Assembly (NCBI GenBank): GCA_018818835.1
Contig: JAHIRD010000079.1
Span: forward strand, 1-64,000
Origin: Pseudomonadota bacterium
Lineage (GTDB): Bacteria > Desulfobacterota > Desulfobacteria > Desulfobacterales > Desulfolunaceae
DNA length: 64,000 bases
Reading direction: 5' to 3'
Shown here: in pieces, positions 1 to 64,000 of the stretch
Position numbering within the stretch: position 1 is the stretch's first letter
Layout: each line of letters opens with the position of its first letter
Made by a program: the position numbers and the translations under genes
Notes under the pieces: generated by a model
The model's input: only the letters and a program-made list of their open reading frames with translations
The model's database searches: none
Told to the model about the DNA's origin: nothing

Positions 1-1
1 C

Positions 2-92
2 AATGTCCGTGGCAGTCCGTGGTCGTCTGTGTTCGTCCACGAAAGAAATAGCCTGGACAAACACGGACTGTCACAGACAAACACGGACATGT
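2..92. repeat. ~90-bp imperfect hairpin element, copy 1
   Basis: The left half is built from GTCCGTG-type words and the right half from their complements (CACGGAC), so the whole stretch can fold into one long imperfect hairpin around the centre 'gaaatagcctgga'. A second copy lies at 24078-24166. No coding sequence is visible. It lies downstream of the radical SAM operon, which ends at 161. Confidence 0.75.
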
Positions 93-160
93 TCCGCAGA
101 CGGTGTTGCAAGGTTAAACTGCTTTTTTTCAATCCCAGGCACGGCCTGAGATTTTTATAC

Positions 161-451
161 TCACCATGAAGGGCATGACGTTTGGGGTGGTGCTGTTTTC
201 ATTTCTTCGTTCCATTGCATGATGCATCGATTGATCATTTCGAGTCCTTTGTCGGAATCAATCTGAAAAACAGCAGCCACAAGTTCAATCTGCTTTTCAT
301 GGTAAGGAAAGCGATGAAGGATATCCCATACAATGGCATCCTCCATGGTCAGGCGTAATGACCGGTGTTTTGAGATGATCAGGCAAGCGCCGTCATGGTC
401 AGGCACCCAGGCCACATCATGGGTTACGTCAGGATCAGTTGACAGGGGCAT
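161..451 (-). CDS. PqqD-like (RiPP recognition element-like) protein
   Basis: This 96-residue protein has the pattern of the PqqD/RRE winged-helix family: a beta-strand region (about residues 20-34), a helix beginning 'LTMEDAIVWDIL', and a following helix-turn-helix with 'AAVFQIDSD' and 'MINRCIMQW'. Family members bind the leader of a substrate peptide and present it to a radical SAM enzyme; that role is inferred here from the context. The start at 451 is supported by GGAAAGGA upstream. The gene begins 2 bases after the stop of the radical SAM gene, so it is the last gene of a three-gene operon. The similarity is weak at single-residue level, so the family call is moderately sure. No tag or signal peptide is present. 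Confidence 0.6.
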   Translation of the reverse strand: MPLSTDPDVTHDVAWVPDHDGACLIISKHRSLRLTMEDAIVWDILHRFPYHEKQIELVAAVFQIDSDKGLEMINRCIMQWNEEMKTAPPQTSCPSW

Positions 452-453
452 GG

Positions 454-1824
454 TTAGTTTCCTTTCCAGTCTGACAGGCGGTCTGAGGCCTGCAGGGCGA
501 TCTGATTCATGAGCGACAGGGTATCGGCCATAATGCCGGCCTCATCATTCATGCCCAGATGGTCCATAAGCGTCGCTGCGGAAATGATCCGGGTCTGGAC
601 ACAGAAATCGCTGAAGCCGTCTGAACAGCCCGGCCAGGTATTGTCCACATGGCATCCCCCGGCACAGGACCACCTACAGAAGCAACGACTGCACCGGGGT
701 TTGTCGGTCACCAGGGTGCGGATTTTGTCCACGGCTTTAGGATTGATGGTCACCACGCCGCCGTTATCCATCTGGCCAAGGGTCAGGTCCATGGTCTTTT
801 CTTCCCATCGTTCGGGCATCAGGTAGCAACTGCTTATCCTGCCGTCGGGGGTTAGGATCACCGTGTCTTTTCCAACAGGACAGGATGTCCACTGGGGGTC
901 GGTGATATCTGATCCGTAGACCACCGGAACACCGTAGGATGATGCAACCGCCCTGGCCTTGATAAAGCCTGACGCAAAGGTGACGGGGTCCGGTCGGAAT
1001 AGCCCGTGGGACCGTGCCCGTTTTGTTTCCTGCATCACTTCGAAATTGATTTTTGTGGGAGCAAATGTCTCACAAAACCATTGGGTCGTCTCGGCCATGG
1101 AATCCACATTTTTCTGGCTGACGCAGGCTCTTAAAAGAAGGTCTGCCTGGGAGTTTCCGATGATCCCAGCTGTGCGAATGGCGCCTGAAAAACTCTCTCT
1201 GCCGCCTTTCAACGGGCGATGGCTGTTTTGAATGTCCGCTGGGCCATCAAAGGAAAGAACCACTGAATCAAAATAATCGCCAAGAAACAAGGCCCATTGG
1301 GGTTCATATTGGCCGTTGGTGCTGATGCCGAATTCCGGAATTAAATCATGGGCCTTGGCCATGAGTCTTGCCCGATGAACAACCGCTGTGACAAGGTCAG
1401 GAGCGTCCATGGGCTCACCGCCAAAAAAATGGATCTTCAGAACCTCGCCCTTTTGGCTTTTCACCAGATTGGCATACCAGTCCACGCATCGGACAGCCAT
1501 GATCAGGGTCATGGGGGCATCGGGGGCATCCATGACGCCAAAATCGCAATAATTGCATCGGCTATTACAAAAACGGGTGGGTATGATACCCAGAAACTCG
1601 GGTGAGAGATCCCCTGTTTTGGGGATGGGGACCGGGTATGCCGGATTTCCCAAGGCCTTGAACAAATCCACCAGCCCATGATGTTTGGGCGCTCTCTTTG
1701 TTTCCATGGCCTTTTTAAGATCATGGGCGGCAGAAGCATTGATCAGTGCTGTCTTCCCCACCAGGGGGGCATACACCAAATAATTTTCATGGACAGGCAA
1801 CAAAAAAATCGAATCCATCGGCAT
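454..1824 (-). CDS. Radical SAM/SPASM peptide-modifying enzyme
   Basis: A 456-residue radical SAM enzyme. The [4Fe-4S]-SAM motif CxxxCxxC appears as 'CNSRCNYC' near residue 87. The C-terminal SPASM region has 'SCPVGKD', 'SSCYLMPE' and a dense cysteine block 'CSRCFCRWSCAGGC' that would hold auxiliary clusters. The N-terminal ~60 residues ('LPVHENYLVYAPL') resemble the leading domain of peptide maturases. An in-frame ATG exists at 1875, but the start at 1824 is preferred: it follows AGGTGG at 6 bases and directly follows the stop of the preceding gene (TAA-G-ATG). Together with the PqqD-like protein and a second radical SAM protein it suggests post-translational modification of a peptide; the substrate and the chemistry cannot be read from the sequence. 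Confidence 0.85.
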   Translation of the reverse strand: MPMDSIFLLPVHENYLVYAPLVGKTALINASAAHDLKKAMETKRAPKHHGLVDLFKALGNPAYPVPIPKTGDLSPEFLGIIPTRFCNSRCNYCDFGVMDAPDAPMTLIMAVRCVDWYANLVKSQKGEVLKIHFFGGEPMDAPDLVTAVVHRARLMAKAHDLIPEFGISTNGQYEPQWALFLGDYFDSVVLSFDGPADIQNSHRPLKGGRESFSGAIRTAGIIGNSQADLLLRACVSQKNVDSMAETTQWFCETFAPTKINFEVMQETKRARSHGLFRPDPVTFASGFIKARAVASSYGVPVVYGSDITDPQWTSCPVGKDTVILTPDGRISSCYLMPERWEEKTMDLTLGQMDNGGVVTINPKAVDKIRTLVTDKPRCSRCFCRWSCAGGCHVDNTWPGCSDGFSDFCVQTRIISAATLMDHLGMNDEAGIMADTLSLMNQIALQASDRLSDWKGN

Positions 1825-1825
1825 C

Positions 1826-2959
1826 TTATTCCACCTGTCCCTGATATGCCATCCGGGCCTGCTCCTGGTGTTCAAGAATCAGGGCCCGACCGATGATTTT
1901 CTCGGCCCGGCAATCAAATTGATGGCTATAGGAATGAACCAGGGGACACACCCCTGGACAACCTTTGGCACAATGAGCCTTGTTAAAACAGGCCTGACAT
2001 TGTTCAAACCCGCCTTGGGTTCTGTCAAAAAAAAGATCGATTTTGTCTTGATCCAAAACCGCACGGTCCGGGTCCATATGCCCCATTAAAAAACCTGTGT
2101 TATGTCCCATGGCATTATGTGTGGCAAGAAAACAACCGCTCAGGAAACCATCCGATGTCATGATTAAATTTTTTTGAAGAACACTACAATACTGGGCATG
2201 TTTTTCCCGGGGGCGAACACCGGGGTAAATCACCTCCATACCGTATTGCATTCCAAAGTTTCTGGCTTTTAAAAAAAAGGTGGCAAACAACTCGGGATCA
2301 GGAATCAGGTCCCTGGGAAAGGTCTCATCCCGGTTGGGATACACCGGACAAACCACCATACGCGTCACGCCTTTTTCTTTGAAATAATCTGCAATATCAA
2401 CCAGGTCTTTACAGGAATTTTGAGTGATGGTGGTGCGTACGGCCACCCGGCACCGGCCCTGCTTCAAAATATTAAAGGCCTTTTCCACAAAACCAGAGGT
2501 CCCTTTGCCATTTTTAAAGGGCCTGTTCACGTCCTGAATCAACGGAGGCCCATCCCATGACAAGGTGATGTGATCAAAGGTCTTTGATGCCCACCCCATA
2601 ACCTTACGGGATGCCACACCACTGGTCGTACACACAAGAACAAGCCCCACACCCAGCCCGGCCAATGTTTCCCGGGCCACACTGACAAGTGACCGGATAC
2701 GGTCGTAATAGACAAGGGGCTCATTGTCACCGTGAAACACCAGGGTCAGGGGCACCTTTTTTATACGGCAATGGTGAGCCACCAGCTCCAGGGAATGTTT
2801 AAACCCCATCATGGAAACCGTTTGTTCTTGGGGACGGTCCTTGCTTCCATAGCAATAAAGGCATGAAAGCCGACACCTGCCCCCAAGATAAACCATCAGG
2901 CACAGGGGCTGATATTCATCATGAACAGTTTTTCCCATGGCCCCTTCACGTTTCATCAT
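1826..2959 (-). CDS. Second radical SAM/SPASM protein
   Basis: The first gene of the operon encodes 377 residues. The radical SAM motif is 'CRLSCLYC' near residue 33, followed by a Tyr-Gly as in many SPASM enzymes. The C-terminal half has a SPASM-like set: 'YCSVLQ', 'SGCFLATH', and 'CQACFNKAHCAKGCPGVC'. The protein lacks the N-terminal peptide-binding extension of its neighbour, so it may be a partner enzyme or an anaerobic sulfatase-maturase-like protein. ATG codons at 2959, 2956 and 2938 are possible starts; AAGGGG precedes the last one closely, so the true N-terminus is uncertain by up to 7 residues. It is divergent from the DUF2914 gene across a 227-base gap. Confidence 0.82.
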   Translation of the reverse strand: MMKREGAMGKTVHDEYQPLCLMVYLGGRCRLSCLYCYGSKDRPQEQTVSMMGFKHSLELVAHHCRIKKVPLTLVFHGDNEPLVYYDRIRSLVSVARETLAGLGVGLVLVCTTSGVASRKVMGWASKTFDHITLSWDGPPLIQDVNRPFKNGKGTSGFVEKAFNILKQGRCRVAVRTTITQNSCKDLVDIADYFKEKGVTRMVVCPVYPNRDETFPRDLIPDPELFATFFLKARNFGMQYGMEVIYPGVRPREKHAQYCSVLQKNLIMTSDGFLSGCFLATHNAMGHNTGFLMGHMDPDRAVLDQDKIDLFFDRTQGGFEQCQACFNKAHCAKGCPGVCPLVHSYSHQFDCRAEKIIGRALILEHQEQARMAYQGQVE

Positions 2960-3186
2960 TACATGGTCCCGGACGTTTTATGGTGGTTTAAAAAATACCC
3001 TAAACATTCAAAAAAGATGATCTAAAAACCTATACTCCATGGCAGCATAAACGACAACGGTTAAAATATTCAGGAAACGTCTTCGGGAATGGGCGTTATT
3101 TTGTTATATACCTATGGACATTGTGCATCAAATATGGATAATAAGCGTGACGCAGAATCATACCCACTATTTAAAAAAGTGAAACC

Positions 3187-3933
3187 ATGGACCGAAAATC
3201 AATTGAGGAAAAAGATCAGCTCCTCATAAAAAAATTCAGACATATCATCCACAGTAAAGAGAAAACCACTGCGGCTAAAAAGCCTGTTTGGAAAACCACC
3301 CCAGTTTGGCTGGTCGTCTTTTGTGTGGGAATAATTGTAACCGGTTGGCTGGTGTTCAAAGAAGGGTCAACCGTCCCATACCAAAGCACGGATGCGGTTA
3401 TAGAAGACACGTCAGACAAGAATACGGAGTTGACGATAAGCCCCGAAAAAACCACTGTTAAGAACCCGGAAAATCCGAGTTCCCGTGTTCCCGAACAGCC
3501 GATTCAGCCAAAAAATACTGGGCTGTCCGAAGCCCATGTGAACCCTGTCCCTCCAACACCAGAGGCTGTTGAAACCCAGGCGGATAAAAAAAACCTGCCC
3601 CCGGGTATTCTCATTTCCGAGATGGTTGTCTGCAGCCGTGTGGAAAAAAGACAGTATGTCCTGCCCAAAACCATTTTCTCGATGGGTGAAGGTATCTCTC
3701 CGGTTGTCTGGATGGTTGTTATGGCAGACCATCCGCCCTTGACCCTGACCCATGTCTATTATGTTAACGGACAGGAATATTGCAAGGTCCCCCTGAAAAT
3801 TGCTTATCCTCGCACGCGCACATGGAGCCATGTCACGCTTAACCTGAAAAAACATCTGGGGGCATGGCGTGTGGACGTGATGACCGATACAGGGGAAACC
3901 CTTGACAGTGTTGAATTTTCGGTTGTGCCGTAA
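3187..3933 (+). CDS. DUF2914-domain membrane protein
   Basis: A 248-residue protein with one predicted membrane segment at about residues 37-56 ('VWLVVFCVGIIVTGWLVF'), a Pro/Thr/Glu-rich linker to about residue 135, and a C-terminal domain of about 105 residues beginning 'ISEMVVCSRV'. The latter matches DUF2914, a domain of unknown function whose members carry conserved 'VYYxNG' and 'WRVDV' blocks, both visible here. The topology suggests a cytoplasmic N-terminus and a periplasmic DUF2914 domain. Family members often sit next to sensor or envelope genes. No strong Shine-Dalgarno sequence precedes the ATG, so the start is only moderately certain. Nothing in the sequence gives a reaction. Confidence 0.75.
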   Translation: MDRKSIEEKDQLLIKKFRHIIHSKEKTTAAKKPVWKTTPVWLVVFCVGIIVTGWLVFKEGSTVPYQSTDAVIEDTSDKNTELTISPEKTTVKNPENPSSRVPEQPIQPKNTGLSEAHVNPVPPTPEAVETQADKKNLPPGILISEMVVCSRVEKRQYVLPKTIFSMGEGISPVVWMVVMADHPPLTLTHVYYVNGQEYCKVPLKIAYPRTRTWSHVTLNLKKHLGAWRVDVMTDTGETLDSVEFSVVP

Positions 3934-3939
3934 CTTTAC

Positions 3940-4530
3940 TTTTTTTTCACCATGAAGGTCATGAAGTTTAGACTGAAGATGTTTTCTTTTCTTCATGAAC
4001 GTCATGCTCTTCATGGTAAACTTGTTTTTTCTTTTTTTAAACCACCCGTTCGCGCAGCTCACTGAAGGACACGAAGAGCCACGAAGAAGGGCAAAGATTA
4101 CGCCTCCGGCGGCCCTGCCGGGCAATGCTGTTGACTTAAGCCCAGATCTCTCGTTCCCAGGCTCTGGCCTGGGAATGCCTGTTGAGAGGCTCTGCCTCTC
4201 TATGAATGAAGGCAAAGCCTTCAAAAATGCATTCCAAGGCTGGAGCCTCGGAACGAGGAAGCCGATGTTTTTTCTTAAGTCAACAGCATTGGCGAAGACC
4301 GATCCAGATTTCTAAAATCTGGCCACCGGAGGCATGTTTTTCTTCGTGTTCTTGAGCGACCAAAGGGAGCGGGTGGTTAAACTATTTAATCGTTTTTCTT
4401 CATGACCTTCATGTACTTCATGGTAAAACCGTTTTTGTTTAATTTCCAGGCATTGCCTGGAAATTAAACGTTGTTTTCTTTTTTATCCACCACTCGTTCG
4501 CTACGCTCACTGAATGGCACGAAGAGCTGA
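3940..4530. repeat. Island of nested inverted repeats
   Basis: The 650-base gap before the toxin gene has no believable gene and is made of stacked inverted repeats. From outside in: arms about 4037-4110 and 4319-4385 ('accacccg..cactgaag' type), a perfect 17-bp pair 4124-4140/4274-4290, and CTCGTTCC/GGAACGAG at 4150-4157/4250-4257 with smaller hairpins inside. A separate perfect 15-bp inverted repeat with one central base is at 4438-4468. 'Ttcatgaccttcatg' words flank both sides. Parts recur at 16690-16790, 23800-24260 and elsewhere, so these are dispersed elements, one inserted in another. The short reading frames across it are by-products of the repeats. Confidence 0.8.
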
Positions 4531-4583
4531 ATGTCAAAATATAATATTTTGCCAAACCGCACACATTGTGATAAATTTAAAAA

Positions 4584-4868
4584 ATGAAAAACATCAACTG
4601 GAACACCGAAAAAAGTGTGTCTCTGAAAACGTTACGGGGTGTTTGCTTCGAGGATGTGATTTTCTTTATTGAAAGGGGTGAAATATTAGACGACTATTTA
4701 CATCCCAACCAGGAGACATACCCTGGACAACGGATCATGGTTATTAATGTGGCCAACTATGCTTATATCGTACCTTATGTTGAAAATGAGGACGAGCTAT
4801 TTCTGAAAACGATTATCCCGAGTAGGAAGGCCACGCAAAGATATCTTGGAGAAAAACATGACGAGTAA
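4584..4868 (+). CDS. BrnT-type toxin
   Basis: This 94-residue protein matches the BrnT/DUF497-like toxin group: 'INWNTEKS' at the N-terminus, a 'GVCFEDVIFFIERGEILD' block, 'HPNQETYPGQ', a beta-rich middle ('YAYIVPYV') and the family's 'LKTIIPSRKATQRYLG' end. BrnT proteins are RelE-fold ribonucleases that stop translation when freed from their antitoxin; the activity is inferred from the family. The gene overlaps the following antitoxin gene by 11 bases, the usual toxin-first order of BrnT/BrnA. It lies directly after the repeat island, and only 15 bases separate its ATG from the preceding 'cacattgtgataa', so any autoregulatory operator should overlap that stretch. Confidence 0.75.
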   Translation: MKNINWNTEKSVSLKTLRGVCFEDVIFFIERGEILDDYLHPNQETYPGQRIMVINVANYAYIVPYVENEDELFLKTIIPSRKATQRYLGEKHDE

Positions 4869-5136
4869 ACTGACAAAAGAAGAAAAAGAAATATTGGGAA
4901 GCTTCGAGAAAGGCGAATGGATTCCTGTCGCTGACCTTTCAAAAAGAAAAAAAGAGTTGACTGAGTACGCTCGTAATACATTGCGAAAAGACAAGAGACT
5001 GAATATAAGAATTTCTGAAAGAGATCTCATAGAGCTGCAAAGGAAGGCTGTCAAGGAAGGCCTGCCATACCAGACTTATGTTTCAAGCATCATCCACAAA
5101 TTCATCAATGGATCTCTCATCGAAGCTGGGAAATAA
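4858..5136 (+). CDS. BrnA/CopG-like antitoxin
   Basis: A 92-residue protein whose C-terminal half reads as a ribbon-helix-helix DNA-binding domain: 'KRLNIRISERDLIELQRKA' (strand and first helix) then 'GLPYQTYVSSIIHKFI' (second helix). The N-terminal charged half would wrap the toxin. An upstream TTG at 4846 is possible, but the ATG at 4858 is preferred because TTGGAG precedes it at 6 bases. Start and toxin end overlap (ATGACGAGTAA), so translation is probably coupled. As in other type II modules it would bind toxin and repress the operon. Its stop is only 3 bases from the convergent uvrA stop, leaving no room for a separate terminator. Confidence 0.78.
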   Translation: MTSKLTKEEKEILGSFEKGEWIPVADLSKRKKELTEYARNTLRKDKRLNIRISERDLIELQRKAVKEGLPYQTYVSSIIHKFINGSLIEAGK

Positions 5137-5139
5137 CCC

Positions 5140-8028
5140 TTACAAAAGATCCTTCAAAAACTGACCTGTATAACTTTCAGCAATTTTAGCCACGTCCTTG
5201 GGCGGTCCCTGGGCAATAACCCGTCCGCCCTGATGTCCCCCTTCAGGGCCCAGATCAATGATCCAGTCTGCGGTTTTAACCACATCTAAATTGTGCTCGA
5301 TGACAAGGACCGTGTTTCCTCCGTCAACAAGACGGCGCAGGACTTCCAGAAGTTTTTTCACGTCTTCAAAATGAAGGCCTGTGGTGGGTTCATCCAGAAT
5401 ATAAAGGGTTTTCCCCGTACTTCGTTTGGATAGTTCCCGGGAAAGTTTGATGCGCTGGGCTTCTCCACCGGACAGGGTGGTGGCAGCCTGGCCCAACTTG
5501 ATATAAGACAGGCCCACATCCATCAGGGTGTCCAGAATGTTTTTGATTCTTGGGTAGCTCTTGAACAACTCATGGGCCTGGCGAACGGACAGATCAAGGA
5601 CATCGGCAATGGAATGCCCCCGGTACAGAATATCCAGCGTAGATTCGTTGAAGCGCTTGCCATGACAGACATCACAGGGAACAAACACATCGGCCAGAAA
5701 ATGCATCTCCACACGGAGATAGCCGTCCCCGCTACAGGCTTCACAGCGACCGCCCTTGACGTTAAAGGAGTAACGGCCTTTCTTGTAACCCCTGGCCCTG
5801 GATTCCGGGAGAAGTGCAAACAGATCCCGGATATGATCAAAGACCTTGGTATAGGTGGCCGGATTGCTTCGTGGTGTTCGGCCGATGGGTTTCTGATCGA
5901 TATTGATCACCTTGTCCAGATACTCCAGCCCTTGGATACCCCCATGCATACCGATCTCCATCCGCTCTCCGTGAAGATGACGTGACAAGGCCGGATACAG
6001 GATCTGATTGATCAAGGTGGATTTGCCAGCCCCGGAAACCCCGGTCACAGCCACCAGAAGACCTAAGGGGATGGCAACATCAATATCTTTCAAATTGTTT
6101 TCCCGGGCATTCAGGATCGTCACCCAGTGGTCCCCTCGATCCATGGGCCGTATTACCTTTTCAGGCACAGGGATGGTACTCAAACCCGCCAGATAACGAC
6201 CGGTCAGAGACTCGGGATTTTTTCGAATAAGATTCGGCGGCCCCTGGGCCACCACCTGGCCTCCTAAAAGTCCGGCACCCGGCCCCATGTCCACGATCCA
6301 GTCCGCCGTTTCCATGGTTTCCTGGTCATGTTCCACCACGATCAGGGTATTTCCGATATCCCTCAGGTGGCAGAGGGTTTCCAAGAGTTTGATATTATCC
6401 CTCTGGTGAAGACCAATGGACGGCTCATCCAGGATATACAAGACACCGGTAAGTTCGGAACCCACCTGGGAAGCCAGGCGTATCCGTTGGGATTCCCCTC
6501 CGGACAGGGTGGGGCCACTGCGATTAAGGGTCAGATAATCCAGCCCCACGTTCACAAGAAAACTCAGGCGGTCAATGATTTCCTTGACCAGTTCTTTGGC
6601 AATCAGCTTACGGTTACCGGAAAGTTCAAGGCCTTCAAAAAAATCATAGGCTTCCCGGATGGTCATGGCCGTCACATCGATAATGGACACATCACCCACC
6701 CTGACATGAAGCACTTCGGGCTTCAGGCGCTTTCCCTCACAGGTCCGGCAGGTCCTGGAACTCATAAACTGGGCATACCATTTTTTCTGGCCTTCGGACT
6801 GGGTCTGAAGATAGCGTCGCATCATACTGTGGACCAGACCTTCCACCTTGGTTTTAACCGTGCCCTTGATCTTGGCCGAATTCCAGTCCACCTTGATTTC
6901 TTTGCCTCCGGACCCGTAAAGACAAAGATCCTTCTGTTTCTTGGGCAGATCATTCCAGGGGATATCAAAATTCAGACCCAGCTGATCCTCCATGGCCTTG
7001 AGCTGACCCAGGCCCCAGGAATTCCCGTTGGCGTTCTCATCCTTGTAAAAATAGTTGCGCCAAGGCACCACAGCTCCCTGGCGGATGGTCAGGGTATTGT
7101 CAGGAACGATTTTGTCCTCATCCATGGTCAACAGGTTGCCGATGCCGTTGCAGTCCGGGCACATACCCAGGGGGGAATTGAATGAAAAAAGCTGGGGTGA
7201 CAACTCGGGATAAGCCCTCCCGCAACAGGAACGGGCCTCGCTCATGGCCAGGTCTTCACGGTCCAGGATATGGACGATGAGATTACCATGCCCGAATTTC
7301 AGGGCGGTTTCCACGGAATCGGACAGCCGTTTCCGGAATTCCTCGCCAGCCTTGATCGCCAAACGGTCCACCACCACTTCAATGTTGTGTTTCTTGTTTT
7401 TGGCCAGGGCCTGGACATCGCTAAGCTCCCGGATCACCCCGTCGATCCTCACCCGTGCAAACCCATCCTGCTTCAGCGCGTCCAGCTGATCCTTGTGCTC
7501 CCCTTTCCGGTTTTCCACGATGGGGGCCAGAATCAGAATCTTGGTCTGGTCAGGGATAGCCAGAATCTGACTCACCATGCTTTCCGCATCCCCCCGGCCC
7601 ACTTTTTTCCCGCAGGCTGTGCAGAACTGCTCCCCTGTCCGTGCAAAAAGAACCCGCAGATAATCATAAATTTCGGTAATGGTTCCCACGGTGGATCTGG
7701 GATTCTTGCTGGCGGCCTTCTGTTCTATGGAAATGGTGGGGGACAGACCCCGGATGGTTTCGTACTTGGGTTTTTCCATCTGGCCGATAAACTGCCTGGC
7801 ATAGGAGGACAAGGATTCCACGTAGCGTCTCTGGCCCTCGGCATAGAGGGTGTCAAAGGCCAAAGATGATTTCCCGGACCCGGAAACACCGGTGATAACG
7901 ATCAATTTTTTCTTGGGCAGCTCCACATGGATATTCTTGAGATTGTGCTCCCTGGCACCACTCACGATGATCACGTCAAGTTCCTTGGTGTTTCTGAACC
8001 CGTTTTTTTTCTTGTTTTTTATGCTCAT
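5140..8028 (-). CDS. uvrA: UvrABC excinuclease subunit A
   Basis: UvrA is the damage-recognition ATPase of nucleotide excision repair, acting as a dimer that loads UvrB. At 962 residues it is of normal length. Visible features are two ABC ATPase modules with Walker A 'GVSGSGKSS' (about 47-55) and 'GVSGAGKST' (about 660), the signatures '[12 protein letters not shown]' and '[12 protein letters not shown]', Walker B '[10 protein letters not shown]' and '[10 protein letters not shown]', and the C-terminal zinc finger '[20 protein letters not shown]'. The first zinc module, 'CRTCEGKR' with upstream 'MCPDCNG', is also complete. The start at 8028 follows AAGGGGAT. No LexA-like box was recognised upstream; the short upstream gap holds a repeat fragment instead. 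Confidence 0.97.
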
Positions 8029-8118
8029 ATCCCCTTATCAGACCCTGCACAACAGTCAGCCCCACCCATTGGGTCTTGCGTTTATCAGGATTTATCTGAT
8101 ACCTTTCCAAATTATGAC

Positions 8119-8148
8119 ACCGCATATGGGACTTTTACGACGCCATCA
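8119..8148. repeat. Fragment of the MITE-like element
   Basis: This piece, 'ccgcatatgggacttttacg' followed by 'acgccatc', is the terminal unit of the ~195-bp element found nearly complete at 25353-25547 and 52450-52640, here alone and one T shorter. It lies between the divergent uvrA and tautomerase genes and may overlap their promoters. Confidence 0.8.
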
Positions 8149-8167
8149 CCATTAAGGATATAAGATA

Positions 8168-8365
8168 ATGCCGATCATAAACATTGCAATTGCAAAAGGA
8201 AGAAGCAGGGATCAAAAACAGACACTGGTCCGGGAAATAAGCCGTGTTGTGGCCCAGACACTTTCTGTGGATCCTGAAAAAATATGGATACGAATCGATG
8301 AATTTGAGAAAGATAATTTTGCGGTGGGTGGAATGCTGATGAGCGACCGGAAAAGCTCCACCTGA
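8168..8365 (+). CDS. 4-oxalocrotonate tautomerase family protein
   Basis: A 65-residue protein of the 4-oxalocrotonate tautomerase superfamily. After removal of the initiator Met the protein begins with Pro ('MPIINIAIAKGRS'), the catalytic base of the family, and the short beta-alpha-beta pattern follows ('QKQTLVREISRVVAQTLSV'). 'IRIDEFEKDNFAVGGM' matches the family's second strand region and hairpin. Members form hexamers or related oligomers and interconvert keto and enol forms of small acids; the physiological substrate here is unknown. AAGGATAT upstream serves as ribosome binding site. The gene precedes the helicase by 73 bases and could be co-transcribed with it, but a functional link is not evident. 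Confidence 0.85.
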   Translation: MPIINIAIAKGRSRDQKQTLVREISRVVAQTLSVDPEKIWIRIDEFEKDNFAVGGMLMSDRKSST

Positions 8366-8438
8366 AAAAAAGCTGGCCAGCCTGAATTTTATTCATATTT
8401 CCGGTCTCAGATACCCTGACCCAAACAAAGGCCCCGGG

Positions 8439-11150
8439 ATGGAAAAAATCATATTCACCTATGACCCTGATCTCACCGAAAAACACGGCCACTTCACCGT
8501 GATTCTTACACCGGCTGTAAAATCAGGTCAAAACTGGCTGAAAAGCAAAGGCTCCAAAATCTTTTTTGTCCGGGATCTAAGCCATGTTGCGACCCGTGTC
8601 CCTGACAGGGATCTGTTCAAAACCGCCCTTGAAAGTGAAATGGATATCCGTAAAACCGAAGGGCGTTTTTTCTCTCAAAATGAAGAATTCACCCGTCTTC
8701 GCATTGCCAATCGCCATGTTTTCACGTTCATAACAGGCTGCCAGAAAAAAAGGATTCTGGTTTATCCGGATGGGATCTGCACACGGTTTCGCATACATAA
8801 AGACTGCCTTCCGGAGATACGGGTCCTCAAAGACCAGCTGAACCTTTTTATCGAGGGGCAGTCCTTTTCCGGACAGGAACTCCTCTTGACTGCCATGCCG
8901 CTGACTCTGATCCATTCGGACACCATTGTCCAGCTGGCAATTGGGGTGACCCACAGGTTTTTGAAAGGGATTCCGATAAACAGAAAAACATCGGAAAAGG
9001 AACGAAACAATCTCTTGTTGGAATACGCCCGGCACCCGGACAAACTTACCCTAGGCAGCACCGGGAAAAACCTTAAAAAAATACTCAAAAACATTATGCC
9101 CAAAGCCATTCTTGATTTTGGAGAGACCCTTAAAAAAGCACAGCTTTTTTTTATCTATGAGGACGTACAGATCAAGGACACCGATTTGCGCAACCCGGTT
9201 TACGACCTTAAACAGAATCTTGAAATACATAGGAATATTCTGCAGGAAACCAAAATCTGCGACCTCCTTTCCTCCCTTGGTTTTTTTTCAAGGCCCGATG
9301 AGTCCTTCAACTGGTTTTTATCCTTGCAATCCATTGAGACCGTTCTCCCTGTCCTGGGCCAGGAAGGAATCACTGTTCGTCTTAACAACCGTGCCTTCAG
9401 TCAAACGGTGGCAGTCACATGGAAAATCGCATCGGACCCCGCGCATATTTGTGTCGGAGGTCGTGTGATTTCCGGTGATTTTGAGATGGGAATCGGACCG
9501 TTGTGCCATGCATTTCGGGAAAACCAGTCCTGGTTTAAACGGCCTGACGGGTCCTACGGCCTTATGGGTGAAGAACTAAAAAAACTTTTTTCCCAATTGG
9601 CCCAACACGGAAAGTTCAAGGGGGGTGACATTACCTTTAATCGGTCTGATTTCTCTTATGTCGGCTCTCTTTTTGAGGCCTATGATGATCTTGAAACCGA
9701 TCAGGGATACAAGGATCTGTACACCTTTGCAAAACAGTATGAAGGCATACGGAGATACACGGTGCCCGAAGCCCTGACCCAGGTTTTGCGGCCATACCAG
9801 GTTCTTGGATTCAACTGGTTGAGGACCCTGCGAGACCTTGGATTGAATGGAATCCTCGCCGATGATATGGGCCTGGGTAAAAGCCTCCAGGTCCTGTGCC
9901 TGATCAAAAGCCTCAAAGGGGAAAGCCGGCTTGGGGGCCCAGTCCTTCTTGTTGCCCCTAAAACTCTGATATTCAACTGGGAACTCGAAATCAAAAAATT
10001 CTCTCCCGACCTTTCATACTATGTATTTGCAGGGACAGGACGGTCCAGGGATCCTGATTTTTTAAACGAACATGAAATCATCCTCAGTTCATATGGGCTT
10101 TTAAGAACGGAGATCACCCTTTTTTGCAGCATCAACTGGGACTCTGTGATCCTCGATGAAGCCCATGCCATTAAAAATCCCTTTGCCCTGGTCTCACGGG
10201 CCGTCAAAAAAATCCCCTGCAAAACACGACTGACCATCACCGGAACCCCGGTTGAAAATTCCCCCTCGGACCTGTGGAGTCAGTTTGATTTTCTCATGCC
10301 GGGTTTTTTACATGGCCTGAAATCGTTCAATGCCACATATGGGACCGACACAAAAAAGCTGACCGAACTTCGCATAAAGACAAAACCCTATATTCTCAGA
10401 CGATTAAAATCACAAGTCCTTGCCGAACTCCCCCCCAAAACAGACATGACCATCTTCTGTGATTTCACAAAGGATCAATTAGCCGTCTACGAAGAAGCCC
10501 TTATTTCAGCACGCCGTGATATGGCTGACATGCAAGGAAAATCATCCTTCAAAATGCTCAGTCTGATATTGAGATTGCGACTGATAGCCTGTCATCCGGA
10601 CCTTGCCGTGAAAAAAGGGCATCGGTCTTTTGACAGCGGGAAGCTTCAAGCCGTGCTTCACTCAGCCATGGAAATCCTGGCCGAAGGCCATAAAATACTC
10701 ATATTCTCGCAGTTTACCCGGCATTTGAAACTGGTTGAAACACAGTTCAGACGGCAGAAAATCGCCACCTTTTACCTTGATGGAAAAACACCTGACAGAG
10801 GGAAGGTGGTCCAGGCATTCCAAGGACATAGAGGCCCCTGCCCTTTTTTCATATCCCTTAAAACCGGGGGCACCGGGCTAAATCTGAGTGAAGCCAATTA
10901 TGTATTCCTCCTTGATCCCTGGTGGAATCCTGCTGTTGAGAACCAGGCCATTGACCGTTGCCACCGGATGGGACAGAAACAGGCCGTCACCGTGTACCGA
11001 TTTATCACCAAAGGGTCCATTGAAGAAAAAGTCAATGCCCTGAAACAGGTCAAAAAAAATATCGAAGAAACCCTGATCAATGAATCGATTCCCACCATGC
11101 TTCCATATGATGCTGAAACGCTTACAACCATACTTATGTCGGATAACTGA
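8439..11150 (+). CDS. SNF2-family DEAD/DEAH ATPase
   Basis: A 903-residue Swi2/Snf2-type ATPase. The N-terminal ~430 residues are an uncharacterised helicase-associated region. The ATPase core starts near residue 450: motif I 'ADDMGLGKS' (about 473-481), 'LLVAPKTLIFNW' (Ia), 'DEAHAIKN' (motif II, about 572), 'TGTPVENS' (III). The C-terminal RecA lobe has 'ILIFSQFTRHL', 'KTGGTGLNLSEA' and 'AIDRCHRMGQ' (motif VI). Bacterial proteins of this layout (HepA/RapA-like or YqhH-like) translocate on duplex DNA and act in transcription recycling or repair; which applies here cannot be decided. All motifs are intact. No SWIM zinc motif was noticed in the N-terminus. Confidence 0.9.
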   Translation: MEKIIFTYDPDLTEKHGHFTVILTPAVKSGQNWLKSKGSKIFFVRDLSHVATRVPDRDLFKTALESEMDIRKTEGRFFSQNEEFTRLRIANRHVFTFITGCQKKRILVYPDGICTRFRIHKDCLPEIRVLKDQLNLFIEGQSFSGQELLLTAMPLTLIHSDTIVQLAIGVTHRFLKGIPINRKTSEKERNNLLLEYARHPDKLTLGSTGKNLKKILKNIMPKAILDFGETLKKAQLFFIYEDVQIKDTDLRNPVYDLKQNLEIHRNILQETKICDLLSSLGFFSRPDESFNWFLSLQSIETVLPVLGQEGITVRLNNRAFSQTVAVTWKIASDPAHICVGGRVISGDFEMGIGPLCHAFRENQSWFKRPDGSYGLMGEELKKLFSQLAQHGKFKGGDITFNRSDFSYVGSLFEAYDDLETDQGYKDLYTFAKQYEGIRRYTVPEALTQVLRPYQVLGFNWLRTLRDLGLNGILADDMGLGKSLQVLCLIKSLKGESRLGGPVLLVAPKTLIFNWELEIKKFSPDLSYYVFAGTGRSRDPDFLNEHEIILSSYGLLRTEITLFCSINWDSVILDEAHAIKNPFALVSRAVKKIPCKTRLTITGTPVENSPSDLWSQFDFLMPGFLHGLKSFNATYGTDTKKLTELRIKTKPYILRRLKSQVLAELPPKTDMTIFCDFTKDQLAVYEEALISARRDMADMQGKSSFKMLSLILRLRLIACHPDLAVKKGHRSFDSGKLQAVLHSAMEILAEGHKILIFSQFTRHLKLVETQFRRQKIATFYLDGKTPDRGKVVQAFQGHRGPCPFFISLKTGGTGLNLSEANYVFLLDPWWNPAVENQAIDRCHRMGQKQAVTVYRFITKGSIEEKVNALKQVKKNIEETLINESIPTMLPYDAETLTTILMSDN

Positions 11151-11691
11151 TACCATTGTTACTCACCAATACTTATCATCTTCTCATTGTTGTTAACTTT
11201 TCTAACCAGCACCCGTTCGCTGCACTCACTGAAGACAGAGCGACAAAGCCACCACCAAAAAACATGTCTCTCACGGAGGCACAAAGAACACAGAGAAGGG
11301 CTAAAAGGGGATAATAGTTTTTTCTTTGTGATCTTTGTGCCTCTGTGAGAAAAATTTGTGAGCATCCCCCCACAGTTAAAACATACTCGTGCTCAATTTA
11401 TAGCCTATGGACACGAAGAGCACGAAGAAATTGCCTAAATCATCGGTGATTCGAGTCAGCCTGCTGTAGATGAAATCGTGACATCATAGCTATTTTATTC
11501 GGAAAAAAATGAGGGCGAAAGGCGAATCGAGAGAGAATAAAATGATAAAAACTGTCGGCTATCAAGTCAATAAATGCTTATTATTCAAGATAGTTGATCG
11601 TGGTCAGAACTGACAGATTGCACTTTTTAGCGAAAATGCCGGGGCAATCTCTATGTGAATTTTATTCTAAAAATTGGCCAATAATCCGATC
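11151..11691. other. Non-coding gap with dispersed repeats
   Basis: No gene is supported. The first ~280 bases hold dispersed repeat words: 'cacccgttcgctgcactcac' at about 11209, a stretch of 'cacggaggcacaaagaacac' facing its complement 'tttgtgcctctgtgag' (about 11270-11355), and 'gacacgaagagcacgaagaa' at about 11410. Further on, GAATAAAAT (11535-11543) and its complement (11492-11500) form a loose hairpin. The end of the gap is the dapL promoter. Confidence 0.7.
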
Positions 11692-11727
11692 TATATTCTT
11701 GACACAAAAGGCATTGTCAATTATTAT
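11692..11727 (+). promoter_or_regulatory. dapL sigma-70 promoter with shared lysine-gene element
   Basis: TTGACA at 11699-11704 and TATTAT at 11722-11727 are 17 bases apart, a consensus sigma-70 layout, giving a predicted start near 11734 and a ~110-base leader. Bases 11692-11708 (TATATTC-TTGACA-CAAA) are identical to 58092-58108 in front of the lrp-lysA pair, at the same place relative to the -35 box. The match extends 11 bases beyond TTGACA itself. Confidence 0.75.
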
Positions 11728-11843
11728 TTCCCGAACAAACAAAATGAGAGAATATTTAATACTGTTTCAGTTCCTCTCTTGTTCATTTTCTGACAAAGAG
11801 CCTTAAAACGGCTTGTATACGGCAAACCAAGGAGGTACCTGCC

Positions 11844-13064
11844 ATGATCACGATCAATGACAATTATCTAAAACTCAAAGCATCCTATCTGTTTTCCGAC
11901 ATCGCCAAACGGGTTGGGGCTTTCCAGAAAAGCAACCCGGACAGGGAAGTCATCAAACTGGGTATCGGCGATGTGACCCGAGCGCTTCCCCAGGCCTGCG
12001 TCGCTGCCTTTCACAAGGGCGTGGATGACATGGCAACGGAAAAGACATTCCGGGGCTACGGACCGGAACAGGGCTATGATTTCTTACGTGAAGCCATTGC
12101 CAAAAATGATTATCAAAGCCGGGGGGCTGACATTGAAGCCGATGAGATCTTCATCAGTGACGGTGCCAAATGCGATACCGGAAACATCCAGGAAATATTT
12201 TCCACGGACATCGCCATTGCCATTCCCGATCCAGTTTATCCAGTCTACCTGGACACCAACGTGATGGCCGGGCGGACTGGGGATTTTAAAGACGGAAAAT
12301 ACCAGGGCATTCATTACCTTTCCTGCACCCGGGCAAACAACTTTGTCCCGGATCTCCCCAACCAGCCCGTGGACCTGATCTACCTGTGTTTTCCCAACAA
12401 TCCCACAGGGACAACGATCACCCGTGAGGCCCTTAAGACCTGGGTGGATTTTGCAAAAAAAGAAAAGGCCCTGATTTTATACGACGCAGCTTACGAGGCA
12501 TTTATCACCGATGACACCCTGCCCCGTTCCATCTTTGAAATCGAGGGGGCCAGGGATGTGGCCATTGAATTTCGAAGTTTTTCAAAAACAGCAGGATTCA
12601 CCGGAACCCGGTGTGCCTTTACCGTGGTCCCCAAATCCCTGATGGCCTTTGACAAAACAGGGGGAAAACATTCCATCCACAGCCTCTGGAACCGAAGACA
12701 CACCACCAAATTCAATGGGGTGTCCTATCCGGTTCAAAGGGCCGCAGAAGCGGTTTACAGTGTGGATGGTAAAAAACAGGTTCGGGAGCTGATTGAGTAC
12801 TACCTCACGAACGCGGCCCTGATCCGGAAAGAAATGGGTGCCCTGGGTTATGACCTGGTGGGAGGTGATAATTCTCCCTATATCTGGATTGATGGGAAAA
12901 GTGATTCCTGGGAATTCTTCGATCGATTGCTCAATCAAGCCGGTGTGGTCTGTACCCCAGGTGCCGGATTCGGGAAATGCGGCCAGGGATATATCCGAAT
13001 CAGCGCGTTCAACAGCTACGAAAATGTTGAGAAAGCATTAAAGCGCATAAAGCAAGTATTATAA
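11844..13064 (+). CDS. dapL: LL-diaminopimelate aminotransferase
   Basis: A 406-residue class I/II PLP aminotransferase. DapL converts tetrahydrodipicolinate directly to LL-diaminopimelate with glutamate as amino donor, bypassing the succinyl or acetyl branches of lysine and peptidoglycan synthesis. Evidence is the family-specific opening ('[19 protein letters not shown]'), '[12 protein letters not shown]', '[18 protein letters not shown]', 'FPNNPTGT', the PLP lysine in '[12 protein letters not shown]' (about K247) and the C-terminal arginine region 'GYIRISAF'. AAGGAGG lies 8 bases before the ATG. The gene stands alone between a consensus promoter and a strong terminator. lysA, the last enzyme of the same pathway, is at 58667 with a related promoter. 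Confidence 0.96.
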
Positions 13065-13090
13065 CTATCCGTTACCATGTCATTTCATAC

Positions 13091-13121
13091 AAAGCACCCT
13101 CAACGTTGGGGGTGCTTTTTT
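13091..13121 (+). terminator. Rho-independent terminator after dapL
   Basis: AAAGCACCC (13091-13099) pairs with GGGTGCTTT, the loop is centred on 'caacgttg', and a run of T follows. It ends the single-gene dapL transcript. The remaining ~280 bases before 13400 show no gene; a small hairpin CTGCCC..GGGCAG lies near 13278. Confidence 0.9.
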
Positions 13122-13399
13122 CTTGTCACAACGCCGTTCTTTTGATAGGTATAAACGATCTTGTGGCGATCATTGTCCGATCTCTGCCGGAAAGCCTTTG
13201 TTAATGATCTGATATGATACGCTCCAAAGGGTGACGTTCCCGGCCCTAAAAGAAACACTAAAGCCAGCTATCACGAACTGCCCCACGTTGAGGGCAGAAT
13301 CTCTTTAATCGCATGGATTTCAATCTGTATTTTTAATACGAATACACCTGTCGTTCTTTACCGATTTTATTTTCGACACACAGATGAAAGGAGTGAACC

Positions 13400-14395
13400 A
13401 TGAAAACCTTGTTATCGGCTTTTATTCTCTTACTCAGCGTCTCCATTTTGAGCTGCACCCAACAGGATACTGACCAGAACGCATCGAATCTCGTTCAAAA
13501 AACCCGTTTTGTCACCATCGGAACAGGGGGTATTACCGGTGTTTATTATCCCACGGGAGGTGCCATTGCAAAAATCGTCAATAAAAAACGGGATGAATAT
13601 GGCCTCAGGTGTACGGTGGAATCCACCGGTGGTTCAGTATTTAATGTCAATGCGGTGCTTTCCGGGGATCTTGAATTCGGTGTGGTTCAGTCAGACAGGC
13701 AGTTCCAGGCCATTAACGGACAAAAGGAATGGCAGGACGCCGGTCCCCAGACCAATCTGAGGGCTGTTTTTTCCCTGCACCCTGAAGCGGTCACCCTTCT
13801 TGCGGCTGTTGATTCAGGCATTAAGACCTTTGAAGACCTCAAGGGTAAAAAAGTCAACATCGGGAATCCGGGCTCAGGACAGCGTGAAAATTCTATTGAT
13901 GCACTGGAAGCGTCGGGCATGGATTATACAAAAGATATCATCGCCGAATCCGTAAAAGCGGCAGAAGCCCCTGGCCTTCTCCAGGATAACAGACTGGATG
14001 CCTTTTTTTACACCGTGGGCCACCCCAGCGGCGCATTCAAGGAAGCCACATCCGGAAGGCGTAAAACCCTATTTATCGCCATCCCCCATACGGATGAACT
14101 GATTAAAAAATTCCCTTACTATGCCAAAGCCTTTATCCCGGTGTCTCAATATCCCGGAGCTGAAAACACGGAAGATACCCTGACCTTCGGTGTCAAAGCA
14201 ACCCTGGTCACGTCTGCGGCCGTGCCGGATTCAGTGGTCTATGCCATTACCAAGGAAGTATTTGAAAATATTGATGAATTCAAGGGGCTTCACCCGGCGT
14301 TCCAGGATCTGACCCGGGAAGGTATGCTGGAAGGCTTATCTGCCCCCATCCACCCCGGTGCCATGAAATACTATAAGGAAGTGGGATTGAAATAA
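13400..14395 (+). CDS. TAXI-family TRAP transporter solute-binding lipoprotein
   Basis: A 331-residue extracytoplasmic binding protein. The signal peptide ends in a lipobox 'SILSC' with Cys19, so it should be anchored in a membrane. 'TIGTGGITGVYYPTGGAIA' is the hallmark N-terminal motif of TAXI proteins, followed by 'STGGSVFNVNAVLSGDLEFG' and 'GNPGSGQRENS'. TAXI proteins deliver small organic acids or amino acids such as glutamate to a fused TRAP permease; the ligand here is unknown. GAAAGGAG precedes the ATG. The cognate permease follows 86 bases downstream in the same direction, so the two probably form one transcript. Confidence 0.92.
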   Translation: MKTLLSAFILLLSVSILSCTQQDTDQNASNLVQKTRFVTIGTGGITGVYYPTGGAIAKIVNKKRDEYGLRCTVESTGGSVFNVNAVLSGDLEFGVVQSDRQFQAINGQKEWQDAGPQTNLRAVFSLHPEAVTLLAAVDSGIKTFEDLKGKKVNIGNPGSGQRENSIDALEASGMDYTKDIIAESVKAAEAPGLLQDNRLDAFFYTVGHPSGAFKEATSGRRKTLFIAIPHTDELIKKFPYYAKAFIPVSQYPGAENTEDTLTFGVKATLVTSAAVPDSVVYAITKEVFENIDEFKGLHPAFQDLTREGMLEGLSAPIHPGAMKYYKEVGLK

Positions 14396-14481
14396 TATCT
14401 TAAGTTAAGCGTCCAGGCTTTCCCTTAACCGGACAGGGCAGGCCTGGAACTCTTCCGTTGAGATGGATGGAAAGGATATGC

Positions 14482-16563
14482 ATGGGGAATGATTCAATTC
14501 AGCCAAACGGGAATAATGATGATATGGCCGTGGCCAGGGAACTGGCTGAGGAAGAGGCTGGGATTAAGCGTAAGCCCACGGGTTTTGCGGCTTATATTAT
14601 CCCCACCATTGCTGTTTTCTGGAGTTTGTTTCAGCTGGCCATCGCACGGTGGCTCACCTTAAGTTCCACCTATACCCGTTCCATCCACCTTGCCTTTGCC
14701 CTCTTGATTGTCTATTTGAATTACCCGGCTCTCAGACGGCCCAGATTCGGCCTGACCTTTCTTGCGGTCAAAGACAGAATTCCTCTGATTGATTACATCT
14801 TGTCCATCACAGCCTGCTGGTCAGCCCTGTACCTTATTATCAACTATTCAGAGATCATTGTCCGCTACGGATCACCCAACACCATGGATCTGATCGCAGG
14901 CCTGTGCCTGGTGGTTCTTCTTCTTGAAGCGGCCCGCCGTGTCATCGGCCCAGCCCTTCCTGTCATAGCCGTTTTCTTTTGCAGCTATGCTTTCCTTGGC
15001 CCCTACATGCCCGATCTCATTGCCTTTAAAGGGACATCACTGAACCGGTTCATGGGCCAGATGACCATGTCCACTGAAGGAATCTATGGCGTGCCCCTGG
15101 ATGTCTCCGCCCGCATCGTCTTCCTGTTCGTTCTGTTCGGGGCCATGCTTGAAAAGGCCGGGGGAGGAAAATACTTTATCCAGCTTTCCATGAGCCTCCT
15201 GGGTGGATTCAAGGGAGGGCCTGCCAAAGCAGCCATCATGGGCAGCGGGCTGACCGGCATGGTATCCGGCTCAAGCATCGCCAATATCGTGACCACCGGG
15301 ACCTTTACCATTCCCATGATGATTAAAGTGGGATACCCCCGCACCAAGGCAGCCGCCATTGAAGTTGCGGCCAGCACGGACGGCCAGTTGGCCCCCCCCA
15401 TCATGGGTGCTGCGGCCTTTATTATCGCCGAATATGTCAATGTACCCTATCTCGCGGTGGTCAAAGCAGCTATCGTTCCGGCCTTTGCATCCTATGCGGC
15501 CCTGTTTTACATCTCCCATATCGAGGCGTCTAAACTGGGTCTCTCAGGGATACCCCGAAACGAACTGCCCCCGTTTTTCAAAACTCTGCTCAAGGGGGTC
15601 CACTTTCTGTTCCCCTTGGCCTTTCTTTTGTATGAACTGATTATTTTACGGCACTCCCCCGAACTTTCGGCATTTAACGCCATCTGGCTTATGGCAGTAG
15701 TGATGCTTCTTCAGGAGCCGGTGATTGCCTTGTACAAAAAGCAATCCCTGACTCTGGCCATAAGAAAAAGCATCTATATAATCATCTCCGCCCTGGCAGC
15801 AGGGGGCAGGAATATGGTTTCGGTGGCTCTGGCCACTGCAGCGGCAGGGATCATCGTGGGCGTGGTGGCCCTTGGCCTCGGCGGCCTGATCACCCAGATC
15901 ATTGATGTGATTTCCATGGGCAATATCTTCCTGATGTTAGTCATTACTGCCCTTGCAAGCCTCTTGATCGGTATGGGGCTCCCCACCACCGCAACATACA
16001 TCGTCATGGCCGCCCTGACAGCCCCGGCCATTGTCCATATCGGTGCAGCCCAGAATTTTATCGTCCCATTAATGGCCGCCCACCTGTTCTGTTTTTATTT
16101 CGGGATTCTTGCCGATGACACGCCCCCCGTGGGCCTTGCAGCCTATGCTGCGGCCGCCATTGCAAAATCACCGCCCATCGCCACCGGCATCCAGGGGTTT
16201 ATGTACGATATCAGGACCGCAATTCTTCCCTTCATGTTTATTTTCAATACAGATCTCATCTTGCACAATGTCACGTCATGGGCCCAGGGCCTCCTGATCT
16301 TGCTGATGGCCTGCCTTGGCAACTTTGCCTTTGCCTCGGCCACCCAGGGCTGGTTTGTCAACAAAAACAAAATCTGGGAAATGCCCGCCTTCCTCTGCGT
16401 GACATTCATCCTCATGCGCCCTGACCAGATGGCCACCTGGCTGGGCATGGCCCAGTCACAGCGTTACTGGACATATCTCATCGGCCTGATCCTCTTTGCC
16501 TTTCTTTTTTTCAATCAAAAACGACGTGGACGGGTGGGTTCAATAACACAGGCTTATGATTGA
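14482..16563 (+). CDS. TRAP transporter permease, fused 4TM/12TM type
   Basis: The permease of the TAXI system, about 693 residues, joins the small DctQ-like and large DctM-like membrane subunits in one chain. Many hydrophobic segments are visible; conserved DctM blocks include 'GSGLTGMVSGSSIANIVTTG', 'AAIEVAASTDGQLAPPIMGA', 'LIGMGLPTTATYIVMA' and 'GILADDTPPVGLAAYAAAAI'. Transport is sodium- or proton-coupled in the family. The start at 14482 is preferred over upstream TTG/ATG codons at 14458 and 14467 because GAAAGGA precedes it at 5 bases; the resulting N-terminus is hydrophilic ('MGNDSIQPNGN'). Length and motifs look intact. Confidence 0.92.
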   Translation: MGNDSIQPNGNNDDMAVARELAEEEAGIKRKPTGFAAYIIPTIAVFWSLFQLAIARWLTLSSTYTRSIHLAFALLIVYLNYPALRRPRFGLTFLAVKDRIPLIDYILSITACWSALYLIINYSEIIVRYGSPNTMDLIAGLCLVVLLLEAARRVIGPALPVIAVFFCSYAFLGPYMPDLIAFKGTSLNRFMGQMTMSTEGIYGVPLDVSARIVFLFVLFGAMLEKAGGGKYFIQLSMSLLGGFKGGPAKAAIMGSGLTGMVSGSSIANIVTTGTFTIPMMIKVGYPRTKAAAIEVAASTDGQLAPPIMGAAAFIIAEYVNVPYLAVVKAAIVPAFASYAALFYISHIEASKLGLSGIPRNELPPFFKTLLKGVHFLFPLAFLLYELIILRHSPELSAFNAIWLMAVVMLLQEPVIALYKKQSLTLAIRKSIYIIISALAAGGRNMVSVALATAAAGIIVGVVALGLGGLITQIIDVISMGNIFLMLVITALASLLIGMGLPTTATYIVMAALTAPAIVHIGAAQNFIVPLMAAHLFCFYFGILADDTPPVGLAAYAAAAIAKSPPIATGIQGFMYDIRTAILPFMFIFNTDLILHNVTSWAQGLLILLMACLGNFAFASATQGWFVNKNKIWEMPAFLCVTFILMRPDQMATWLGMAQSQRYWTYLIGLILFAFLFFNQKRRGRVGSITQAYD

Positions 16564-16969
16564 AACAAATATTTCGTTCATATGATCGCTGGATGTTAAT
16601 GGGACCTATGGGACTCATGGGACGTATGGGTTCCATATTATTTTTTGGGTTCTTCTCGCTCCCGAACTGGGCCTGGGAACATCGTTTTTTATTAACCACC
16701 CGTTCGCGTAGCTCACTGAAGGACACGAAGAGCACGAAGGAAATCGCCTCCGGGGGCCAGACTTTAATTCTGGATCGGTCTTTGCCAAGGCTTCGCCCCG
16801 ACACGCAAATGGTCATGGTGATTGGTATGTAAAAATGTGTCAAAAGATCTAATAATCACATAAAACACCACCAACGCCGTCCCATGAACCAACCCAACCT
16901 ACGGACTAAAAGTCAAGAATGGACTTGCCCCCTTTACATGTGACACCTCTTTTTCATGGAATATCAGGA
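16564..16969. repeat. Repeat-filled gap: 9-bp-period microsatellite and dispersed repeat arm
   Basis: At 16598-16632 'atgggacct' is repeated about four times with small changes, one of four such sites in the window. From about 16655 to 16790 the sequence copies parts of the 3940-4530 island: 'ccacccgttcgcgtagctca', 'gacacgaagagcacgaag', then 'ggccagactttaattctgga'. No gene or terminator is supported. Confidence 0.75.
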
Positions 16970-17368
16970 TTAGCTGCCATACTCTCCATCACTCACGTGC
17001 TCCTTCCAGTCAACGGATCTGTCGTCAAGCGTTTCCTGGATGGCGATGTGGGTCATGGCCATGTGTGGTGATGCACCGTGCCAGTGTTTCTCGCCCGGTG
17101 GAAACCAGACCACATCACCGGGACGAATCTCATCGACGGCGCCGCCCTCGCGCTGCACCCTTCCGCACCCGGCCGTGACAATCAGAGTCTGTCCCAGCGG
17201 ATGAGTGTGCCAGGCCGTTCGGGCGCCTGGCTCGAAGGTGACACTGGCACCTGTGGCACGTGCCGGCTCTACTGCTTTAATAAATAAGGGATCAATCCGA
17301 ACCCTTCCCGTAAACCAGTCCGCTGGCCCTTTAATGGCTGCCTGTGATCCGTTTCGTGTAATGTTCAT
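16970..17368 (-). CDS. Cupin-domain protein
   Basis: A 132-residue single-domain cupin. The first cupin motif is '[18 protein letters not shown]' (His pair plus Gln in place of the usual Glu), the second '[18 protein letters not shown]'. Metal ligands would be the three histidines. Small cupins of this type with 'RVRIDPLF' and 'HIAIQE' include hydroxynitrile-lyase-like and carboxymuconolactone-associated proteins; no reaction can be assigned. It is the last gene of a four-gene operon (hydrolase, alcohol dehydrogenase, acetyltransferase, cupin) divergent from an AraC regulator. AAAGGAG precedes the start. The 13-base gap to the acetyltransferase gene supports co-transcription. Confidence 0.88.
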
Positions 17369-17381
17369 ATCTTATTCTCCT

Positions 17382-17948
17382 TTACACAATCATCTTTATG
17401 ATTTTTGCGGGAACACCCGCAACGATGGCATTGGCGGGCACATCCCTGGTTACGACGGCACCGGCCGCGATGATTGCGTTATCTCCAATCGTCACACCGG
17501 GAACAACCGTCGCATTCGCGGATATCCATACGTTTTTCCCGATGACAATGGGGAAAGGAAAGGTTGTATTCCGTTCTTCCGGGGCAAATCCATGATTCAG
17601 CGTGGTCAAGACGACATTCTGGCCGATTTGTGTTCCGTCACCGATAGTAATGCCGCCACGGTCTTGAAAAGTACAGCCGGTGTTCAAAAAAACATTCTTC
17701 CCCAAGGTAATATTCTTCCCGAAGTCCGTATAGAACGGAGGAAACATAAAGCAGGATTCGTCAATGTCCTTTCCTGTCAATCGGGAAAAAAATGCACGAA
17801 TCTCATCCGGTTCGTGGTAGGCCCCGTTCAATTCCGCTGTAATGCGCAATGCTTCGTTACTGTACCGGACTAACATGGCGTGCGCATCTGTCCCACCGAC
17901 AATCGGCTCACCGTGTCTGACAATTTCCATAAATTCGCTTTTATTCAT
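17382..17948 (-). CDS. Sugar O-acetyltransferase, hexapeptide-repeat (LbH) family
   Basis: A 188-residue acetyltransferase of the maltose/galactoside O-acetyltransferase type. An N-terminal helical part (residues 1-60) is followed by left-handed beta-helix hexapeptide repeats, for example '[15 protein letters not shown]', '[13 protein letters not shown]', '[19 protein letters not shown]' and '[20 protein letters not shown]', ending 'AGVPAKIIK'. The catalytic histidine is in 'LTTLNHG'. Such enzymes use acetyl-CoA and act as trimers on sugar or other hydroxyl groups; the substrate is not known. AGAGG is 6 bases from the ATG. It lies 48 bases after the dehydrogenase stop. Confidence 0.9.
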
Positions 17949-17996
17949 AATTTACCTCTTTTATAGGCGGGTTATCATTCGCCATGCGAAGTTCCA

Positions 17997-18905
17997 TTAC
18001 AAAGCGGCCTTGAGCACCGAAATAATATCCGCCTCGGTCATGGCCGGACGTCCGGGCAGGTTGCCGTTCTCATCACGGGCTACCAGTACAGCATCTTTGG
18101 CGTAATGTGAAAACAGCTCATCACTGATGCCAAGCTCTGATAGACGTGTGGGGCAGTCAAGAGATTTTAGGAATTCTTCGAAACGGCTGATGCCCTTAAG
18201 GGCGCAGTCAAAGTCGTTTGGGCCCTTTGCTTGAAGCCCAAAGACGCGCTGGGCAAACTGCACGAATTTGGCCGGGCTGGATTTGACGGCAAACCGCATC
18301 CAGGCTGGATTGACTATTGCCAGTCCGGCGCCATGGGTGATGTCATGGTGGGCGGAAAGTGCATGTTCTATCATGTGTACAGGAAATCCCGGATTGGTGC
18401 CCGCCTGCACAAAGGATTTTATTTTTGTTTCATCGTTGCTGATAACCGCTCCGCAGTTCATTTCCGATCCCGTAGCAGCCAAGGTCGGTACGGTGATAAT
18501 GGGAAGGGCCTGAGTCGGGATCACCCAGTTATCCTGTCCGTGACCAATCATGTCCCAGGGATCACCTTTATACAGGGCTACCGCGGCAATCACCTTTGAC
18601 GCATCCATGGTGCTGCCGCCTCCCAAGGCGATGATTACATCACAACCTTCATCCCGGGCAATTTTTGAACCGCGTCTGACGGACGTGATTCTCGGGTTGG
18701 GCTCCACACCGTCACATTCGGCAAAGGCGATCCCTGAAGCCTTGAGGCTTGATACGGCCCTGTCGAATGTTCCGTTGCGTTTGACGCTGCCCCCACCGGT
18801 GATGATCAGGGCCTTTTTACCGTATGCAGTTGCTACTTTACCGAGTTTTTCAAGTACTCCGGCACCAAAGTGTAATCGTGTTGGGTTCTGGAATTCAAAA
18901 TTCAT
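17997..18905 (-). CDS. Iron-type alcohol dehydrogenase with internal in-frame deletion
   Basis: The protein is 302 residues, against about 385 in butanol-dehydrogenase-like (YqhD-type) members. The N-terminal NAD(P)-binding half is intact: 'GGGSVKRNG', 'ALGGGSTMDASKVIA', 'TLAATGSEMNCGAVISNDET'. At about residue 166 (near base 18407) the sequence jumps from 'KIKSFV' to 'QAGTNPGFPVHMIEHALSA', missing about 80 residues that normally carry the first Asp and His metal ligands. The later His pair ('HMIEHALSAHHDITHGAGLAI') remains. Loss of two of four iron ligands should abolish or change activity, yet the frame is kept. AAGGAG precedes the start. It may be a decaying gene or an assembly-level deletion; the family call itself is secure. 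Confidence 0.85.
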   Translation of the reverse strand: MNFEFQNPTRLHFGAGVLEKLGKVATAYGKKALIITGGGSVKRNGTFDRAVSSLKASGIAFAECDGVEPNPRITSVRRGSKIARDEGCDVIIALGGGSTMDASKVIAAVALYKGDPWDMIGHGQDNWVIPTQALPIITVPTLAATGSEMNCGAVISNDETKIKSFVQAGTNPGFPVHMIEHALSAHHDITHGAGLAIVNPAWMRFAVKSSPAKFVQFAQRVFGLQAKGPNDFDCALKGISRFEEFLKSLDCPTRLSELGISDELFSHYAKDAVLVARDENGNLPGRPAMTEADIISVLKAAL

Positions 18906-18926
18906 GGTTTCTCCTTTTATTTCTTT

Positions 18927-19979
18927 TTACAGATTCTTGTTAAAAAATGAGGTGAGCTTGTCCCAGGGAATCATGTTGACCCGGTCATACAGATCCACAT
19001 GCCCAGCACCCGGAACGATATAAAGCTCCTTCGGCTCGGCCGCGCGCTTGTATGCATCCTGACTGAACTCGATAGAATGAGCCTGGTCACCCGTAATGAA
19101 AAGCATCGGACGGGGAGAAATAGTCTCGATATCTTCGAATGGGTAGAAGTTTATGAACTTAACGTTGCTGGTAAACGTCGGGTGCGTTGTCAGATCAGAA
19201 GATGACCATTCAGGCGTGTATTCACCTCTCGGAGTGCGGTAGAAGTCATAAAACTCTCGCTGGATCGGGTGCGTGCCTTCTGTCAGCACATGCACTGTTC
19301 CGCTGGTGTATTTAGTTTTACCGCCGGTAAACTCAACATAGCGTTGCTCTGCGGCTTCAGCGATGATCGCTTTTCTTTGTTCAACAGTCTGTGAGTGGTT
19401 CAATGCGTTACGGTTGGCCGCACCTATATTGTACATGCTGACCGTCGCGATGGCTTTCATGCGCGGGTCAATCTTGGCTGCGCTGATAACAAAGCTTCCA
19501 CTGCCACAAATACCGATAACACCAATTCGGTCCCTGTCAACAAGCGGATGGGTGCCCAGAAAATCCACCGCAGCACTGAAGTCTTCGGCATAAACATCCG
19601 GCAAAACAGCGTTGCGCGGCTGCCCCTCGCTCTCTCCCCAGAAAGACAAATCAAAAGACAAAGTGACGAATCCCTGCTCGGCCATTTTCGTGGCATACAG
19701 ATTCGCACTTTGTTCTTTTACCGCACCCATAGGGTGACCAACTATGATTGCAGGGTTTTTGATGTTCTGCTTCAACCCATTGGGGATAAAAAGATTCCCT
19801 GCAACGTTCATGCTGTATTGATTTTTAAAAGAAATCTTCTTCATGGTTACTTTGTCACTTTTGTAAAAGTTGGCTGCTCCAGTGGGTTTGTCTGTTGCGG
19901 ATGCAATGCCAACCGCAGCCGTGGACAACCCAAGGCCCAGGGCTATTACTGATAGCGTATTGATTATACTTTTCTTCAT
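18927..19979 (-). CDS. Secreted alpha/beta hydrolase, dienelactone-hydrolase-like
   Basis: First gene of the operon, 350 residues from the ATG at 19979 (GAAAGGA upstream; a TTG at 19994 is less likely). A signal peptide of about 28 residues ends 'AVGIASA'. The alpha/beta hydrolase fold shows 'IIVGHPMGAVKEQ', the nucleophile elbow 'IGICGSGSF' where Cys takes the usual Ser position as in dienelactone hydrolases, an acid in 'ITGDQAHS', and the catalytic His in 'VPGAGHVDLYD'. It resembles YcjY/fermentation-respiration switch-type hydrolases. The substrate is unknown. Co-transcription with the dehydrogenase (21-base gap) and divergent AraC control suggest an inducible response to a small organic compound. 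Confidence 0.87.
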   Translation of the reverse strand: MKKSIINTLSVIALGLGLSTAAVGIASATDKPTGAANFYKSDKVTMKKISFKNQYSMNVAGNLFIPNGLKQNIKNPAIIVGHPMGAVKEQSANLYATKMAEQGFVTLSFDLSFWGESEGQPRNAVLPDVYAEDFSAAVDFLGTHPLVDRDRIGVIGICGSGSFVISAAKIDPRMKAIATVSMYNIGAANRNALNHSQTVEQRKAIIAEAAEQRYVEFTGGKTKYTSGTVHVLTEGTHPIQREFYDFYRTPRGEYTPEWSSSDLTTHPTFTSNVKFINFYPFEDIETISPRPMLFITGDQAHSIEFSQDAYKRAAEPKELYIVPGAGHVDLYDRVNMIPWDKLTSFFNKNL

Positions 19980-20189
19980 TTTAATTCCTTTCAATTAGCA
20001 GGTTTTATTGCCGATTTATGATTTTGTTTTCATCCTGATTGTTTTATAAATATAATAAAGTTTTAAAGAGACTCTTTGAATACCCGATCCTCTCAAAAAA
20101 ATGCCTAATTCTATCCAAATCATTATTTTTAGTTGTATTATTGCCAAAAATATTGTCTAAATGTCTCAAAAGAAAGGGGGTAATTCATT

Positions 20190-21068
20190 ATGACCAGCAT
20201 CTTAAAACACTTTCCGGCTCTCAACAACAACGGAGCGTCCGAATCCCATCTCAAAGGTGTGCGGTTTTTCAAAGAAACACAGTATATTCCCCGCAAACCG
20301 ATGCTTTATGGCCCCGGTATCTGCATCGTCGCCCAGGGTTACAAGATTGGATACCTGGGTGGCCGAACATTTCGATATGATGCCAATAATTATTTGATAA
20401 CAATGGTAACCATGCCATTCGAATGTGAGACCTTTGCAACTTCCGAGGAGCCTTTATTGGGTCTCTACATCGATATCGATATGGGCCAATTGCATGACCT
20501 GATAGGCCGAATCGGTTTTCAAAGAGACAACGGTTATCCTGGCGAAAAGGAGTTGCCTCAGGGGATGGTCCCGGCCATTATGGATGAGGATATGGTGGAT
20601 TCAACGAACAGGCTGATCAAAGCATTGCAGTCAGTTACAGATGCTGAAATTTTGGGCTCCGGACTGGTCCGTGAAATTCTTTATCGTGCGCTTTGCGGCA
20701 CCCAGGCGCCTGTGCTTTATTCTTTGGCGATGTACAGCGGCGCGTTCTCACAGGTGGCCCGCGCATTGAAGATCGTACAAAATGATTATGCGAACAAGTT
20801 GGATGTTAAACAATTGGCGAAAACGGCCAACATGAGTTCTCCGGCGTTTTATCGGGCCTTTAAAGAAATTACATCGGATTCTCCCATGCAATATTTGAAA
20901 AAAATTCGCCTGACAAAAGCACGGGATTTGATGGTACAGGAAAGCATGAAAGCTTACATAGCAGCTGACAAGGTGGGATATGAAAGTTCTTCTCAGTTTA
21001 GTCGTGAATTTAAGCGTTACTTTGGGCAAAGCCCTACAGAGATGATGAGAGAGATGCGTGCCACATGA
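20190..21068 (+). CDS. AraC-family transcriptional regulator
   Basis: A 292-residue regulator with an N-terminal AraC_N-type ligand-binding domain (about residues 20-165, 'MLYGPGICIVAQGYKIGYLG') and a C-terminal double helix-turn-helix. The first HTH is 'LDVKQLAKTANMSSPAFYRAFKEIT' in position, ended by 'PMQYLKKIRLTKARDLM'; the second contains 'AADKVGYESSSQFSREFKR' and ends 'GQSPTEMMR'. AGAAAGGGGG precedes the ATG. It is transcribed away from the hydrolase operon across a 210-base AT-rich gap that must carry both promoters; it is therefore the likely activator of that operon. The inducer cannot be inferred. Confidence 0.92.
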   Translation: MTSILKHFPALNNNGASESHLKGVRFFKETQYIPRKPMLYGPGICIVAQGYKIGYLGGRTFRYDANNYLITMVTMPFECETFATSEEPLLGLYIDIDMGQLHDLIGRIGFQRDNGYPGEKELPQGMVPAIMDEDMVDSTNRLIKALQSVTDAEILGSGLVREILYRALCGTQAPVLYSLAMYSGAFSQVARALKIVQNDYANKLDVKQLAKTANMSSPAFYRAFKEITSDSPMQYLKKIRLTKARDLMVQESMKAYIAADKVGYESSSQFSREFKRYFGQSPTEMMREMRAT

Positions 21069-21731
21069 AGCAAGGCGGATAGGGCTTTTAGCAAAAAATT
21101 TTAAAGCCTCCAGCCGATTTTCATTCTTTTGACCAATTCTGCAGTCAAAATGGTTTTGAATAAATGCCCTAAAAGACTGTATTAAAATGTAATATTAATA
21201 AATATGCCCCTAAGAACTCCAGATTTTCATAATCACTATTCAAGGTTTGACACCATGGCCCTTTCAATTAGATGGTAATCAGGATAGTTATCTGTTTCAG
21301 ATTCTCATTGATAATTCATTGAACCCGATTACAGATAAAGTATTAAATTCTGTGATTTTACATCGCAACCAAAACATACATATATATTCTTGATTTCACA
21401 AGTATCTCTTACAGAAATTTATCAACAAATGCGTGAAATCAGATGTTTATAACGACAATCTTTTTATTTGCAATTATTGTGGGCCGAAATTTCTTCTAGT
21501 TGCGGGTCCTGGGTGGATTATGATTCCGGGCCGCTACAACTTGATCCATCCCAAAATACATATTTGGCAACCTTTTTAAAAGAGCCTGCCCCAGCGAAGG
21601 CTGGGGTTGGCCCCCGGCAGGGCTGCCAGGGTAACAATCTGCACTTCTCCGTGTTCTTTGTGCCTCCGTGAGAGACGAGGCTTTTTGGTTGCGACTTTGC
21701 CGCGCAAAGCCAATCATGTCCTTTTTAATAA
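21069..21731. other. Non-coding gap, AT-rich then repeat-bearing
   Basis: The first ~400 bases are AT-rich with no gene or clear hairpin. From about 21590 the sequence carries dispersed repeat words: 'ggcagggctgccagggtaac' and 'ctccgtgttctttgtgcctc', both also found in other gaps of the window. The short reading frames here overlap the repeats and have no ribosome binding site. Confidence 0.6.
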
Positions 21732-22490
21732 TCACGTTTCAAGCTGCTTATAATATCCAAAAAGAAGATAAGCCCACCAGGCAAAGGCAAGAAGTATCAG
21801 GCAGGTTCCCAGGCCATGGGATAGACTGGCAATCATGTGATCATGGCGAAGAAGTTTTGTCTCTGTCAGAACATATTCCCAGTCATGAAATCCATAGGGT
21901 GAGGTTTGGCCGGTATTCCCGCCAACAAGGGGCATGGTCAAGCGCCTGGCATCATCGATATAAGGCGCGATGTCCATGAAATTCTGCCCCAACCACCAGA
22001 CACAGAATGACGCGGCAAAGGTATCCCTGGTTTTGACTAAGAAAACGCCCATGCAGATACATGGGAGCAGAAGCTGGGCCAGTGTCCCGCCCATGGATGT
22101 CACCAGTCTCCCAAAGGGCCTGAAAAAGATATGACCGGCTTCATGGAAAGGCAGATTGATCATATGCCAGAAACCGGACCCAAACGGCTGGTCATTCACC
22201 GAAGAAAAAATAAAACACCATCCCCAGATGAAAAATACGGCAAAAAGCACTGACCTTAAAATAAAATCAACGCGATCTGCCTTGGGGTTAAGGGAAAACA
22301 GCAGATTTGCCATAAAGGAATCATACTGTGGGCCCCTGTTCTCCTGGATCTTTTTATCAGGGGGGCGGGGCTGCGCAACCTCTGGTTTCCGGGTATTTTG
22401 ATCCCTGTATTTTGAATAAATCAAACCACATTTTGGACATTCAAACGTCTCGTTTGATTCTTTAAAGCCGCATTTGGGGCAAACCACCAT
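21732..22490 (-). CDS. Zinc-ribbon membrane protein with HEAGH metalloprotease-like motif
   Basis: A 252-residue protein. The N-terminus is a zinc ribbon with two CPKCG knuckles (Cys4/7 and Cys18/21). After a polar linker come several membrane segments from about residue 80. 'LPFHEAGHIFF' in the membrane part has the HExxH zinc-binding motif of M50-type intramembrane proteases, and 'GGTLAQLLLP' and 'DIAPYIDDARRL' are placed where such proteins carry further conserved residues. A role as membrane protease is an inference; the protein is short and no substrate or PDZ domain is present. GGAGAG precedes the ATG. It stands alone between non-coding stretches. Confidence 0.7.
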   Translation of the reverse strand: MVVCPKCGFKESNETFECPKCGLIYSKYRDQNTRKPEVAQPRPPDKKIQENRGPQYDSFMANLLFSLNPKADRVDFILRSVLFAVFFIWGWCFIFSSVNDQPFGSGFWHMINLPFHEAGHIFFRPFGRLVTSMGGTLAQLLLPCICMGVFLVKTRDTFAASFCVWWLGQNFMDIAPYIDDARRLTMPLVGGNTGQTSPYGFHDWEYVLTETKLLRHDHMIASLSHGLGTCLILLAFAWWAYLLFGYYKQLET

Positions 22491-22610
22491 CGTTTCTCTC
22501 CTGTTCTTCCATTTTTATGTTTTGGCAGTAGACATTCACCCGTTTTCTTTGCAGGCAGGAACCCAAGTAAAACACATTTTAATCGCCTTGTAAAACGTCA
22601 TCATATTATG

Positions 22611-22647
22611 AGCCCTATAAGTCCCATAGGTCCCATAGGTCCTATTT
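22611..22647. repeat. 9-bp-period microsatellite
   Basis: About four tandem units of 'gtcccatag' with small changes. The reverse complement of this unit matches the repeats at 16598-16632 and 35890-35946; 59980-60012 is a fourth site. The rest of the 22491-22770 gap shows no gene. Confidence 0.75.
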
Positions 22648-22770
22648 TATAAACATCCGATGTTCCCAAAAAATTAACAATAAAATTATATAATGATCAA
22701 ATACAATTCATTATATGCCTGTATTTACATCAGATTAAGTTCAGAAACCCATCCCGATTCACCAAATAAT

Positions 22771-22839
22771 TTGACTTGATTGCTTTAATGAACTATGTTC
22801 GGCATTATGGTACCCATTCTTTTATAATAAGAATGGGTA
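22771..22839 (+). promoter_or_regulatory. degV promoter followed by a perfect inverted repeat
   Basis: TTGACT (22771-22776) and TATGTT (22794-22799) are 17 bases apart, predicting transcription from about 22806. Immediately after, 22811-22821 and 22829-22839 form an 11-bp perfect inverted repeat (TACCCATTCTT) with a 7-base AT loop. There is no T-run, so it is not an ordinary terminator; it could be an operator or a 5' hairpin that protects the mRNA. Confidence 0.6.
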
Positions 22840-22888
22840 AGGGGGAAAATCTTAAACAGGGTTCATTGTTTTTAGGACAGGGGATGTT

Positions 22889-23758
22889 ATGGGGGAAAAA
22901 ATTGGGATTGTGGCGGACAGTACCGCCGATTTTCCGGAAGAAATTGCGGAAAAACTTGGAGTGAGGAGTGCTCCGATTCATGTATACGTGGACGGAGAAA
23001 ATTTTCTGGATGGGGTGACCATCAGCAAACAGGACGTGGTGGATGCTCTCAAAAATGGGAGTACAGTGCACACAGCGCCACCCACGCCCCATGAATATGC
23101 TGAAATATATGATGACATGCTGCAAACCCATGATCGAATCATTTCGCTGCATGTCTCCAGTCAGTTTTCGGACTGCTATAAAAGTGCAAAAAACTCCCTG
23201 AATCTTTTATTCGAAGATCAGGAAGACAAGGTCGAAATCATTGATACCGGGAGCGTTTCCGGGGGCCAGGCCCTGATCGTAAAAAAAGCGCGGGAACTTA
23301 TTCTGGAGGGTGTATCAACGGGAAAACTTTACAAACGTCTGGCCCCGTTTATGAAAAACAGCCCCCTTTGCTTTACGGTAGCAGATCTCAAGTGGCTTAA
23401 AAAAGGGGGGCGCATAGGCACTCTGGCTGCCATGTTCGGTACCCTTCTCAACATTAAACCGGTCATCGGTTTGATCAAGGCTGAACTCAAGCCGGTTGGG
23501 AAATACAGGGGAAAAGACCAGGCCATCCTGGGCATGATCAAAAAAGCTGTGGAAATCAGTAAACAGATCCCCGGAGGATATGATATCTGGGTTTCTCACA
23601 TTGATGACCCGGAAGGGGGCAATTTCATGCGGGAATCTTTGGCCAAACAACTTGATAAAACCTTGGATGACATCAAGATGGTCGAGATCGGTTCGACCAT
23701 CGCAGCCCATTGCGGACCGGGTAGCTGCGGGTGGGCCATGATGCCCTCGTTCAAATAA
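22889..23758 (+). CDS. DegV-family fatty-acid-binding protein
   Basis: A 289-residue DegV protein. Hallmarks are 'GIVADSTADFPEEIAEKLGV' at the N-terminus, 'TAPPTPHEYAEIYDDML', 'IISLHVSSQFSDCYKSA', 'IIDTGSVSGGQALIV', 'ADLKWLKKGGRIG' and the C-terminal 'GSTIAAHCGPGSCG'. DegV (FakB-like) proteins bind a fatty acid and, with a FakA kinase, present it for phosphorylation in phospholipid synthesis; a kinase gene is not nearby, so the partner is unknown. AGGGG stands 8 bases before the ATG. It is a single gene with its own promoter and no obvious terminator before the repeat-rich stretch downstream. Confidence 0.93.
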   Translation: MGEKIGIVADSTADFPEEIAEKLGVRSAPIHVYVDGENFLDGVTISKQDVVDALKNGSTVHTAPPTPHEYAEIYDDMLQTHDRIISLHVSSQFSDCYKSAKNSLNLLFEDQEDKVEIIDTGSVSGGQALIVKKARELILEGVSTGKLYKRLAPFMKNSPLCFTVADLKWLKKGGRIGTLAAMFGTLLNIKPVIGLIKAELKPVGKYRGKDQAILGMIKKAVEISKQIPGGYDIWVSHIDDPEGGNFMRESLAKQLDKTLDDIKMVEIGSTIAAHCGPGSCGWAMMPSFK

Positions 23759-24077
23759 GTATCACCGATCACAATGGGAAGTAAAATAATTCAGCCTCTG
23801 GCGGCCCTGCCGGGAGCCAAACTTTTGAAAAGTTTGACAAACAGGTATTCATTTTTTTATGCATTCACGGGTAAATAAAACACGTTCCCAGGCTAATGCA
23901 TAACCGACCTGTCCATGATTTTTCTAATTTTTAATTACCCCGAATGGCTTTCCAACGCCGATAGGGCAGACACAGGGGCACGGCGCGCTGTACTCTTCAT
24001 GGCCTTCATGGTGAATAAATGTTAAGTTTCCAGGCATTGCCTGGAAACTTACAAAAATGGTTTGACCACGGTGTTTC
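23759..24077. other. Non-coding gap with short inverted repeats
   Basis: No gene is supported. 'AAACTTTTGAAAAGTTT' (about 23820-23836) is a perfect palindrome that may act as a weak terminator for degV. 'ggcggccctgccggg' at about 23803 recurs at 4108. A 'tttccaggcattgcctggaaa' hairpin sits at about 24025-24048, a relative of the one at 4438-4468. Confidence 0.6.
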
Positions 24078-24166
24078 AATGTCCGTGTCAGTCAGTGCTC
24101 GTCCGTGTCCGTCCACGAAGAAATAGCCTGGACAAACACGGACTGACAGGGACGAACACGGACATG
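24078..24166. repeat. ~90-bp imperfect hairpin element, copy 2
   Basis: Same organisation and orientation as 2-92: left half of GTCCGTG words, central 'gaaatagcctggacaaacac', right half of CACGGAC words. The copies differ at scattered positions, mostly in the left half. No coding sequence is present; an 'agctacgcgaacggg' repeat fragment follows at about 24237. Confidence 0.78.
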
Positions 24167-24308
24167 TGCCACCTGCTCAACTTTTGATTTCTTTTTTTTA
24201 AATCATGCGACAACTATCCTGACACAGGGGGAGTAAGCTACGCGAACGGGAAGTTAATAAAAAACTAAGTTGCCAGGTTCGTGCATCAAAATGCCAACCA
24301 TCAAATAT

Positions 24309-24345
24309 AAAAAGGCGCTTTGCTTATCTGGCAAAACGCCTTTTT
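24309..24345 (-). terminator. Rho-independent terminator of the lipoprotein gene
   Basis: AAAAAGGCG pairs with CGCCTTTTT and, after one mismatch, TTTGC pairs with GCAAA around a 7-base loop. Read on the minus strand it lies 35 bases after the stop of the gene ending at 24380. The symmetric A and T runs could make it work in both directions. Confidence 0.85.
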
Positions 24346-24379
24346 CGAGTTTACTTTATTAAAGTCACGACCTTACAAG

Positions 24380-25333
24380 TCAATCCACATCATAGCTTTC
24401 AATGTGTCCATCAAGTTCGGCAATGATATTGGCCGGGTTTTCACACAAGACCATCAGATGTTTAAACTTGTCCAAGGACTTAAAATCATAACTGCCTTTT
24501 TCAACAAGCCCAATGGCGTCCAGAAACGTGCCCACACTTTTTTTGCTTTGTTCAACAACGGCCCCGAAGCAGTCGGCTGATTCCACGGTATACCCGTGTT
24601 GTGCCATATAGGCTGAAAGAAAGACAAGGGCATCAAATGTGGTAAAGGCTTCCTGCCAGCTTCCATCCGGTGTCAGTCCGATCAGGTTATAGGCCGATGT
24701 AATGAACTCGTCATCCACAGGTGCCTGGCAAACGAAATTTCCCAGACGGTACAGTGACCCTGTCAAAGAACCGGAAGTCATCCCCTGTTTCAGGGGCAGA
24801 AGACCAACCCCGCTTCGACATAGAATCATCCCGGATCCATCGATTCCCTGGGGATAAACCACTGTTAACTGGGCTGGCTCCATGAGGGAGATACCCGGAG
24901 TAATTGTGATATCAAATTCACTGGGGAATTCGGAATCATCCGATTTAGTGATATGTTTGGCAGAACCTTGAGCCGTTTGTGTCACGGTCAAGGTGATTTC
25001 GTTTGGATGTTCAAGGGCTTTTTCGGGGATATCCAGGATGACCAGGATCCCGTCATTTGTTTCAACGGAAATGGCACCACCCGAAGAACTCCCGATGGTT
25101 GCTTTTCCTGTGAAAATTCCACTGGCAGGTGACACCGGGGCGGTTTGATCCCCGACAGGATCCGATCCGGACGAGCAACTCCAAAGCCCCACCCCCATGG
25201 CCATGAGAAGGAACGATGCGGCAAGGAGCTTTAAGGTTTTTGCCCTGGGGTAAGTCATATCACATTTCATCGCATCCGTTCTGTGTTTCATAAGCAATTC
25301 CTGTTCGACATCTTTGTTTTTATAAAAATCCAT
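24380..25333 (-). CDS. Putative lipoprotein with ZU5-like domain
   Basis: Up to 317 residues. A hydrophobic stretch ending in the lipobox 'GLWSCSSGS' marks a lipoprotein signal peptide. The region after the linker, 'GGAISVETNDGILVILDIP' through 'ITLTV', resembles a ZU5-type beta-sandwich; the C-terminal ~130 residues are not recognised. The start is uncertain: the ATG at 25333 has GAGGG upstream, the ATG at 25291 has AGGA at 7 bases, and one at 25258 would give the most typical signal peptide length but has no ribosome site. It is downstream of the giant secreted protein gene on the same strand, with a MITE-like element filling the space between. The function is unknown. Confidence 0.7.
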   Translation of the reverse strand: MDFYKNKDVEQELLMKHRTDAMKCDMTYPRAKTLKLLAASFLLMAMGVGLWSCSSGSDPVGDQTAPVSPASGIFTGKATIGSSSGGAISVETNDGILVILDIPEKALEHPNEITLTVTQTAQGSAKHITKSDDSEFPSEFDITITPGISLMEPAQLTVVYPQGIDGSGMILCRSGVGLLPLKQGMTSGSLTGSLYRLGNFVCQAPVDDEFITSAYNLIGLTPDGSWQEAFTTFDALVFLSAYMAQHGYTVESADCFGAVVEQSKKSVGTFLDAIGLVEKGSYDFKSLDKFKHLMVLCENPANIIAELDGHIESYDVD

Positions 25334-25352
25334 ACGCCCTCATTCTTGATAC

Positions 25353-25547
25353 ACTATATCGCCGCATATGGGACTTTTTACGACGCCATCAACCTTGATG
25401 AACTCGTAAAAAGTCGACAGATGGCTATGGAAAAAGGTCCATAGGCAAGGCATAGTGTTTGGCCGGGCGTGAAGGCATACTTATTCGTATGTCGAACGTC
25501 CGGCCAAACACTATAACGCCGCATATGGGACTTTTTACGACGCCATC
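25353..25547. repeat. MITE-like element, copy 1 (~195 bp)
   Basis: The element has the direct terminal unit 'gccgcatatgggactttttacgacgccatc'-type at 25361-25390 and 25518-25547, and an internal large hairpin with arms 'tagtgtttggccgg' and 'ccggccaaacacta' enclosing a smaller GCATAC/GTATG pair. It is almost identical, in inverse orientation, to 52450-52640. It occupies the whole space between the stop of the 1,817-residue protein gene and the start of the lipoprotein gene, and carries no open reading frame. Confidence 0.88.
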
Positions 25548-25548
25548 C

Positions 25549-28500
25549 TTATTCATCTTCAGCCATGAGCTTAACATACTGAACATTCGTGAATTCAACC
25601 TGGCTGTACTGGCTTGATGAATAGGAGGATACGGCATACCCCACATAGAGGGGGGGTGTCAGGGTAATGGCCAAGGCAAAATCCGCAGACCAATTCAAAC
25701 CATCCGTGCTGTAACCCGTAAGCACCTGATTGCTGTCGCTGTCATAGTGGATCCTGACATAGCACCCACTGGCAGACACATCCCCGACACTGACCTCGCT
25801 TCCCACTGTCGTGGCTCCGTTGGGTGTGCTTCGGTACTGGGTCCTGGCCCTAAAGCTGGTGGCTGTATTATAACGCATCAAGCTTGAAAATACATTCCTG
25901 GCATAGGCATTCCGGATATCTTCCCTCACCATCAGGCCGGCCTTGGAATTTTGAACGACAACACCTCCGGTGAATCGTACTTTCGCTATAAATTCAAAGC
26001 CCTCTTCAATTTTATGATAGACAAAATAGCCATTGTCCGGCGTATTGGCCCCTCCACCAAAATCCGACCCCCGTGCCGTGATTGAAAGGGTTCCATCGTT
26101 TGACGAGAACGTCCCATCACCGTTTCCGTAAGCAATGGCACCTGTTTGTGTGCACGTCAGTGCCAGGTCGAACTCACCTGCACTGGAACCGTTTGTGTTA
26201 TCAATCCTGAGATAATGAACCCCCCGTGACAGACCATCCACGTAGATGGGAAAGTCACTGACCTGTAAGGGGACAACAAGGCCTTCCCCCGTATAAAGGG
26301 TGGCCGTAAGATCCCCCACGTTAAAGGGTGCTATACCTGTTACATTAGCGGTCAGATAGGATTCATGTCCCGGAACTTCAAACCCGAAATACCGGGTACC
26401 GTTTCCTGTAATATCCATTCGGGTGGTGCTTTCCGGAAGAACGAATACCCCGTTACTTTCGATGTGGAGATCATAGGTTCCCGTTTCAACACCATCGTAA
26501 CTTCGCACAACCGCAGAATATGTGTGGGGAATACATTCACAATCCAGATTCGGCGTACAATCGGAAGCGGCACCGAACACGCAATTCGGTGTATAGGCGA
26601 TTCTGAAATTCAACCCGTCACCGACTCCGCTGCCATTGTCATTCATGGCAATGGTTCCGCACATATAATTCTTTAGATAGCCGAAGGTATCCACGGGCTC
26701 ATTGCCATCCGATGTATATATTGTCAGCGAGCCTTTGTCCGTTCCCTCGGGGCCGGTGACAAATTTAAAATAATCGCAGTCCCCGGAAATCCCGATATTC
26801 GAATCCACAAATCCGATGCTTGATTCGTCAAAGGTGATGCTGTCTCCGTCCCATACGGAACCGGGTGCATTCCTGTTGACCAGTGTGCCCATACCACATT
26901 CATCCCCATGATCGTCCGATCCGGTAGTATAGTCGATATGGAGTTCATAGTCGCCTGTTTCCTGGGGTGAATAACCACGGACTTTCACATAAAAGGTCCT
27001 GGAAGCGCTGTCCTCCACATAGTACATAAATCCGAAATTGTACCCGTCCGTCCGGTCATAATCCGAATCATCATTGCTCATGACCAGATTAAACATGTTG
27101 CCGGTTTCAAGGAAAAGATAACCGTAGGTGTCGGTTGTACCCGTGGAATAAATCTTCAAAATACCGGGGCCATTGACCGTAAAGGTGTAATAGTCGTAAT
27201 CCCCCGCCAGGTCGACTCCGCCGGTCAGATGGGATGTGGAAGAGGGTGGGTTGGCACCTATGGCCAAAACCCGTGCGTCGGCAAAATCATTTCCCGTGGA
27301 ATCAAGAGCCCCGTCGTCATCTCGACCGACAGTGGTCCCCATGCTGTAGTCAAAGTCATAGTCACCCGTATTCAATGTAAACTCGGGTTTAACGGACAGG
27401 TAATAGTTTTGAAACCCTGTCACATCAAATTCAAGGGTTCCGGAACTTGAATAGGTCAGTCGATTATCATCCTGATCCATGAGATTCAGGATAAGACTCA
27501 AGGACGAATCTCCCACATTTACAGTGAGCCGCCCGCTTACCGAGGGCGTAAATGTATAGTAATCAACATCGCCGGGACTTTCGATAACGCCGCTCTGGGA
27601 TCCTGTATCGCCTGCCATGATTCCCAGGGGCGGATTATTTCCCGGGCAGACCGTGTGGTTGCAGTGATCATCGACCTGCTCAAAGTGGAGAACATAATCC
27701 CCTGTTTTTGGGGATAGTTCATTGGGAACCGTCAGGGCCAATTCAACGGAATACGTTCCAGGGGTAAGCAGAACACCCACATCAGAACCTGCGGAGGCTG
27801 TTTCCGCTTTATCGAGTATTTTAAAATTTTTATTGAAATCATAGTCGGCTTCCAGGTAAAGAGTTGCAAATTGAATCCCGCCAACCGTATCCCCCGGAGT
27901 GAATCCGGAAACGGATTTATATTTGATGACGCCATAGGTATCAGACGTACCGGTGGTGTATATGATAAACCGATTGGGTTCCGTAACCACAAGTTCAAAG
28001 GCATCTGCATCATTGCTGTATTGAAAAGCCGGATTTGCGGCTGTTTCGAGATGCCCGATAATACTGTTGAAGGCACTGTCAAGTTTGGGGGGTTCAGGTT
28101 CGTTCCAGTTGTCCCCGAAGTCGTCAAAATCAACAGAAATCAGATAATCAAGATTTTCTGCAGCGGTGACTTCAATATAATAAATGCCGGGACTCATTTT
28201 TTTTCTGATTCTTCCATCAACAGAAGAGGGCGCGGGTACGTTTTCCCAATACGCGTTATTGGCCGGTGACTGAGAGTCTCCCAAAGCCGCCTGAATACAT
28301 TTATAATAGGTTCCTGCCGGAGACTGAACCATGGCATTGACCAGATAACTTGCCGTATTCAACCATAGGGGAATATTATCCGGGCCCATGGGAAAATCCG
28401 GATTTGCGACCCGGATATCTGAGCCTGTGGCCAAAGGATTTCCATAATAATCCAGCAGCCTGGCTTGTATCTGGCCCGTTGATGCGGCATAATCTGCCAT

Positions 28501-31002
28501 GATATCCAGGGTGCCGTTATACGGGACATCCACACGGAAATAATCCGTTTCCGGGTCTGACCCTATCATGGGACCCACATGGCCCACCCTGGGATAAAAA
28601 TACAACCGGGCATCGGTTGATGACACAATTTGCCAGGGGCTTAAAAGGGTTGCCAGTTGTCTGTAATTTGCATGATCGTCCGAAACGGCCGTAAACGACA
28701 GGCTGACATCATATTCAAACGGTGTGGTATGGCTGTTCAGGGCAGATACACGAAGATAGTAGCGTCCAGGTGACACAAAAAACGGCGCTTCATCAGTCTC
28801 ACTGACCATGGCGGCTGTAATCACATAGTTACCACTGACCGGCATTTGGCTTGCCCCATTATCCACGATTTTCTCATTCAGTGAATTATAGATATCTATC
28901 TTGGCGTTTTCACCGGCAACACACCCCGAGGTCTCGGCGCTGATGGTTCCGGGGCTTACAATATCAAAAAAATATTTATCCCTGTCTCCGGGAATGGTAA
29001 TGGCTCCGGACCGGCTTCCTGTGTCCCCGGACAGAATGATTTCCATGGGTTCTGTTTCATCCAGTGGATAATAACGGATATCAAATCCGTAATTAAGAAT
29101 AGCCCCGCTTTCTTCAAAACGATTTCGGTCCACGTTCAGGTAGCATACCGAGGCTGACGGATTCGGATGAATAATCAAAAATGAACCCGATGCTGTATTT
29201 TCGGCGACAACCTGACAGTCCGAATCTTTTAAGAGAACTTCGAGATAATCGGGTTCTGTCTGGCCATAAACATCCCCGTTTACTTGGAATTTAGAGGTGA
29301 TCATCAGGGTACCGGGTACCGAAAAAACCATTTTATAGCAATCTTCGTCATCGTCAAAATCGATGTTTGAAAATATCTCCTGATCGGCATAAGATCCATC
29401 AAAATAGGTATTTGTGATGGTTATATCATCCCCAGGGGACAGTGTGTCGGCAATAGCACAACTGTTGGGGCGATCATCCGTCTGGATTTCCCCAAAAAGG
29501 TTGAAACTCCCTGCCCCAGTGCCTTTGTTGGTCACTGCCAGATAGTAAGGAACATCTTGTTGTGCATAGACATAATCACAATGAAAATCATTCCCGTCAT
29601 CGTCTGCAGTGACAAGGATATCCGCCCGTTGACAACCATCTGCCAGGGAGGCTTTCAAATCAACGCTGGCGTTATCGGACCAGAGCCGCATCACCCCGGA
29701 TACGCTGGGTATGATTCTGTAAAACCTGACCTTCCCGGTCTGAAGCCACGTCCCTGTGGCCTGGACAGTACTGATCTGTTGCTGGGCAGATCCCAGGGAA
29801 ACATCAAACCAATGATTTCCCTCAAGATCAGGTCTGTTATTCACAAGATAACAGTAATTAAACTGATCTGCGCCCAGATCCGGAGCCCGTCCCAGGTAGT
29901 ATGGCCTTTCTTCATCCTCATAATCAAAACCACTGCCGTTTACACCAAGACCGAGGCACGATGAATCCATGCCCAGATGAAAATTCGTTGTTTCCGTAAA
30001 ATTAAGTTCAAAGGTCGTGGCTGGGGGTGGTAAATAACCCGTATAATCAACGTAGACAGCCGCTGGATTATTAAATAAGTTGACGTAAGGGTCTCGTTTG
30101 ACGAGTATCCTGGTGGGTTCATACACCATGGATACCCCACCTCTTAAATAGTCATATGTTCCCCGGATATACGTATTGACAATACTGGGATAGGGCGTCG
30201 TGCCCAAACCTGAATCCGTGCCGTTAACTGCAAAGTCACTGGTGCTCGCCGCGTTGATGATGCAGTTTAATATTGTCATGGGCAAGTTACTTGCCTCTTG
30301 GAATATAAGGTTGTTGTTCGAGCTGTTGTTCGTCAGGGTACAGTTGACAAGGTTCGCCGGATTACTGTCCAGATACATGACATCCCCGGAGTTGCTCGCG
30401 TCATTTCCAGTGAATAGACAATTTTTAAAGGTTGGTGAGGCATCACTTTCTGAATAAACAACGCCTCCGCGCCAGGCTGCGTTGCTCCTGAAAACACACG
30501 TGTTGAATACGGGTTTTGATGCATTGGAGATATGGAGCCCCCCGCCGCGATAGGCCGTGGAGTTCCTGATGATGCAGTTTTCCAGGGTTATCGATGTTTG
30601 AATGTTAAAGGCCCCGCCATTCGCGGAGGTGTTTGATGTTCCCCGGGTGCCGATAATGGTGATGTTTTTAATAATTGACCCGAGCTTGTCGGTCGGGCTG
30701 ATATTAAAGGTCGGTGTCGTTGCCACCGCAGCGCCTTGGATAATGCATGCGGACGGTAGACCACTGGCAGAGGTCAAGGTCAATGCCTTTGCCCCGAAAC
30801 TGAGATTGCCGGTCGTATATGTCCCATCGTCCAAAATAATGGTATCACCGTTTGATCCGGCATCAATGGCAGACTGAATTGTGGGATATAATACTGAGGG
30901 GACGTCCAAGGTTGCGGAATATGTCTCGGATGAAACGAGCAAGACTATCATAAAAACCAATGCAGGATGGCGTAACCGAATCCTGCTGTTAAAAATGACC
31001 AT
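25549..31002 (-). CDS. Giant secreted beta-helix/PPC-repeat protein
   Basis: About 1,817 residues from the ATG at 31002, chosen because GGAGGG stands 6 bases before it (another ATG at 31026 lacks a site). A signal peptide of about 30 residues ends 'SSETYSA'. Residues about 35-320 form a parallel beta-helix-like region ('TIQSAIDAGSNGDTIILDDG', then many short 'LENCIIRNS' turns). Most of the rest consists of repeated ~120-150-residue modules resembling pre-peptidase C-terminal (PPC) domains, each with a 'DYDYYTFTV' or 'DVDYYTFTP' signature and 'LTVN' strands; about ten are visible. The last ~180 residues look like a concanavalin-like/DUF1349 module. No protease motif is evident. A surface or extracellular adhesion or polymer-binding role is likely but not shown. 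Confidence 0.8.
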   Translation of the reverse strand: MVIFNSRIRLRHPALVFMIVLLVSSETYSATLDVPSVLYPTIQSAIDAGSNGDTIILDDGTYTTGNLSFGAKALTLTSASGLPSACIIQGAAVATTPTFNISPTDKLGSIIKNITIIGTRGTSNTSANGGAFNIQTSITLENCIIRNSTAYRGGGLHISNASKPVFNTCVFRSNAAWRGGVVYSESDASPTFKNCLFTGNDASNSGDVMYLDSNPANLVNCTLTNNSSNNNLIFQEASNLPMTILNCIINAASTSDFAVNGTDSGLGTTPYPSIVNTYIRGTYDYLRGGVSMVYEPTRILVKRDPYVNLFNNPAAVYVDYTGYLPPPATTFELNFTETTNFHLGMDSSCLGLGVNGSGFDYEDEERPYYLGRAPDLGADQFNYCYLVNNRPDLEGNHWFDVSLGSAQQQISTVQATGTWLQTGKVRFYRIIPSVSGVMRLWSDNASVDLKASLADGCQRADILVTADDDGNDFHCDYVYAQQDVPYYLAVTNKGTGAGSFNLFGEIQTDDRPNSCAIADTLSPGDDITITNTYFDGSYADQEIFSNIDFDDDEDCYKMVFSVPGTLMITSKFQVNGDVYGQTEPDYLEVLLKDSDCQVVAENTASGSFLIIHPNPSASVCYLNVDRNRFEESGAILNYGFDIRYYPLDETEPMEIILSGDTGSRSGAITIPGDRDKYFFDIVSPGTISAETSGCVAGENAKIDIYNSLNEKIVDNGASQMPVSGNYVITAAMVSETDEAPFFVSPGRYYLRVSALNSHTTPFEYDVSLSFTAVSDDHANYRQLATLLSPWQIVSSTDARLYFYPRVGHVGPMIGSDPETDYFRVDVPYNGTLDIMADYAASTGQIQARLLDYYGNPLATGSDIRVANPDFPMGPDNIPLWLNTASYLVNAMVQSPAGTYYKCIQAALGDSQSPANNAYWENVPAPSSVDGRIRKKMSPGIYYIEVTAAENLDYLISVDFDDFGDNWNEPEPPKLDSAFNSIIGHLETAANPAFQYSNDADAFELVVTEPNRFIIYTTGTSDTYGVIKYKSVSGFTPGDTVGGIQFATLYLEADYDFNKNFKILDKAETASAGSDVGVLLTPGTYSVELALTVPNELSPKTGDYVLHFEQVDDHCNHTVCPGNNPPLGIMAGDTGSQSGVIESPGDVDYYTFTPSVSGRLTVNVGDSSLSLILNLMDQDDNRLTYSSSGTLEFDVTGFQNYYLSVKPEFTLNTGDYDFDYSMGTTVGRDDDGALDSTGNDFADARVLAIGANPPSSTSHLTGGVDLAGDYDYYTFTVNGPGILKIYSTGTTDTYGYLFLETGNMFNLVMSNDDSDYDRTDGYNFGFMYYVEDSASRTFYVKVRGYSPQETGDYELHIDYTTGSDDHGDECGMGTLVNRNAPGSVWDGDSITFDESSIGFVDSNIGISGDCDYFKFVTGPEGTDKGSLTIYTSDGNEPVDTFGYLKNYMCGTIAMNDNGSGVGDGLNFRIAYTPNCVFGAASDCTPNLDCECIPHTYSAVVRSYDGVETGTYDLHIESNGVFVLPESTTRMDITGNGTRYFGFEVPGHESYLTANVTGIAPFNVGDLTATLYTGEGLVVPLQVSDFPIYVDGLSRGVHYLRIDNTNGSSAGEFDLALTCTQTGAIAYGNGDGTFSSNDGTLSITARGSDFGGGANTPDNGYFVYHKIEEGFEFIAKVRFTGGVVVQNSKAGLMVREDIRNAYARNVFSSLMRYNTATSFRARTQYRSTPNGATTVGSEVSVGDVSASGCYVRIHYDSDSNQVLTGYSTDGLNWSADFALAITLTPPLYVGYAVSSYSSSQYSQVEFTNVQYVKLMAEDE

Positions 31003-31457
31003 ACGACTCCCTCCGAAATGTTCCATCAGCAGGACAATGCTGGACCGCCATCAACCGCTTGGACCATAAAAAAACAACGCATTTTGAATCAAAGAACACA
31101 GGCCCTTAGTCCCTTTATTTATGAGAGACAGAATAAAGCCCTTCGCCAGGACATCTAAGCGATTCACTCTGATTTCAAAACCTTGCTTTTTTTACGTTCG
31201 TCCAATCGGCAAGCGCAAAAAACCAATAAACAATGTTTACTTAACATAAACATAATTAAAAGTAATCGCCAATCGCTCAAAACATGATTTAGGGCTGCTG
31301 GAAATATGATTTTTCCGACTGTATAAACACTGGGCTCTAAAAACGCAAGACTCCCTTGAGGCAGGCCCGAAAGCCTAACCTTTTTGGGAACCCTGTTTTT
31401 AAATCGATTGATTCAGTTGTGGGCCATCCGGATAAAGCTCCGGCTCAAAGATTCTCC
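31003..31457. other. Non-coding gap upstream of the giant secreted protein gene
   Basis: No gene is supported on either strand. It should contain the promoter of the 1,817-residue protein gene (minus strand), but no consensus box stood out. A weak hairpin 'aggcccgaaagcct' lies at about 31363. The reading frame after the TetR-like stop does not continue in any frame. Confidence 0.5.
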
Positions 31458-31814
31458 CTAAAAAGAAACTGCACCGGCCCGGTGGTATTCCCTGACCGGA
31501 GTGTCCCCGGCAGGGTCCATCATGAGCTTTTGCTGAAGTGCTTTGGCATCCTCTGTGTCAATCCTGATGATGGACCTGAAGATGTCAATAATGTTTTTTT
31601 CATCCCTGATCATCAGCTCACGGACAATCGCCTCCCGGTCTTCAAAATAGAAGTAGATGTTCCCCGCCGACATCCCGGCTTCCGTGGCAATATCCCTCAT
31701 GCTGATTTTGAAAATGGATTTTTTTTTGAAAAGTTTTGCCGTGGCATCCAGAATAATTTCCTTTCTGGCATTTCGTGCATCTTCGCGTAGCTCATCAAAT
31801 GTTTTTTTAGACAT
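31458..31814 (-). CDS. Short TetR-like regulator, probably truncated
   Basis: The 118-residue protein has a complete TetR-type DNA-binding domain: 'ILDATAKLFKKKSIFKISMRDIATEAGMSAG' spans the helix-turn-helix (about residues 21-51), with 'NIYFYFEDREAIVRELM' as the following recognition helix and linker. TetR proteins usually have ~190-210 residues; here the ligand-binding domain stops after about 50 residues and ends in an unrelated-looking tail. Downstream bases in the other frames do not restore it, so the gene seems cut by deletion rather than a single frameshift. GGGGGAA precedes the ATG. It is divergent from the NarL-type regulator. Confidence 0.75.
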   Translation of the reverse strand: MSKKTFDELREDARNARKEIILDATAKLFKKKSIFKISMRDIATEAGMSAGNIYFYFEDREAIVRELMIRDEKNIIDIFRSIIRIDTEDAKALQQKLMMDPAGDTPVREYHRAGAVSF

Positions 31815-32059
31815 AGTTCCCCCAAATTAAATGTGTCAATCCACTGATACTGTTGACATGCCCGGCCCCCCCAAGGGCCCCAATTGCAACTACCGCAAAA
31901 ACTGACATGTTCATGTTTCAGGCATTAAAACAAAAAGCGCACACCAAATTATATTTCATCAAACACAAAACACTGATCATCATCAGAACAACACATCACT
32001 TCCATACCCATGAAGGGAGAGCCTCATCCCATTCCCCGTTCCGGTTTACATGCGACACG

Positions 32060-32110
32060 AAGTGTGTTAGATAGTGAAGCAGAATTTTATCATTATATTA
32101 TAACACACTT
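32060..32110. promoter_or_regulatory. 10-bp inverted repeat, candidate operator
   Basis: AAGTGTGTTA (32060-32069) and TAACACACTT (32101-32110) are perfect inverse copies 31 bases apart, lying just before the response regulator start at 32125 and within the divergent gap to the TetR-like gene. The spacing, about four helical turns centre to centre, fits two facing protein sites. Otherwise the 31815-32124 gap shows no gene. Confidence 0.55.
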
Positions 32111-32124
32111 TCCGGATAATATCT

Positions 32125-32787
32125 ATGGGTTCATTGAGTATCAGAGTCATTCTTGCTGATGACCATATTGTCACCCGTTCAGGCATCAAAGTCCTCCTCG
32201 AGTGTGACAGCCGTATGACCGTCTGTGCTGAAGCTTCCAGTGGACGGGAAGCATCAAAATTATGCCTGGAACTTAGCCCTGATGTGGTGATTATGGATAT
32301 CAGCATGCCCGATTTAAATGGCATGGAAGCCACACGTCAGATCCTTAGCACCAACCCGGGAATCAGGGTGATTGCCCTGTCCATGCACGCTCACAGACGT
32401 TACATTTCCGGCATGCTCAAGGCCGGAGCCGTGGGTTATCTTCTAAAGACATGCTCGTTTGAAGAACTCGTTTGCGCCATCACAACAGTTGTGGAAAATA
32501 AAACCTATTTGAGCCCGTCAATTGCCGAAACCGTTGTCAAAGACTACCTGAACTCATCATCGGTAGACCAGATGTCCCGTACGGCAGATCTTACCGGTCG
32601 AGAAAAGGAAGTGCTTCAACTGATTTCGGAAGGGGTACCCACCAGGGAAATTGCGAAACGTCTTTTTGTCAGCGAGTCTACCATCAACACACACCGCCGG
32701 CAGATCATGGAAAAACTTAACATTCACAGCGTTGCCAGACTGACAAAGTTCGCCATCCAGGAAGGTTTGACCCTGCTTGAAGGCTGA
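32125..32787 (+). CDS. NarL/FixJ-type response regulator
   Basis: A 220-residue two-component regulator. The receiver domain (1-125) has the acidic pair 'ADDH' (D12/D13), the phospho-acceptor D58 in 'VVIMDISMPDLNG', and the lysine in 'YLLKTCS'. The C-terminal LuxR-type helix-turn-helix (about 150-215) reads 'LTGREKEVLQLISEG' and 'REIAKRLFVSESTINTHRRQ'. All phosphorylation residues are present, so it should be controlled by a kinase, most likely the convergently transcribed histidine kinase 42 bases downstream. The likely operator at 32060-32110 lies just ahead of its start. Its target genes are unknown. Confidence 0.92.
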   Translation: MGSLSIRVILADDHIVTRSGIKVLLECDSRMTVCAEASSGREASKLCLELSPDVVIMDISMPDLNGMEATRQILSTNPGIRVIALSMHAHRRYISGMLKAGAVGYLLKTCSFEELVCAITTVVENKTYLSPSIAETVVKDYLNSSSVDQMSRTADLTGREKEVLQLISEGVPTREIAKRLFVSESTINTHRRQIMEKLNIHSVARLTKFAIQEGLTLLEG

Positions 32788-32828
32788 TTTTATACCCCCT
32801 CACAAACGTTCCTTCATAGTACATGTAT

Positions 32829-33737
32829 TTAAACGTGCCGGTCAAGAGGGAAATCAATTTTTATACGAGTGCCTTGGGAAAGCTTGGACTCCACATGCAC
32901 GTCACCGCCATGGTGTTTGATTCGTTCAATGGCGGACCAAAGTCCGAGTCCATAACTCCTGTTTTCTTTTTTTACTACTGATTCCAGGTCAAAGCCCACC
33001 CCGTTATCACCAACCTCTATATGCAACGTGTTGTGGATAAGCTTTATATGGACCCAAGCCTGATCAGCCTGACTGTGTTTGACCACATTCAACACACATT
33101 CCCTAACAGACTGAAAAAGAAGAATACGTGCATCCATGGAAAGGGGCTTGGGTTTCAAATCATCCCTAAAAGCCATCGTGATTCCATGGTCTTTTCCCAT
33201 TTGTTCGCAAAGCCAGTCAAGGGCAGCTTCAAGACCATCATCATAGAGAATCTGGGGACTGATATCAAAAGTCAGGGAGCGCGTATCGTCAATGGCCTGA
33301 TCAATCATTTGGACAACGTGATCAAGGATGGGCCCGGAGGAATTCTGAGATCGAAAAAGATCAAGTTTTTTCCGGGAAAGAGCAAGATTCTGGCCAATCC
33401 GGTCATGAATATCCATGGCAATTTTCCGTCTTTCCCGTTCTCCGGCCAGAAGAAGTTCCGATGACATCTGCTGTATCTCTTTTCTCAAATGGAATAACTC
33501 ACTAAGGTGTTTTCTGCGTTGGTGCAGCAATAGGATAAGGCCCAGAGAAAAAATCCCGAAAAGTATCAGGCCCACTGAAACGAAGCCCCATTCAGGCTGG
33601 GGGCTTAAGATCCCCATGCCCGGAAGAACAAACAGAATAATAATAAAGGGGGCGGTTAGAAGAACAATGAGGGTGAGCACCATTTCAAGGCATTTTTTCC
33701 AACAGATTCTCCCATTGTATTTATTCCCTTTTATCAC
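32829..33737 (-). CDS. NarL-partner type sensor histidine kinase
   Basis: A 302-residue membrane kinase. Two predicted membrane segments lie at about residues 19-42 and 48-68, with almost no periplasmic loop between them, so sensing probably happens in or near the membrane. The HisKA_3 dimerisation helix has the phospho-acceptor in 'MDIHDRIGQNLALSRKKL'. The ATPase domain has 'VVKHSQADQ' (N-box with the Asn replaced), 'GDNGVGFD' (G1) and 'GLGLWSAIERI' (G2). The start codon is GTG at 33737; an ATG at 33683 is a possible alternative. It faces the response regulator gene tail to tail, an uncommon arrangement for a cognate pair. Confidence 0.88.
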   Translation of the reverse strand: MIKGNKYNGRICWKKCLEMVLTLIVLLTAPFIIILFVLPGMGILSPQPEWGFVSVGLILFGIFSLGLILLLHQRRKHLSELFHLRKEIQQMSSELLLAGERERRKIAMDIHDRIGQNLALSRKKLDLFRSQNSSGPILDHVVQMIDQAIDDTRSLTFDISPQILYDDGLEAALDWLCEQMGKDHGITMAFRDDLKPKPLSMDARILLFQSVRECVLNVVKHSQADQAWVHIKLIHNTLHIEVGDNGVGFDLESVVKKENRSYGLGLWSAIERIKHHGGDVHVESKLSQGTRIKIDFPLDRHV

Positions 33738-33777
33738 TATATTTTACCCTGAATGCACAGACGATTCAAGCCATGGT

Positions 33778-34872
33778 TCAGTTACTATTGAAATGGGGGT
33801 TTTCGCCTTCACCGACTTTTGTTCGGTCGCTTTGGCCCTGGATACTCGAGTATTTGCCTTTTGCGCTGTTTTTCGCCCCCCCTGTGATCGTGGCATAGTC
33901 GCCACTGGCGGAATTATTGTTACCGCCCATAACCGATGCGTATTTCCCATCAATTTCATTATTGAAACCAGTCACAATCCCGCCGTAGGATGAATAGTTG
34001 TTCTTGCTGCCCACCACGATATTATGGGATCCTTCCCGTGAATCATTGGCTCGGGATTCATTATAGCCCACAATAAGATTCCCCAGTCCATTGGCCAAAG
34101 GGGTCGACCCTTTTCCGTTGACGATCTGAACATTCACATTGCTGAATAAAATAGTCTCATTTTTACGGCTGACACCGCCCAGAATATGTGACAACGCAGC
34201 CACGGTTTTTTCCAACTGAGCGATTCGGTTTTCAAGTTTTGAAATCGTACCATGCACCATCCTGTCAAGCTCAGCATCACGGACGATTCCTGCAGGAATA
34301 ACAGACTCGGAAAGGGTTCCTCCAACGATGGACTTGGCGTTATGGGTATGTCCGATATCAGCCTTGCTGAGCAGGGCCTTTTCCATACCCGAGCGCATGA
34401 AGCCGGGCTTGCAATCCTCAATACCCATTTCCTGGTAACTTGCATACAAGGTATTGAGAGTCATATCGTCATAATTCTTCAGATCATTGGGCCCCACCCA
34501 TGACAAATAGGTTGTATTGGGAAATGAAATTCCGTTGTCAGCATTGGTTTCAAAAAGAACTGAGAAGACGGCTTTTTTCCGGGGCATGATCTGGGCCTGG
34601 AAAGACACGGATATATATTTTTCATTCATGGGGTCGTAACTGATGGGTTTCATGAATTTGATGGTTCGCCTTCGACGAAGCAGCTGCCGTTCAGCAATCA
34701 ACTTTTGGGCTTCTTCAACAACAGGTTTGTTGACTTCTAAATTTTCCATTCCTCCTGGGAAAAGGGAAAATAACTCCTCATAACTGTTTATCGCTTGTGC
34801 CGAAACCGACTGGGTCAGAACCAAACTCAATAAAATGGAAAAAATTAATGTGGAGACGTTTTTTTTGCTCAT
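33778..34872 (-). CDS. Secreted protein with YadA-head-like repeats
   Basis: A 364-residue exported protein. The signal peptide ends 'TQSVSAQA' near residue 27. Residues ~30-200 are unrecognised, then a short coiled-coil-like stretch ('ISKLENRIAQLEKTVAAL') and a C-terminal repeat region of ~14-residue units: 'GSKNNYSSYGGIVTG', 'FNNEIDGKYASVMGG', 'NNNSASGDYATITGG', 'AKNSAKGKYSSIQGQ'. These fit the left-handed beta-roll of YadA-type head domains, usually trimeric. No membrane anchor domain follows, so it is not a complete trimeric autotransporter; it may be a fibre or spore-coat-like surface protein. AAGGGGGAG precedes the ATG. Confidence 0.78.
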   Translation of the reverse strand: MSKKNVSTLIFSILLSLVLTQSVSAQAINSYEELFSLFPGGMENLEVNKPVVEEAQKLIAERQLLRRRRTIKFMKPISYDPMNEKYISVSFQAQIMPRKKAVFSVLFETNADNGISFPNTTYLSWVGPNDLKNYDDMTLNTLYASYQEMGIEDCKPGFMRSGMEKALLSKADIGHTHNAKSIVGGTLSESVIPAGIVRDAELDRMVHGTISKLENRIAQLEKTVAALSHILGGVSRKNETILFSNVNVQIVNGKGSTPLANGLGNLIVGYNESRANDSREGSHNIVVGSKNNYSSYGGIVTGFNNEIDGKYASVMGGNNNSASGDYATITGGAKNSAKGKYSSIQGQSDRTKVGEGENPHFNSN

Positions 34873-34942
34873 ATACTCCCCCTTGAAAATAGTTTCAGCA
34901 CAACCAATACATCAGGGTCTGTTAATAATGCTGTTCACTCAA

Positions 34943-35614
34943 CTAAAAATAATCTACCATAGCCTGTTTAAAATATTTTGGGTCCTGTGCCCTTTCCCCA
35001 AGCGCCTTGAGGGTATCATAGGGGACAGACGCTGTCTGAATATCTGCTATACCTGGCGGCACCACCCCTCCAGGATCCACAAGATTCACAAACTCAACCT
35101 GGGTATGTGTCCGATCAATGTATTTGAAGTCAAAACGGACCAAAAATTTTTGAACACGGACCAGGCCCTGTTCAACCGGAACAGGAAACTGATCCGTATC
35201 ATTCAAGGTCACGACCACATGATCGTTTTCCCAGTCATGGTTCGACTCAACCAGCACCACCATATCCCTGTTTTTCACAGGCCAGATGGCATCCCAGACA
35301 AGATGAATCACAAAATGTCCTTTGATCAAGGGTTCTTCGAGCATCTTGACAACCGAAGCCTTACGGCAGCCCGGCATCCAGAAGGGATAACCCGGGACAT
35401 CAAGTAAAACTTCAAAAAGAACTTCCCAGGGTTTGTCAATAACCCCCGTGGCTTTGTAAGTCGTAAAGTCCGAACCGGGTGTCGTGCTGGCATAAACTGA
35501 GATACCTTTTTTTTCTTTGATCAGCTTCCATTCATAGCCATCTTCCTGAGCCATTACAGGCATAGCCATGACCATCATCAGAAAAAAAGCGCAAAAATAC
35601 ACTCGTTTGTCCAT
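34943..35614 (-). CDS. START-domain lipid-binding-like protein, paralogue 1
   Basis: A 223-residue exported protein. The start at 35614 is chosen over ones at 35671 and 35623 because GGGGGA lies 8 bases upstream and a good signal peptide ('MMVMAMPVMAQ') follows. The mature part is a START/SRPBCC-type domain: 'GISVYASTTPGSDFTTYKA', 'DVPGYPFWMPGCRKASVV', 'IWPVKNRDMVV', 'DPGGVVPPGIADIQTASVP'. START domains hold a hydrophobic ligand in a deep pocket; a periplasmic lipid-handling role is inferred. The next protein upstream has the same length and order of motifs, so the pair arose by duplication. A gene for a partner is not evident. Confidence 0.85.
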   Translation of the reverse strand: MDKRVYFCAFFLMMVMAMPVMAQEDGYEWKLIKEKKGISVYASTTPGSDFTTYKATGVIDKPWEVLFEVLLDVPGYPFWMPGCRKASVVKMLEEPLIKGHFVIHLVWDAIWPVKNRDMVVLVESNHDWENDHVVVTLNDTDQFPVPVEQGLVRVQKFLVRFDFKYIDRTHTQVEFVNLVDPGGVVPPGIADIQTASVPYDTLKALGERAQDPKYFKQAMVDYF

Positions 35615-35889
35615 GTGACCCATCCCCCAAAAATAAACCCCGTTTCGCCCTGAACGGGCAAGGTTGTGCAATTCATAACATCCATCTTCAGTTTTTGAAC
35701 CGCACAGGAATTTAAAACCCGATATGAAATCATGGCCTTTAAATCCCTTGCATTCGATAATAAACGGTTTCCCACCCCTATATTATTTTATTACACCTGT
35801 ACTATTTACCCAATCCATAGTCAAGAGCTTAAAACACATGTTCACTCGGCTAAAAGTTGTTCAGCTTCTTCACAAAATGACATCAGTTC

Positions 35890-35946
35890 TATGAGCCCCA
35901 TAGGTTTTATGGGACTTATGGGGCCTATAGGACCCATGGGACATAT
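35890..35946. repeat. 9-bp-period microsatellite, longest copy
   Basis: About six tandem units of an ATGGGACCT-like 9-mer with substitutions lie between the two START genes. It is the longest of the four copies in the window. In one plus-strand frame it would encode Met-Gly-Pro-like triplets, but no ribosome site precedes it. The rest of the 35615-36062 gap shows no gene. Confidence 0.78.
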
Positions 35947-36062
35947 GAAGGATTTTACTGAGTTCGAGTACGATCGGAATCGACTTGATTTCGAATTATT
36001 CATACTCGTACACGAGCGAGTAAGAGTGTTTGACCGGATTGGACTTTTAGAAAATGTATGCT

Positions 36063-36734
36063 TTAAAAATAATCCCGTGCCGCTGCTTCGCGATATCGGG
36101 TTTCGGCGGCCATTTTATTGAGCCCCAGAAGGGTACCCAAGGGGACCCGGGATGTTTGTATGGCAGCAAATCCCGGGGGAATGGCCCCGCCAACATCCAC
36201 ATAGGTGCAGAATGACACCCGTGTTTTTTCTCGTGTGATGTATTCAAATTTGAATTCCGAAACAAATTCCTCAATTCTCACAATCCCCTTTTGTTGCGGA
36301 TAGGGATAATTCTCAAGTTTTTTCAGGCGGATGACTGAAACACCTTTTTCCCAGTCTGTTTTGGGAACCGATTCAATGACAAGATCCCTGTTTCTGGCCG
36401 GCCAGATCCCATCCATGGTCAAATGGATATAGTAGTTGCCCCTCTCAAGGCCTTTGTTGAATTCCTTGAGGATTTCAGCCTGCATACAGTCCGGCATCCA
36501 TTGGGGATAAGACGGGACATCGATCAGCACTTCCAGAAGGACTTCAATGGGGTAATCCATTTCGCAGACTGCTTTGTATTCTTTGATGGGGGAATTTTCA
36601 ACCTCACGATAAAAGGTTTCAACGCCATGTTTAGTTTTGTCCGGAACCCAATCATAGATGGCTGCAACGGCACTCCAAACCAACACCAGAGACATTGTCA
36701 TTGTTAAAAGACTCATTGCGCTTTTTTTCATCAT
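36063..36734 (-). CDS. START-domain lipid-binding-like protein, paralogue 2
   Basis: A 223-residue exported protein. The ATGATG at 36734 is preceded by AGAGG at 5 bases, so the longer reading from 36779 is rejected. A signal peptide ending 'WSAVAA' is followed by a START/SRPBCC domain with the same landmarks as its neighbour: 'DVPSYPQWMPDCMQAEIL', 'IWPARNRDLVIES', 'DVGGAIPPGFAAIQTSRVP'. Both proteins end in 'DYF'. Identity is clearly partial rather than near-complete, so the duplication is old. The two are in the same direction with a ~450-base spacer holding a repeat, so they may have separate promoters. Function is inferred from the fold only. Confidence 0.85.
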   Translation of the reverse strand: MMKKSAMSLLTMTMSLVLVWSAVAAIYDWVPDKTKHGVETFYREVENSPIKEYKAVCEMDYPIEVLLEVLIDVPSYPQWMPDCMQAEILKEFNKGLERGNYYIHLTMDGIWPARNRDLVIESVPKTDWEKGVSVIRLKKLENYPYPQQKGIVRIEEFVSEFKFEYITREKTRVSFCTYVDVGGAIPPGFAAIQTSRVPLGTLLGLNKMAAETRYREAAARDYF

Positions 36735-36997
36735 GGTAACCTCTGATTCCCCCAAATACACAATAGGTGTTCGGGCCATTAGAGTTTCAAATGTGATCTG
36801 GCGTCCATGGATAAGCCCTTACGAGACCCGGCATCAAAGCCCGGGTGGTCTTTATACTCCTTCATACCGATATCTTTCCATGTGGTATTCATGCATCCAA
36901 ATCATTTCTATTTTACTCATATCTAAACACGAATAAGCTGTCAACGTTAAGAATCAGTAAACGTGATGCGACAATCGAAAGTGAACAGGAGGGTAAC

Positions 36998-37068
36998 GCC
37001 AAACACTATAAGGCCGCATACGGGACTTTTTCCATATCCATCCGTCGACTTTTTGCGAGTTCATCAAA
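36998..37068. repeat. Rearranged fragment of the MITE-like element
   Basis: 'gccaaacactataaggccgc' and 'atacgggactttttccat' match the end of copy 1, and 'ccatccgtcgactttttgcg' plus 'agttcatcaa' match its other internal part; the middle is missing. It sits between START paralogue 2 and the DUF3141 terminator. The remaining 36735-36997 shows nothing recognisable. Confidence 0.8.
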
Positions 37069-37103
37069 AAAAAATCGCCTTCGGCCATGGCCGAAGGCGA
37101 TTT
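37066..37103 (-). terminator. Rho-independent terminator of the flagellar/DUF3141 transcript
   Basis: 37072-37103 is a perfect 16-bp palindrome (AAATCGCCTTCGGCCA and its complement). On the minus strand it follows the DUF3141 stop by 27 bases and is followed by a T-run (A-run on the plus strand), the classic layout. Confidence 0.93.
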
Positions 37104-37130
37104 ATCCATGGGTGTCATGTGGACAGTTTG

Positions 37131-39257
37131 TTAGTAGAGGGTCTTCCGATCATCCAGGAGTTGAACAAGGGTATCAATCAGCGCTTGTTCCTCCTCACCG
37201 ATGAGTTCTTCATCATCCGCACAGCAGGTGAGTATCTCAATGGCCACCAGGCGGTCTTCCGGTGTTGAGATCAGTTCGGGGATGGTTTGGATCGCCCGTT
37301 CAAAATCACTTTTAAGAATCTTCGCCTGCTGGTTGATAATGCCTTTGATATCCTCTTTATCCAGATTCACCAGGTGCTTGCTCGATTCCACAAGTTGTTT
37401 GATAAACATCAGTTGTTTCTTATGGCTGATCTTTTTGGTGAAACTTATGGCCACCAGACTCCTGACCAGACCTTCGGCCATCCCGCCCTTATTTGAGTGT
37501 TTCCTGTATTTCCCAAAACTTTTTAATGTTTCAAGGGGACTGGCTTTCTGTTCGGGCTCGTCTCCCCCAAACAGACGTGCCATCAAGGGATTGTCATACA
37601 TCAGGTAGAACAGCTGATAATAGGAGAGATCCCTCATATCCCTGTAAAAATCCAGCGAGGACGCAATACTTTCGGAAACAGACCGTTCTATGTCCCGAAA
37701 CATATTATCCTTTGAAACAGGGATCCGATGATTCCGCACAAGGGGGGATATTATTTTCACCGGCAAAAGAGCGGGGTTCAAATCCGACAACAGATATCGT
37801 TCATGCCGCAGGGGGTGACTACGCCATAACATACCTGCTGTGAAATCATTGGTAAATAGACGCACCCAAGGGCTGGCCACCTTCTGGTAGATGTCGTCGA
37901 ATACATCGGAAAGCCGACTGACATATTTAAATTCCTGCTCGCCCTTCGGTTCATTAAGACCTATGATATCGTCAAAATCCCTTGCCTCAAATCGGACCTT
38001 GGGGCCGTCGACTTCACCGGCAACCTTCTCGTCAATGATCATTTCATAGAGCCCTGGGGCAAGATAATGGACAAGATCAACATGGCCGATCATCTCATTG
38101 TGTTCCTTGTTGATAACCTTGCTGGACACAAAAATTCCCAGATGACCGATATCCTTGTGAAGCAGGTAGATGATCACATGCCCGTACCGTTTGATCTCTT
38201 CCACCGATCCCCAGACGCGCATCACCCAGTTCAAGGCCTGCTGGGGGGCCGTTATATTGTCTCCGTCAGATGCGAATAGAAAAATCGGATCTTTCATTTT
38301 TTTCAGATCGATGTTCTTTCCTTCCACAAGGGACAACTCTCCGGTCTCCAGCTTGTTTCCCACAAAAAGATCCTGGGTAATAACCCGGATCTCTTCTGAG
38401 GACAGAAAGAAAAAGCCGTTCCACCATTTTTCAAAATGCAGAAAACGTTCACTTTCAGAATCAATATTGGCATAAAGATTGTATTTCTTTTTCCACCATG
38501 TATTGGCCGGATTGAGATCTTCAAAATTCTTCACCAGGTTGGCACCGTCAAAAAACCCGTTGCCCAGATCAGCGCACAGTGAGGAGACCCAGATGCCGCC
38601 AAGAAGTCCACCCTTATAGCGGATGGGGTTCCTCACATCCTTTCCTGCCCAGTAAGACAGTGGGGAGCCGTTAAGAAAAAGTGGCCCGGTGATATCCGGC
38701 CGATCTGCGGCCAACACAGCTGTGGCCCATCCGGCCTGGCAATTACCAATCACAGCAGGTTTCTCAGCTTTGGGATGAAAGCGGCCCACTACCTCGATAA
38801 ACCGGATTTGTGCATCGACAACATCGCCCAGTGTCTGTCCGGGCACAGGGTATTGGGAAAACATCATGAAATACACAGGATGCTTGTTTTTCATAGCAAT
38901 CCCCACCTCGGATTCCTTTTTGAATCCACCCACACCGGGGCCGTGCCCTGCCCTGGGATCAATGATAACCACCGGCCGTGCTTCCGGGGGAATATACACT
39001 CCCTCTTCAGGCATAATCCGTGCCAGGGAATAATTCACGGGCCGGTCCAGGTCCCTGCCGTCAAAAATCACCTGATGGTCGAAATCAAGGACAGGAGGAA
39101 GGCCTTTTTCATTTTCATCGATAAAATCCGTTCCCTGCTGGCGAATGGTATCCGTATAAAGAAACATCCTCTGCCATGCATCCAAGGTATATTCCACGGC
39201 GTCATTCATGTATCCCAGAACCGGAAACGACTCAAAATGGTTCATTGTTAAATTCAT
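37131..39257 (-). CDS. DUF3141 alpha/beta-hydrolase-like protein with TerB-like tail
   Basis: A 708-residue protein of the DUF3141 family, related to poly(3-hydroxyalkanoate) synthases. The hydrolase part has 'VIIDPRAGHGPGVGGFK', the nucleophile elbow 'IGNCQAGWAT' with Cys173 in place of Ser as in PhaC, 'LFLNGSPLSYWAG', an acid region 'LFASDGDNITAPQQAL' and a His in 'LLHKDIGHLGIFV'. The C-terminal ~110 residues resemble a TerB-like helical domain ('ISHKKQLMFIKQLVESSKHL', 'ADDEELIGEEEQALID'). AAGGAG precedes the ATG. It starts only 14 bases after motE in the flagellar operon and is followed by a terminator, so it is the last gene of that transcript. Its activity is unknown. Confidence 0.85.
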   Translation of the reverse strand: MNLTMNHFESFPVLGYMNDAVEYTLDAWQRMFLYTDTIRQQGTDFIDENEKGLPPVLDFDHQVIFDGRDLDRPVNYSLARIMPEEGVYIPPEARPVVIIDPRAGHGPGVGGFKKESEVGIAMKNKHPVYFMMFSQYPVPGQTLGDVVDAQIRFIEVVGRFHPKAEKPAVIGNCQAGWATAVLAADRPDITGPLFLNGSPLSYWAGKDVRNPIRYKGGLLGGIWVSSLCADLGNGFFDGANLVKNFEDLNPANTWWKKKYNLYANIDSESERFLHFEKWWNGFFFLSSEEIRVITQDLFVGNKLETGELSLVEGKNIDLKKMKDPIFLFASDGDNITAPQQALNWVMRVWGSVEEIKRYGHVIIYLLHKDIGHLGIFVSSKVINKEHNEMIGHVDLVHYLAPGLYEMIIDEKVAGEVDGPKVRFEARDFDDIIGLNEPKGEQEFKYVSRLSDVFDDIYQKVASPWVRLFTNDFTAGMLWRSHPLRHERYLLSDLNPALLPVKIISPLVRNHRIPVSKDNMFRDIERSVSESIASSLDFYRDMRDLSYYQLFYLMYDNPLMARLFGGDEPEQKASPLETLKSFGKYRKHSNKGGMAEGLVRSLVAISFTKKISHKKQLMFIKQLVESSKHLVNLDKEDIKGIINQQAKILKSDFERAIQTIPELISTPEDRLVAIEILTCCADDEELIGEEEQALIDTLVQLLDDRKTLY

Positions 39258-39271
39258 TTATTTTATTCTCC

Positions 39272-39946
39272 TTATAAATTCGGCTCGTTTCTGCCGATGG
39301 TCACAGCAAGTCGTTCGCTGATCAGAGCGGCTTTGGAACTTTCCACATAAGAAAGAATTTTTCCTGCCGCCTCACCTTTCATATTTAAAAAGATCTTCTC
39401 TGCGATCACGATATCCATGTTGTTTATAATTTCACCCGCCTGTTTGGGCTTCATGTTGGCGTAGACTTTCACAAGCTGTTTGATTTTCTTGTCTTCTGCC
39501 GCCAGACGGAGTAATTCCTTATCTGATTTTTTCTTTTCGAGCTTTGCCAGACTTTCGTTGATCAGGGAATGGGTTTTTTCAAGCTCGGCCATCTTGTCTT
39601 CCAATTCCTGCTTCAATGCATTCAGTTTCTCCTGCTCTGTCTTGATCCGGTCCTCCTGCTTCTGGAGTTGAATCCGTTTTTCCTCAAGCCCATCTAAAAC
39701 CAGTTTGACCTCCTCAGCTTCTTTTTTTTCATCGGGAGCATCCATGCTTTCTTCGGATGCCTCCTTTTCTCCAGTTCCCTCAGCAGCCACCTTTCCCTCT
39801 ACGGCATTTTCTGCTGTGGCCAGGGCCGCGCCCAGAACGTTAACGGAACTCCCCTGATTTTTAAGAAGAACAACCGAAACCAGGATGTTCAGCCCAATAA
39901 AAAAATAAATGAATGTTTTCAGCTTATTCATGGGTTTTTTCTTCAT
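39272..39946 (-). CDS. motE: MotE-family flagellar protein
   Basis: The 224-residue protein has an N-terminal membrane segment ('FIYFFIGLNILVSVVLL'), an acidic linker, a long coiled coil (about residues 75-150), and a C-terminal MgtE_N-like domain beginning 'VYANMKPKQAGEIINNM' and ending 'SERLAVTIG'. That domain and the place right after fliJ identify it with MotE, a periplasmic or inner-membrane helper that stabilises stator or rod assembly in other bacteria. The start at 39946 follows GAGGTG; a codon 9 bases upstream is less likely. The gap to fliJ is 19 bases. Confidence 0.8.
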   Translation of the reverse strand: MKKKPMNKLKTFIYFFIGLNILVSVVLLKNQGSSVNVLGAALATAENAVEGKVAAEGTGEKEASEESMDAPDEKKEAEEVKLVLDGLEEKRIQLQKQEDRIKTEQEKLNALKQELEDKMAELEKTHSLINESLAKLEKKKSDKELLRLAAEDKKIKQLVKVYANMKPKQAGEIINNMDIVIAEKIFLNMKGEAAGKILSYVESSKAALISERLAVTIGRNEPNL

Positions 39947-39965
39947 ACCCCGCACCTCATCATTC

Positions 39966-40427
39966 TCAAATGGCGCCCTCCTTCTGCTTCACGAATGTGC
40001 CTGAAATAAGAACCATTTCATCAGATTGTTTCTGAAGAAACTTTTCCACCTCGTCCACATATTCTTTTTTCCGTTTTTCCTTGAGATTTAAAATAGCCTT
40101 CTTCCCCACGGATTTCTCCGCAAGAATCGTTCGTTTCCTGTTGGCGAGCTGGGTCAGATGCTGGAGATGGTTCTGGGCCTCCATGGTTTTCTGCTCAAGC
40201 CCGGCCATATAGTCCATGTATCTGCTCATATCCAGGGCTGATATCCCTGTTTCAGACCGTATTTGAAGCTCTTCCAGTGTTGTTTCCCTCAGGGACTGAC
40301 ATTCGGCGATAAAATCATTCACGGCGTTGATTTCCCCAAGAACCTTGGCAAGATCTTGTTTGGCGATCTGCTCTAAATGTTCCCTGTAGCTGAGAAGGGC
40401 TTTTAAGTTGAACTGAAATTTTTTCAT
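39966..40427 (-). CDS. fliJ: Flagellar export chaperone FliJ
   Basis: A 153-residue, highly charged, almost wholly alpha-helical protein opening 'MKKFQFNLKALLSYREHLE', which is typical of FliJ. FliJ forms the coiled-coil stalk inside the FliI ATPase ring and couples it to the FlhA export gate. The long coiled coil covers nearly the full length. The ATG follows directly on the fliI stop (TAAATG), and no Shine-Dalgarno sequence is visible, so translation is probably coupled to fliI. Confidence 0.85.
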   Translation of the reverse strand: MKKFQFNLKALLSYREHLEQIAKQDLAKVLGEINAVNDFIAECQSLRETTLEELQIRSETGISALDMSRYMDYMAGLEQKTMEAQNHLQHLTQLANRKRTILAEKSVGKKAILNLKEKRKKEYVDEVEKFLQKQSDEMVLISGTFVKQKEGAI

Positions 40428-41753
40428 TTATGATAGATAAACCGCTTTTAGCTTATTCAACGCGACCTCATAACTATCCTGCCGATCCATGGGCTGCCTT
40501 AACACTTCATCCAGCTTTGGCTTCAGGACAATGGCCTGGTCGATCACGGGATTCGACCCCTTGGCATAGGCTCCGATGGTGATCATATCCTCTGACTCTG
40601 CATAGGCAGAAAGAATCTTCACCGTTTTCTCCCGAAGGCCCAAATGTTCCGGACCGGCAACGTCACGGGCCACACGGCTAACACTCTCAAGAACCTCAAT
40701 GGCCGGGTAATGCCCGCGATTCGCAAGTTTCCGTGAAAGAACAATATGGCCGTCAACAATAGAACGTACCGTATCCCCCACCGGATCATTGAGATCGTCT
40801 CCTTCCACCAGTACTGTATAAATTCCGGTGATACTTCCTTTGCCTTCCAAGTTACCGGCCCGCTCAAGAAGAATAGGAATTCTGACAAAAAAGGAGGAGG
40901 TGTAACCCCTGTTGGTCGGAGGTTCTCCGGCCGAGAGGCCCACATCCCTTGAAGACATGGCAAAACGGGTGATGGAATCAATAATCAAAAGAACGTTTTT
41001 TCCCTGGTCCCTGAAATATTCAGCGAGGGCTGTGGCCACATAGGCCCCACGCATCCTGACAAGGGGAGGCATGTCTGATGTGGCAGCGACCACTACGGAT
41101 TTTTTCAAACCCTTGGGGCCCAAGTTGTTTTCCACAAAATCCTTGACTTCCCTGCCCCGTTCACCCACAAGACCGATGACCGTCACATCGGCGTCGGTAT
41201 GCTTGGCCATCATGCCCATGAGCACACTTTTCCCCACGCCCGAACCTGCCATAATGGCAACTCTCTGCCCCCGGCCCAGGGGAATCATGGTATTTATGGC
41301 CGAAACCCCCACATCCATCAGCTGGGTAATGGCCCGCCTCTGCATGGGATTGATGGGTTTTCCGTAAAGGGGGTACCGGGCGTCAGGCATGATTGGTCCA
41401 CCACCGTCAATGGGATGGCCCATACCGTCAATCACCCGGCCCAGATACCCGTCTCCCACCTCTGCTTCAGGTCCTTTTTCAAGGAGAACAATCCGGCTTC
41501 CTGCCCGGATACCCCGGACATCACCATAGGGCATCAACAGCACACGGTCCTCGCGGAATCCGACAACCTCGGCCATGAGTACATCATTATTATCTGTATG
41601 GATGGAGCATAAACTGCCAACCCCAGTGTTCAAACCCGAGGCTTCAACAATTAATCCCACGACCTTGACCACACGGCCTTCCAGTTGGATGCTCAAGCAT
41701 GTATCCACGGCATGGATATATTTATCCCAGTTTATTCTGTAATCCATTGTCAT
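40428..41753 (-). CDS. fliI: Flagellar export ATPase FliI
   Basis: A 441-residue ATPase of the flagellar type III secretion system. Walker A is 'AGSGVGKSVLMGM' (about 167-179), followed by 'IGLVGERGREVKDFVEN', Walker B 'VLLIIDSITRFA', and the FliI/SctN signature 'SAGEPPTNRGYTSSFFVRIP'. The catalytic Glu is in 'GERGREV'. It hexamerises at the base of the export gate and unfolds export cargo with FliH and FliJ. Two closely spaced starts (41753 and 41747) are possible. It lies 21 bases after fliH and abuts fliJ. Confidence 0.96.
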   Translation of the reverse strand: MTMDYRINWDKYIHAVDTCLSIQLEGRVVKVVGLIVEASGLNTGVGSLCSIHTDNNDVLMAEVVGFREDRVLLMPYGDVRGIRAGSRIVLLEKGPEAEVGDGYLGRVIDGMGHPIDGGGPIMPDARYPLYGKPINPMQRRAITQLMDVGVSAINTMIPLGRGQRVAIMAGSGVGKSVLMGMMAKHTDADVTVIGLVGERGREVKDFVENNLGPKGLKKSVVVAATSDMPPLVRMRGAYVATALAEYFRDQGKNVLLIIDSITRFAMSSRDVGLSAGEPPTNRGYTSSFFVRIPILLERAGNLEGKGSITGIYTVLVEGDDLNDPVGDTVRSIVDGHIVLSRKLANRGHYPAIEVLESVSRVARDVAGPEHLGLREKTVKILSAYAESEDMITIGAYAKGSNPVIDQAIVLKPKLDEVLRQPMDRQDSYEVALNKLKAVYLS

Positions 41754-41774
41754 GGCAATTCAAGCTCCCCTAAA

Positions 41775-42590
41775 TTATCGGCTGTTTTCGATGATACACT
41801 GCGTAACCGCCTTCAGCCGCTCTTCAATATCCGTTTCCACTTCACCCGAGGGAGTCTCGATCCTGCACCCGCCTATATCTATTAATGGATCGGACACCAG
41901 GGTGACTTGCTTGAGTCCTTTTATGGCTTCGAAAAAGTCTTCTTTCACCGCTTCGATGTATTCATAGTCTTCAGGATTGACCGTGATAGTGGCATGAACC
42001 GGATCTGCAATTTTCCGGAAGGCGTCCAGAATAGCACGGGTGATAATTTCCTTGTCTACTGCCACCTGCCCGTAAACCACCTTTTCTGCCACCCTGCATA
42101 CCAGGGTAACAATGTCCGTTTCGTACTGTTTAACAATGCGAGCCCACATCCCCTCCACATCATTTAATGTGGCAGCCAAACGATCGGTCTTCTCCCGTGC
42201 CTGTTCCAATCCGGCCTGGTACCCTTCTTTCTCACCCTTTTCAAAGCCTTCGGCATAAGCGGCATGGCGAATCGATTCTATGTCCACACGCCCCACGTCA
42301 GATACAGGCGCTTGTTCTGCCACAAGTGCGAGTTCGGCCTGTTCCCGCTCTAGGTCGATCTGTTTTTCCTTTTCAAATTCCCCGCGGGGGCCATAGAGTA
42401 GTGAAAACGTTTTTTGCCCTGCTTCACCGCTCCGTGTGTATAGCGCTTTAAAGGCTTTGGCTATTTCAGGATCTTCCAAATCCGGATGGCTGATCGCCTC
42501 CCGGTCGAATTTTTCCAGTTCAGCAGGCACCAGGGGCTTCCAGGCAGTGAACTCCCCTTGATTTTTGCTTCTATCAGACGAGGACATCAT
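41775..42590 (-). CDS. fliH: Flagellar assembly protein FliH
   Basis: About 271 residues. The central glutamate-rich and glycine-spaced helix ('AYAEGFEKGEKEGYQAGLEQ') is the FliH/HrpE signature, and the C-terminal ATPase-binding part includes 'VYGQVAVDKEIITRAILDAF' and 'RIETPSGEVETDIEERL'. FliH dimers inhibit and dock FliI to the C ring. An upstream TTG at 42608 is rejected; the tandem ATGATG at 42590/42587 follows GGAAAGGA, and which of the two is used cannot be told. It overlaps the 3' end of fliG by 17 bases. Confidence 0.88.
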   Translation of the reverse strand: MMSSSDRSKNQGEFTAWKPLVPAELEKFDREAISHPDLEDPEIAKAFKALYTRSGEAGQKTFSLLYGPRGEFEKEKQIDLEREQAELALVAEQAPVSDVGRVDIESIRHAAYAEGFEKGEKEGYQAGLEQAREKTDRLAATLNDVEGMWARIVKQYETDIVTLVCRVAEKVVYGQVAVDKEIITRAILDAFRKIADPVHATITVNPEDYEYIEAVKEDFFEAIKGLKQVTLVSDPLIDIGGCRIETPSGEVETDIEERLKAVTQCIIENSR

Positions 42591-43602
42591 CTTTTCCTTT
42601 CCCGCCAAGGGTTATGGTTCCATCGGCCTCAAGCTCTTTAGCTGCCTGCACAACAGCCTGCTGGGCCTCCTCGACTTCGGATAGTTTCACTGGCCCCATC
42701 ACCTCCAAATCTTCCAGAATCATCTCTGCAGCCCGGGTGGACAGGTTGCCCAGAATCTTGTTTTTCATCTCTTCGCTAGCCGTCTTGAGGGCCATGGTCA
42801 GTTGGGGTCCTTCCACCTTCTTCAGAATTTCACGCATACCTCTGTCGTCGATGGTGATCATATCTTCAAAAACAAACATCATATCCCGTATACTGCCAGC
42901 CATTTCAGCATTTTCTTCTTCGATCATCTCCATGATGGTTTCTTCGGTGGCCTTGTCCACTCCATTTAAAATATCCACCAGGACCTGGAGTCCGCCTACT
43001 TTCCCACCCGAGCTGACCATATTTTTCATCTCGGCCTTCAAGGCCATATCCACATCCCTGACAATATCTTCGGGAACCTGTCCCAGCTGGGCCACACGAA
43101 GGGCGATGTCCCCTTTGATCTCTTCGGGAAAAGATACCATCACATCCGAAGCAATGTCCGGAGGGAGATGGGCCATGACCATGGCTATGGTCTGGGGATG
43201 TTCGGTGGATAGGGCTGAGGCCAGGGCACCAAGATTCACATCACGACTCCAGACAAAGGGTTTGTCACGCTTACGTTCCTCGATATCTTTCAAAATCATC
43301 TCAGCCCTCTCAGGGTCAAGGGTCCGCTCGATCACAGATTTCAAAAACCCGTCCGCCTCGACAACCAGTTTGGATTCACCTTCATAGAGCCGGACAAACT
43401 CCTGGGAAACCAGGGCCATATCCTCGGGGGATATTCCATCAATCTGGGCCATGGCCGAGGCCACTTTCTTGATCTCCATATTGCTCATCCGCTTAAACAC
43501 TTCGGATGAATAGCTTTCACCCATGTTCAGCAGAAACATGGCTGCTTTTTTAGGTCCGGAGACCTTTTTGTCTCCGTATTCTTTTTTTTCGCTTGGGTCC
43601 AT
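42574..43602 (-). CDS. fliG: Flagellar motor switch protein FliG
   Basis: A 342-residue switch protein linking the MS ring to the C ring. Family marks include 'GPKKAAMFLLNMGE' at the N-terminus, the EHPQT motif in 'STEHPQTIAMVMAHL', 'LRVAQLGQVPEDIV', and the C-terminal torque helix region 'EDMITIDDRGMREILKKVE' with the charged residues that face the stator. It overlaps the fliF stop by one base (TGATG). All domains are present; the C-terminal tail after 'MILEDLEVMGPVKLSEVEE' is short and polar. Confidence 0.95.
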   Translation of the reverse strand: MDPSEKKEYGDKKVSGPKKAAMFLLNMGESYSSEVFKRMSNMEIKKVASAMAQIDGISPEDMALVSQEFVRLYEGESKLVVEADGFLKSVIERTLDPERAEMILKDIEERKRDKPFVWSRDVNLGALASALSTEHPQTIAMVMAHLPPDIASDVMVSFPEEIKGDIALRVAQLGQVPEDIVRDVDMALKAEMKNMVSSGGKVGGLQVLVDILNGVDKATEETIMEMIEEENAEMAGSIRDMMFVFEDMITIDDRGMREILKKVEGPQLTMALKTASEEMKNKILGNLSTRAAEMILEDLEVMGPVKLSEVEEAQQAVVQAAKELEADGTITLGGKGKDDVLV

Positions 43603-45188
43603 CAGTCTTCCCCTTCACTCAACCAGCCCTTGATGATATTGGCTGAACGATTAATATCTTCCCGTGCCAGAAGCATGGCTCGCTCCTGGATGGTGGTCGC
43701 CCTGGGTTTGGGCAGGACCGCCCGCCCTTGATCATCAAAAATCAGCCGATCCGATTGTTTGTCCTCAAGAAGCATATCGTCGCCACCTTCGGTGACCTGT
43801 TTAAATGTTTTAAGCAAAGGACGGACCACAAAAATAAAAAGAAGAAGGATCATCATGATATTTAGCACGGGGCGTCCATACTCTGATTTGATTTCTGACC
43901 ATTTAAAACTTAAACCGGCCTGCTCCTCACCCTTGTCCCAGATTTCACCGGATGAGAAGGGTATGGATTCCACGGAAACCTGGTCTTCCCGATCTGCACT
44001 GTAGCCCATGGCCTGTTTCACGATGGTCTCAAACCGCGTAAGCTCTTCAGGGGTTCGCGGGACATAGACCCGTTCGCCGGCCCCCTTATCATTTTTCTCC
44101 CATTTGTAATTTCCATCAAGGACAGCGGCCACGGAAAGTTTCATCAAGGCCCCAACGGGATTCTGGGTCACCCGTACGGTCTTACTGATCTCATAGTTGA
44201 CCGTCTCATCATTGTGCTGGTTCAGCTCACTCCTGCCCTGGGGGGTGTTCCCCGTGTTTCCAATGGGGTTCACGCTGGAGATCATTCCCGCATCACCATC
44301 TTTTTTATCGGACTGATCCGTGATGTTCTGCCGGCTTCGCACCACCTGGGCATCGGGATCATAAATTTCTTCGTTCATGTCCACCTGTTTGAAATCCATA
44401 TCCGCTGTGACCCGGACAATGGCCTTGCCAGGCCCCACAATTTCCTCCAGCATGGTCTGAACCCTACCGGCCATAGTTTTTTCATAAGCCAGCTTGTACT
44501 CCAGTTGTTTATTCAAGGGGGTGTTCGATTCGTCCACACCCGTACCCCGTGATAAAACTTTACCATCGGAATCCACAACCGTCACCAGTTCTGGTGTCAG
44601 GTCTTCCACGGAACTGGCCACAAGATGAACAATGGCCTCCACCTTGCCGGGAGCCATTTTCGATCTCAACTTGAGGAACACAGATGCCGATGGGGGCTTC
44701 ACGTTCTCCACAAAAACCGAATCCTTGGGCAACACAATGATCACTCGTGCGTCCCGGACCTCGTCCATCTCTTTGATGGTGCGGGCAAGCTCTCCCTGGA
44801 GTGCTCGCTGAAAATTCAGCTTCTGAACAAACTCCGTGGTACCAAAATCGGTTTTATCAAAAATTTCAAACCCCACGCCTCCTTTAGGTAAACCTGAACT
44901 GGCCAATCCCAAGCGGGCTTCGTGGATCCGGTTGGCCGGAACCAGAATAACGCTTTCGTTGCGTTCGAAAGTGTATGGAATTTTGAGTTCTTTGAGTTTT
45001 CCAACGATTTCCGCCGAATCTTCAGTTTCAAGATTAGTGAAGACCACTTTATATTCAGCCTTGTTTGCCCATAAAACAATACTTCCCACCCCAGCCACCA
45101 CTAAAAAAACAATGGCGAATGTGGCAATCTTCCGGGATAGGGGAATTTCTTTAAAATTGTTGAACATCTGTCCAAAGGTACTGGCCAT
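43602..45188 (-). CDS. fliF: Flagellar MS-ring protein FliF
   Basis: A 528-residue MS-ring protein. The first membrane segment is at about residues 21-42 ('IATFAIVFLVVAGVGSIVL'), the periplasmic ring-building domains follow ('ELKIPYTFERNESVILVPAN', 'KTDFGTTEFVQKLNFQRALQ'), the second membrane segment is at about 440 ('VLNIMMILLLFIFVVRPLL'), and the C-terminal FliG-binding tail includes 'REDINRSANIIKGWL'. The ATG at 45188 has AGGTGG 6 bases upstream; a TTG 18 bases earlier is less likely. A 138-base gap to fliE shows no promoter box. Confidence 0.95.
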   Translation of the reverse strand: MASTFGQMFNNFKEIPLSRKIATFAIVFLVVAGVGSIVLWANKAEYKVVFTNLETEDSAEIVGKLKELKIPYTFERNESVILVPANRIHEARLGLASSGLPKGGVGFEIFDKTDFGTTEFVQKLNFQRALQGELARTIKEMDEVRDARVIIVLPKDSVFVENVKPPSASVFLKLRSKMAPGKVEAIVHLVASSVEDLTPELVTVVDSDGKVLSRGTGVDESNTPLNKQLEYKLAYEKTMAGRVQTMLEEIVGPGKAIVRVTADMDFKQVDMNEEIYDPDAQVVRSRQNITDQSDKKDGDAGMISSVNPIGNTGNTPQGRSELNQHNDETVNYEISKTVRVTQNPVGALMKLSVAAVLDGNYKWEKNDKGAGERVYVPRTPEELTRFETIVKQAMGYSADREDQVSVESIPFSSGEIWDKGEEQAGLSFKWSEIKSEYGRPVLNIMMILLLFIFVVRPLLKTFKQVTEGGDDMLLEDKQSDRLIFDDQGRAVLPKPRATTIQERAMLLAREDINRSANIIKGWLSEGED

Positions 45189-45326
45189 AGTTTCCACCTG
45201 AATCAATTAATACCGGACGCCCAGGACAGTCCGGTTCTTCGGGAAAGGGGCATCATAGGCAGCAAGGTCTGTTTCGCACTGGAATAGATGGGATGCCCGG
45301 AGGAATCGTATCGTTTGTTGTCTTAT

Positions 45327-45620
45327 TCAGATCTGCATTTTAATAATCTCATTGTAGGCCTGCATCACCTTGGCCCGGACCTGAACCAGATAGCGGAGAG
45401 AAATATCCGCCTCGGCCATGGACAGCATGCCTTCATGAATACCCAGTTCACCCTTGATCACCTTTTGGCTGTCTTCATCGGCCTGATGTTGTTTGTCGTT
45501 TACATCCCGGAGCAGGTCCTTGAACCGGTCAGAAAAGTCGCGGTCTGGCAGGACTGTCTTGGAGGGGCCCTGATCCTTAATGGATATTCTGTTATTCAAA
45601 GCGTTGAGGGATTCAATCAT
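45327..45620 (-). CDS. fliE: Flagellar hook-basal body protein FliE
   Basis: A 97-residue rod/MS-ring junction protein. The C-terminal half has the family pattern 'QKVIKGELGIHEGMLSMAEADISLRYLVQVRAKVMQAYNEI' in shorter pieces: 'MLSMAEADISLRYLVQVRAK' and 'VMQAYNEIIKMQI'. AAGGAT lies 5 bases before the ATG. It is the third gene after flgB and flgC in the operon. Confidence 0.93.
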   Translation of the reverse strand: MIESLNALNNRISIKDQGPSKTVLPDRDFSDRFKDLLRDVNDKQHQADEDSQKVIKGELGIHEGMLSMAEADISLRYLVQVRAKVMQAYNEIIKMQI

Positions 45621-45629
45621 GGTTTATCC

Positions 45630-46067
45630 TTATTCCCCGATGGTCAGGGCTCGTCTGATCATACTTTTTGTATTCTGTAGCACCGTCACACTGGCATCAT
45701 AGGACCGTTTGGCCACAAGCATATCCGCCATTTCAGAAAGGGTGTCCACATTGGGCATCTTCACATAACCGGTGTCCGGGTCTGCATCCGGATGGGCCGG
45801 ATTGTAGATCAAATGAAAATTTTCCTGGGATTCAACAATCTCATCAACCTCAACCCCTGAATATTTCCGAGCGGCCTGGTCAAAGGCCGTCTTAAAATTC
45901 GACTCGACATCCTTGCTTTTGAAAACCACCATTTTCCGGCGGTAGGGGCCCCCATTTTCCGTACGGGTGGTTTCCGAGTTGGCGATATTTTCCGAAATCA
46001 CATTGACCTTGGTCCGGTGGGCTGAAAGTGCCGAAGCACTGACTTTAAGAGATTTCATCAGATCCAT
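45630..46067 (-). CDS. flgC: Flagellar basal-body rod protein FlgC
   Basis: A 145-residue proximal rod protein. 'SAHRTKVNVISENIANSETT' is the N-terminal flg_bb_rod signature, and the C-terminal block 'VDTLSEMADMLVAKRSYDAS' the other. The start overlaps the flgB stop (TAATG), with GGAGG just upstream. No anomalies. Confidence 0.95.
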   Translation of the reverse strand: MDLMKSLKVSASALSAHRTKVNVISENIANSETTRTENGGPYRRKMVVFKSKDVESNFKTAFDQAARKYSGVEVDEIVESQENFHLIYNPAHPDADPDTGYVKMPNVDTLSEMADMLVAKRSYDASVTVLQNTKSMIRRALTIGE

Positions 46068-46468
46068 TAACGTCCTCCTTCACTGATGGCATGTTTGAGG
46101 ATGCTCATCTTTCGTTTGAGCATCTCCACACTGGTTCTGTACTGTATATTGTTTTCAACCAGATGACTCATTTCCGTGTCGATGTTTACCGGATCCGGGT
46201 GAAAGGGATCCTCCGCCTCAACCAGGGTCTGGTTCAAAGAAGATTCAGCGCCGAATGCATAGTGACGCATATCCGTTCGGGTAAGTTTTTCTGGCTGCCG
46301 GGCCATTTCTGCCTCAAGGGTTTTCTGAAAATCCAGGTCTTTGGGTGTATATCCCACAGTGTCGATATTGGCGATGTTTCCTGCGATCAGGCTGTGACGC
46401 CGGGTGGTGACATTCAGGGATTTCCCCAACAAACGCATGGTATCGTCGATCAGATAGGATTTCGTCAT
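46067..46468 (-). CDS. flgB: Flagellar basal-body rod protein FlgB
   Basis: A 133-residue rod protein and the first gene of the flgBC-fliEFGHIJ-motE operon. Marks are 'RRHSLIAGNIANIDTVGYTP' and the C-terminal 'DTEMSHLVENNIQYRTSVEM'. AAGGAGG precedes the ATG. A sigma-54 promoter at 46510-46525 gives a leader of about 31 bases, so the whole operon is probably switched on by a sigma-54 activator such as the FlrC-like protein encoded immediately upstream. Confidence 0.95.
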   Translation of the reverse strand: MTKSYLIDDTMRLLGKSLNVTTRRHSLIAGNIANIDTVGYTPKDLDFQKTLEAEMARQPEKLTRTDMRHYAFGAESSLNQTLVEAEDPFHPDPVNIDTEMSHLVENNIQYRTSVEMLKRKMSILKHAISEGGR

Positions 46469-46509
46469 GGATTACCTCCTTATTGCTCGTTCCATACAGG
46501 CAAATATCA

Positions 46510-46525
46510 TGCAACATGTATGCCT
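46510..46525 (-). promoter_or_regulatory. Sigma-54 promoter of the flgB operon
   Basis: On the minus strand the site reads AGGCATACATGTTGCA. The GG and GC dinucleotides have the required 10 bases between them, and TTGCA matches the -12 half exactly. The predicted transcription start near 46499 is ~31 bases before flgB. Confidence 0.82.
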
Positions 46526-46594
46526 GATCAAAAGGAAAACAGAACCTTTGGAGAAAACAAGGGGGGATCATATAGTTTATATGGCTTGAATTAT

Positions 46595-47989
46595 TCAGGA
46601 TGCATCGTCATCTGAAAGGTCTGCTGCGTCCTTGTACTCATGAAGCTTGTTTCGCAAGGTACGAACACTGATGCCCAGGATGTTTGCGGCATGGGTCCGA
46701 TTCCCGCCGGTTTTCCCAAGGGTATGAAAAATCATCTTGCGTTCCACGTCTCGCAAGGGGGACGAAAGAAGCTCATCGGGAAGCATGGCCGTGCCAGGAG
46801 ATGGGCCCATTCCCTGGGGACGGGCCTGGCCAAAGAGCAGATCCTGATCAGTGAGGGTGTCTGTTCGGGCCAGAAGGACAGCCCGCTGGAGAATATTTTC
46901 GAGTTCCCGAACATTACCCTTGAGGGGCATGTTTTTTAAACAATCAAGCCCCTCTTTTGTCAAACATTTGACATTCCGACTGTCAAGGGCATTAAATTTT
47001 CGGATAAAGTGGGCTGCAAGAATAGGGATATCATCTATACGGTCCCGTAAGGGAGGGAGGGTCAGGGGTATCACGTTCAATCTATAATAGAGATCTTCAC
47101 GAAAATTGCCCTTTTCCACAGATTCGAGGATATTCCGGTTGGTGGTGGCCACGATCCTCACATCCACAGCCACCGGAGCACCACCACCCACCCTGTCCAC
47201 TTCCTTTTCCTGGATCACCCGGAGCAGTTTGGATTGCAGGTGCACCTGCATTTCCGTAATCTCGTCCAAAAGAAGGGTCCCCCCGTCTGCCTGCTCGAAT
47301 TTCCCGGCCTTTCGGGAAATGGCTCCTGTAAAGGCCCCCTTTTCATGGCCGAACAATTCACTCTCAAGAAGATTTTCAGGAAGGGCCGCACAGTTCACAG
47401 CCACAAATGGCCCCTTATTCCGGCGACTCTTTTCATGGAGATATCGGGCGAACATCTCTTTACCGGTGCCGCTTTCGCCCTGAATCAAAATGGATGCCGT
47501 ACTCTCGGCCACCCGGTCTACCATGTCCATGAGGTCTTTCATCGCGGCATTTCCGGTAATGATTCGGACCGTCCGGGCAGGACCTTTTACCCTTTCCTTG
47601 CCGTCACCGGTTTTCCCCTCACGCCCCTTTAAAACCTTATCCACATAGGACAGCAGTTGATCCGGGCTTACGGGCTCTACGATATAATCAAGGGCTCCGG
47701 CCTTCATGGCCGACACCGCTTCATCCACGGATATGGATCGAGAAATCACCAACACATCCTGATCGGGGCAGCGTTCACCAGCCTGGATTATAAAATCCTC
47801 CGTGCCCATGCCCGGGGCATCTGAACACAAGATAACCAGAACAAACGATGTTTTCTCCATCCGCAAAAGGGCATCGGGTTTATCATGTGACGAAACCACA
47901 TGGCAACCCCGGTTCTCAAGAATCGCGGACCGCTCTCTTTTGGATGCCTGGTTTCCGTCAACAACAAGTATGGTTTTGATTTCAGTCAT
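46595..47989 (-). CDS. FlrC-like sigma-54 activator with degenerate receiver
   Basis: A 464-residue NtrC-type protein. The N-terminal receiver domain lacks its key residues: the phospho-acceptor Asp is Cys55 ('LVILCSDAPGMG'), the acidic pair is D11-G12 instead of two acids, and the conserved Lys is Glu105 ('YIVEPVSPD'). The AAA+ domain is intact, with Walker A 'GESGTGKEMFA', the sigma-54-binding 'GAFTGA' loop, and 'GGTLLLDEITEM'. The C-terminal Fis-type HTH is 'GNRTHAANILGISVRTLRNK'. Position upstream of flgB matches FlrC/FleR. No FlrB-type kinase lies nearby, which fits phosphorylation-independent control. It follows the TPR gene by 16 bases. Confidence 0.88.
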   Translation of the reverse strand: MTEIKTILVVDGNQASKRERSAILENRGCHVVSSHDKPDALLRMEKTSFVLVILCSDAPGMGTEDFIIQAGERCPDQDVLVISRSISVDEAVSAMKAGALDYIVEPVSPDQLLSYVDKVLKGREGKTGDGKERVKGPARTVRIITGNAAMKDLMDMVDRVAESTASILIQGESGTGKEMFARYLHEKSRRNKGPFVAVNCAALPENLLESELFGHEKGAFTGAISRKAGKFEQADGGTLLLDEITEMQVHLQSKLLRVIQEKEVDRVGGGAPVAVDVRIVATTNRNILESVEKGNFREDLYYRLNVIPLTLPPLRDRIDDIPILAAHFIRKFNALDSRNVKCLTKEGLDCLKNMPLKGNVRELENILQRAVLLARTDTLTDQDLLFGQARPQGMGPSPGTAMLPDELLSSPLRDVERKMIFHTLGKTGGNRTHAANILGISVRTLRNKLHEYKDAADLSDDDAS

Positions 47990-48005
47990 GGCCCATCAAA
48001 AAGAA

Positions 48006-50540
48006 TCAGGTATTTTCCAATTTTTCACGGAGTTTCATGCTACGGAGCCGTTCTTTAGCCATACTGCTCCAGAAGGAATCCCCCTTTTCCACCACATTCA
48101 TATATGCTTTTTCTGCATCGTCAAATTTTCTATTGTTCTGAAACGCTTCACCCATCATGAAATAAATTTCCGTCGTGTTTACATCCTGACCCGCGAATTT
48201 GACAGCCATGGTGAGGGCATCGGCCGCTTTGTCCCAGGCCTTGAGCTTCATGTAATTTTCCCCCAGATTCCTGTGGGCCAGAGACAGGGTGTCAAAGGAT
48301 TCTTTGGGTTCTCCGGCCAGGAGATTAATGGCTTGAATCAAGGTCGTCACCGCCGTGCTATAGTCCTTGGATTCCTTGTAACTTCTGGATATATCCACGA
48401 GAATCCGGGCTTTATTCGCGTTGGTTCTGCTTTTGGAAAGAGCCTTTTTATAGGACTGAACCGCTTCTTTAAACTGATTTTTACCAAAATAAATCCCACC
48501 CATCCGTGAATAGACATCTTCCACATCCTCCTTTTCCGGAAAAAAGCGGATGTAGGTTTTAAACATATCCAAGGATTCATCCGGTTGCCCAGCCTCATCC
48601 ATGGCCACGCCCAGGGCATAGATCAGATCAGCAGGGCGTTTTTTTTCTCCTGTACGCTTGTAGGATTTCAACAACATGTCCACGGCGTTTTCATGGAGAT
48701 GGGCCTTCAGATAAGCCATGCCCACCAGCAAAAACAGATTGGGATTTTCCGATTCATCAAGAATCCTCTTATCTGCCTCGAAGCGTCCAAGAATCTCTGT
48801 ATATTCATTGTTTTCAAGAAGCTTTTTAAACATCAGCTCCGATGAATCCTGCATCAGGTTGACAGCATCCTTTTTCAGAGCCCTGGGTTGGGTGGTCAGA
48901 AGAGTTTTTATCGTTTCCACGCTTTTTTCATAGTCACCTGCATCATGCTGAAGAAGTGCCAGACGCATCAGGGCAAGACGAGATAAGGGGTTGTCAGGAA
49001 ACTCTTTGATGACCATGGCATACATTTTTTCCTTTTCCTCACGGCTTTCCAGATATTCTGCCAACCGCATGGTGCTGATCACGTATCCATCCGTTCCCGG
49101 ATACTTATCAACAACCAACTGGAAGATCTTCACGGCTTTGTCCTTTTGATTTTCCTCCACAAAGGTGTCTCCAATGCGGGTGAGCAAGGTATCTTTCCCC
49201 TCCATGTCCGGAAACAGATTGTATGCCCGGGCAAGAACCTGCCTGGCTTTTTCGATTTTTCCGTTATGATAATAAGCGTTTCCAAGAAACGGGAGAAGTT
49301 CGGGTGTCTCAAAAACCATGCGTGGCTTGCTCTGAACAAGATCTTCAAAAATAGCAAGGCTGGCCTGGAAATCATTGATATTGAACAGGGCTTTTCCCAG
49401 CTGATATTTGGCATTACCGATAAAGGCCCCGTGGGGAAACTGGGTCACCACGTTACGCAAAATGGACACAGCCAGCGTGTTGTCTTTTTTTTCCGTATAG
49501 ATTCTCCCCAACTCGAACATCACTTCAGGGGTTCCGGGATAGCTCGTGTAATTTTTCAAAACCACCTGGAAATAACCTTCTGCCTTGATCGTATCCTCCA
49601 ATTTACCATAAATCTTTCCCATACAAGTCAGGGCGTAGGGCACATAAATGGAATCCGGATAATAGGAAATCAGGTCCTGGAAATATCTGGCTGCATCCAA
49701 ATAATCCTTGGGCCCGCCACCTTTGTTGATACTCTTAAAAAAACTATAGGCTTTGAGGATCAATATATTTTCCAGGCAGTTCACACCCAGATTCCGGTCT
49801 TCCCCATAGGGGTTGAATATGTCAAAGGCCCTGTCCCAGGCCCCTTGGTTACACAGGATGATCCCGCGTTTGACCTCACCCAAATCGCCACAAGCATCGG
49901 ACCTCAGTTCGAGAAACAGATCATCTGTGCTGCCGGCATACCGTTTGTCAAAGATTCTGTCTCCAAGTGAAAATCCAATTTCCTCTTCGACCACCTTTCC
50001 CGGCGCGTCTCCCCCCGTCCGTAAAGAAAGAGCACTGTCTTCAGGAACATCGCCCGTACTGACTGTGCCATGGGATGTCACCGGGGGGGCAGCCTCTGAT
50101 TTTGCCGTGAATCGGGTCCGACTGCGTTTTTTCACGTGTTTTTCTTTTACCCGGGACCCTGTGGGAGAAAATGTGACCAAAAGATAATTCCCCACAGGAT
50201 GCCACAGGGCGCTCATCGCCCCGATGTCCTTGTCCGTTGTGATAATCAGAGAAACGATGTCCCGTTGACGCTGGGCGATTTTCACCTGCCTGATAAAGGG
50301 GCTTCCATCCCCTTTTGGAACCAATTTATCAGGCACCCGTGTATTTTTAAAGGCCACAAGAAGTTCTTTCTTGTCAAACTGAACCACTTTGTAGGGTGAT
50401 TCCCCGGTAAGCTTTATCTTGACCGAGTACGGCTCCTTGCCCAGCTCGATGGCCGTCATATCAGCTCCAAACGCGCCCCCTATATGAAACAAGGGCAAAA
50501 TCAGAGCCAGGCATGTCATAAAGATTTTTCTTAGGGTCAT
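48006..50540 (-). CDS. Secreted tetratricopeptide-repeat protein
   Basis: An 844-residue exported protein. The signal peptide ends 'HIGGAFGAD' at about residue 26. Residues ~27-125 look like an AMIN-type beta domain ('YSVKIKLTGESPYKVVQFDK'); a polar linker follows, and from ~250 to the end there are about a dozen TPR units, for example 'AEGYFQVVLKNYTSYPGTPE', 'ALFNINDFQASLAIFEDLV', 'IYFGKNQFKEAVQSYKKALS'. Such proteins act as scaffolds in the periplasm; deltaproteobacterial motility clusters often contain one. It is driven by a consensus sigma-54 promoter 182 bases upstream and is co-transcribed with the FlrC-like gene. The exact partner is unknown. Confidence 0.85.
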   Translation of the reverse strand: MTLRKIFMTCLALILPLFHIGGAFGADMTAIELGKEPYSVKIKLTGESPYKVVQFDKKELLVAFKNTRVPDKLVPKGDGSPFIRQVKIAQRQRDIVSLIITTDKDIGAMSALWHPVGNYLLVTFSPTGSRVKEKHVKKRSRTRFTAKSEAAPPVTSHGTVSTGDVPEDSALSLRTGGDAPGKVVEEEIGFSLGDRIFDKRYAGSTDDLFLELRSDACGDLGEVKRGIILCNQGAWDRAFDIFNPYGEDRNLGVNCLENILILKAYSFFKSINKGGGPKDYLDAARYFQDLISYYPDSIYVPYALTCMGKIYGKLEDTIKAEGYFQVVLKNYTSYPGTPEVMFELGRIYTEKKDNTLAVSILRNVVTQFPHGAFIGNAKYQLGKALFNINDFQASLAIFEDLVQSKPRMVFETPELLPFLGNAYYHNGKIEKARQVLARAYNLFPDMEGKDTLLTRIGDTFVEENQKDKAVKIFQLVVDKYPGTDGYVISTMRLAEYLESREEKEKMYAMVIKEFPDNPLSRLALMRLALLQHDAGDYEKSVETIKTLLTTQPRALKKDAVNLMQDSSELMFKKLLENNEYTEILGRFEADKRILDESENPNLFLLVGMAYLKAHLHENAVDMLLKSYKRTGEKKRPADLIYALGVAMDEAGQPDESLDMFKTYIRFFPEKEDVEDVYSRMGGIYFGKNQFKEAVQSYKKALSKSRTNANKARILVDISRSYKESKDYSTAVTTLIQAINLLAGEPKESFDTLSLAHRNLGENYMKLKAWDKAADALTMAVKFAGQDVNTTEIYFMMGEAFQNNRKFDDAEKAYMNVVEKGDSFWSSMAKERLRSMKLREKLENT

Positions 50541-50721
50541 GGAAACAATCTCATTTCAGATATCGTCACGACGATCAGCCAGAGGGGTTAAAGCTTAGGT
50601 TAAACCCTTCATAAAACAAATGATATCGAAGCATTAGCACACAATAGAAAAAAACACAAAACCCATTTTTCGTCCATCCGTGTAAAATGTTTTTTTCACT
50701 GCATCACAGCACCCTAATCTC

Positions 50722-50737
50722 TGCAAAGCACGTGCCA
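50722..50737 (-). promoter_or_regulatory. Consensus sigma-54 promoter of the TPR-flrC-like operon
   Basis: The minus strand reads TGGCACGTGCTTTGCA, a full match to the sigma-54 consensus TGGCACG-N4-TTGCA. The predicted start is near 50711, leaving a ~170-base leader to the TPR gene. The rest of the 50541-51042 gap has no gene; it should also hold the binding site of the activator. Confidence 0.92.
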
Positions 50738-51042
50738 CCGCCTTTGCGGGTAAGCCGCCCAGAGTGTTTTTTTCCCAATTTTACTGTTTTTTTAGTGAAA
50801 GATTCTGAATTCAGCGGTTTTCATGGCGCTTGATAGGTTCTGCCCCCATGATTTCACCCCCGAGGGTCTATCCCACAACATGCCAACCCGTTTAAGTGCC
50901 AAACTTTTGGCGCCCACTTTCCCCAAGAATCTCCATTAAAAGAGACCGGCGTTATGAACGTGGGAGTCGGTGAATGTCTGATTCCAGCGCTTAGAAACGA
51001 TTATGCTATGGATCGTGGGATGGATTTGGGGGGAGATAGGGA

Positions 51043-52425
51043 TCAGTCTTCAAGGTCCGGATCATCCCAATTTCCCTGATCCGGCTCAAGATTCATTTTT
51101 TTTATTTTTTCCACCAGGGTTGTCCGTTTCATTTTAAGCATTTCTGCGGCTTTGGCCTTGACCCAGTTTGTTTTGCCCAAAGCATGGAGAATTAGTTTTT
51201 TTTGATGTTCCTCCACGGCCTCATTGAAGCCCATGCCGTTTTCAAAAAAATCGCTCACGGGCTGAAAATTTTCCAAGGAAGAGGGTTCAGTCCCTGAAAT
51301 ATAATCCGGCAGATCGTCAAGTTCAACCCGATCCGTTTCCACCAGCACAGAGATCCGTTCCATGAGATTTTCCAGTTCCCTGACATTGCCTGCCCAGTCA
51401 TAGCGGCATAGTGCATTCATCGCTTCCTCTGAAAACCGTTTGATTCCCCAGCTGTTTTTCTCATGAAGTTTCTGAATAAAATGGTTCACAAGAAGCGGGA
51501 TGTCTGATTTTCTTTTGCGTAAAGGGACAACTTGAATAGGAATCACATTCAACCGGTAGAAGAGATCTTCACGAAAGGTATTATCCTGGATGGCTTTTTT
51601 CAGATCCTTATTGGTGGCTGAAATAATTCGCACATCCACATGGATGGAGCGTGTTCCCCCAACACGTTCAAAACATTTTTCCTGAAGAACCCGTAACAGT
51701 TTGACTTGAAGATCAGGACTCATATCGCCAATTTCGTCAAGAAAAATCGTCCCGCTGTCCGCCAACTCAAACCGGCCAATGCGGGTTCGATGGGCTCCGG
51801 TAAAGGCCCCCTTTTCATGGCCGAATAATTCGCTCTCAAGGAGTTCCCCAGGAATTGACCCGCAGTTAATGATAATCATGGGGGAGGCTTTCCGGTGGCT
51901 GTTTTTGTGAATGGCCCGGGCAATCAACTCTTTTCCCGTGCCGCTTTCCCCGGTGATCAGAACCGTGCTGTCCGTTGTTGAAACCCGGGACACCATGGAT
52001 GAAATCTTACGGATGGCTTCATTTTCACCCACGAAACCGTAAAATTGAAAGTCCTTGTTTGTCCCTGGCACCGTTCCGGGCCTTGACGGTGTGCTATCTT
52101 TTTCTGACAAGACACGATTGATAGAACTCAAACAGATTTCTGCATCATCCCCATCATCCTGGCCCATGGGCTCGGAATACTCTGTCTTTGGCAGGACAAC
52201 ACAACGGGTGTCCCACTCTTTTTCAGACAGGTGATCCATCAGAACCTTCCTTTCGGATTCGCCCACAGATTGTCCGGTGACGACAACATCATAGATTTCA
52301 TGGTCAAGACGTTCAATGGCCTGTCTGACATCCGAAGCGGGTTCGACCACATGGCCCTCCTTTGAAAGCTGGTCTGATAAAATTGAGAAATGCTCATGCA
52401 CACCGGCAAACAAAATTTTCGACAT
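51043..52425 (-). CDS. FleQ/FlrA-like sigma-54 master activator
   Basis: A 460-residue activator. The longer reading frame from 52497 starts inside a repeat; the ATG at 52425 has AGAGGA upstream and is taken as start. The N-terminal ~115 residues resemble a receiver ('YDVVVTGQSVGE') with Thr50 where Asp should be, as in FleQ. The AAA+ core has 'GESGTGKELIARAIH', 'GAFTGAHRTRIGRFE' and 'SGTIFLDEIGDMS'; the C-terminal HTH is 'NWVKAKAAEMLKMKRTTLVE'. In FleQ/FlrA systems this protein starts the flagellar cascade with sigma-54 and responds to c-di-GMP. Its neighbours (PilZ, HD-GYP, chemotaxis, TPR-flrC) agree. The gene lies immediately behind a MITE-like element. Confidence 0.88.
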   Translation of the reverse strand: MSKILFAGVHEHFSILSDQLSKEGHVVEPASDVRQAIERLDHEIYDVVVTGQSVGESERKVLMDHLSEKEWDTRCVVLPKTEYSEPMGQDDGDDAEICLSSINRVLSEKDSTPSRPGTVPGTNKDFQFYGFVGENEAIRKISSMVSRVSTTDSTVLITGESGTGKELIARAIHKNSHRKASPMIIINCGSIPGELLESELFGHEKGAFTGAHRTRIGRFELADSGTIFLDEIGDMSPDLQVKLLRVLQEKCFERVGGTRSIHVDVRIISATNKDLKKAIQDNTFREDLFYRLNVIPIQVVPLRKRKSDIPLLVNHFIQKLHEKNSWGIKRFSEEAMNALCRYDWAGNVRELENLMERISVLVETDRVELDDLPDYISGTEPSSLENFQPVSDFFENGMGFNEAVEEHQKKLILHALGKTNWVKAKAAEMLKMKRTTLVEKIKKMNLEPDQGNWDDPDLED

Positions 52426-52449
52426 ATATTCCTCTGCTTGACGAATGAT

Positions 52450-52640
52450 GATGGCGTCGTAAAAAGTCCCATATGCTGCGTTATAGTGTTGGGCCAAACG
52501 TTCGACATACGAGCAAGTATGCCTTCACGCCCGGCCAAACACTATGCCTTGCCTATGGACCTTTTTCCATAGCCATCCGTCGACTTTTTGCGAGTTTATG
52601 AATGGGGGTGGCGTGGTAAAAAGTCCCATATGCGGCCTCA
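52450..52640. repeat. MITE-like element, copy 2 (~190 bp)
   Basis: It is the inverse-oriented, near-identical partner of 25353-25547, including the large hairpin ('ttatagtgttgggccaaacg' and 'ccggccaaacactatgcc'), the 'ccttgcctatggac' and 'ccatccgtcgactttttgcg' parts and both end units; the right end unit is altered. It fills the cheY-to-fleQ-like gap from 25 bases before the fleQ-like start up to the cheY stop. Confidence 0.88.
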
Positions 52641-52642
52641 TA

Positions 52643-53017
52643 TCAATCTAAGATCTTATCCAGTTTTTCCGCAATGGCCTCGGCAGTGAATGGTTTGACA
52701 ACATAGTTGGACACCCCGGCCTGTACCGCTTCAATGACGTTTTGCTTTTGGGCCTCTGCGGTGACCATCAAAAAAGGGACTTCTTTGTAAACCGGATCTG
52801 ATCGTACCGTTTTCAAAAGATCAAGGCCCGTCATCTTGGGCATGTTCCAGTCAGAGATAATGAGATCGTAGGTGGTTTTCTTCATTTCTTCAAGGGCGGT
52901 GGTCCCGTCATCCGCCTCGCTTATATTGGTGTACCCCAGCTGTTTGAGAATATTTTTCATGATGCGGCGCATGGTGGCGAAGTCATCTACAACAAGAATT
53001 TTTAAAGACGTATTCAT
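52643..53017 (-). CDS. cheY: CheY-type chemotaxis response regulator
   Basis: A 124-residue single-domain receiver. The acidic pair is 'VVDDF' (D11/D12), the phospho-acceptor D56 is in 'LIISDWNMPKMTG', Thr in 'FLMVTAEA' and Lys in 'YVVKPFTAE' are all present; 'DWNMPKMTG' is characteristic of true CheY proteins. The ATG at 53017 has GAGAGGA upstream; 15 extra residues from 53062 are unlikely. It follows cheX by 57 bases. Phospho-CheY binds the flagellar switch (FliM) to change rotation; CheX, next door, would dephosphorylate it. Confidence 0.93.
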   Translation of the reverse strand: MNTSLKILVVDDFATMRRIMKNILKQLGYTNISEADDGTTALEEMKKTTYDLIISDWNMPKMTGLDLLKTVRSDPVYKEVPFLMVTAEAQKQNVIEAVQAGVSNYVVKPFTAEAIAEKLDKILD

Positions 53018-53074
53018 AGGCCATCCTCTCGTATTCCGAATGTCAGAACGTATTGCAGGCAAGGACTGTTCATT

Positions 53075-53536
53075 TTATGCTTCAAGACACACCTCAATGG
53101 TAAAACTCCCGTCGTCGGTTGTAAATGGAACCGCAATTTTGGGGCCATCGGTATAATGGGTTACACTATGGCCGGTGCCGCTGATCACCGTGGGAATGGC
53201 CGCATGAAAAATTCTCCCGATATCTTCAAGTTCCCGCCGGGCCTGCCCTGAAATCATATTCACCAGTTCCCCCACAGCATCGGCGACATCATGGTTCAAT
53301 TCCGTCATTTCTTCACCAAACATATTGGAGACAATTCGAAGAATACTTGACTGGTCAAACGTAACGGCAATAGTTCCGTTTGAATCACCTGTAATTCCGA
53401 TAACACCAGTGACGTCACCTTTGGCCTTGTCATCTTTCTTCAGATAGGGTTTGCCCACTCTGCAAATAACAAAGGCCATGGTGCTCAACACATTGGTCGT
53501 TGCGTTAATGAAGGGATTGATGAGGTTGGCATCCAT
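53075..53536 (-). CDS. cheX: CheX-type CheY-P phosphatase
   Basis: A 153-residue CheX/CheC-family protein. 'DAVGELVNMISGQARRELED' contains the E-x2-N catalytic pair of the phosphatase helix, here one copy, as in CheX. 'GVIGITGDSNGTIAVTFDQ' and 'KIAVPFTTDDGSFTIEVCLE' form the surrounding beta-sheets. CheX removes the phosphate from CheY. It lies just upstream of cheY in the same direction, which supports the pairing. AAAGGAT precedes the ATG. Confidence 0.9.
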   Translation of the reverse strand: MDANLINPFINATTNVLSTMAFVICRVGKPYLKKDDKAKGDVTGVIGITGDSNGTIAVTFDQSSILRIVSNMFGEEMTELNHDVADAVGELVNMISGQARRELEDIGRIFHAAIPTVISGTGHSVTHYTDGPKIAVPFTTDDGSFTIEVCLEA

Positions 53537-53577
53537 CCTTTAGTTCGTCTTCCTTTCCGGGGATTGAATTCATTTGA

Positions 53578-53928
53578 TCATACCATATCCGAGTCAGCCG
53601 CATTGTATTTCACAATATTTTTCAGATGAGTGTAACTATCAAGATCCACCGAATCGAAAAAAATGGCATAGCCCTCGTTGCTGTCCCTGACCACATGACC
53701 TTCCATTTTCAAAACAAGCTCATTTTCAAGGCCCGAGAGCATGATTTCCACCTGACAGGGAGTATCCAGCTTGAGTTTAATGTCTGTTTTAATAAACACA
53801 CTCCTCAAGCTCAGGTCACGGGAACTCCCCTTGTATTTGCTTTTCATGCCGTCCGACATCACCGTGACCTCGGTATCAAAATCGACCCGGATCCCTTTAC
53901 GGCGTTCGTGTCCACCCTGTTTCAGCAT
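53578..53928 (-). CDS. PilZ-domain protein
   Basis: A 116-residue single PilZ domain. The c-di-GMP motif RxxxR is present near the N-terminus ('ERRKGIRVDF') and the second motif is 'RDLSLRSVFI', a D-x-S-x-x-S variant in which the usual final Gly is Ser. The beta-barrel pattern continues ('PCQVEIMLSGLE', 'VVRDSNEGYAIFF'). The protein probably binds c-di-GMP and passes the signal to a partner, likely the flagellar motor or the FleQ-like activator; the Ser substitution makes binding somewhat less certain. Confidence 0.85.
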   Translation of the reverse strand: MLKQGGHERRKGIRVDFDTEVTVMSDGMKSKYKGSSRDLSLRSVFIKTDIKLKLDTPCQVEIMLSGLENELVLKMEGHVVRDSNEGYAIFFDSVDLDSYTHLKNIVKYNAADSDMV

Positions 53929-53988
53929 TATATTATCTCCACACGTCTTATGGAATGCGGATAACCATCCCTCTGCCCAACATTCCCT

Positions 53989-54552
53989 TTAAGCATTTTG
54001 GGAACCGGAGGACCGGATATGCTTCCTGTGCTGACTAAATGCATATTGAACGAGGAGGTCCTTTTCTGACTCACTTAAATCAACAAACTCGATTCCCGTC
54101 AGATAAAGGGTATCATTTTCATCCTCTTTGGGAACGATTCTGACCACACGCCCAAGGACATCCAGCTGCCCCCTGTAAGAGCCTTTAAACGTGATGGAAA
54201 GGTGAAGCAAACGGCCCTTACACAGGCCCTCAGTGAGCAACACGCTGATGCCCGATCCGCTTATATCCACTGTATCATGGACTTCCAGTTCCCTTTTTTT
54301 CGTCTCCCCTTTCTCAAGGGTTTCAAGGACCCGGTCCAATTTGTCGTCAATCCGAATCACCATGGATGTAAGCAGGGAAATAGCCTGGGCCATGTCCCTG
54401 TCTCCCGAGGGGAAGATATCCGTCAGCGGTTTGATGTCAAAACATTTCCGAACCTTTCCCTTGTGGTGTTCATCAACCAGCGTCACTCGGGTTTTCGCCG
54501 AAATCGGGGCTCTGAAATAATTCCGTTTCACGGAAGGCTTGGTATCATTCAT
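53989..54552 (-). CDS. PilZ-domain protein with helical insertion
   Basis: A 187-residue protein. The RxxxR motif is at R10-R14 ('KRNYFRAPI') and the D-x-S-x-x-G motif follows only at about residue 96 ('DTVDISGSGIS'), about 80 residues later instead of ~25. The inserted part is helical and likely a coiled coil ('QAISLLTSMVIRIDDKLDRV'). The rest of the PilZ barrel ('LLHLSITFKGSYRGQLDVLG', 'GIEFVDLSESEKD') is complete. It should sense c-di-GMP with an added dimerisation element. It is in line with the smaller PilZ gene (60 bases away). Confidence 0.82.
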   Translation of the reverse strand: MNDTKPSVKRNYFRAPISAKTRVTLVDEHHKGKVRKCFDIKPLTDIFPSGDRDMAQAISLLTSMVIRIDDKLDRVLETLEKGETKKRELEVHDTVDISGSGISVLLTEGLCKGRLLHLSITFKGSYRGQLDVLGRVVRIVPKEDENDTLYLTGIEFVDLSESEKDLLVQYAFSQHRKHIRSSGSQNA

Positions 54553-54721
54553 AGTGTTTCACGACCACTCATACTCAAAGGAAAACGAAACAGCCTGACA
54601 TAGGCTTAGCTGAACAGCTGATGGAAAAGGATGAAAAATAATTAAATTCATGAAAATTATACCATTTGCATCCCCAGGTGTAAATACGTAAACGTTTTGC
54701 AACAAAAATAAAAACCCTGCT

Positions 54722-56230
54722 TCAAACAAAATTCCATCGTCCGCTTTCCACCAGTTTGAAAAAGGTATCCACGACCCGGGGATCAAACTGGGCTCCTGAT
54801 CCGTCCCGGATGATGGATGACACTTTTTCAAGGTCCAGCTTCTTTCGGTAAGCTCTGTCCGAGGCCATGGCATCATAGGCATCTGCCACGGACATAATAC
54901 GGGACAAAAATGGAATAGCCACCCCTTTGAGGCCGTCCGGGTAGCCTGATCCGTCAAACCGTTCATGGTGATGCCGAATAATCTGGGTTTCCCTGTCCCA
55001 CAGCCCCAGTTGGCTGACGATCATGGCTCCGATGACCGGATGTTCCTTGATGATTTCAAATTCCTCATCCGTAAGTCGGCCCGGCTTAAGAAGAATGTTA
55101 TCCCGGATCCCGATTTTGCCGATATCATGGAGCCTTCCGGCAAAGTTTAGAAGGTTTAATTCTTCCTCGCTGCATCCCATTTCACGGCCCAGGGCCACAG
55201 CCATTTCTGCCACCCGATTAGAGTGTTCCTTGGTGTAGGCATCCCGGGCTTCCACGGCCTTTACAAAGGCCCTGAGAGTGGAAAACAGATTTTCAGATAT
55301 GGTTTCATACAAGGCAATGTTCTCGGCTGTGTCCGCCGCTTTGGTTCCCATGAAGGACAAATAATAAAGATCCTTTTCATCGAACCTGTAATTGCCATCT
55401 TCCACAAAGGCCGTGACAACCCCGAACACCTTATCCCTGATTTTCAATGGGACAGCCATGGCGGAAAGAATCCTCTCGGGTAGGTCCTTGACGCCTGTGC
55501 ATTGGGAAACTAAAAGAGGAATGCCGTCTTCGACAATTTCAAGGACAAGAGCTTCCACGGCCGGTTCAATGGGGTGACTGATTGATCCCTTGGCCGATGA
55601 GGCCGTCACCTGGAAGGGTTTTTCCTGGGTAGGACTGATAATAAACAGGCGAGATTCATCGGCATGGGTTATGTCCCTGGCCAGCTCAACCACCCGTATA
55701 AAAAGCTCACGACTTGACGTCACCTGCTCAAAATCGTTCATGATTTTGTTCAGATTGTTCAATTCGTCGACCTTTCCTAATAGCTCAATATTCAATGCCT
55801 CAATCCGTTTTTTGCTATCCAGCTCCTTCTTTAAAAGAAGGTTATCTTCAAAAACCTTACGCTGCATCAATACACGCCTGACACAGAGCTCCATCTGCTC
55901 CAGATTCACGGGCTTGATCAGAAAATCCACCACTCCGTTTTTGAGTGTGTTGATTGTGTTTTCAAGGGAGGGATAACCGGTCATGACAATCACAGGGATG
56001 GTCATGTCTATTTCCCGGATATGCTCTGCCAGCTCAAGACCGTCCATGCCGGGCATGTTGATGTCCGTAAAACAGCAGTCCACCTCAGTATTTTCAAGGA
56101 CGGTCAAAGCATCTTTGCCATTCACGGCAGTGATGACGTGGTAATCCTTCTGCAAAAAATATTCACTTGCCACTTCGAGAATACTCTCCTCGTCGTCAAC
56201 AAACAAAATGGTCTTTTTATCGTGTGTCAT
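54722..56230 (-). CDS. Response regulator with GAF and HD-GYP domains
   Basis: A 502-residue c-di-GMP phosphodiesterase-type regulator. The receiver domain (1-125) is complete: 'FVDDEE', D56 in 'CCFTDINMPGMDG', Lys in 'FLIKPVNLEQ'. A coiled linker and a GAF-like domain (about 170-310, 'MAVPLKIRDKVFGVVTAF') lead to the HD-GYP domain: 'HSNRVAEMAVALGRE', 'LHDIGKIGI', 'HPVIGAMIV', 'HHHERFDGSGYPDGL'. HD-GYP proteins hydrolyse c-di-GMP. It is the first gene of the motility block on this strand and, with two PilZ proteins and a FleQ-like activator nearby, it probably sets the c-di-GMP level for swimming. Confidence 0.93.
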   Translation of the reverse strand: MTHDKKTILFVDDEESILEVASEYFLQKDYHVITAVNGKDALTVLENTEVDCCFTDINMPGMDGLELAEHIREIDMTIPVIVMTGYPSLENTINTLKNGVVDFLIKPVNLEQMELCVRRVLMQRKVFEDNLLLKKELDSKKRIEALNIELLGKVDELNNLNKIMNDFEQVTSSRELFIRVVELARDITHADESRLFIISPTQEKPFQVTASSAKGSISHPIEPAVEALVLEIVEDGIPLLVSQCTGVKDLPERILSAMAVPLKIRDKVFGVVTAFVEDGNYRFDEKDLYYLSFMGTKAADTAENIALYETISENLFSTLRAFVKAVEARDAYTKEHSNRVAEMAVALGREMGCSEEELNLLNFAGRLHDIGKIGIRDNILLKPGRLTDEEFEIIKEHPVIGAMIVSQLGLWDRETQIIRHHHERFDGSGYPDGLKGVAIPFLSRIMSVADAYDAMASDRAYRKKLDLEKVSSIIRDGSGAQFDPRVVDTFFKLVESGRWNFV

Positions 56231-56631
56231 GCGTGTTTAATCCAACGTTTATTTCGTTTTAGAACAAGGGAAATACGACACATCACATGATGGTGCCTGG
56301 GGCGGAAGCTTCATCTTTTAGCCTGATACCGGGTTCTTTGGAAATTTTCGATCCTATATGCAATGGGGCTGCACCTGGGGTCAATAAAACTTCTTTATCT
56401 TTTTTCAGAATAAAATCTGCATCTTACGCACGCACACGATCAAATGTGTCACCTAATTTTGGCAGGTTTTCATGAATGTTACGGTTGAAGGTGTTTATAT
56501 TTGTCATAACTCTGTCCAATTATGTTAAAACATTTTCCATGATATTGCAAAAAGAAAGTGGATCGTTTAAAAGAAACTGTCACTGGGGAAAAATCCCATG
56601 GAGGATCATTTTTTTATCCGGAGTTCTATAG
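56231..56631. other. Divergent non-coding gap
   Basis: This 400-base gap between the HD-GYP gene (minus) and the helicase gene (plus) must hold both promoters. No consensus sigma-54 or sigma-70 pair, strong hairpin or family repeat was recognised. No small gene with a ribosome site is supported. Confidence 0.5.
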
Positions 56632-58014
56632 ATGCGCATTATTTTAAACAATTCCATCCGCTTGCCCCAGGTCTCCGACGAACTCGGGCAGCTGCTTAAA
56701 AAAAACCTGACTCTCCCCAATCCCATCTGGCTCGATAACGAACGGCAAGGGCGCTGGAACAAAGGGGTGCCCAGATACTTGGAATTTTACAGGGAGAATG
56801 ACGATTCCCTCGAAATCCCCAGGGGATACATGCGACCATTGATAAACATCCTTGGAGGCCTGAACATTCATTTTGACATGGATGATCAACGACGAATGCT
56901 TCCTGAAACTCAATTTTGCTTCAAGGGTGACCTGAAATCCTTTCAAAAAAAAGCCGTGGAACAGGTCCTTAAAAAACATTTTGCCGTACTCACTGCCCCC
57001 ACGGGTTCCGGAAAAACCGTTATGATGCTTGCAATCATCGCACAACGCAAGCAGCCCACCCTTATCGTCGTCCACACCCGCGATCTTGCGACCCAGTGGA
57101 TCAACCGCATTGGTCAGTTTTTAGGTCTTCCCGAAAAAGAAGTGGGTTTTATCGGATCGGGGAAATTCTCCTTGGGCAAACACATCACGGTGGCCATGAT
57201 CCAGTCCCTTTATAAACGCATCCCGGACATCGTCCCCCATGTAGGGCATCTTGTGGTGGATGAATGCCATAGAACCCCCAGCCGGACATTTTACGAAGGG
57301 GTAAGGGTGTTTGATTCCTATTACATGACCGGCCTCTCAGCAACGCCTTACAGACGGGATCGACTGTCCAGCTTGATTTTCTGGCACTTGGGAGATCAAG
57401 CCTTTGAAGTGAACAAAAAGGATCTGGTTAACCGGGGTCATATCCTGCAGGCCGAAGTGATCCTCAGGCCCACGAGCTTTACGTCCCAAACCGATCCCAC
57501 ATATCACTACGGGAAACTCATGGCTGAGTTGATCGAAGATCAGGAACGAAACGAGCTTATCGCCTCGGATGTGGCCCATGAATCAAAAAACAAACATGGT
57601 GTCTGCCTGGTTCTGTCTGACCGAAAAAACCACTGCCGGGCCATTGAGCATCTCTTAAAATCCCGGCACGGTTTGGACCCCGTCCTTCTGACCGGAGATC
57701 TAAAAGCGGATGAGAGACATAGCATCATGGAACGTCTTGACCGTCAGGAAATCAGCATTCTCATCGCCACAAGCCAACTTCTTGGGGAAGGCTTTGACTC
57801 CAAACAGCTGTCCAGTCTTTTCCTGATCTACCCCATACGATTCTCAGGACGCCTACTTCAGTATCTCGGTAGGATTCTCAGGCCTGGCAACGATAAAAAA
57901 GCCAGGGTTTTTGATTATGTGGATGCGAATATCGGTGTTCTCGAAGCTGCCGCCAATGCACGCCAACAGGTCTACCACCAGGACGGGAGCGGTCCTGAGC
58001 CATGCCTGGCCTGA
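56632..58014 (+). CDS. XPB/ResIII-like DEAD/DEAH helicase
   Basis: A 460-residue superfamily 2 helicase. After an N-terminal ~95-residue region, the core has the Q-like stretch 'LKSFQKKAVEQVL', Walker A 'APTGSGKTVMML' (about 122), 'VDECHRTPS' (motif II, DECH), 'LSATPYRRD' (III), 'CLVLSDRKNHC' (IV), 'LIATSQLLGEGFDSKQL' (V) and 'QYLGRILRPG' (VI). Similar stand-alone bacterial proteins are annotated as XPB-like or type III restriction-like helicases; no methylase or nuclease gene is adjacent, so a restriction role is not supported. GGAG precedes the ATG. It is followed at 85 bases by the lrp promoter. Confidence 0.88.
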   Translation: MRIILNNSIRLPQVSDELGQLLKKNLTLPNPIWLDNERQGRWNKGVPRYLEFYRENDDSLEIPRGYMRPLINILGGLNIHFDMDDQRRMLPETQFCFKGDLKSFQKKAVEQVLKKHFAVLTAPTGSGKTVMMLAIIAQRKQPTLIVVHTRDLATQWINRIGQFLGLPEKEVGFIGSGKFSLGKHITVAMIQSLYKRIPDIVPHVGHLVVDECHRTPSRTFYEGVRVFDSYYMTGLSATPYRRDRLSSLIFWHLGDQAFEVNKKDLVNRGHILQAEVILRPTSFTSQTDPTYHYGKLMAELIEDQERNELIASDVAHESKNKHGVCLVLSDRKNHCRAIEHLLKSRHGLDPVLLTGDLKADERHSIMERLDRQEISILIATSQLLGEGFDSKQLSSLFLIYPIRFSGRLLQYLGRILRPGNDKKARVFDYVDANIGVLEAAANARQQVYHQDGSGPEPCLA

Positions 58015-58091
58015 TCCATATCCCCATCCATACCTGGCCTGACCCATATCCCCAAAGAACTTTATTCTTTCTTTCCATCAAATAACCGCGT

Positions 58092-58127
58092 TATATTCTT
58101 GACACAAACCGTATCATGGATTATATT
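58092..58127 (+). promoter_or_regulatory. lrp-lysA sigma-70 promoter with shared lysine-gene element
   Basis: TTGACA (58099-58104) and TATATT (58122-58127) are exactly 17 bases apart. The predicted start is near 58134, which is downstream of the first possible ATG of the regulator (58116), so translation must begin at 58152. Bases 58092-58108 are identical to 11692-11708 in the dapL promoter. Confidence 0.82.
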
Positions 58128-58151
58128 TCCTTAAAAAAGGATAATAAGCGA

Positions 58152-58655
58152 ATGATTGACGAAACAAACTTAAAAATACTGAGCATCCTTCAACAAAAAG
58201 CCCGGGTCCCCAATGTGGAAGTGGCCCGACAGGTGAACATGGCCCCCTCCGCTGTCCTGGAGCGGATCAGAAAACTCGAGAAACAAGGCATCATTGACGG
58301 CTATGAGGTGATACTTAATCCCAAATGCCTCAACAGGGACATGGTGGCCTTTGTCCATGTATACCTTCATCATGCGTCCCAATCGGACCAAACAGGCCCC
58401 TTGCTTGCACGAATTCCTGAAATTCAGGAGATTCATTTCGTCACTGGCAAAGATTGTTTTCTGGTCAAAATCAGGGTTTCAGGAACAGCTGCCCTTGGGG
58501 AAACCTTGACCCAAAAAATTGGTGCCATTGCCGAGGTGAAACGAACGGAAACAACCATTGTGCTTAAAACATACAAGGAAAGTTCCCAGATCCCCCTGGA
58601 TTCAGTCAATATCAGTGAAATCATTGAAACCCCTCATCATGAACCAAAGGAGTAA
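58152..58655 (+). CDS. Lrp/AsnC-family regulator
   Basis: A 167-residue feast/famine regulator. The N-terminal HTH reads 'DETNLKILSILQQKARVPNV' then 'EVARQVNMAPSAVLERIRKL', ended by 'GIIDGYEVILNP'. The C-terminal RAM (ligand-binding, oligomerisation) domain includes 'MVAFVHVYLHHASQ', 'IQEIHFVTGKDCFLVKIRV' and 'KRTETTIVLKTYKE'. The start at 58152 is used because the promoter covers the upstream ATG. It sits 11 bases before lysA and is almost surely co-transcribed with it, so a role in lysine-dependent control of lysA, and perhaps of dapL, is a reasonable inference. The effector is not known. Confidence 0.9.
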   Translation: MIDETNLKILSILQQKARVPNVEVARQVNMAPSAVLERIRKLEKQGIIDGYEVILNPKCLNRDMVAFVHVYLHHASQSDQTGPLLARIPEIQEIHFVTGKDCFLVKIRVSGTAALGETLTQKIGAIAEVKRTETTIVLKTYKESSQIPLDSVNISEIIETPHHEPKE

Positions 58656-58666
58656 AACAAAAAACC

Positions 58667-59932
58667 ATGCCCTTATCTCACGACTATACGGACCGTTTGT
58701 CACCCATGCTCAAGGACATTGTCCGGCACTTTGGAACCCCCTTTCATATCTATGATGAAAAAGGAATTAAACATACCGGCGCACAATTGATCAAAGCCCT
58801 GGGGCAGATCGAAGGATTCAGGGAGTATTTTGCTGTCAAAGCCCTCCCCAATCCCGCGATTCTCTCTATCATGGGTCGCATGGGTTTCGGATTTGACTGC
58901 AGTTCCATCCCCGAGCTGGTCCTGTCGCGAAATACCGGGGCTCGGGGTGAGGATCTGATGTTCACATCCAACAACACAAGCCAGGAGGAATTTTTAGCGG
59001 CGGAACAGAACGGTGGTTGCATCCTGAACCTTGATGACATCACCCTGATTGACTCGGTGCCCACCATGCCGGAACTTATCTGTTTCAGGTACAACCCCGG
59101 TCCACGACGAACAGGCAACGAAATCATCGGAAACCCCGTGGAAGCCAAATACGGCGTGAGTTATGAACAGCTGACGGACGCATACAAAAAAGCCAAAAAA
59201 AGAGGGGCAAAACGTTTCGGCATGCACACCATGCTGGCGTCCAATGAACGAAACTACAGCTACATGGTTGAAACCACCCGAATGATCCTTGACATGGTCG
59301 CCCAGGTCTCGGCCGAACTTGACATCCGTTTTGAGTTTGTCAACATCGGCGGTGGGCTGGGTATTCCATACAAACCCGAAGACAACGCCCTGGACCTGGT
59401 GGCCATGGGCTCTGAAATTACTGAACTTTTCACATCTTTTAAGCAAAATAACGGATACGCACCCCGGCTTTATCTCGAAAGTGGGCGTTATATGACGGGA
59501 CCCCACGGGGCTCTGGTGGTCTCGGCCATCAACCGTAAAGACATATACAGGTCCTATATCGGCGTTGATGCCTGTATGTCGTCCTTGATGAGACCCGGCA
59601 TATACGGTGCCTATCATCATATCACCGTTCACGGGAAAGAAAACGCACCCGCCAATACGGTGGTGGACGTGGTGGGCTCCCTATGCGAAAACAATGACAA
59701 ATTCGCGATCCAGCGTTCATTGCCCGTTATTGAAAAAGGTGATCTTCTCCTGATACACGATACCGGTGCCCACGGACATGCCATGGGATTCAACTACAAT
59801 GCGAAAATGAGGCCCAAGGAGCTATTACTGAGGGAAAACGGCAAGGTGGAGCTGATCCGTCGCGAGGAAACCATGGAAGACTATTTCAGGACCCTGTTGT
59901 TTGAGCCTGATATTTTTCAACCAACAAAATAA
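58667..59932 (+). CDS. lysA: Diaminopimelate decarboxylase
   Basis: A 421-residue fold-type III PLP decarboxylase. It catalyses meso-diaminopimelate to L-lysine, the last step of lysine synthesis. The PLP lysine is K58 in 'YFAVKALPNP'; 'GFDCSSIPELVLSRNTGA', the glycine loop 'VNIGGGLGIPY', 'LYLESGRYMTGPHGALV' and the active-site Cys/Asp in 'VVGSLCENNDKF' are all seen. The last motif (C-E-x-x-D) distinguishes DAP decarboxylase from many arginine or ornithine enzymes, though the protein is of a divergent subgroup. It works in the same pathway as DapL at 11844. The ATG stands 12 bases after AAAGGAG, a wide spacing. Confidence 0.88.
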   Translation: MPLSHDYTDRLSPMLKDIVRHFGTPFHIYDEKGIKHTGAQLIKALGQIEGFREYFAVKALPNPAILSIMGRMGFGFDCSSIPELVLSRNTGARGEDLMFTSNNTSQEEFLAAEQNGGCILNLDDITLIDSVPTMPELICFRYNPGPRRTGNEIIGNPVEAKYGVSYEQLTDAYKKAKKRGAKRFGMHTMLASNERNYSYMVETTRMILDMVAQVSAELDIRFEFVNIGGGLGIPYKPEDNALDLVAMGSEITELFTSFKQNNGYAPRLYLESGRYMTGPHGALVVSAINRKDIYRSYIGVDACMSSLMRPGIYGAYHHITVHGKENAPANTVVDVVGSLCENNDKFAIQRSLPVIEKGDLLLIHDTGAHGHAMGFNYNAKMRPKELLLRENGKVELIRREETMEDYFRTLLFEPDIFQPTK

Positions 59933-59979
59933 TGGCATTCATGGTGAGTATAAAAATACCCGCCTTCGCGGGGAGCTGG

Positions 59980-60012
59980 CCCCATAAGTCCCATAGCTCC
60001 CATAAGTCCCAG
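59980..60012. repeat. 9-bp-period microsatellite
   Basis: About three to four units of 'cataagtcc/catagctcc' with 9-base period, related to the copies at 16598, 22611 and 35890. A 20-base stretch at 59938-59957 is the exact reverse complement of 151-170, across the end of the PqqD-like gene, another dispersed repeat. Confidence 0.7.
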
Positions 60013-60021
60013 GCTCGTCAC

Positions 60022-60064
60022 CAAAAAAAATCACCCCATGCACCGTAAAGCACATGGGGTGATC
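60022..60064 (-). terminator. Rho-independent terminator of the zinc-ribbon protein gene
   Basis: TCACCCCATG pairs with CATGGGGTGA around a short loop; on the minus strand the stem is followed by eight T. It lies 39 bases after the stop of the gene ending at 60103. For lysA (plus strand) the same hairpin has no T-run, so it may stop that transcript only weakly. Confidence 0.9.
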
Positions 60065-60102
60065 AACCAACGACAAGGCTCCTTAATAGAGCCATTCACA
60101 TG

Positions 60103-62547
60103 TTATTTGATGGCGGCGCCCTGGAATGACCCACCTGTTTCAACAGAAAACTCAGTCAGGTTTTCAGCCAGATTGGTAAAGACCACCATGAAGGGAATGA
60201 TCTGACCCGGCCTGACTTTGGCATTCATCCCATCGTCGCCCAGACGATTCTGGAGTCTTTTCTTGATAATTTCCTCATCCAGAGTCACCAGTTCATCTTC
60301 GGAAATAATATTCCCAGCGTAAAACAACTTGGACTGAAATACTTTACCTGCCTGGCCGAACAGTTTGCCCACCAGACTGATGGAATTTCGGGTTGACGGG
60401 TAGTTGTTCTGAACCTTTCCCGAAATAACAAAAAGATCCCCCAGCTTCTCACTGGCGATAATCTTCCCGGTAATCCCCGATGTTTTCAACAATAGTTTTC
60501 CCTGGGGATCTTTGGGCACGGGTTTAACCCAGTTGCTCACACCCGGGATATCCATGGCCGAGATACTGTCCCTCATGTTTTCAAGAGGCGTTAGTTCCAC
60601 AGGAATGACAAAGCCGGTCATGGATTCTATTTTGTCCTTGGACATATACAGCCCAAAAAGAACCAGGACCAGAAGGACAAGAAGCAGAATCAGTTTCACG
60701 ATCAGCCCGCCCTTTCCTTTGGCTTTCCGTTTTGCGGTTTTTTTGGGCTTCTTCTTTTCTTCGGCCGTGACTTTCTTTCCCTGTTCATCAGAAACGTGTC
60801 CGGAAGCGGTCAGGTCATCATCGTCATCATCGACCTCGTCACCATCATGCCCGTCACCCAGATCCAGTTCCAGTTCTATATCACTGTCTTCATCATCATC
60901 CAGGGCCAGAGACAATTCATCTTCTTCAAAGGCAAGATCATCTGCCTCTTCTTCACCCAAATCAAGATCAAGGTCAAAATCATCGTCGTCCTCTTCCTGA
61001 TCTGAGCCCAGCATGGCTTCCACATCGGAAAAGTCCATATCATCGTCAGCAGATACCTTCGCTTTTCCCTTTGACGGCGCAAAATCGAGCTCATCATCGT
61101 CGAACACATCGTCATCAAGTTCAAGCTTGATATCTTCAACGGGCCGGTCTTCATGGTCTTCACCATGCTCATCCAAACCATCAAGCAAATTTTCGAGATC
61201 GGAGAAATCGAGTTCCTCTTCCTCATCGCTGCCTGCGTCTTCCACCTTTTCCGGAGTTTCCGTGTCATCGCCATCAAGGTCCAGCTCCAACTCGACATCA
61301 TCATCCATGGCTTCAAGATCAGGGGGCGGCTCGTCAGCATCAAGCATGTCAGCAAGACCTGAAAAATCCAGTTCTTCTTCAGCCAATTGCTCTTCGGTCA
61401 AAGGCGTCTTTGTTTTGCCACCCGCCGCCTTGGTATCATCCTGATCAAATTCAAACTCGGAGAAGTCCAGGTCGTCTTCATCCATAAGAATCGTCTCAGA
61501 CTCCACAGGAACTTCATCCTCGCCCAGATCCAGCTCATCAACTCCGGCAGGCTCATCATCCATACCATCTAACGAACCATCCAGTTCGCGCTCAAGGTCA
61601 GAAAAATCCAGTTCGTCCTCAATCATCACGGTCTCTGAACCCTCAACCGTCGCACTGTCCAGGCCCAAACCCAGATCATCCACGGCTGTGGGCTCAGGCA
61701 TGGGAGGCGGCTCTTGATCGTCGATAGCCCCATCCATATCAAAATCGGAGAAATCAAGATCAGCATCGGCCACAACAACCGTATCCGCCGTATCGGTTGA
61801 GGCTGGGGCCATGCGTTCACCGACAACTTCTGTGGGATCCGCAGTCAAAGAAGGCCCATCATCACTCAGCTCAAGTTCCAGATCAGAAAAATCAAGTTCT
61901 TCTTCATCATCGGAGGACAGGTCAAGATCCAACTCAAGCCCGGCATCGGATTCATCGGCAACTGCCTTTTCTTCAAATTCGAAATCAAGGTCCTGATCAT
62001 CAGACGAAAGTTCACCAGGCAAATCGCCTTCATCCATGTCAAGTTCAAAATCCGAAAAATCAAGAATCTCTTCCTGTTCCTCAAAAACATCACCCACGTT
62101 CTCTTGTCCTGCCATGTCCTGATCCTGGATTGACGGTGTTCCGGCCAGGGCCACAGCGATATCATCCTGGAACTCTTTGCCCCGGGCCTCTGCCTTGGAG
62201 GCGGGCATGATTGTTTCATCAATGCCCAGTTCATCTTGGGTAAAATCCAGTTCATCCTCAACGATCTGAGCAACAGCCTTGCTCAGATCAGGATCATCCT
62301 TGGGCACGACCATTTTTTCAGGAGCGGCCTTCTCAACGGCTTTGGGAGCAATATCTTTTACGGGAGCAGCCTTTTTAACGGGTTTTGGAGCTTTGATTTT
62401 TTCCGTCTGAGACGTGGATTCCAACGACGCAGGATAAACGATAAAGATATTCCTGCAATTGGAGCATCTTACTTTTGAGCCACTGGGTTTAATCAAACTG
62501 TCATCAAGAACAAAACTGGAATCGCACTCCCCACAGGTAATGATCAT
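60103..62547 (-). CDS. Acidic-repeat zinc-ribbon membrane protein (DUF3426-like)
   Basis: An 814-residue protein. The N-terminus is an MJ0042-type zinc ribbon (Cys5, Cys8, Cys28, Cys31; 'ITCGECDSSFVLDD'). Residues ~40-590 are a very acidic, low-complexity region in which 'LDFSDLE/F' recurs about eight times with variants, spaced irregularly. A basic patch ('KKPKKTAKRKAKGKGG') leads to one membrane segment near residue 615-635. The C-terminal ~165 residues match DUF3426 ('KTSGITGKIIASEKLGDLFV', 'FMVVFTNLAENLTEFSVE'). Zinc ribbon plus DUF3426 is a known pairing in deltaproteobacteria with unknown function. The acidic region would be cytoplasmic and could bind many copies of a partner. It has its own terminator. 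Confidence 0.82.
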   Translation of the reverse strand: MIITCGECDSSFVLDDSLIKPSGSKVRCSNCRNIFIVYPASLESTSQTEKIKAPKPVKKAAPVKDIAPKAVEKAAPEKMVVPKDDPDLSKAVAQIVEDELDFTQDELGIDETIMPASKAEARGKEFQDDIAVALAGTPSIQDQDMAGQENVGDVFEEQEEILDFSDFELDMDEGDLPGELSSDDQDLDFEFEEKAVADESDAGLELDLDLSSDDEEELDFSDLELELSDDGPSLTADPTEVVGERMAPASTDTADTVVVADADLDFSDFDMDGAIDDQEPPPMPEPTAVDDLGLGLDSATVEGSETVMIEDELDFSDLERELDGSLDGMDDEPAGVDELDLGEDEVPVESETILMDEDDLDFSEFEFDQDDTKAAGGKTKTPLTEEQLAEEELDFSGLADMLDADEPPPDLEAMDDDVELELDLDGDDTETPEKVEDAGSDEEEELDFSDLENLLDGLDEHGEDHEDRPVEDIKLELDDDVFDDDELDFAPSKGKAKVSADDDMDFSDVEAMLGSDQEEDDDDFDLDLDLGEEEADDLAFEEDELSLALDDDEDSDIELELDLGDGHDGDEVDDDDDDLTASGHVSDEQGKKVTAEEKKKPKKTAKRKAKGKGGLIVKLILLLVLLVLVLFGLYMSKDKIESMTGFVIPVELTPLENMRDSISAMDIPGVSNWVKPVPKDPQGKLLLKTSGITGKIIASEKLGDLFVISGKVQNNYPSTRNSISLVGKLFGQAGKVFQSKLFYAGNIISEDELVTLDEEIIKKRLQNRLGDDGMNAKVRPGQIIPFMVVFTNLAENLTEFSVETGGSFQGAAIK

Positions 62548-62564
62548 TTTCCATCCTCATTTTT

Positions 62565-63083
62565 TTATAATTTCAGATGATATATAGCCGGGAGGTGTCT
62601 GTAGTTTTCAGCATGGTCAAGACCATAACCCACGAGAAAACCCTCAGAGACCTCATGACAGGCATAGTCCACCACCACATTAACCTTACGGCGTTCACGT
62701 TTATCAATCAGGGAACAGATTCTTAGGGTTCCCGGATTAAAGGACTGAAGATAATTGACAATAAACTGCAATGTCAGACCTGTGTCAACAATATCTTCAA
62801 CAATTATGACATCTTTGCCTTCAATATCTATGTCCAGTTCTTTTGTAACAATGATTCTTCCTGACGATATCATGTCTGACCCGTAGCTTGAAACACCCAC
62901 AAAACCAATCTGAGAAGGGACAGTCAATTGCCGTGCAAGGTCCGCCAGGAGCATAAAGGCCCCTTTGAGCACGCCAACAAGAACCAGATTCCCATTTGCG
63001 TAATCCTTCGAAATGCTTAACGCCATGCCAGACACTTTCGTTTCAATATCCGAAGGTGTAAGAATTTCAATCAATTCTGGCAT
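62565..63083 (-). CDS. hpt: Hypoxanthine phosphoribosyltransferase
   Basis: A 172-residue purine-salvage enzyme that makes IMP or GMP from hypoxanthine or guanine and PRPP. The PRPP loop is 'VIIVEDIVDTGLTL' (about 92-105); 'LVGVLKGAFMLLADL' holds the Lys-Gly of the pyrophosphate loop, and 'VDYACHEVSEGFLVGYGLDH' carries the purine-binding aromatic and Asp. The start at 63083 is chosen because AAAGGGA precedes it; residues before it, up to 63167, do not fit the family. It lies 17 bases upstream of the zinc-ribbon gene and may be in the same transcript. Confidence 0.93.
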   Translation of the reverse strand: MPELIEILTPSDIETKVSGMALSISKDYANGNLVLVGVLKGAFMLLADLARQLTVPSQIGFVGVSSYGSDMISSGRIIVTKELDIDIEGKDVIIVEDIVDTGLTLQFIVNYLQSFNPGTLRICSLIDKRERRKVNVVVDYACHEVSEGFLVGYGLDHAENYRHLPAIYHLKL

Positions 63084-63212
63084 GAATATATCCCTTTGGG
63101 AATCATTGGGCAAATCATTACTCACTATATTGCAGGAATTAAGGGTTTTTGTAAAGAAACAATACATAAGGGCGTATCGTGAAAACGGGCTCTTGTCAAT
63201 AATTATACAACA

Positions 63213-64000
63213 TTAGAGACCGACATGAGCCAATTTTTCAACGATTTTTTTCTGTTGTTCACTCAATTCTTTGGGAAGTGTCAAAAGAATATGAACAAAA
63301 AGGTCTCCCAGCCCGCTGCCTTTCATATGGGGCAAGCCCTGCCCCGGTAGCCTCATTTTGGTTTTATGCTGGGTGCCCTGGGGTATCTTTAAATTAAGTT
63401 CCTTACCATTGATAGTCGGCACGGAAATGGTCGTCCCCAGGAGCGCTTCGGACAGTTTGATGGATTTATTCACGTTGAGGTCATACCCGTCTGCAAAAAA
63501 TACAGAATCAGACAGGACCTTGGATTTGATAAAAAGATCCCCGGCTGGACCACCATAAGGACTGGCCGCCCCTTTGCCGGGCAACCGGATTTTTTTCCCG
63601 TCGATCATTCCTTTGGGGATTTTCACACTCACCTGCCCATTCCCCCCCTGATGCTGGAGAGCAATGGACTTGGTCACGCCTTCGGCCACCTCACGCAGGG
63701 TCAAAGGCATTTCATACACCAGATCCGAGCCCTTTACGGCACGCTGTTGCCCTTCAAAACCGCCGTGCCCACGCCGTCCCCCTTGGAAACCCCCGAAGCC
63801 TCCAAAACCGAACTCCTTTAAAATATCTCCAAAATCAAACCCCCTGAAAATATCTTCCTGGCTGTATTTCTGTTTAAAGCCAGATGATCCAAAGGTATCG
63901 TATTCCTTCTTTTTTTCCGGATCACTCAATACCGCGTAGGCTTCACTGATCTTTTTGAATTTTTCTTCGGAAGCCTTGTCTCCCTTGGTTTTATCCGGAT
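63213..64000 (-). CDS. DnaJ-like co-chaperone (CbpA type), 5' end outside the window
   Basis: The N-terminal J-domain is cut by the right edge; its last part, 'PDKTKGDKASEEKFKKISEA' and 'YAVLSDPEKKKEYDTFG', is visible and shows that the short frame beginning at 63929 is not the true start. A Gly/Phe-rich linker follows ('FGFGGFGGFQGGRRGHGGFE'), then two substrate-binding domains ('GSDLVYEMPLTLREVAEGVT', 'LNLKIPQGTQHKTKMRLPGQ'). There is no CxxCxGxG zinc finger, so it is a class B (CbpA-type) J-protein rather than DnaJ proper. It stimulates DnaK ATPase. The gene ends 46 bases before the last ATG-side base of the hpt leader, same strand. Confidence 0.9.
   Translation of the reverse strand, partial: PDKTKGDKASEEKFKKISEAYAVLSDPEKKKEYDTFGSSGFKQKYSQEDIFRGFDFGDILKEFGFGGFGGFQGGRRGHGGFEGQQRAVKGSDLVYEMPLTLREVAEGVTKSIALQHQGGNGQVSVKIPKGMIDGKKIRLPGKGAASPYGGPAGDLFIKSKVLSDSVFFADGYDLNVNKSIKLSEALLGTTISVPTINGKELNLKIPQGTQHKTKMRLPGQGLPHMKGSGLGDLFVHILLTLPKELSEQQKKIVEKLAHVGL

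Follow-up and report, generated by a model that had tools for sequence, protein, structure and literature searches.

The Lrp/AsnC-family protein encoded at 58152-58655 of the window, as the whole 64-kb stretch of DNA analysed is called here, is probably a local, autoregulated repressor of lrp-lysA and of dapL that acts through palindromes phased at 31 bp, with lysine as the likeliest co-effector. Each of the two promoters was found to carry three sites of the GAAT-N3-ATTC type in exact 31-bp register, such that the middle site adjoins the -35 box and the third lies over the -10 box.

Results

Genes and the Lrp protein

The genes concerned are:

11844..13064, + strand: dapL, LL-diaminopimelate aminotransferase (TIGR03542, 598.7 bits against a cut-off of 364.7)
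58152..58655, + strand: lrp, Lrp/AsnC-family regulator of 167 aa (Pfam PF13412, PF13404 and PF01037, AsnC_trans_reg)
58667..59932, + strand: lysA, diaminopimelate decarboxylase (TIGR01048, 283.2 bits, just under the cut-off of 297.9)

An earlier sequence-only reading of this DNA had held that two promoters 46 kb apart both lead to lysine-synthesis genes, and the assignments of dapL and lysA bear this out, the latter by a score slightly below its model's cut-off; lysA at 58667-59932 is the best lysA match in this genome. The start of lrp was placed at 58152, from where its orthologs align, while the mechanically listed start at 58116 falls inside the promoter. The predicted protein has an N-terminal winged helix-turn-helix and a C-terminal RAM ligand domain, all three Pfam families being above their gathering scores, and the columns invariant in 26 Lrp orthologs lie mostly within the helix-turn-helix part. 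It reached the score neither of the equivalog for the E. coli-type global Lrp (NF008370, 96 bits against 233) nor of that for LysM (NF040947, 59.9 bits against 180). Among its solved relatives E. coli Lrp was the best match (2gqq, 1.6e-36) and FL11 the second.

A gene for a RadD/XPB-like helicase (56632-58014) is located directly upstream of lrp. Such a gene was also found beside lrp in nine others of the 30 loci with the best Lrp matches, and on the same strand in six of the best 80 of 280 loci, five of which duplicate loci of the first set (see below for both sets).

A shared 17-mer and what it is part of

The sequence TATATTCTTGACACAAA occurs at 11692-11708 and at 58092-58108, each copy spanning the -35 box of a promoter in which TTGACA is followed, after 17 nt, by TATTAT (dapL) or TATATT (lrp-lysA). 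The identity of the two copies, exact at these positions, and their location over the -35 box of sigma-70 promoters were both correctly recognised in the sequence-only reading. These are the only exact copies in the genome, which comprises 6.75 Mb in 334 contigs. Allowing mismatches, there was no copy with one, one copy with two and 43 copies with three, as compared with 28 matches in total at up to three mismatches for the reversed control pattern. Within the window two matches were present at up to three mismatches against a shuffle mean of 0.20, and at least two were obtained in 1 of 100 shuffles, in agreement with the earlier view that the match is unlikely to be due to chance.

Read against the palindrome, the 17-mer begins with WWW and the right half-site ATTC, continues through the -35 box and ends with four further bases. 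As a shared element it is real, with its two exact genomic copies, but the functional unit is best read as the palindrome GAAT-N3-ATTC repeated at 31-bp spacing, of which the 17-mer would comprise the right half of one site together with the -35 box. As each middle site is off-consensus in its left half, the right half alone was noticeable in the initial reading, and each promoter has two further sites beyond the one noticed then.

Operator arrays in the window

The sites were scored with a symmetric matrix derived from 27 lrp promoters of relatives, from which this genome (L031) and two misaligned loci (L044 and L051) had been left out. The candidate operator sites, for which no strand is given, and the promoter elements are as follows:

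11657..11667, unstranded: candidate upstream operator site of dapL, a perfect match to the consensus, GAATTTTATTC; shares the highest 11-mer score of the window with 8384
11688..11698, unstranded: candidate middle operator site of dapL, GATCTATATTC, adjoining the -35 box, 31 bp from the first; score 7.1
11699..11704, + strand: dapL -35 box TTGACA, with the -10 box 11/12 consensus matches
11719..11729, unstranded: candidate third operator site of dapL, weak, AATTATTATTT, in 31-bp register; score 0.6 alone
11722-11727: dapL -10 box TATTAT, under the third site at 11719
58057..58067, unstranded: candidate upstream operator site of lrp-lysA, GAACTTTATTC; score 13.7, third-best 11-mer of the window
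58088..58098, unstranded: candidate middle operator site of lrp-lysA, GCGTTATATTC, adjoining the -35 box, in 31-bp register; score 6.8
58099..58104, + strand: lrp-lysA -35 box TTGACA (promoter reading)
58119..58129, unstranded: candidate third operator site of lrp-lysA, covering the -10 box, GATTATATTTC, in 31-bp register; score 5.6
58122-58127: lrp-lysA -10 box TATATT, under the third site at 58119

The three best 11-mers of the window were those at 11657, 8384 (tied) and 58057, although the matrix had been trained without this genome, and the right half of the dapL middle site at 11688 falls within the 17-mer. The middle and third sites of both promoters are degenerate in this genome. The best four 31-bp pairs of the window all came from the two promoters, namely 11657/11688 (22.9), 58057/58088 (20.5), 58088/58119 (12.4) and the pair with the dapL third site (7.7), the next pair scoring 6.6; no array in the window is stronger than that of dapL. 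Genome-wide, the paired palindrome with up to three mismatches was detected in four places, two of them these promoters, and the reversed control in one. In each of the other seven family genomes the best palindrome pair sits at the lrp promoter.

Two other features of the window were recorded. A second perfect GAATTTTATTC is present at 8384-8394, just upstream of a gene for an SNF2-type helicase (8439-11150); it is without a partner 31 bp to either side, the one at 62 bp being weak (6.0). In the dapL promoter (11699-11720) the spacer contains TGTCAA ten bases after TTGACA, an additional inverted repeat that is absent from the lrp promoter.

A lysine riboswitch (L-box) in the leaders, acting in place of a protein, is hardly credible as the basis of control. 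The dapL leader measures about 110 nt; against this, RF00168 matched none of eight family genomes while matching 4 of 14 control genomes, the window had no Rfam match at gathering score, and leader folding was unremarkable (z-score -0.46), which excludes a riboswitch of the RF00168 type in these eight genomes.

Conservation at the lrp promoters of relatives

Sites, spacing, conservation and gene linkage were computed for two sets of loci. The search for Lrp covered 77 genomes, 45 of which gave some match, and the best 30 matches, including that of this genome, made up the first set. In all of these 30 loci of 45 the Lrp gene is followed on the same strand by lysA (21) or dapL (9), and only in L048 is the gene after Lrp about 500 nt away. 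The lrp promoters of this set share GAAT-WWW-ATTC just before TTGACA, and, at a distance of 31 bp downstream, a weaker copy covering the -10 box.

The held-out set was made from the best 80 of 280 relatives in a scan of named genomes by removing 17 duplicates of training genomes and L186, for which there was no upstream sequence, leaving 62 loci. A score of at least 12 within 200 nt or less upstream of lrp was reached in 50 of these 62, while first-order Markov resampling (50 rounds) yielded a mean of 0.66 and a maximum of 4; the lrp promoter scored below 12 in the other 12, and in five of the first 30 loci. When partners scoring at least 5 were sought around the 50 anchored promoters of this set, drawn from the best 80 of 280, the spacing was 31 bp in 21, 30 bp in four and 44 bp in one, with none at 20-29 or 32-43 bp. 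Where no TTGA follows the site (21 of 56 held-out sites from the same best 80 of 280), A precedes it in 13 and T follows it in 17 of the 21, giving AGAAT-WWW-ATTCT. A longer E. coli Lrp consensus exists and was used as a comparison motif; with up to two mismatches it was present in 38 of the 62 held-out promoters (best 80 of 280) against about 4.6 in resampled sequence, and the six sites of the window fitted it poorly, even the better strand of each having 3 to 6 mismatches.

Counting loci with at least 300 nt downstream, with L209 and L217 dropped, the next gene of the lysA/dapL kind was lysA in 47, dapL in 13 and neither in one of 61 held-out loci from the best 80 of 280, the distance from the Lrp match having a median of 30 nt and a maximum of 425 nt. 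A regulator linked to lysine genes and common sites at the target promoters, which together define a local regulon, were thus both found. The single locus with neither gene (L237) encodes an Lrp homolog with 52 percent identity in a Thermoanaerobaculum-labelled MAG and is also without a site. The held-out loci of the best 80 of 280 are labelled mainly Desulfobacterales and Desulfobulbales, including Desulfoluna limicola, Desulfosarcina widdelii and Desulfobulbus alkaliphilus, and a few assemblies bear other labels, such as Phycisphaerae, Bacteroidetes and Acidobacteria (L164, L191 and L209).

These data bear on whether the arrays could reflect chance or the general likeness of two strong sigma-70 promoters, which is very improbable. 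TTGACA with AT-rich flanks raises the odds of a fortuitous match, as does the post hoc choice of the 17-mer. However, the matrix that placed both arrays on top in the window owed nothing to this genome. Moreover, the genome holds seven places fitting TTCTTGACA-N17-TAWWWT, and the five besides dapL and lrp-lysA score below 0 at the position adjoining the -35 box, although in L347, one of the five, an 11-mer resembling a site (score 11.9) lies 31 bp downstream, over its -10 box. With the 31-bp spacing as sharp as it is in held-out loci from the best 80 of 280, chance is largely refuted by the held-out test.

Sites at separate dapL genes

In seven of eight family genomes the separate dapL gene has a site scoring about 14.5 or more in its upstream 300 nt. 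The exception is the nearest sampled relative (G001), which has sites at lrp and none at dapL. The dapL site is GAACAATATTC in five family genomes and, where the promoter was recognised, this lies between the -35 and -10 boxes and adjoins the latter (L069 and L070); in L065 the site is GAATATTATTC, likewise between the two boxes. The dapL site was also found in three genomes of other families (G009, G015 and G053).

The different placement of the site in these three loci of genus g3 is relevant to the history of the two promoters. It is unlikely, if conceivable, that one of them is a copy of the other left over from the break-up of an lrp-dapL-lysA operon, in which case their identity would stem from descent and not from selective maintenance. 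In-register agreement of the two promoters extends to 57 of 100 positions, and of the 70 genomes of the order with Lrp, 18 have dapL immediately after lrp, as such an origin would have it; yet outside the sites and the -35 box the agreement is modest (8/20 and 8/14 in the linkers, 6/30 upstream, 11/20 downstream), and in g3 the site is elsewhere than here. Copying would in any case be compatible with a present function of the sites. Where dapL directly follows lrp, its co-regulation would be attained by a different route.

Whether the presence of Lrp predicts a site at a stand-alone dapL was examined in two samples. Among the first 27 such genes, those with the most similar dapL, a site was present within 300 nt in 10 of 14 genomes with Lrp and in 0 of 13 without. 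The wider sample consisted of 213 genomes of the order, with Lrp in 70 and this dapL in 128, scored over 400 nt and leaving out three Lrp-lacking genomes with dapL (G175, G145 and G172). Here a score of at least 12 was reached in 0 of 32 further Lrp-bearing genomes and in 5 of 48 genomes without detected Lrp, three of the latter scoring at least 14. Pooled, the counts were 10/46 with Lrp against 5/61 without at score 12 (Fisher p 0.054) and 10/46 against 3/61 at score 14 (p 0.014); counted by genus at score 12 they were 5/26 against 5/51 (p 0.29). The contrast of the first sample therefore cannot be extended across the order, and Lrp presence as a predictor of the stand-alone dapL site, strong in the first set, was not upheld in the wider one. 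Co-regulation of a separate dapL, judged from these predicted sites, is lineage-specific and is claimed for this family and a few genera.

The strong dapL sites in genomes without detected Lrp are those of G066 (L320), G074 (L340) and G045 (L341), whose completeness is 80, 75 and 90 percent; as these assemblies are incomplete, the Lrp gene may be absent from the assembly only. They are, with the two lower-scoring cases among the 48, what speaks for the use of the sites by a DNA-binding protein other than the neighbouring Lrp. This is improbable, since in most loci examined the sites are at the promoter of this very Lrp, whichever of lysA and dapL comes next, and their palindromic form matches that of Lrp sites.

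Size of the regulon

The sequence-only reading had spoken of a lysine regulon. The common arrays at dapL and lrp-lysA agree with that term, but no third convincing 31-bp array was found in the genome, and from the predicted sites the regulon looks very small, comprising two promoters. Two other genomic 31-bp pairs were recorded (C202 and C296). The perfect single site GAATWWWATTC occurs in 29 places in the genome, against 12 for the control. A wider regulon based on these was considered and rejected: besides the dapL site there are 28, of which 20 lie inside reading frames of at least 80 codons, and in no case does the position 31 bp to the left or to the right score above 0.

The dapA gene of this genome has no site, its best score being 6.3. 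Over 27 dapA loci from 21 genomes a score of at least 12 within 300 nt before the match was found in two, L133 in a genome without detected Lrp (G018) and L137 in G001, so dapA appears at most an occasional member of the regulon and not one in this genome. L137 has two near-consensus sites, at positions 2489 and 2507, 18 bp apart; with sites at dapA and none at dapL, G001 has perhaps swapped one target for another within the pathway. At least one further lysA-like match is present in each of the eight family genomes, and none of 12 fetched loci of these genes had an 11-mer scoring at least 12.

Discussion

The proposal of the sequence-only reading that the neighbouring Lrp controls dapL and lrp-lysA is well supported computationally by the phased palindromes, the sites at the lrp promoters of relatives and the linkage to lysA or dapL. 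We infer binding of the sites by Lrp, repression as its effect and lysine as the signal. Dimers of Lrp would bind the (A)GAAT-N3-ATTC(T) palindromes and, as the three sites follow one another at intervals of exactly 31 bp, or roughly three helical turns, neighbouring dimers would be placed on one face of the DNA. Adjacent dimers may then join, or wrap the DNA over the -35 and -10 boxes, and so exclude RNA polymerase, by which lrp-lysA and dapL, encoding late steps of lysine synthesis, would be shut off. The regulator being the first gene of its own operon, this would constitute an autorepressing loop. Lysine, the product of the pathway, would act as corepressor, which is the simplest reading in view of the neighbouring lysA and dapL and of archaeal LysM and FL11.

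It is rather unlikely that the same Lrp uses the same sites for activation, or responds to another ligand such as leucine, diaminopimelate or threonine. Archaeal Lrp proteins have varied amino-acid ligands and some of them activate (PMC2995911), but sites over or adjoining the -35 and -10 boxes favour repression over activation, and the occurrence of lysA or dapL next in 60 of 61 held-out loci (best 80 of 280) favours lysine.

The proposed repression by a lysine-responsive Lrp has partial parallels. Binding sites of Lrp/AsnC proteins have been described as imperfect palindromes of 13-17 bp with an AT-rich centre, two or three helical turns apart, and three dimers of Ss-LrpB wrap about 100 bp (PMC2995911); GAAT-WWW-ATTC at 31 bp is comparable to this description at the level of sequence. 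The E. coli Lrp consensus from ChIP-chip, CAG-N9-CTG with an A+T rich N9 (PMC6640053), fits AGAAT-N3-ATTCT here, whereas E. coli Lrp is global and leucine-responsive. LysM of Sulfolobus solfataricus is likewise a local regulator of lysine synthesis from the Lrp family with lysine as effector, but this archaeal protein targets lysWXJK and is a proposed activator (PMC2995911), unlike the predicted control here of lysA and dapL of the diaminopimelate route. FL11 (PH1519) of Pyrococcus horikoshii forms a lysine-bound octamer, lysine amplifies its repression and its targets include lysJKYZ (PMC2995911); about 200 regulated units are predicted for it, in contrast to the two promoters found here. LysX of Desulfovibrio (COG1378) is a predicted lysine regulator also encoded upstream of lysA, in another delta-proteobacterial group, but it belongs to a different family by its COG label and has a different box, GTGGTACTNNNNAGTACCAC, and so represents a parallel solution (PMC545781).

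LysX was proposed for two Desulfovibrio species in a 2004 comparative-genomics survey of delta-proteobacteria, which reports neither LysR nor L-box in the genomes studied and, in the portion of its text consulted, names no other lysine regulator (PMC545781). No description of an Lrp-type lysine regulator in this group was found in the open literature, subscription journals and RegPrecise being outside the scope of the search, so this is a probably previously undescribed case of Lrp-type local control of an amino-acid pathway. The whole has the look of a lysine switch of small size and not described before, for which a regulator of a familiar type is used. Beyond this genome, there is a reasonable case, if a less secure one, for a subfamily of lysine-specific Lrp proteins, widespread among the Desulfobacterales and the Desulfobulbales, whose members would be devoted to autorepression of lrp-lysA or of lrp-dapL-lysA by way of 31-bp operators that abut or enclose the -35 and -10 boxes, with the separate dapL captured in some lineages including this one. 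For many Desulfobacterales and Desulfobulbales a different protein family is thereby offered as the lysine regulator. The simple site rule, GAAT-N3-ATTC at 31 bp, may serve as an aid to annotation, and these promoters would provide a natural setting for deducing the spacing rule of Lrp dimers from sequence.
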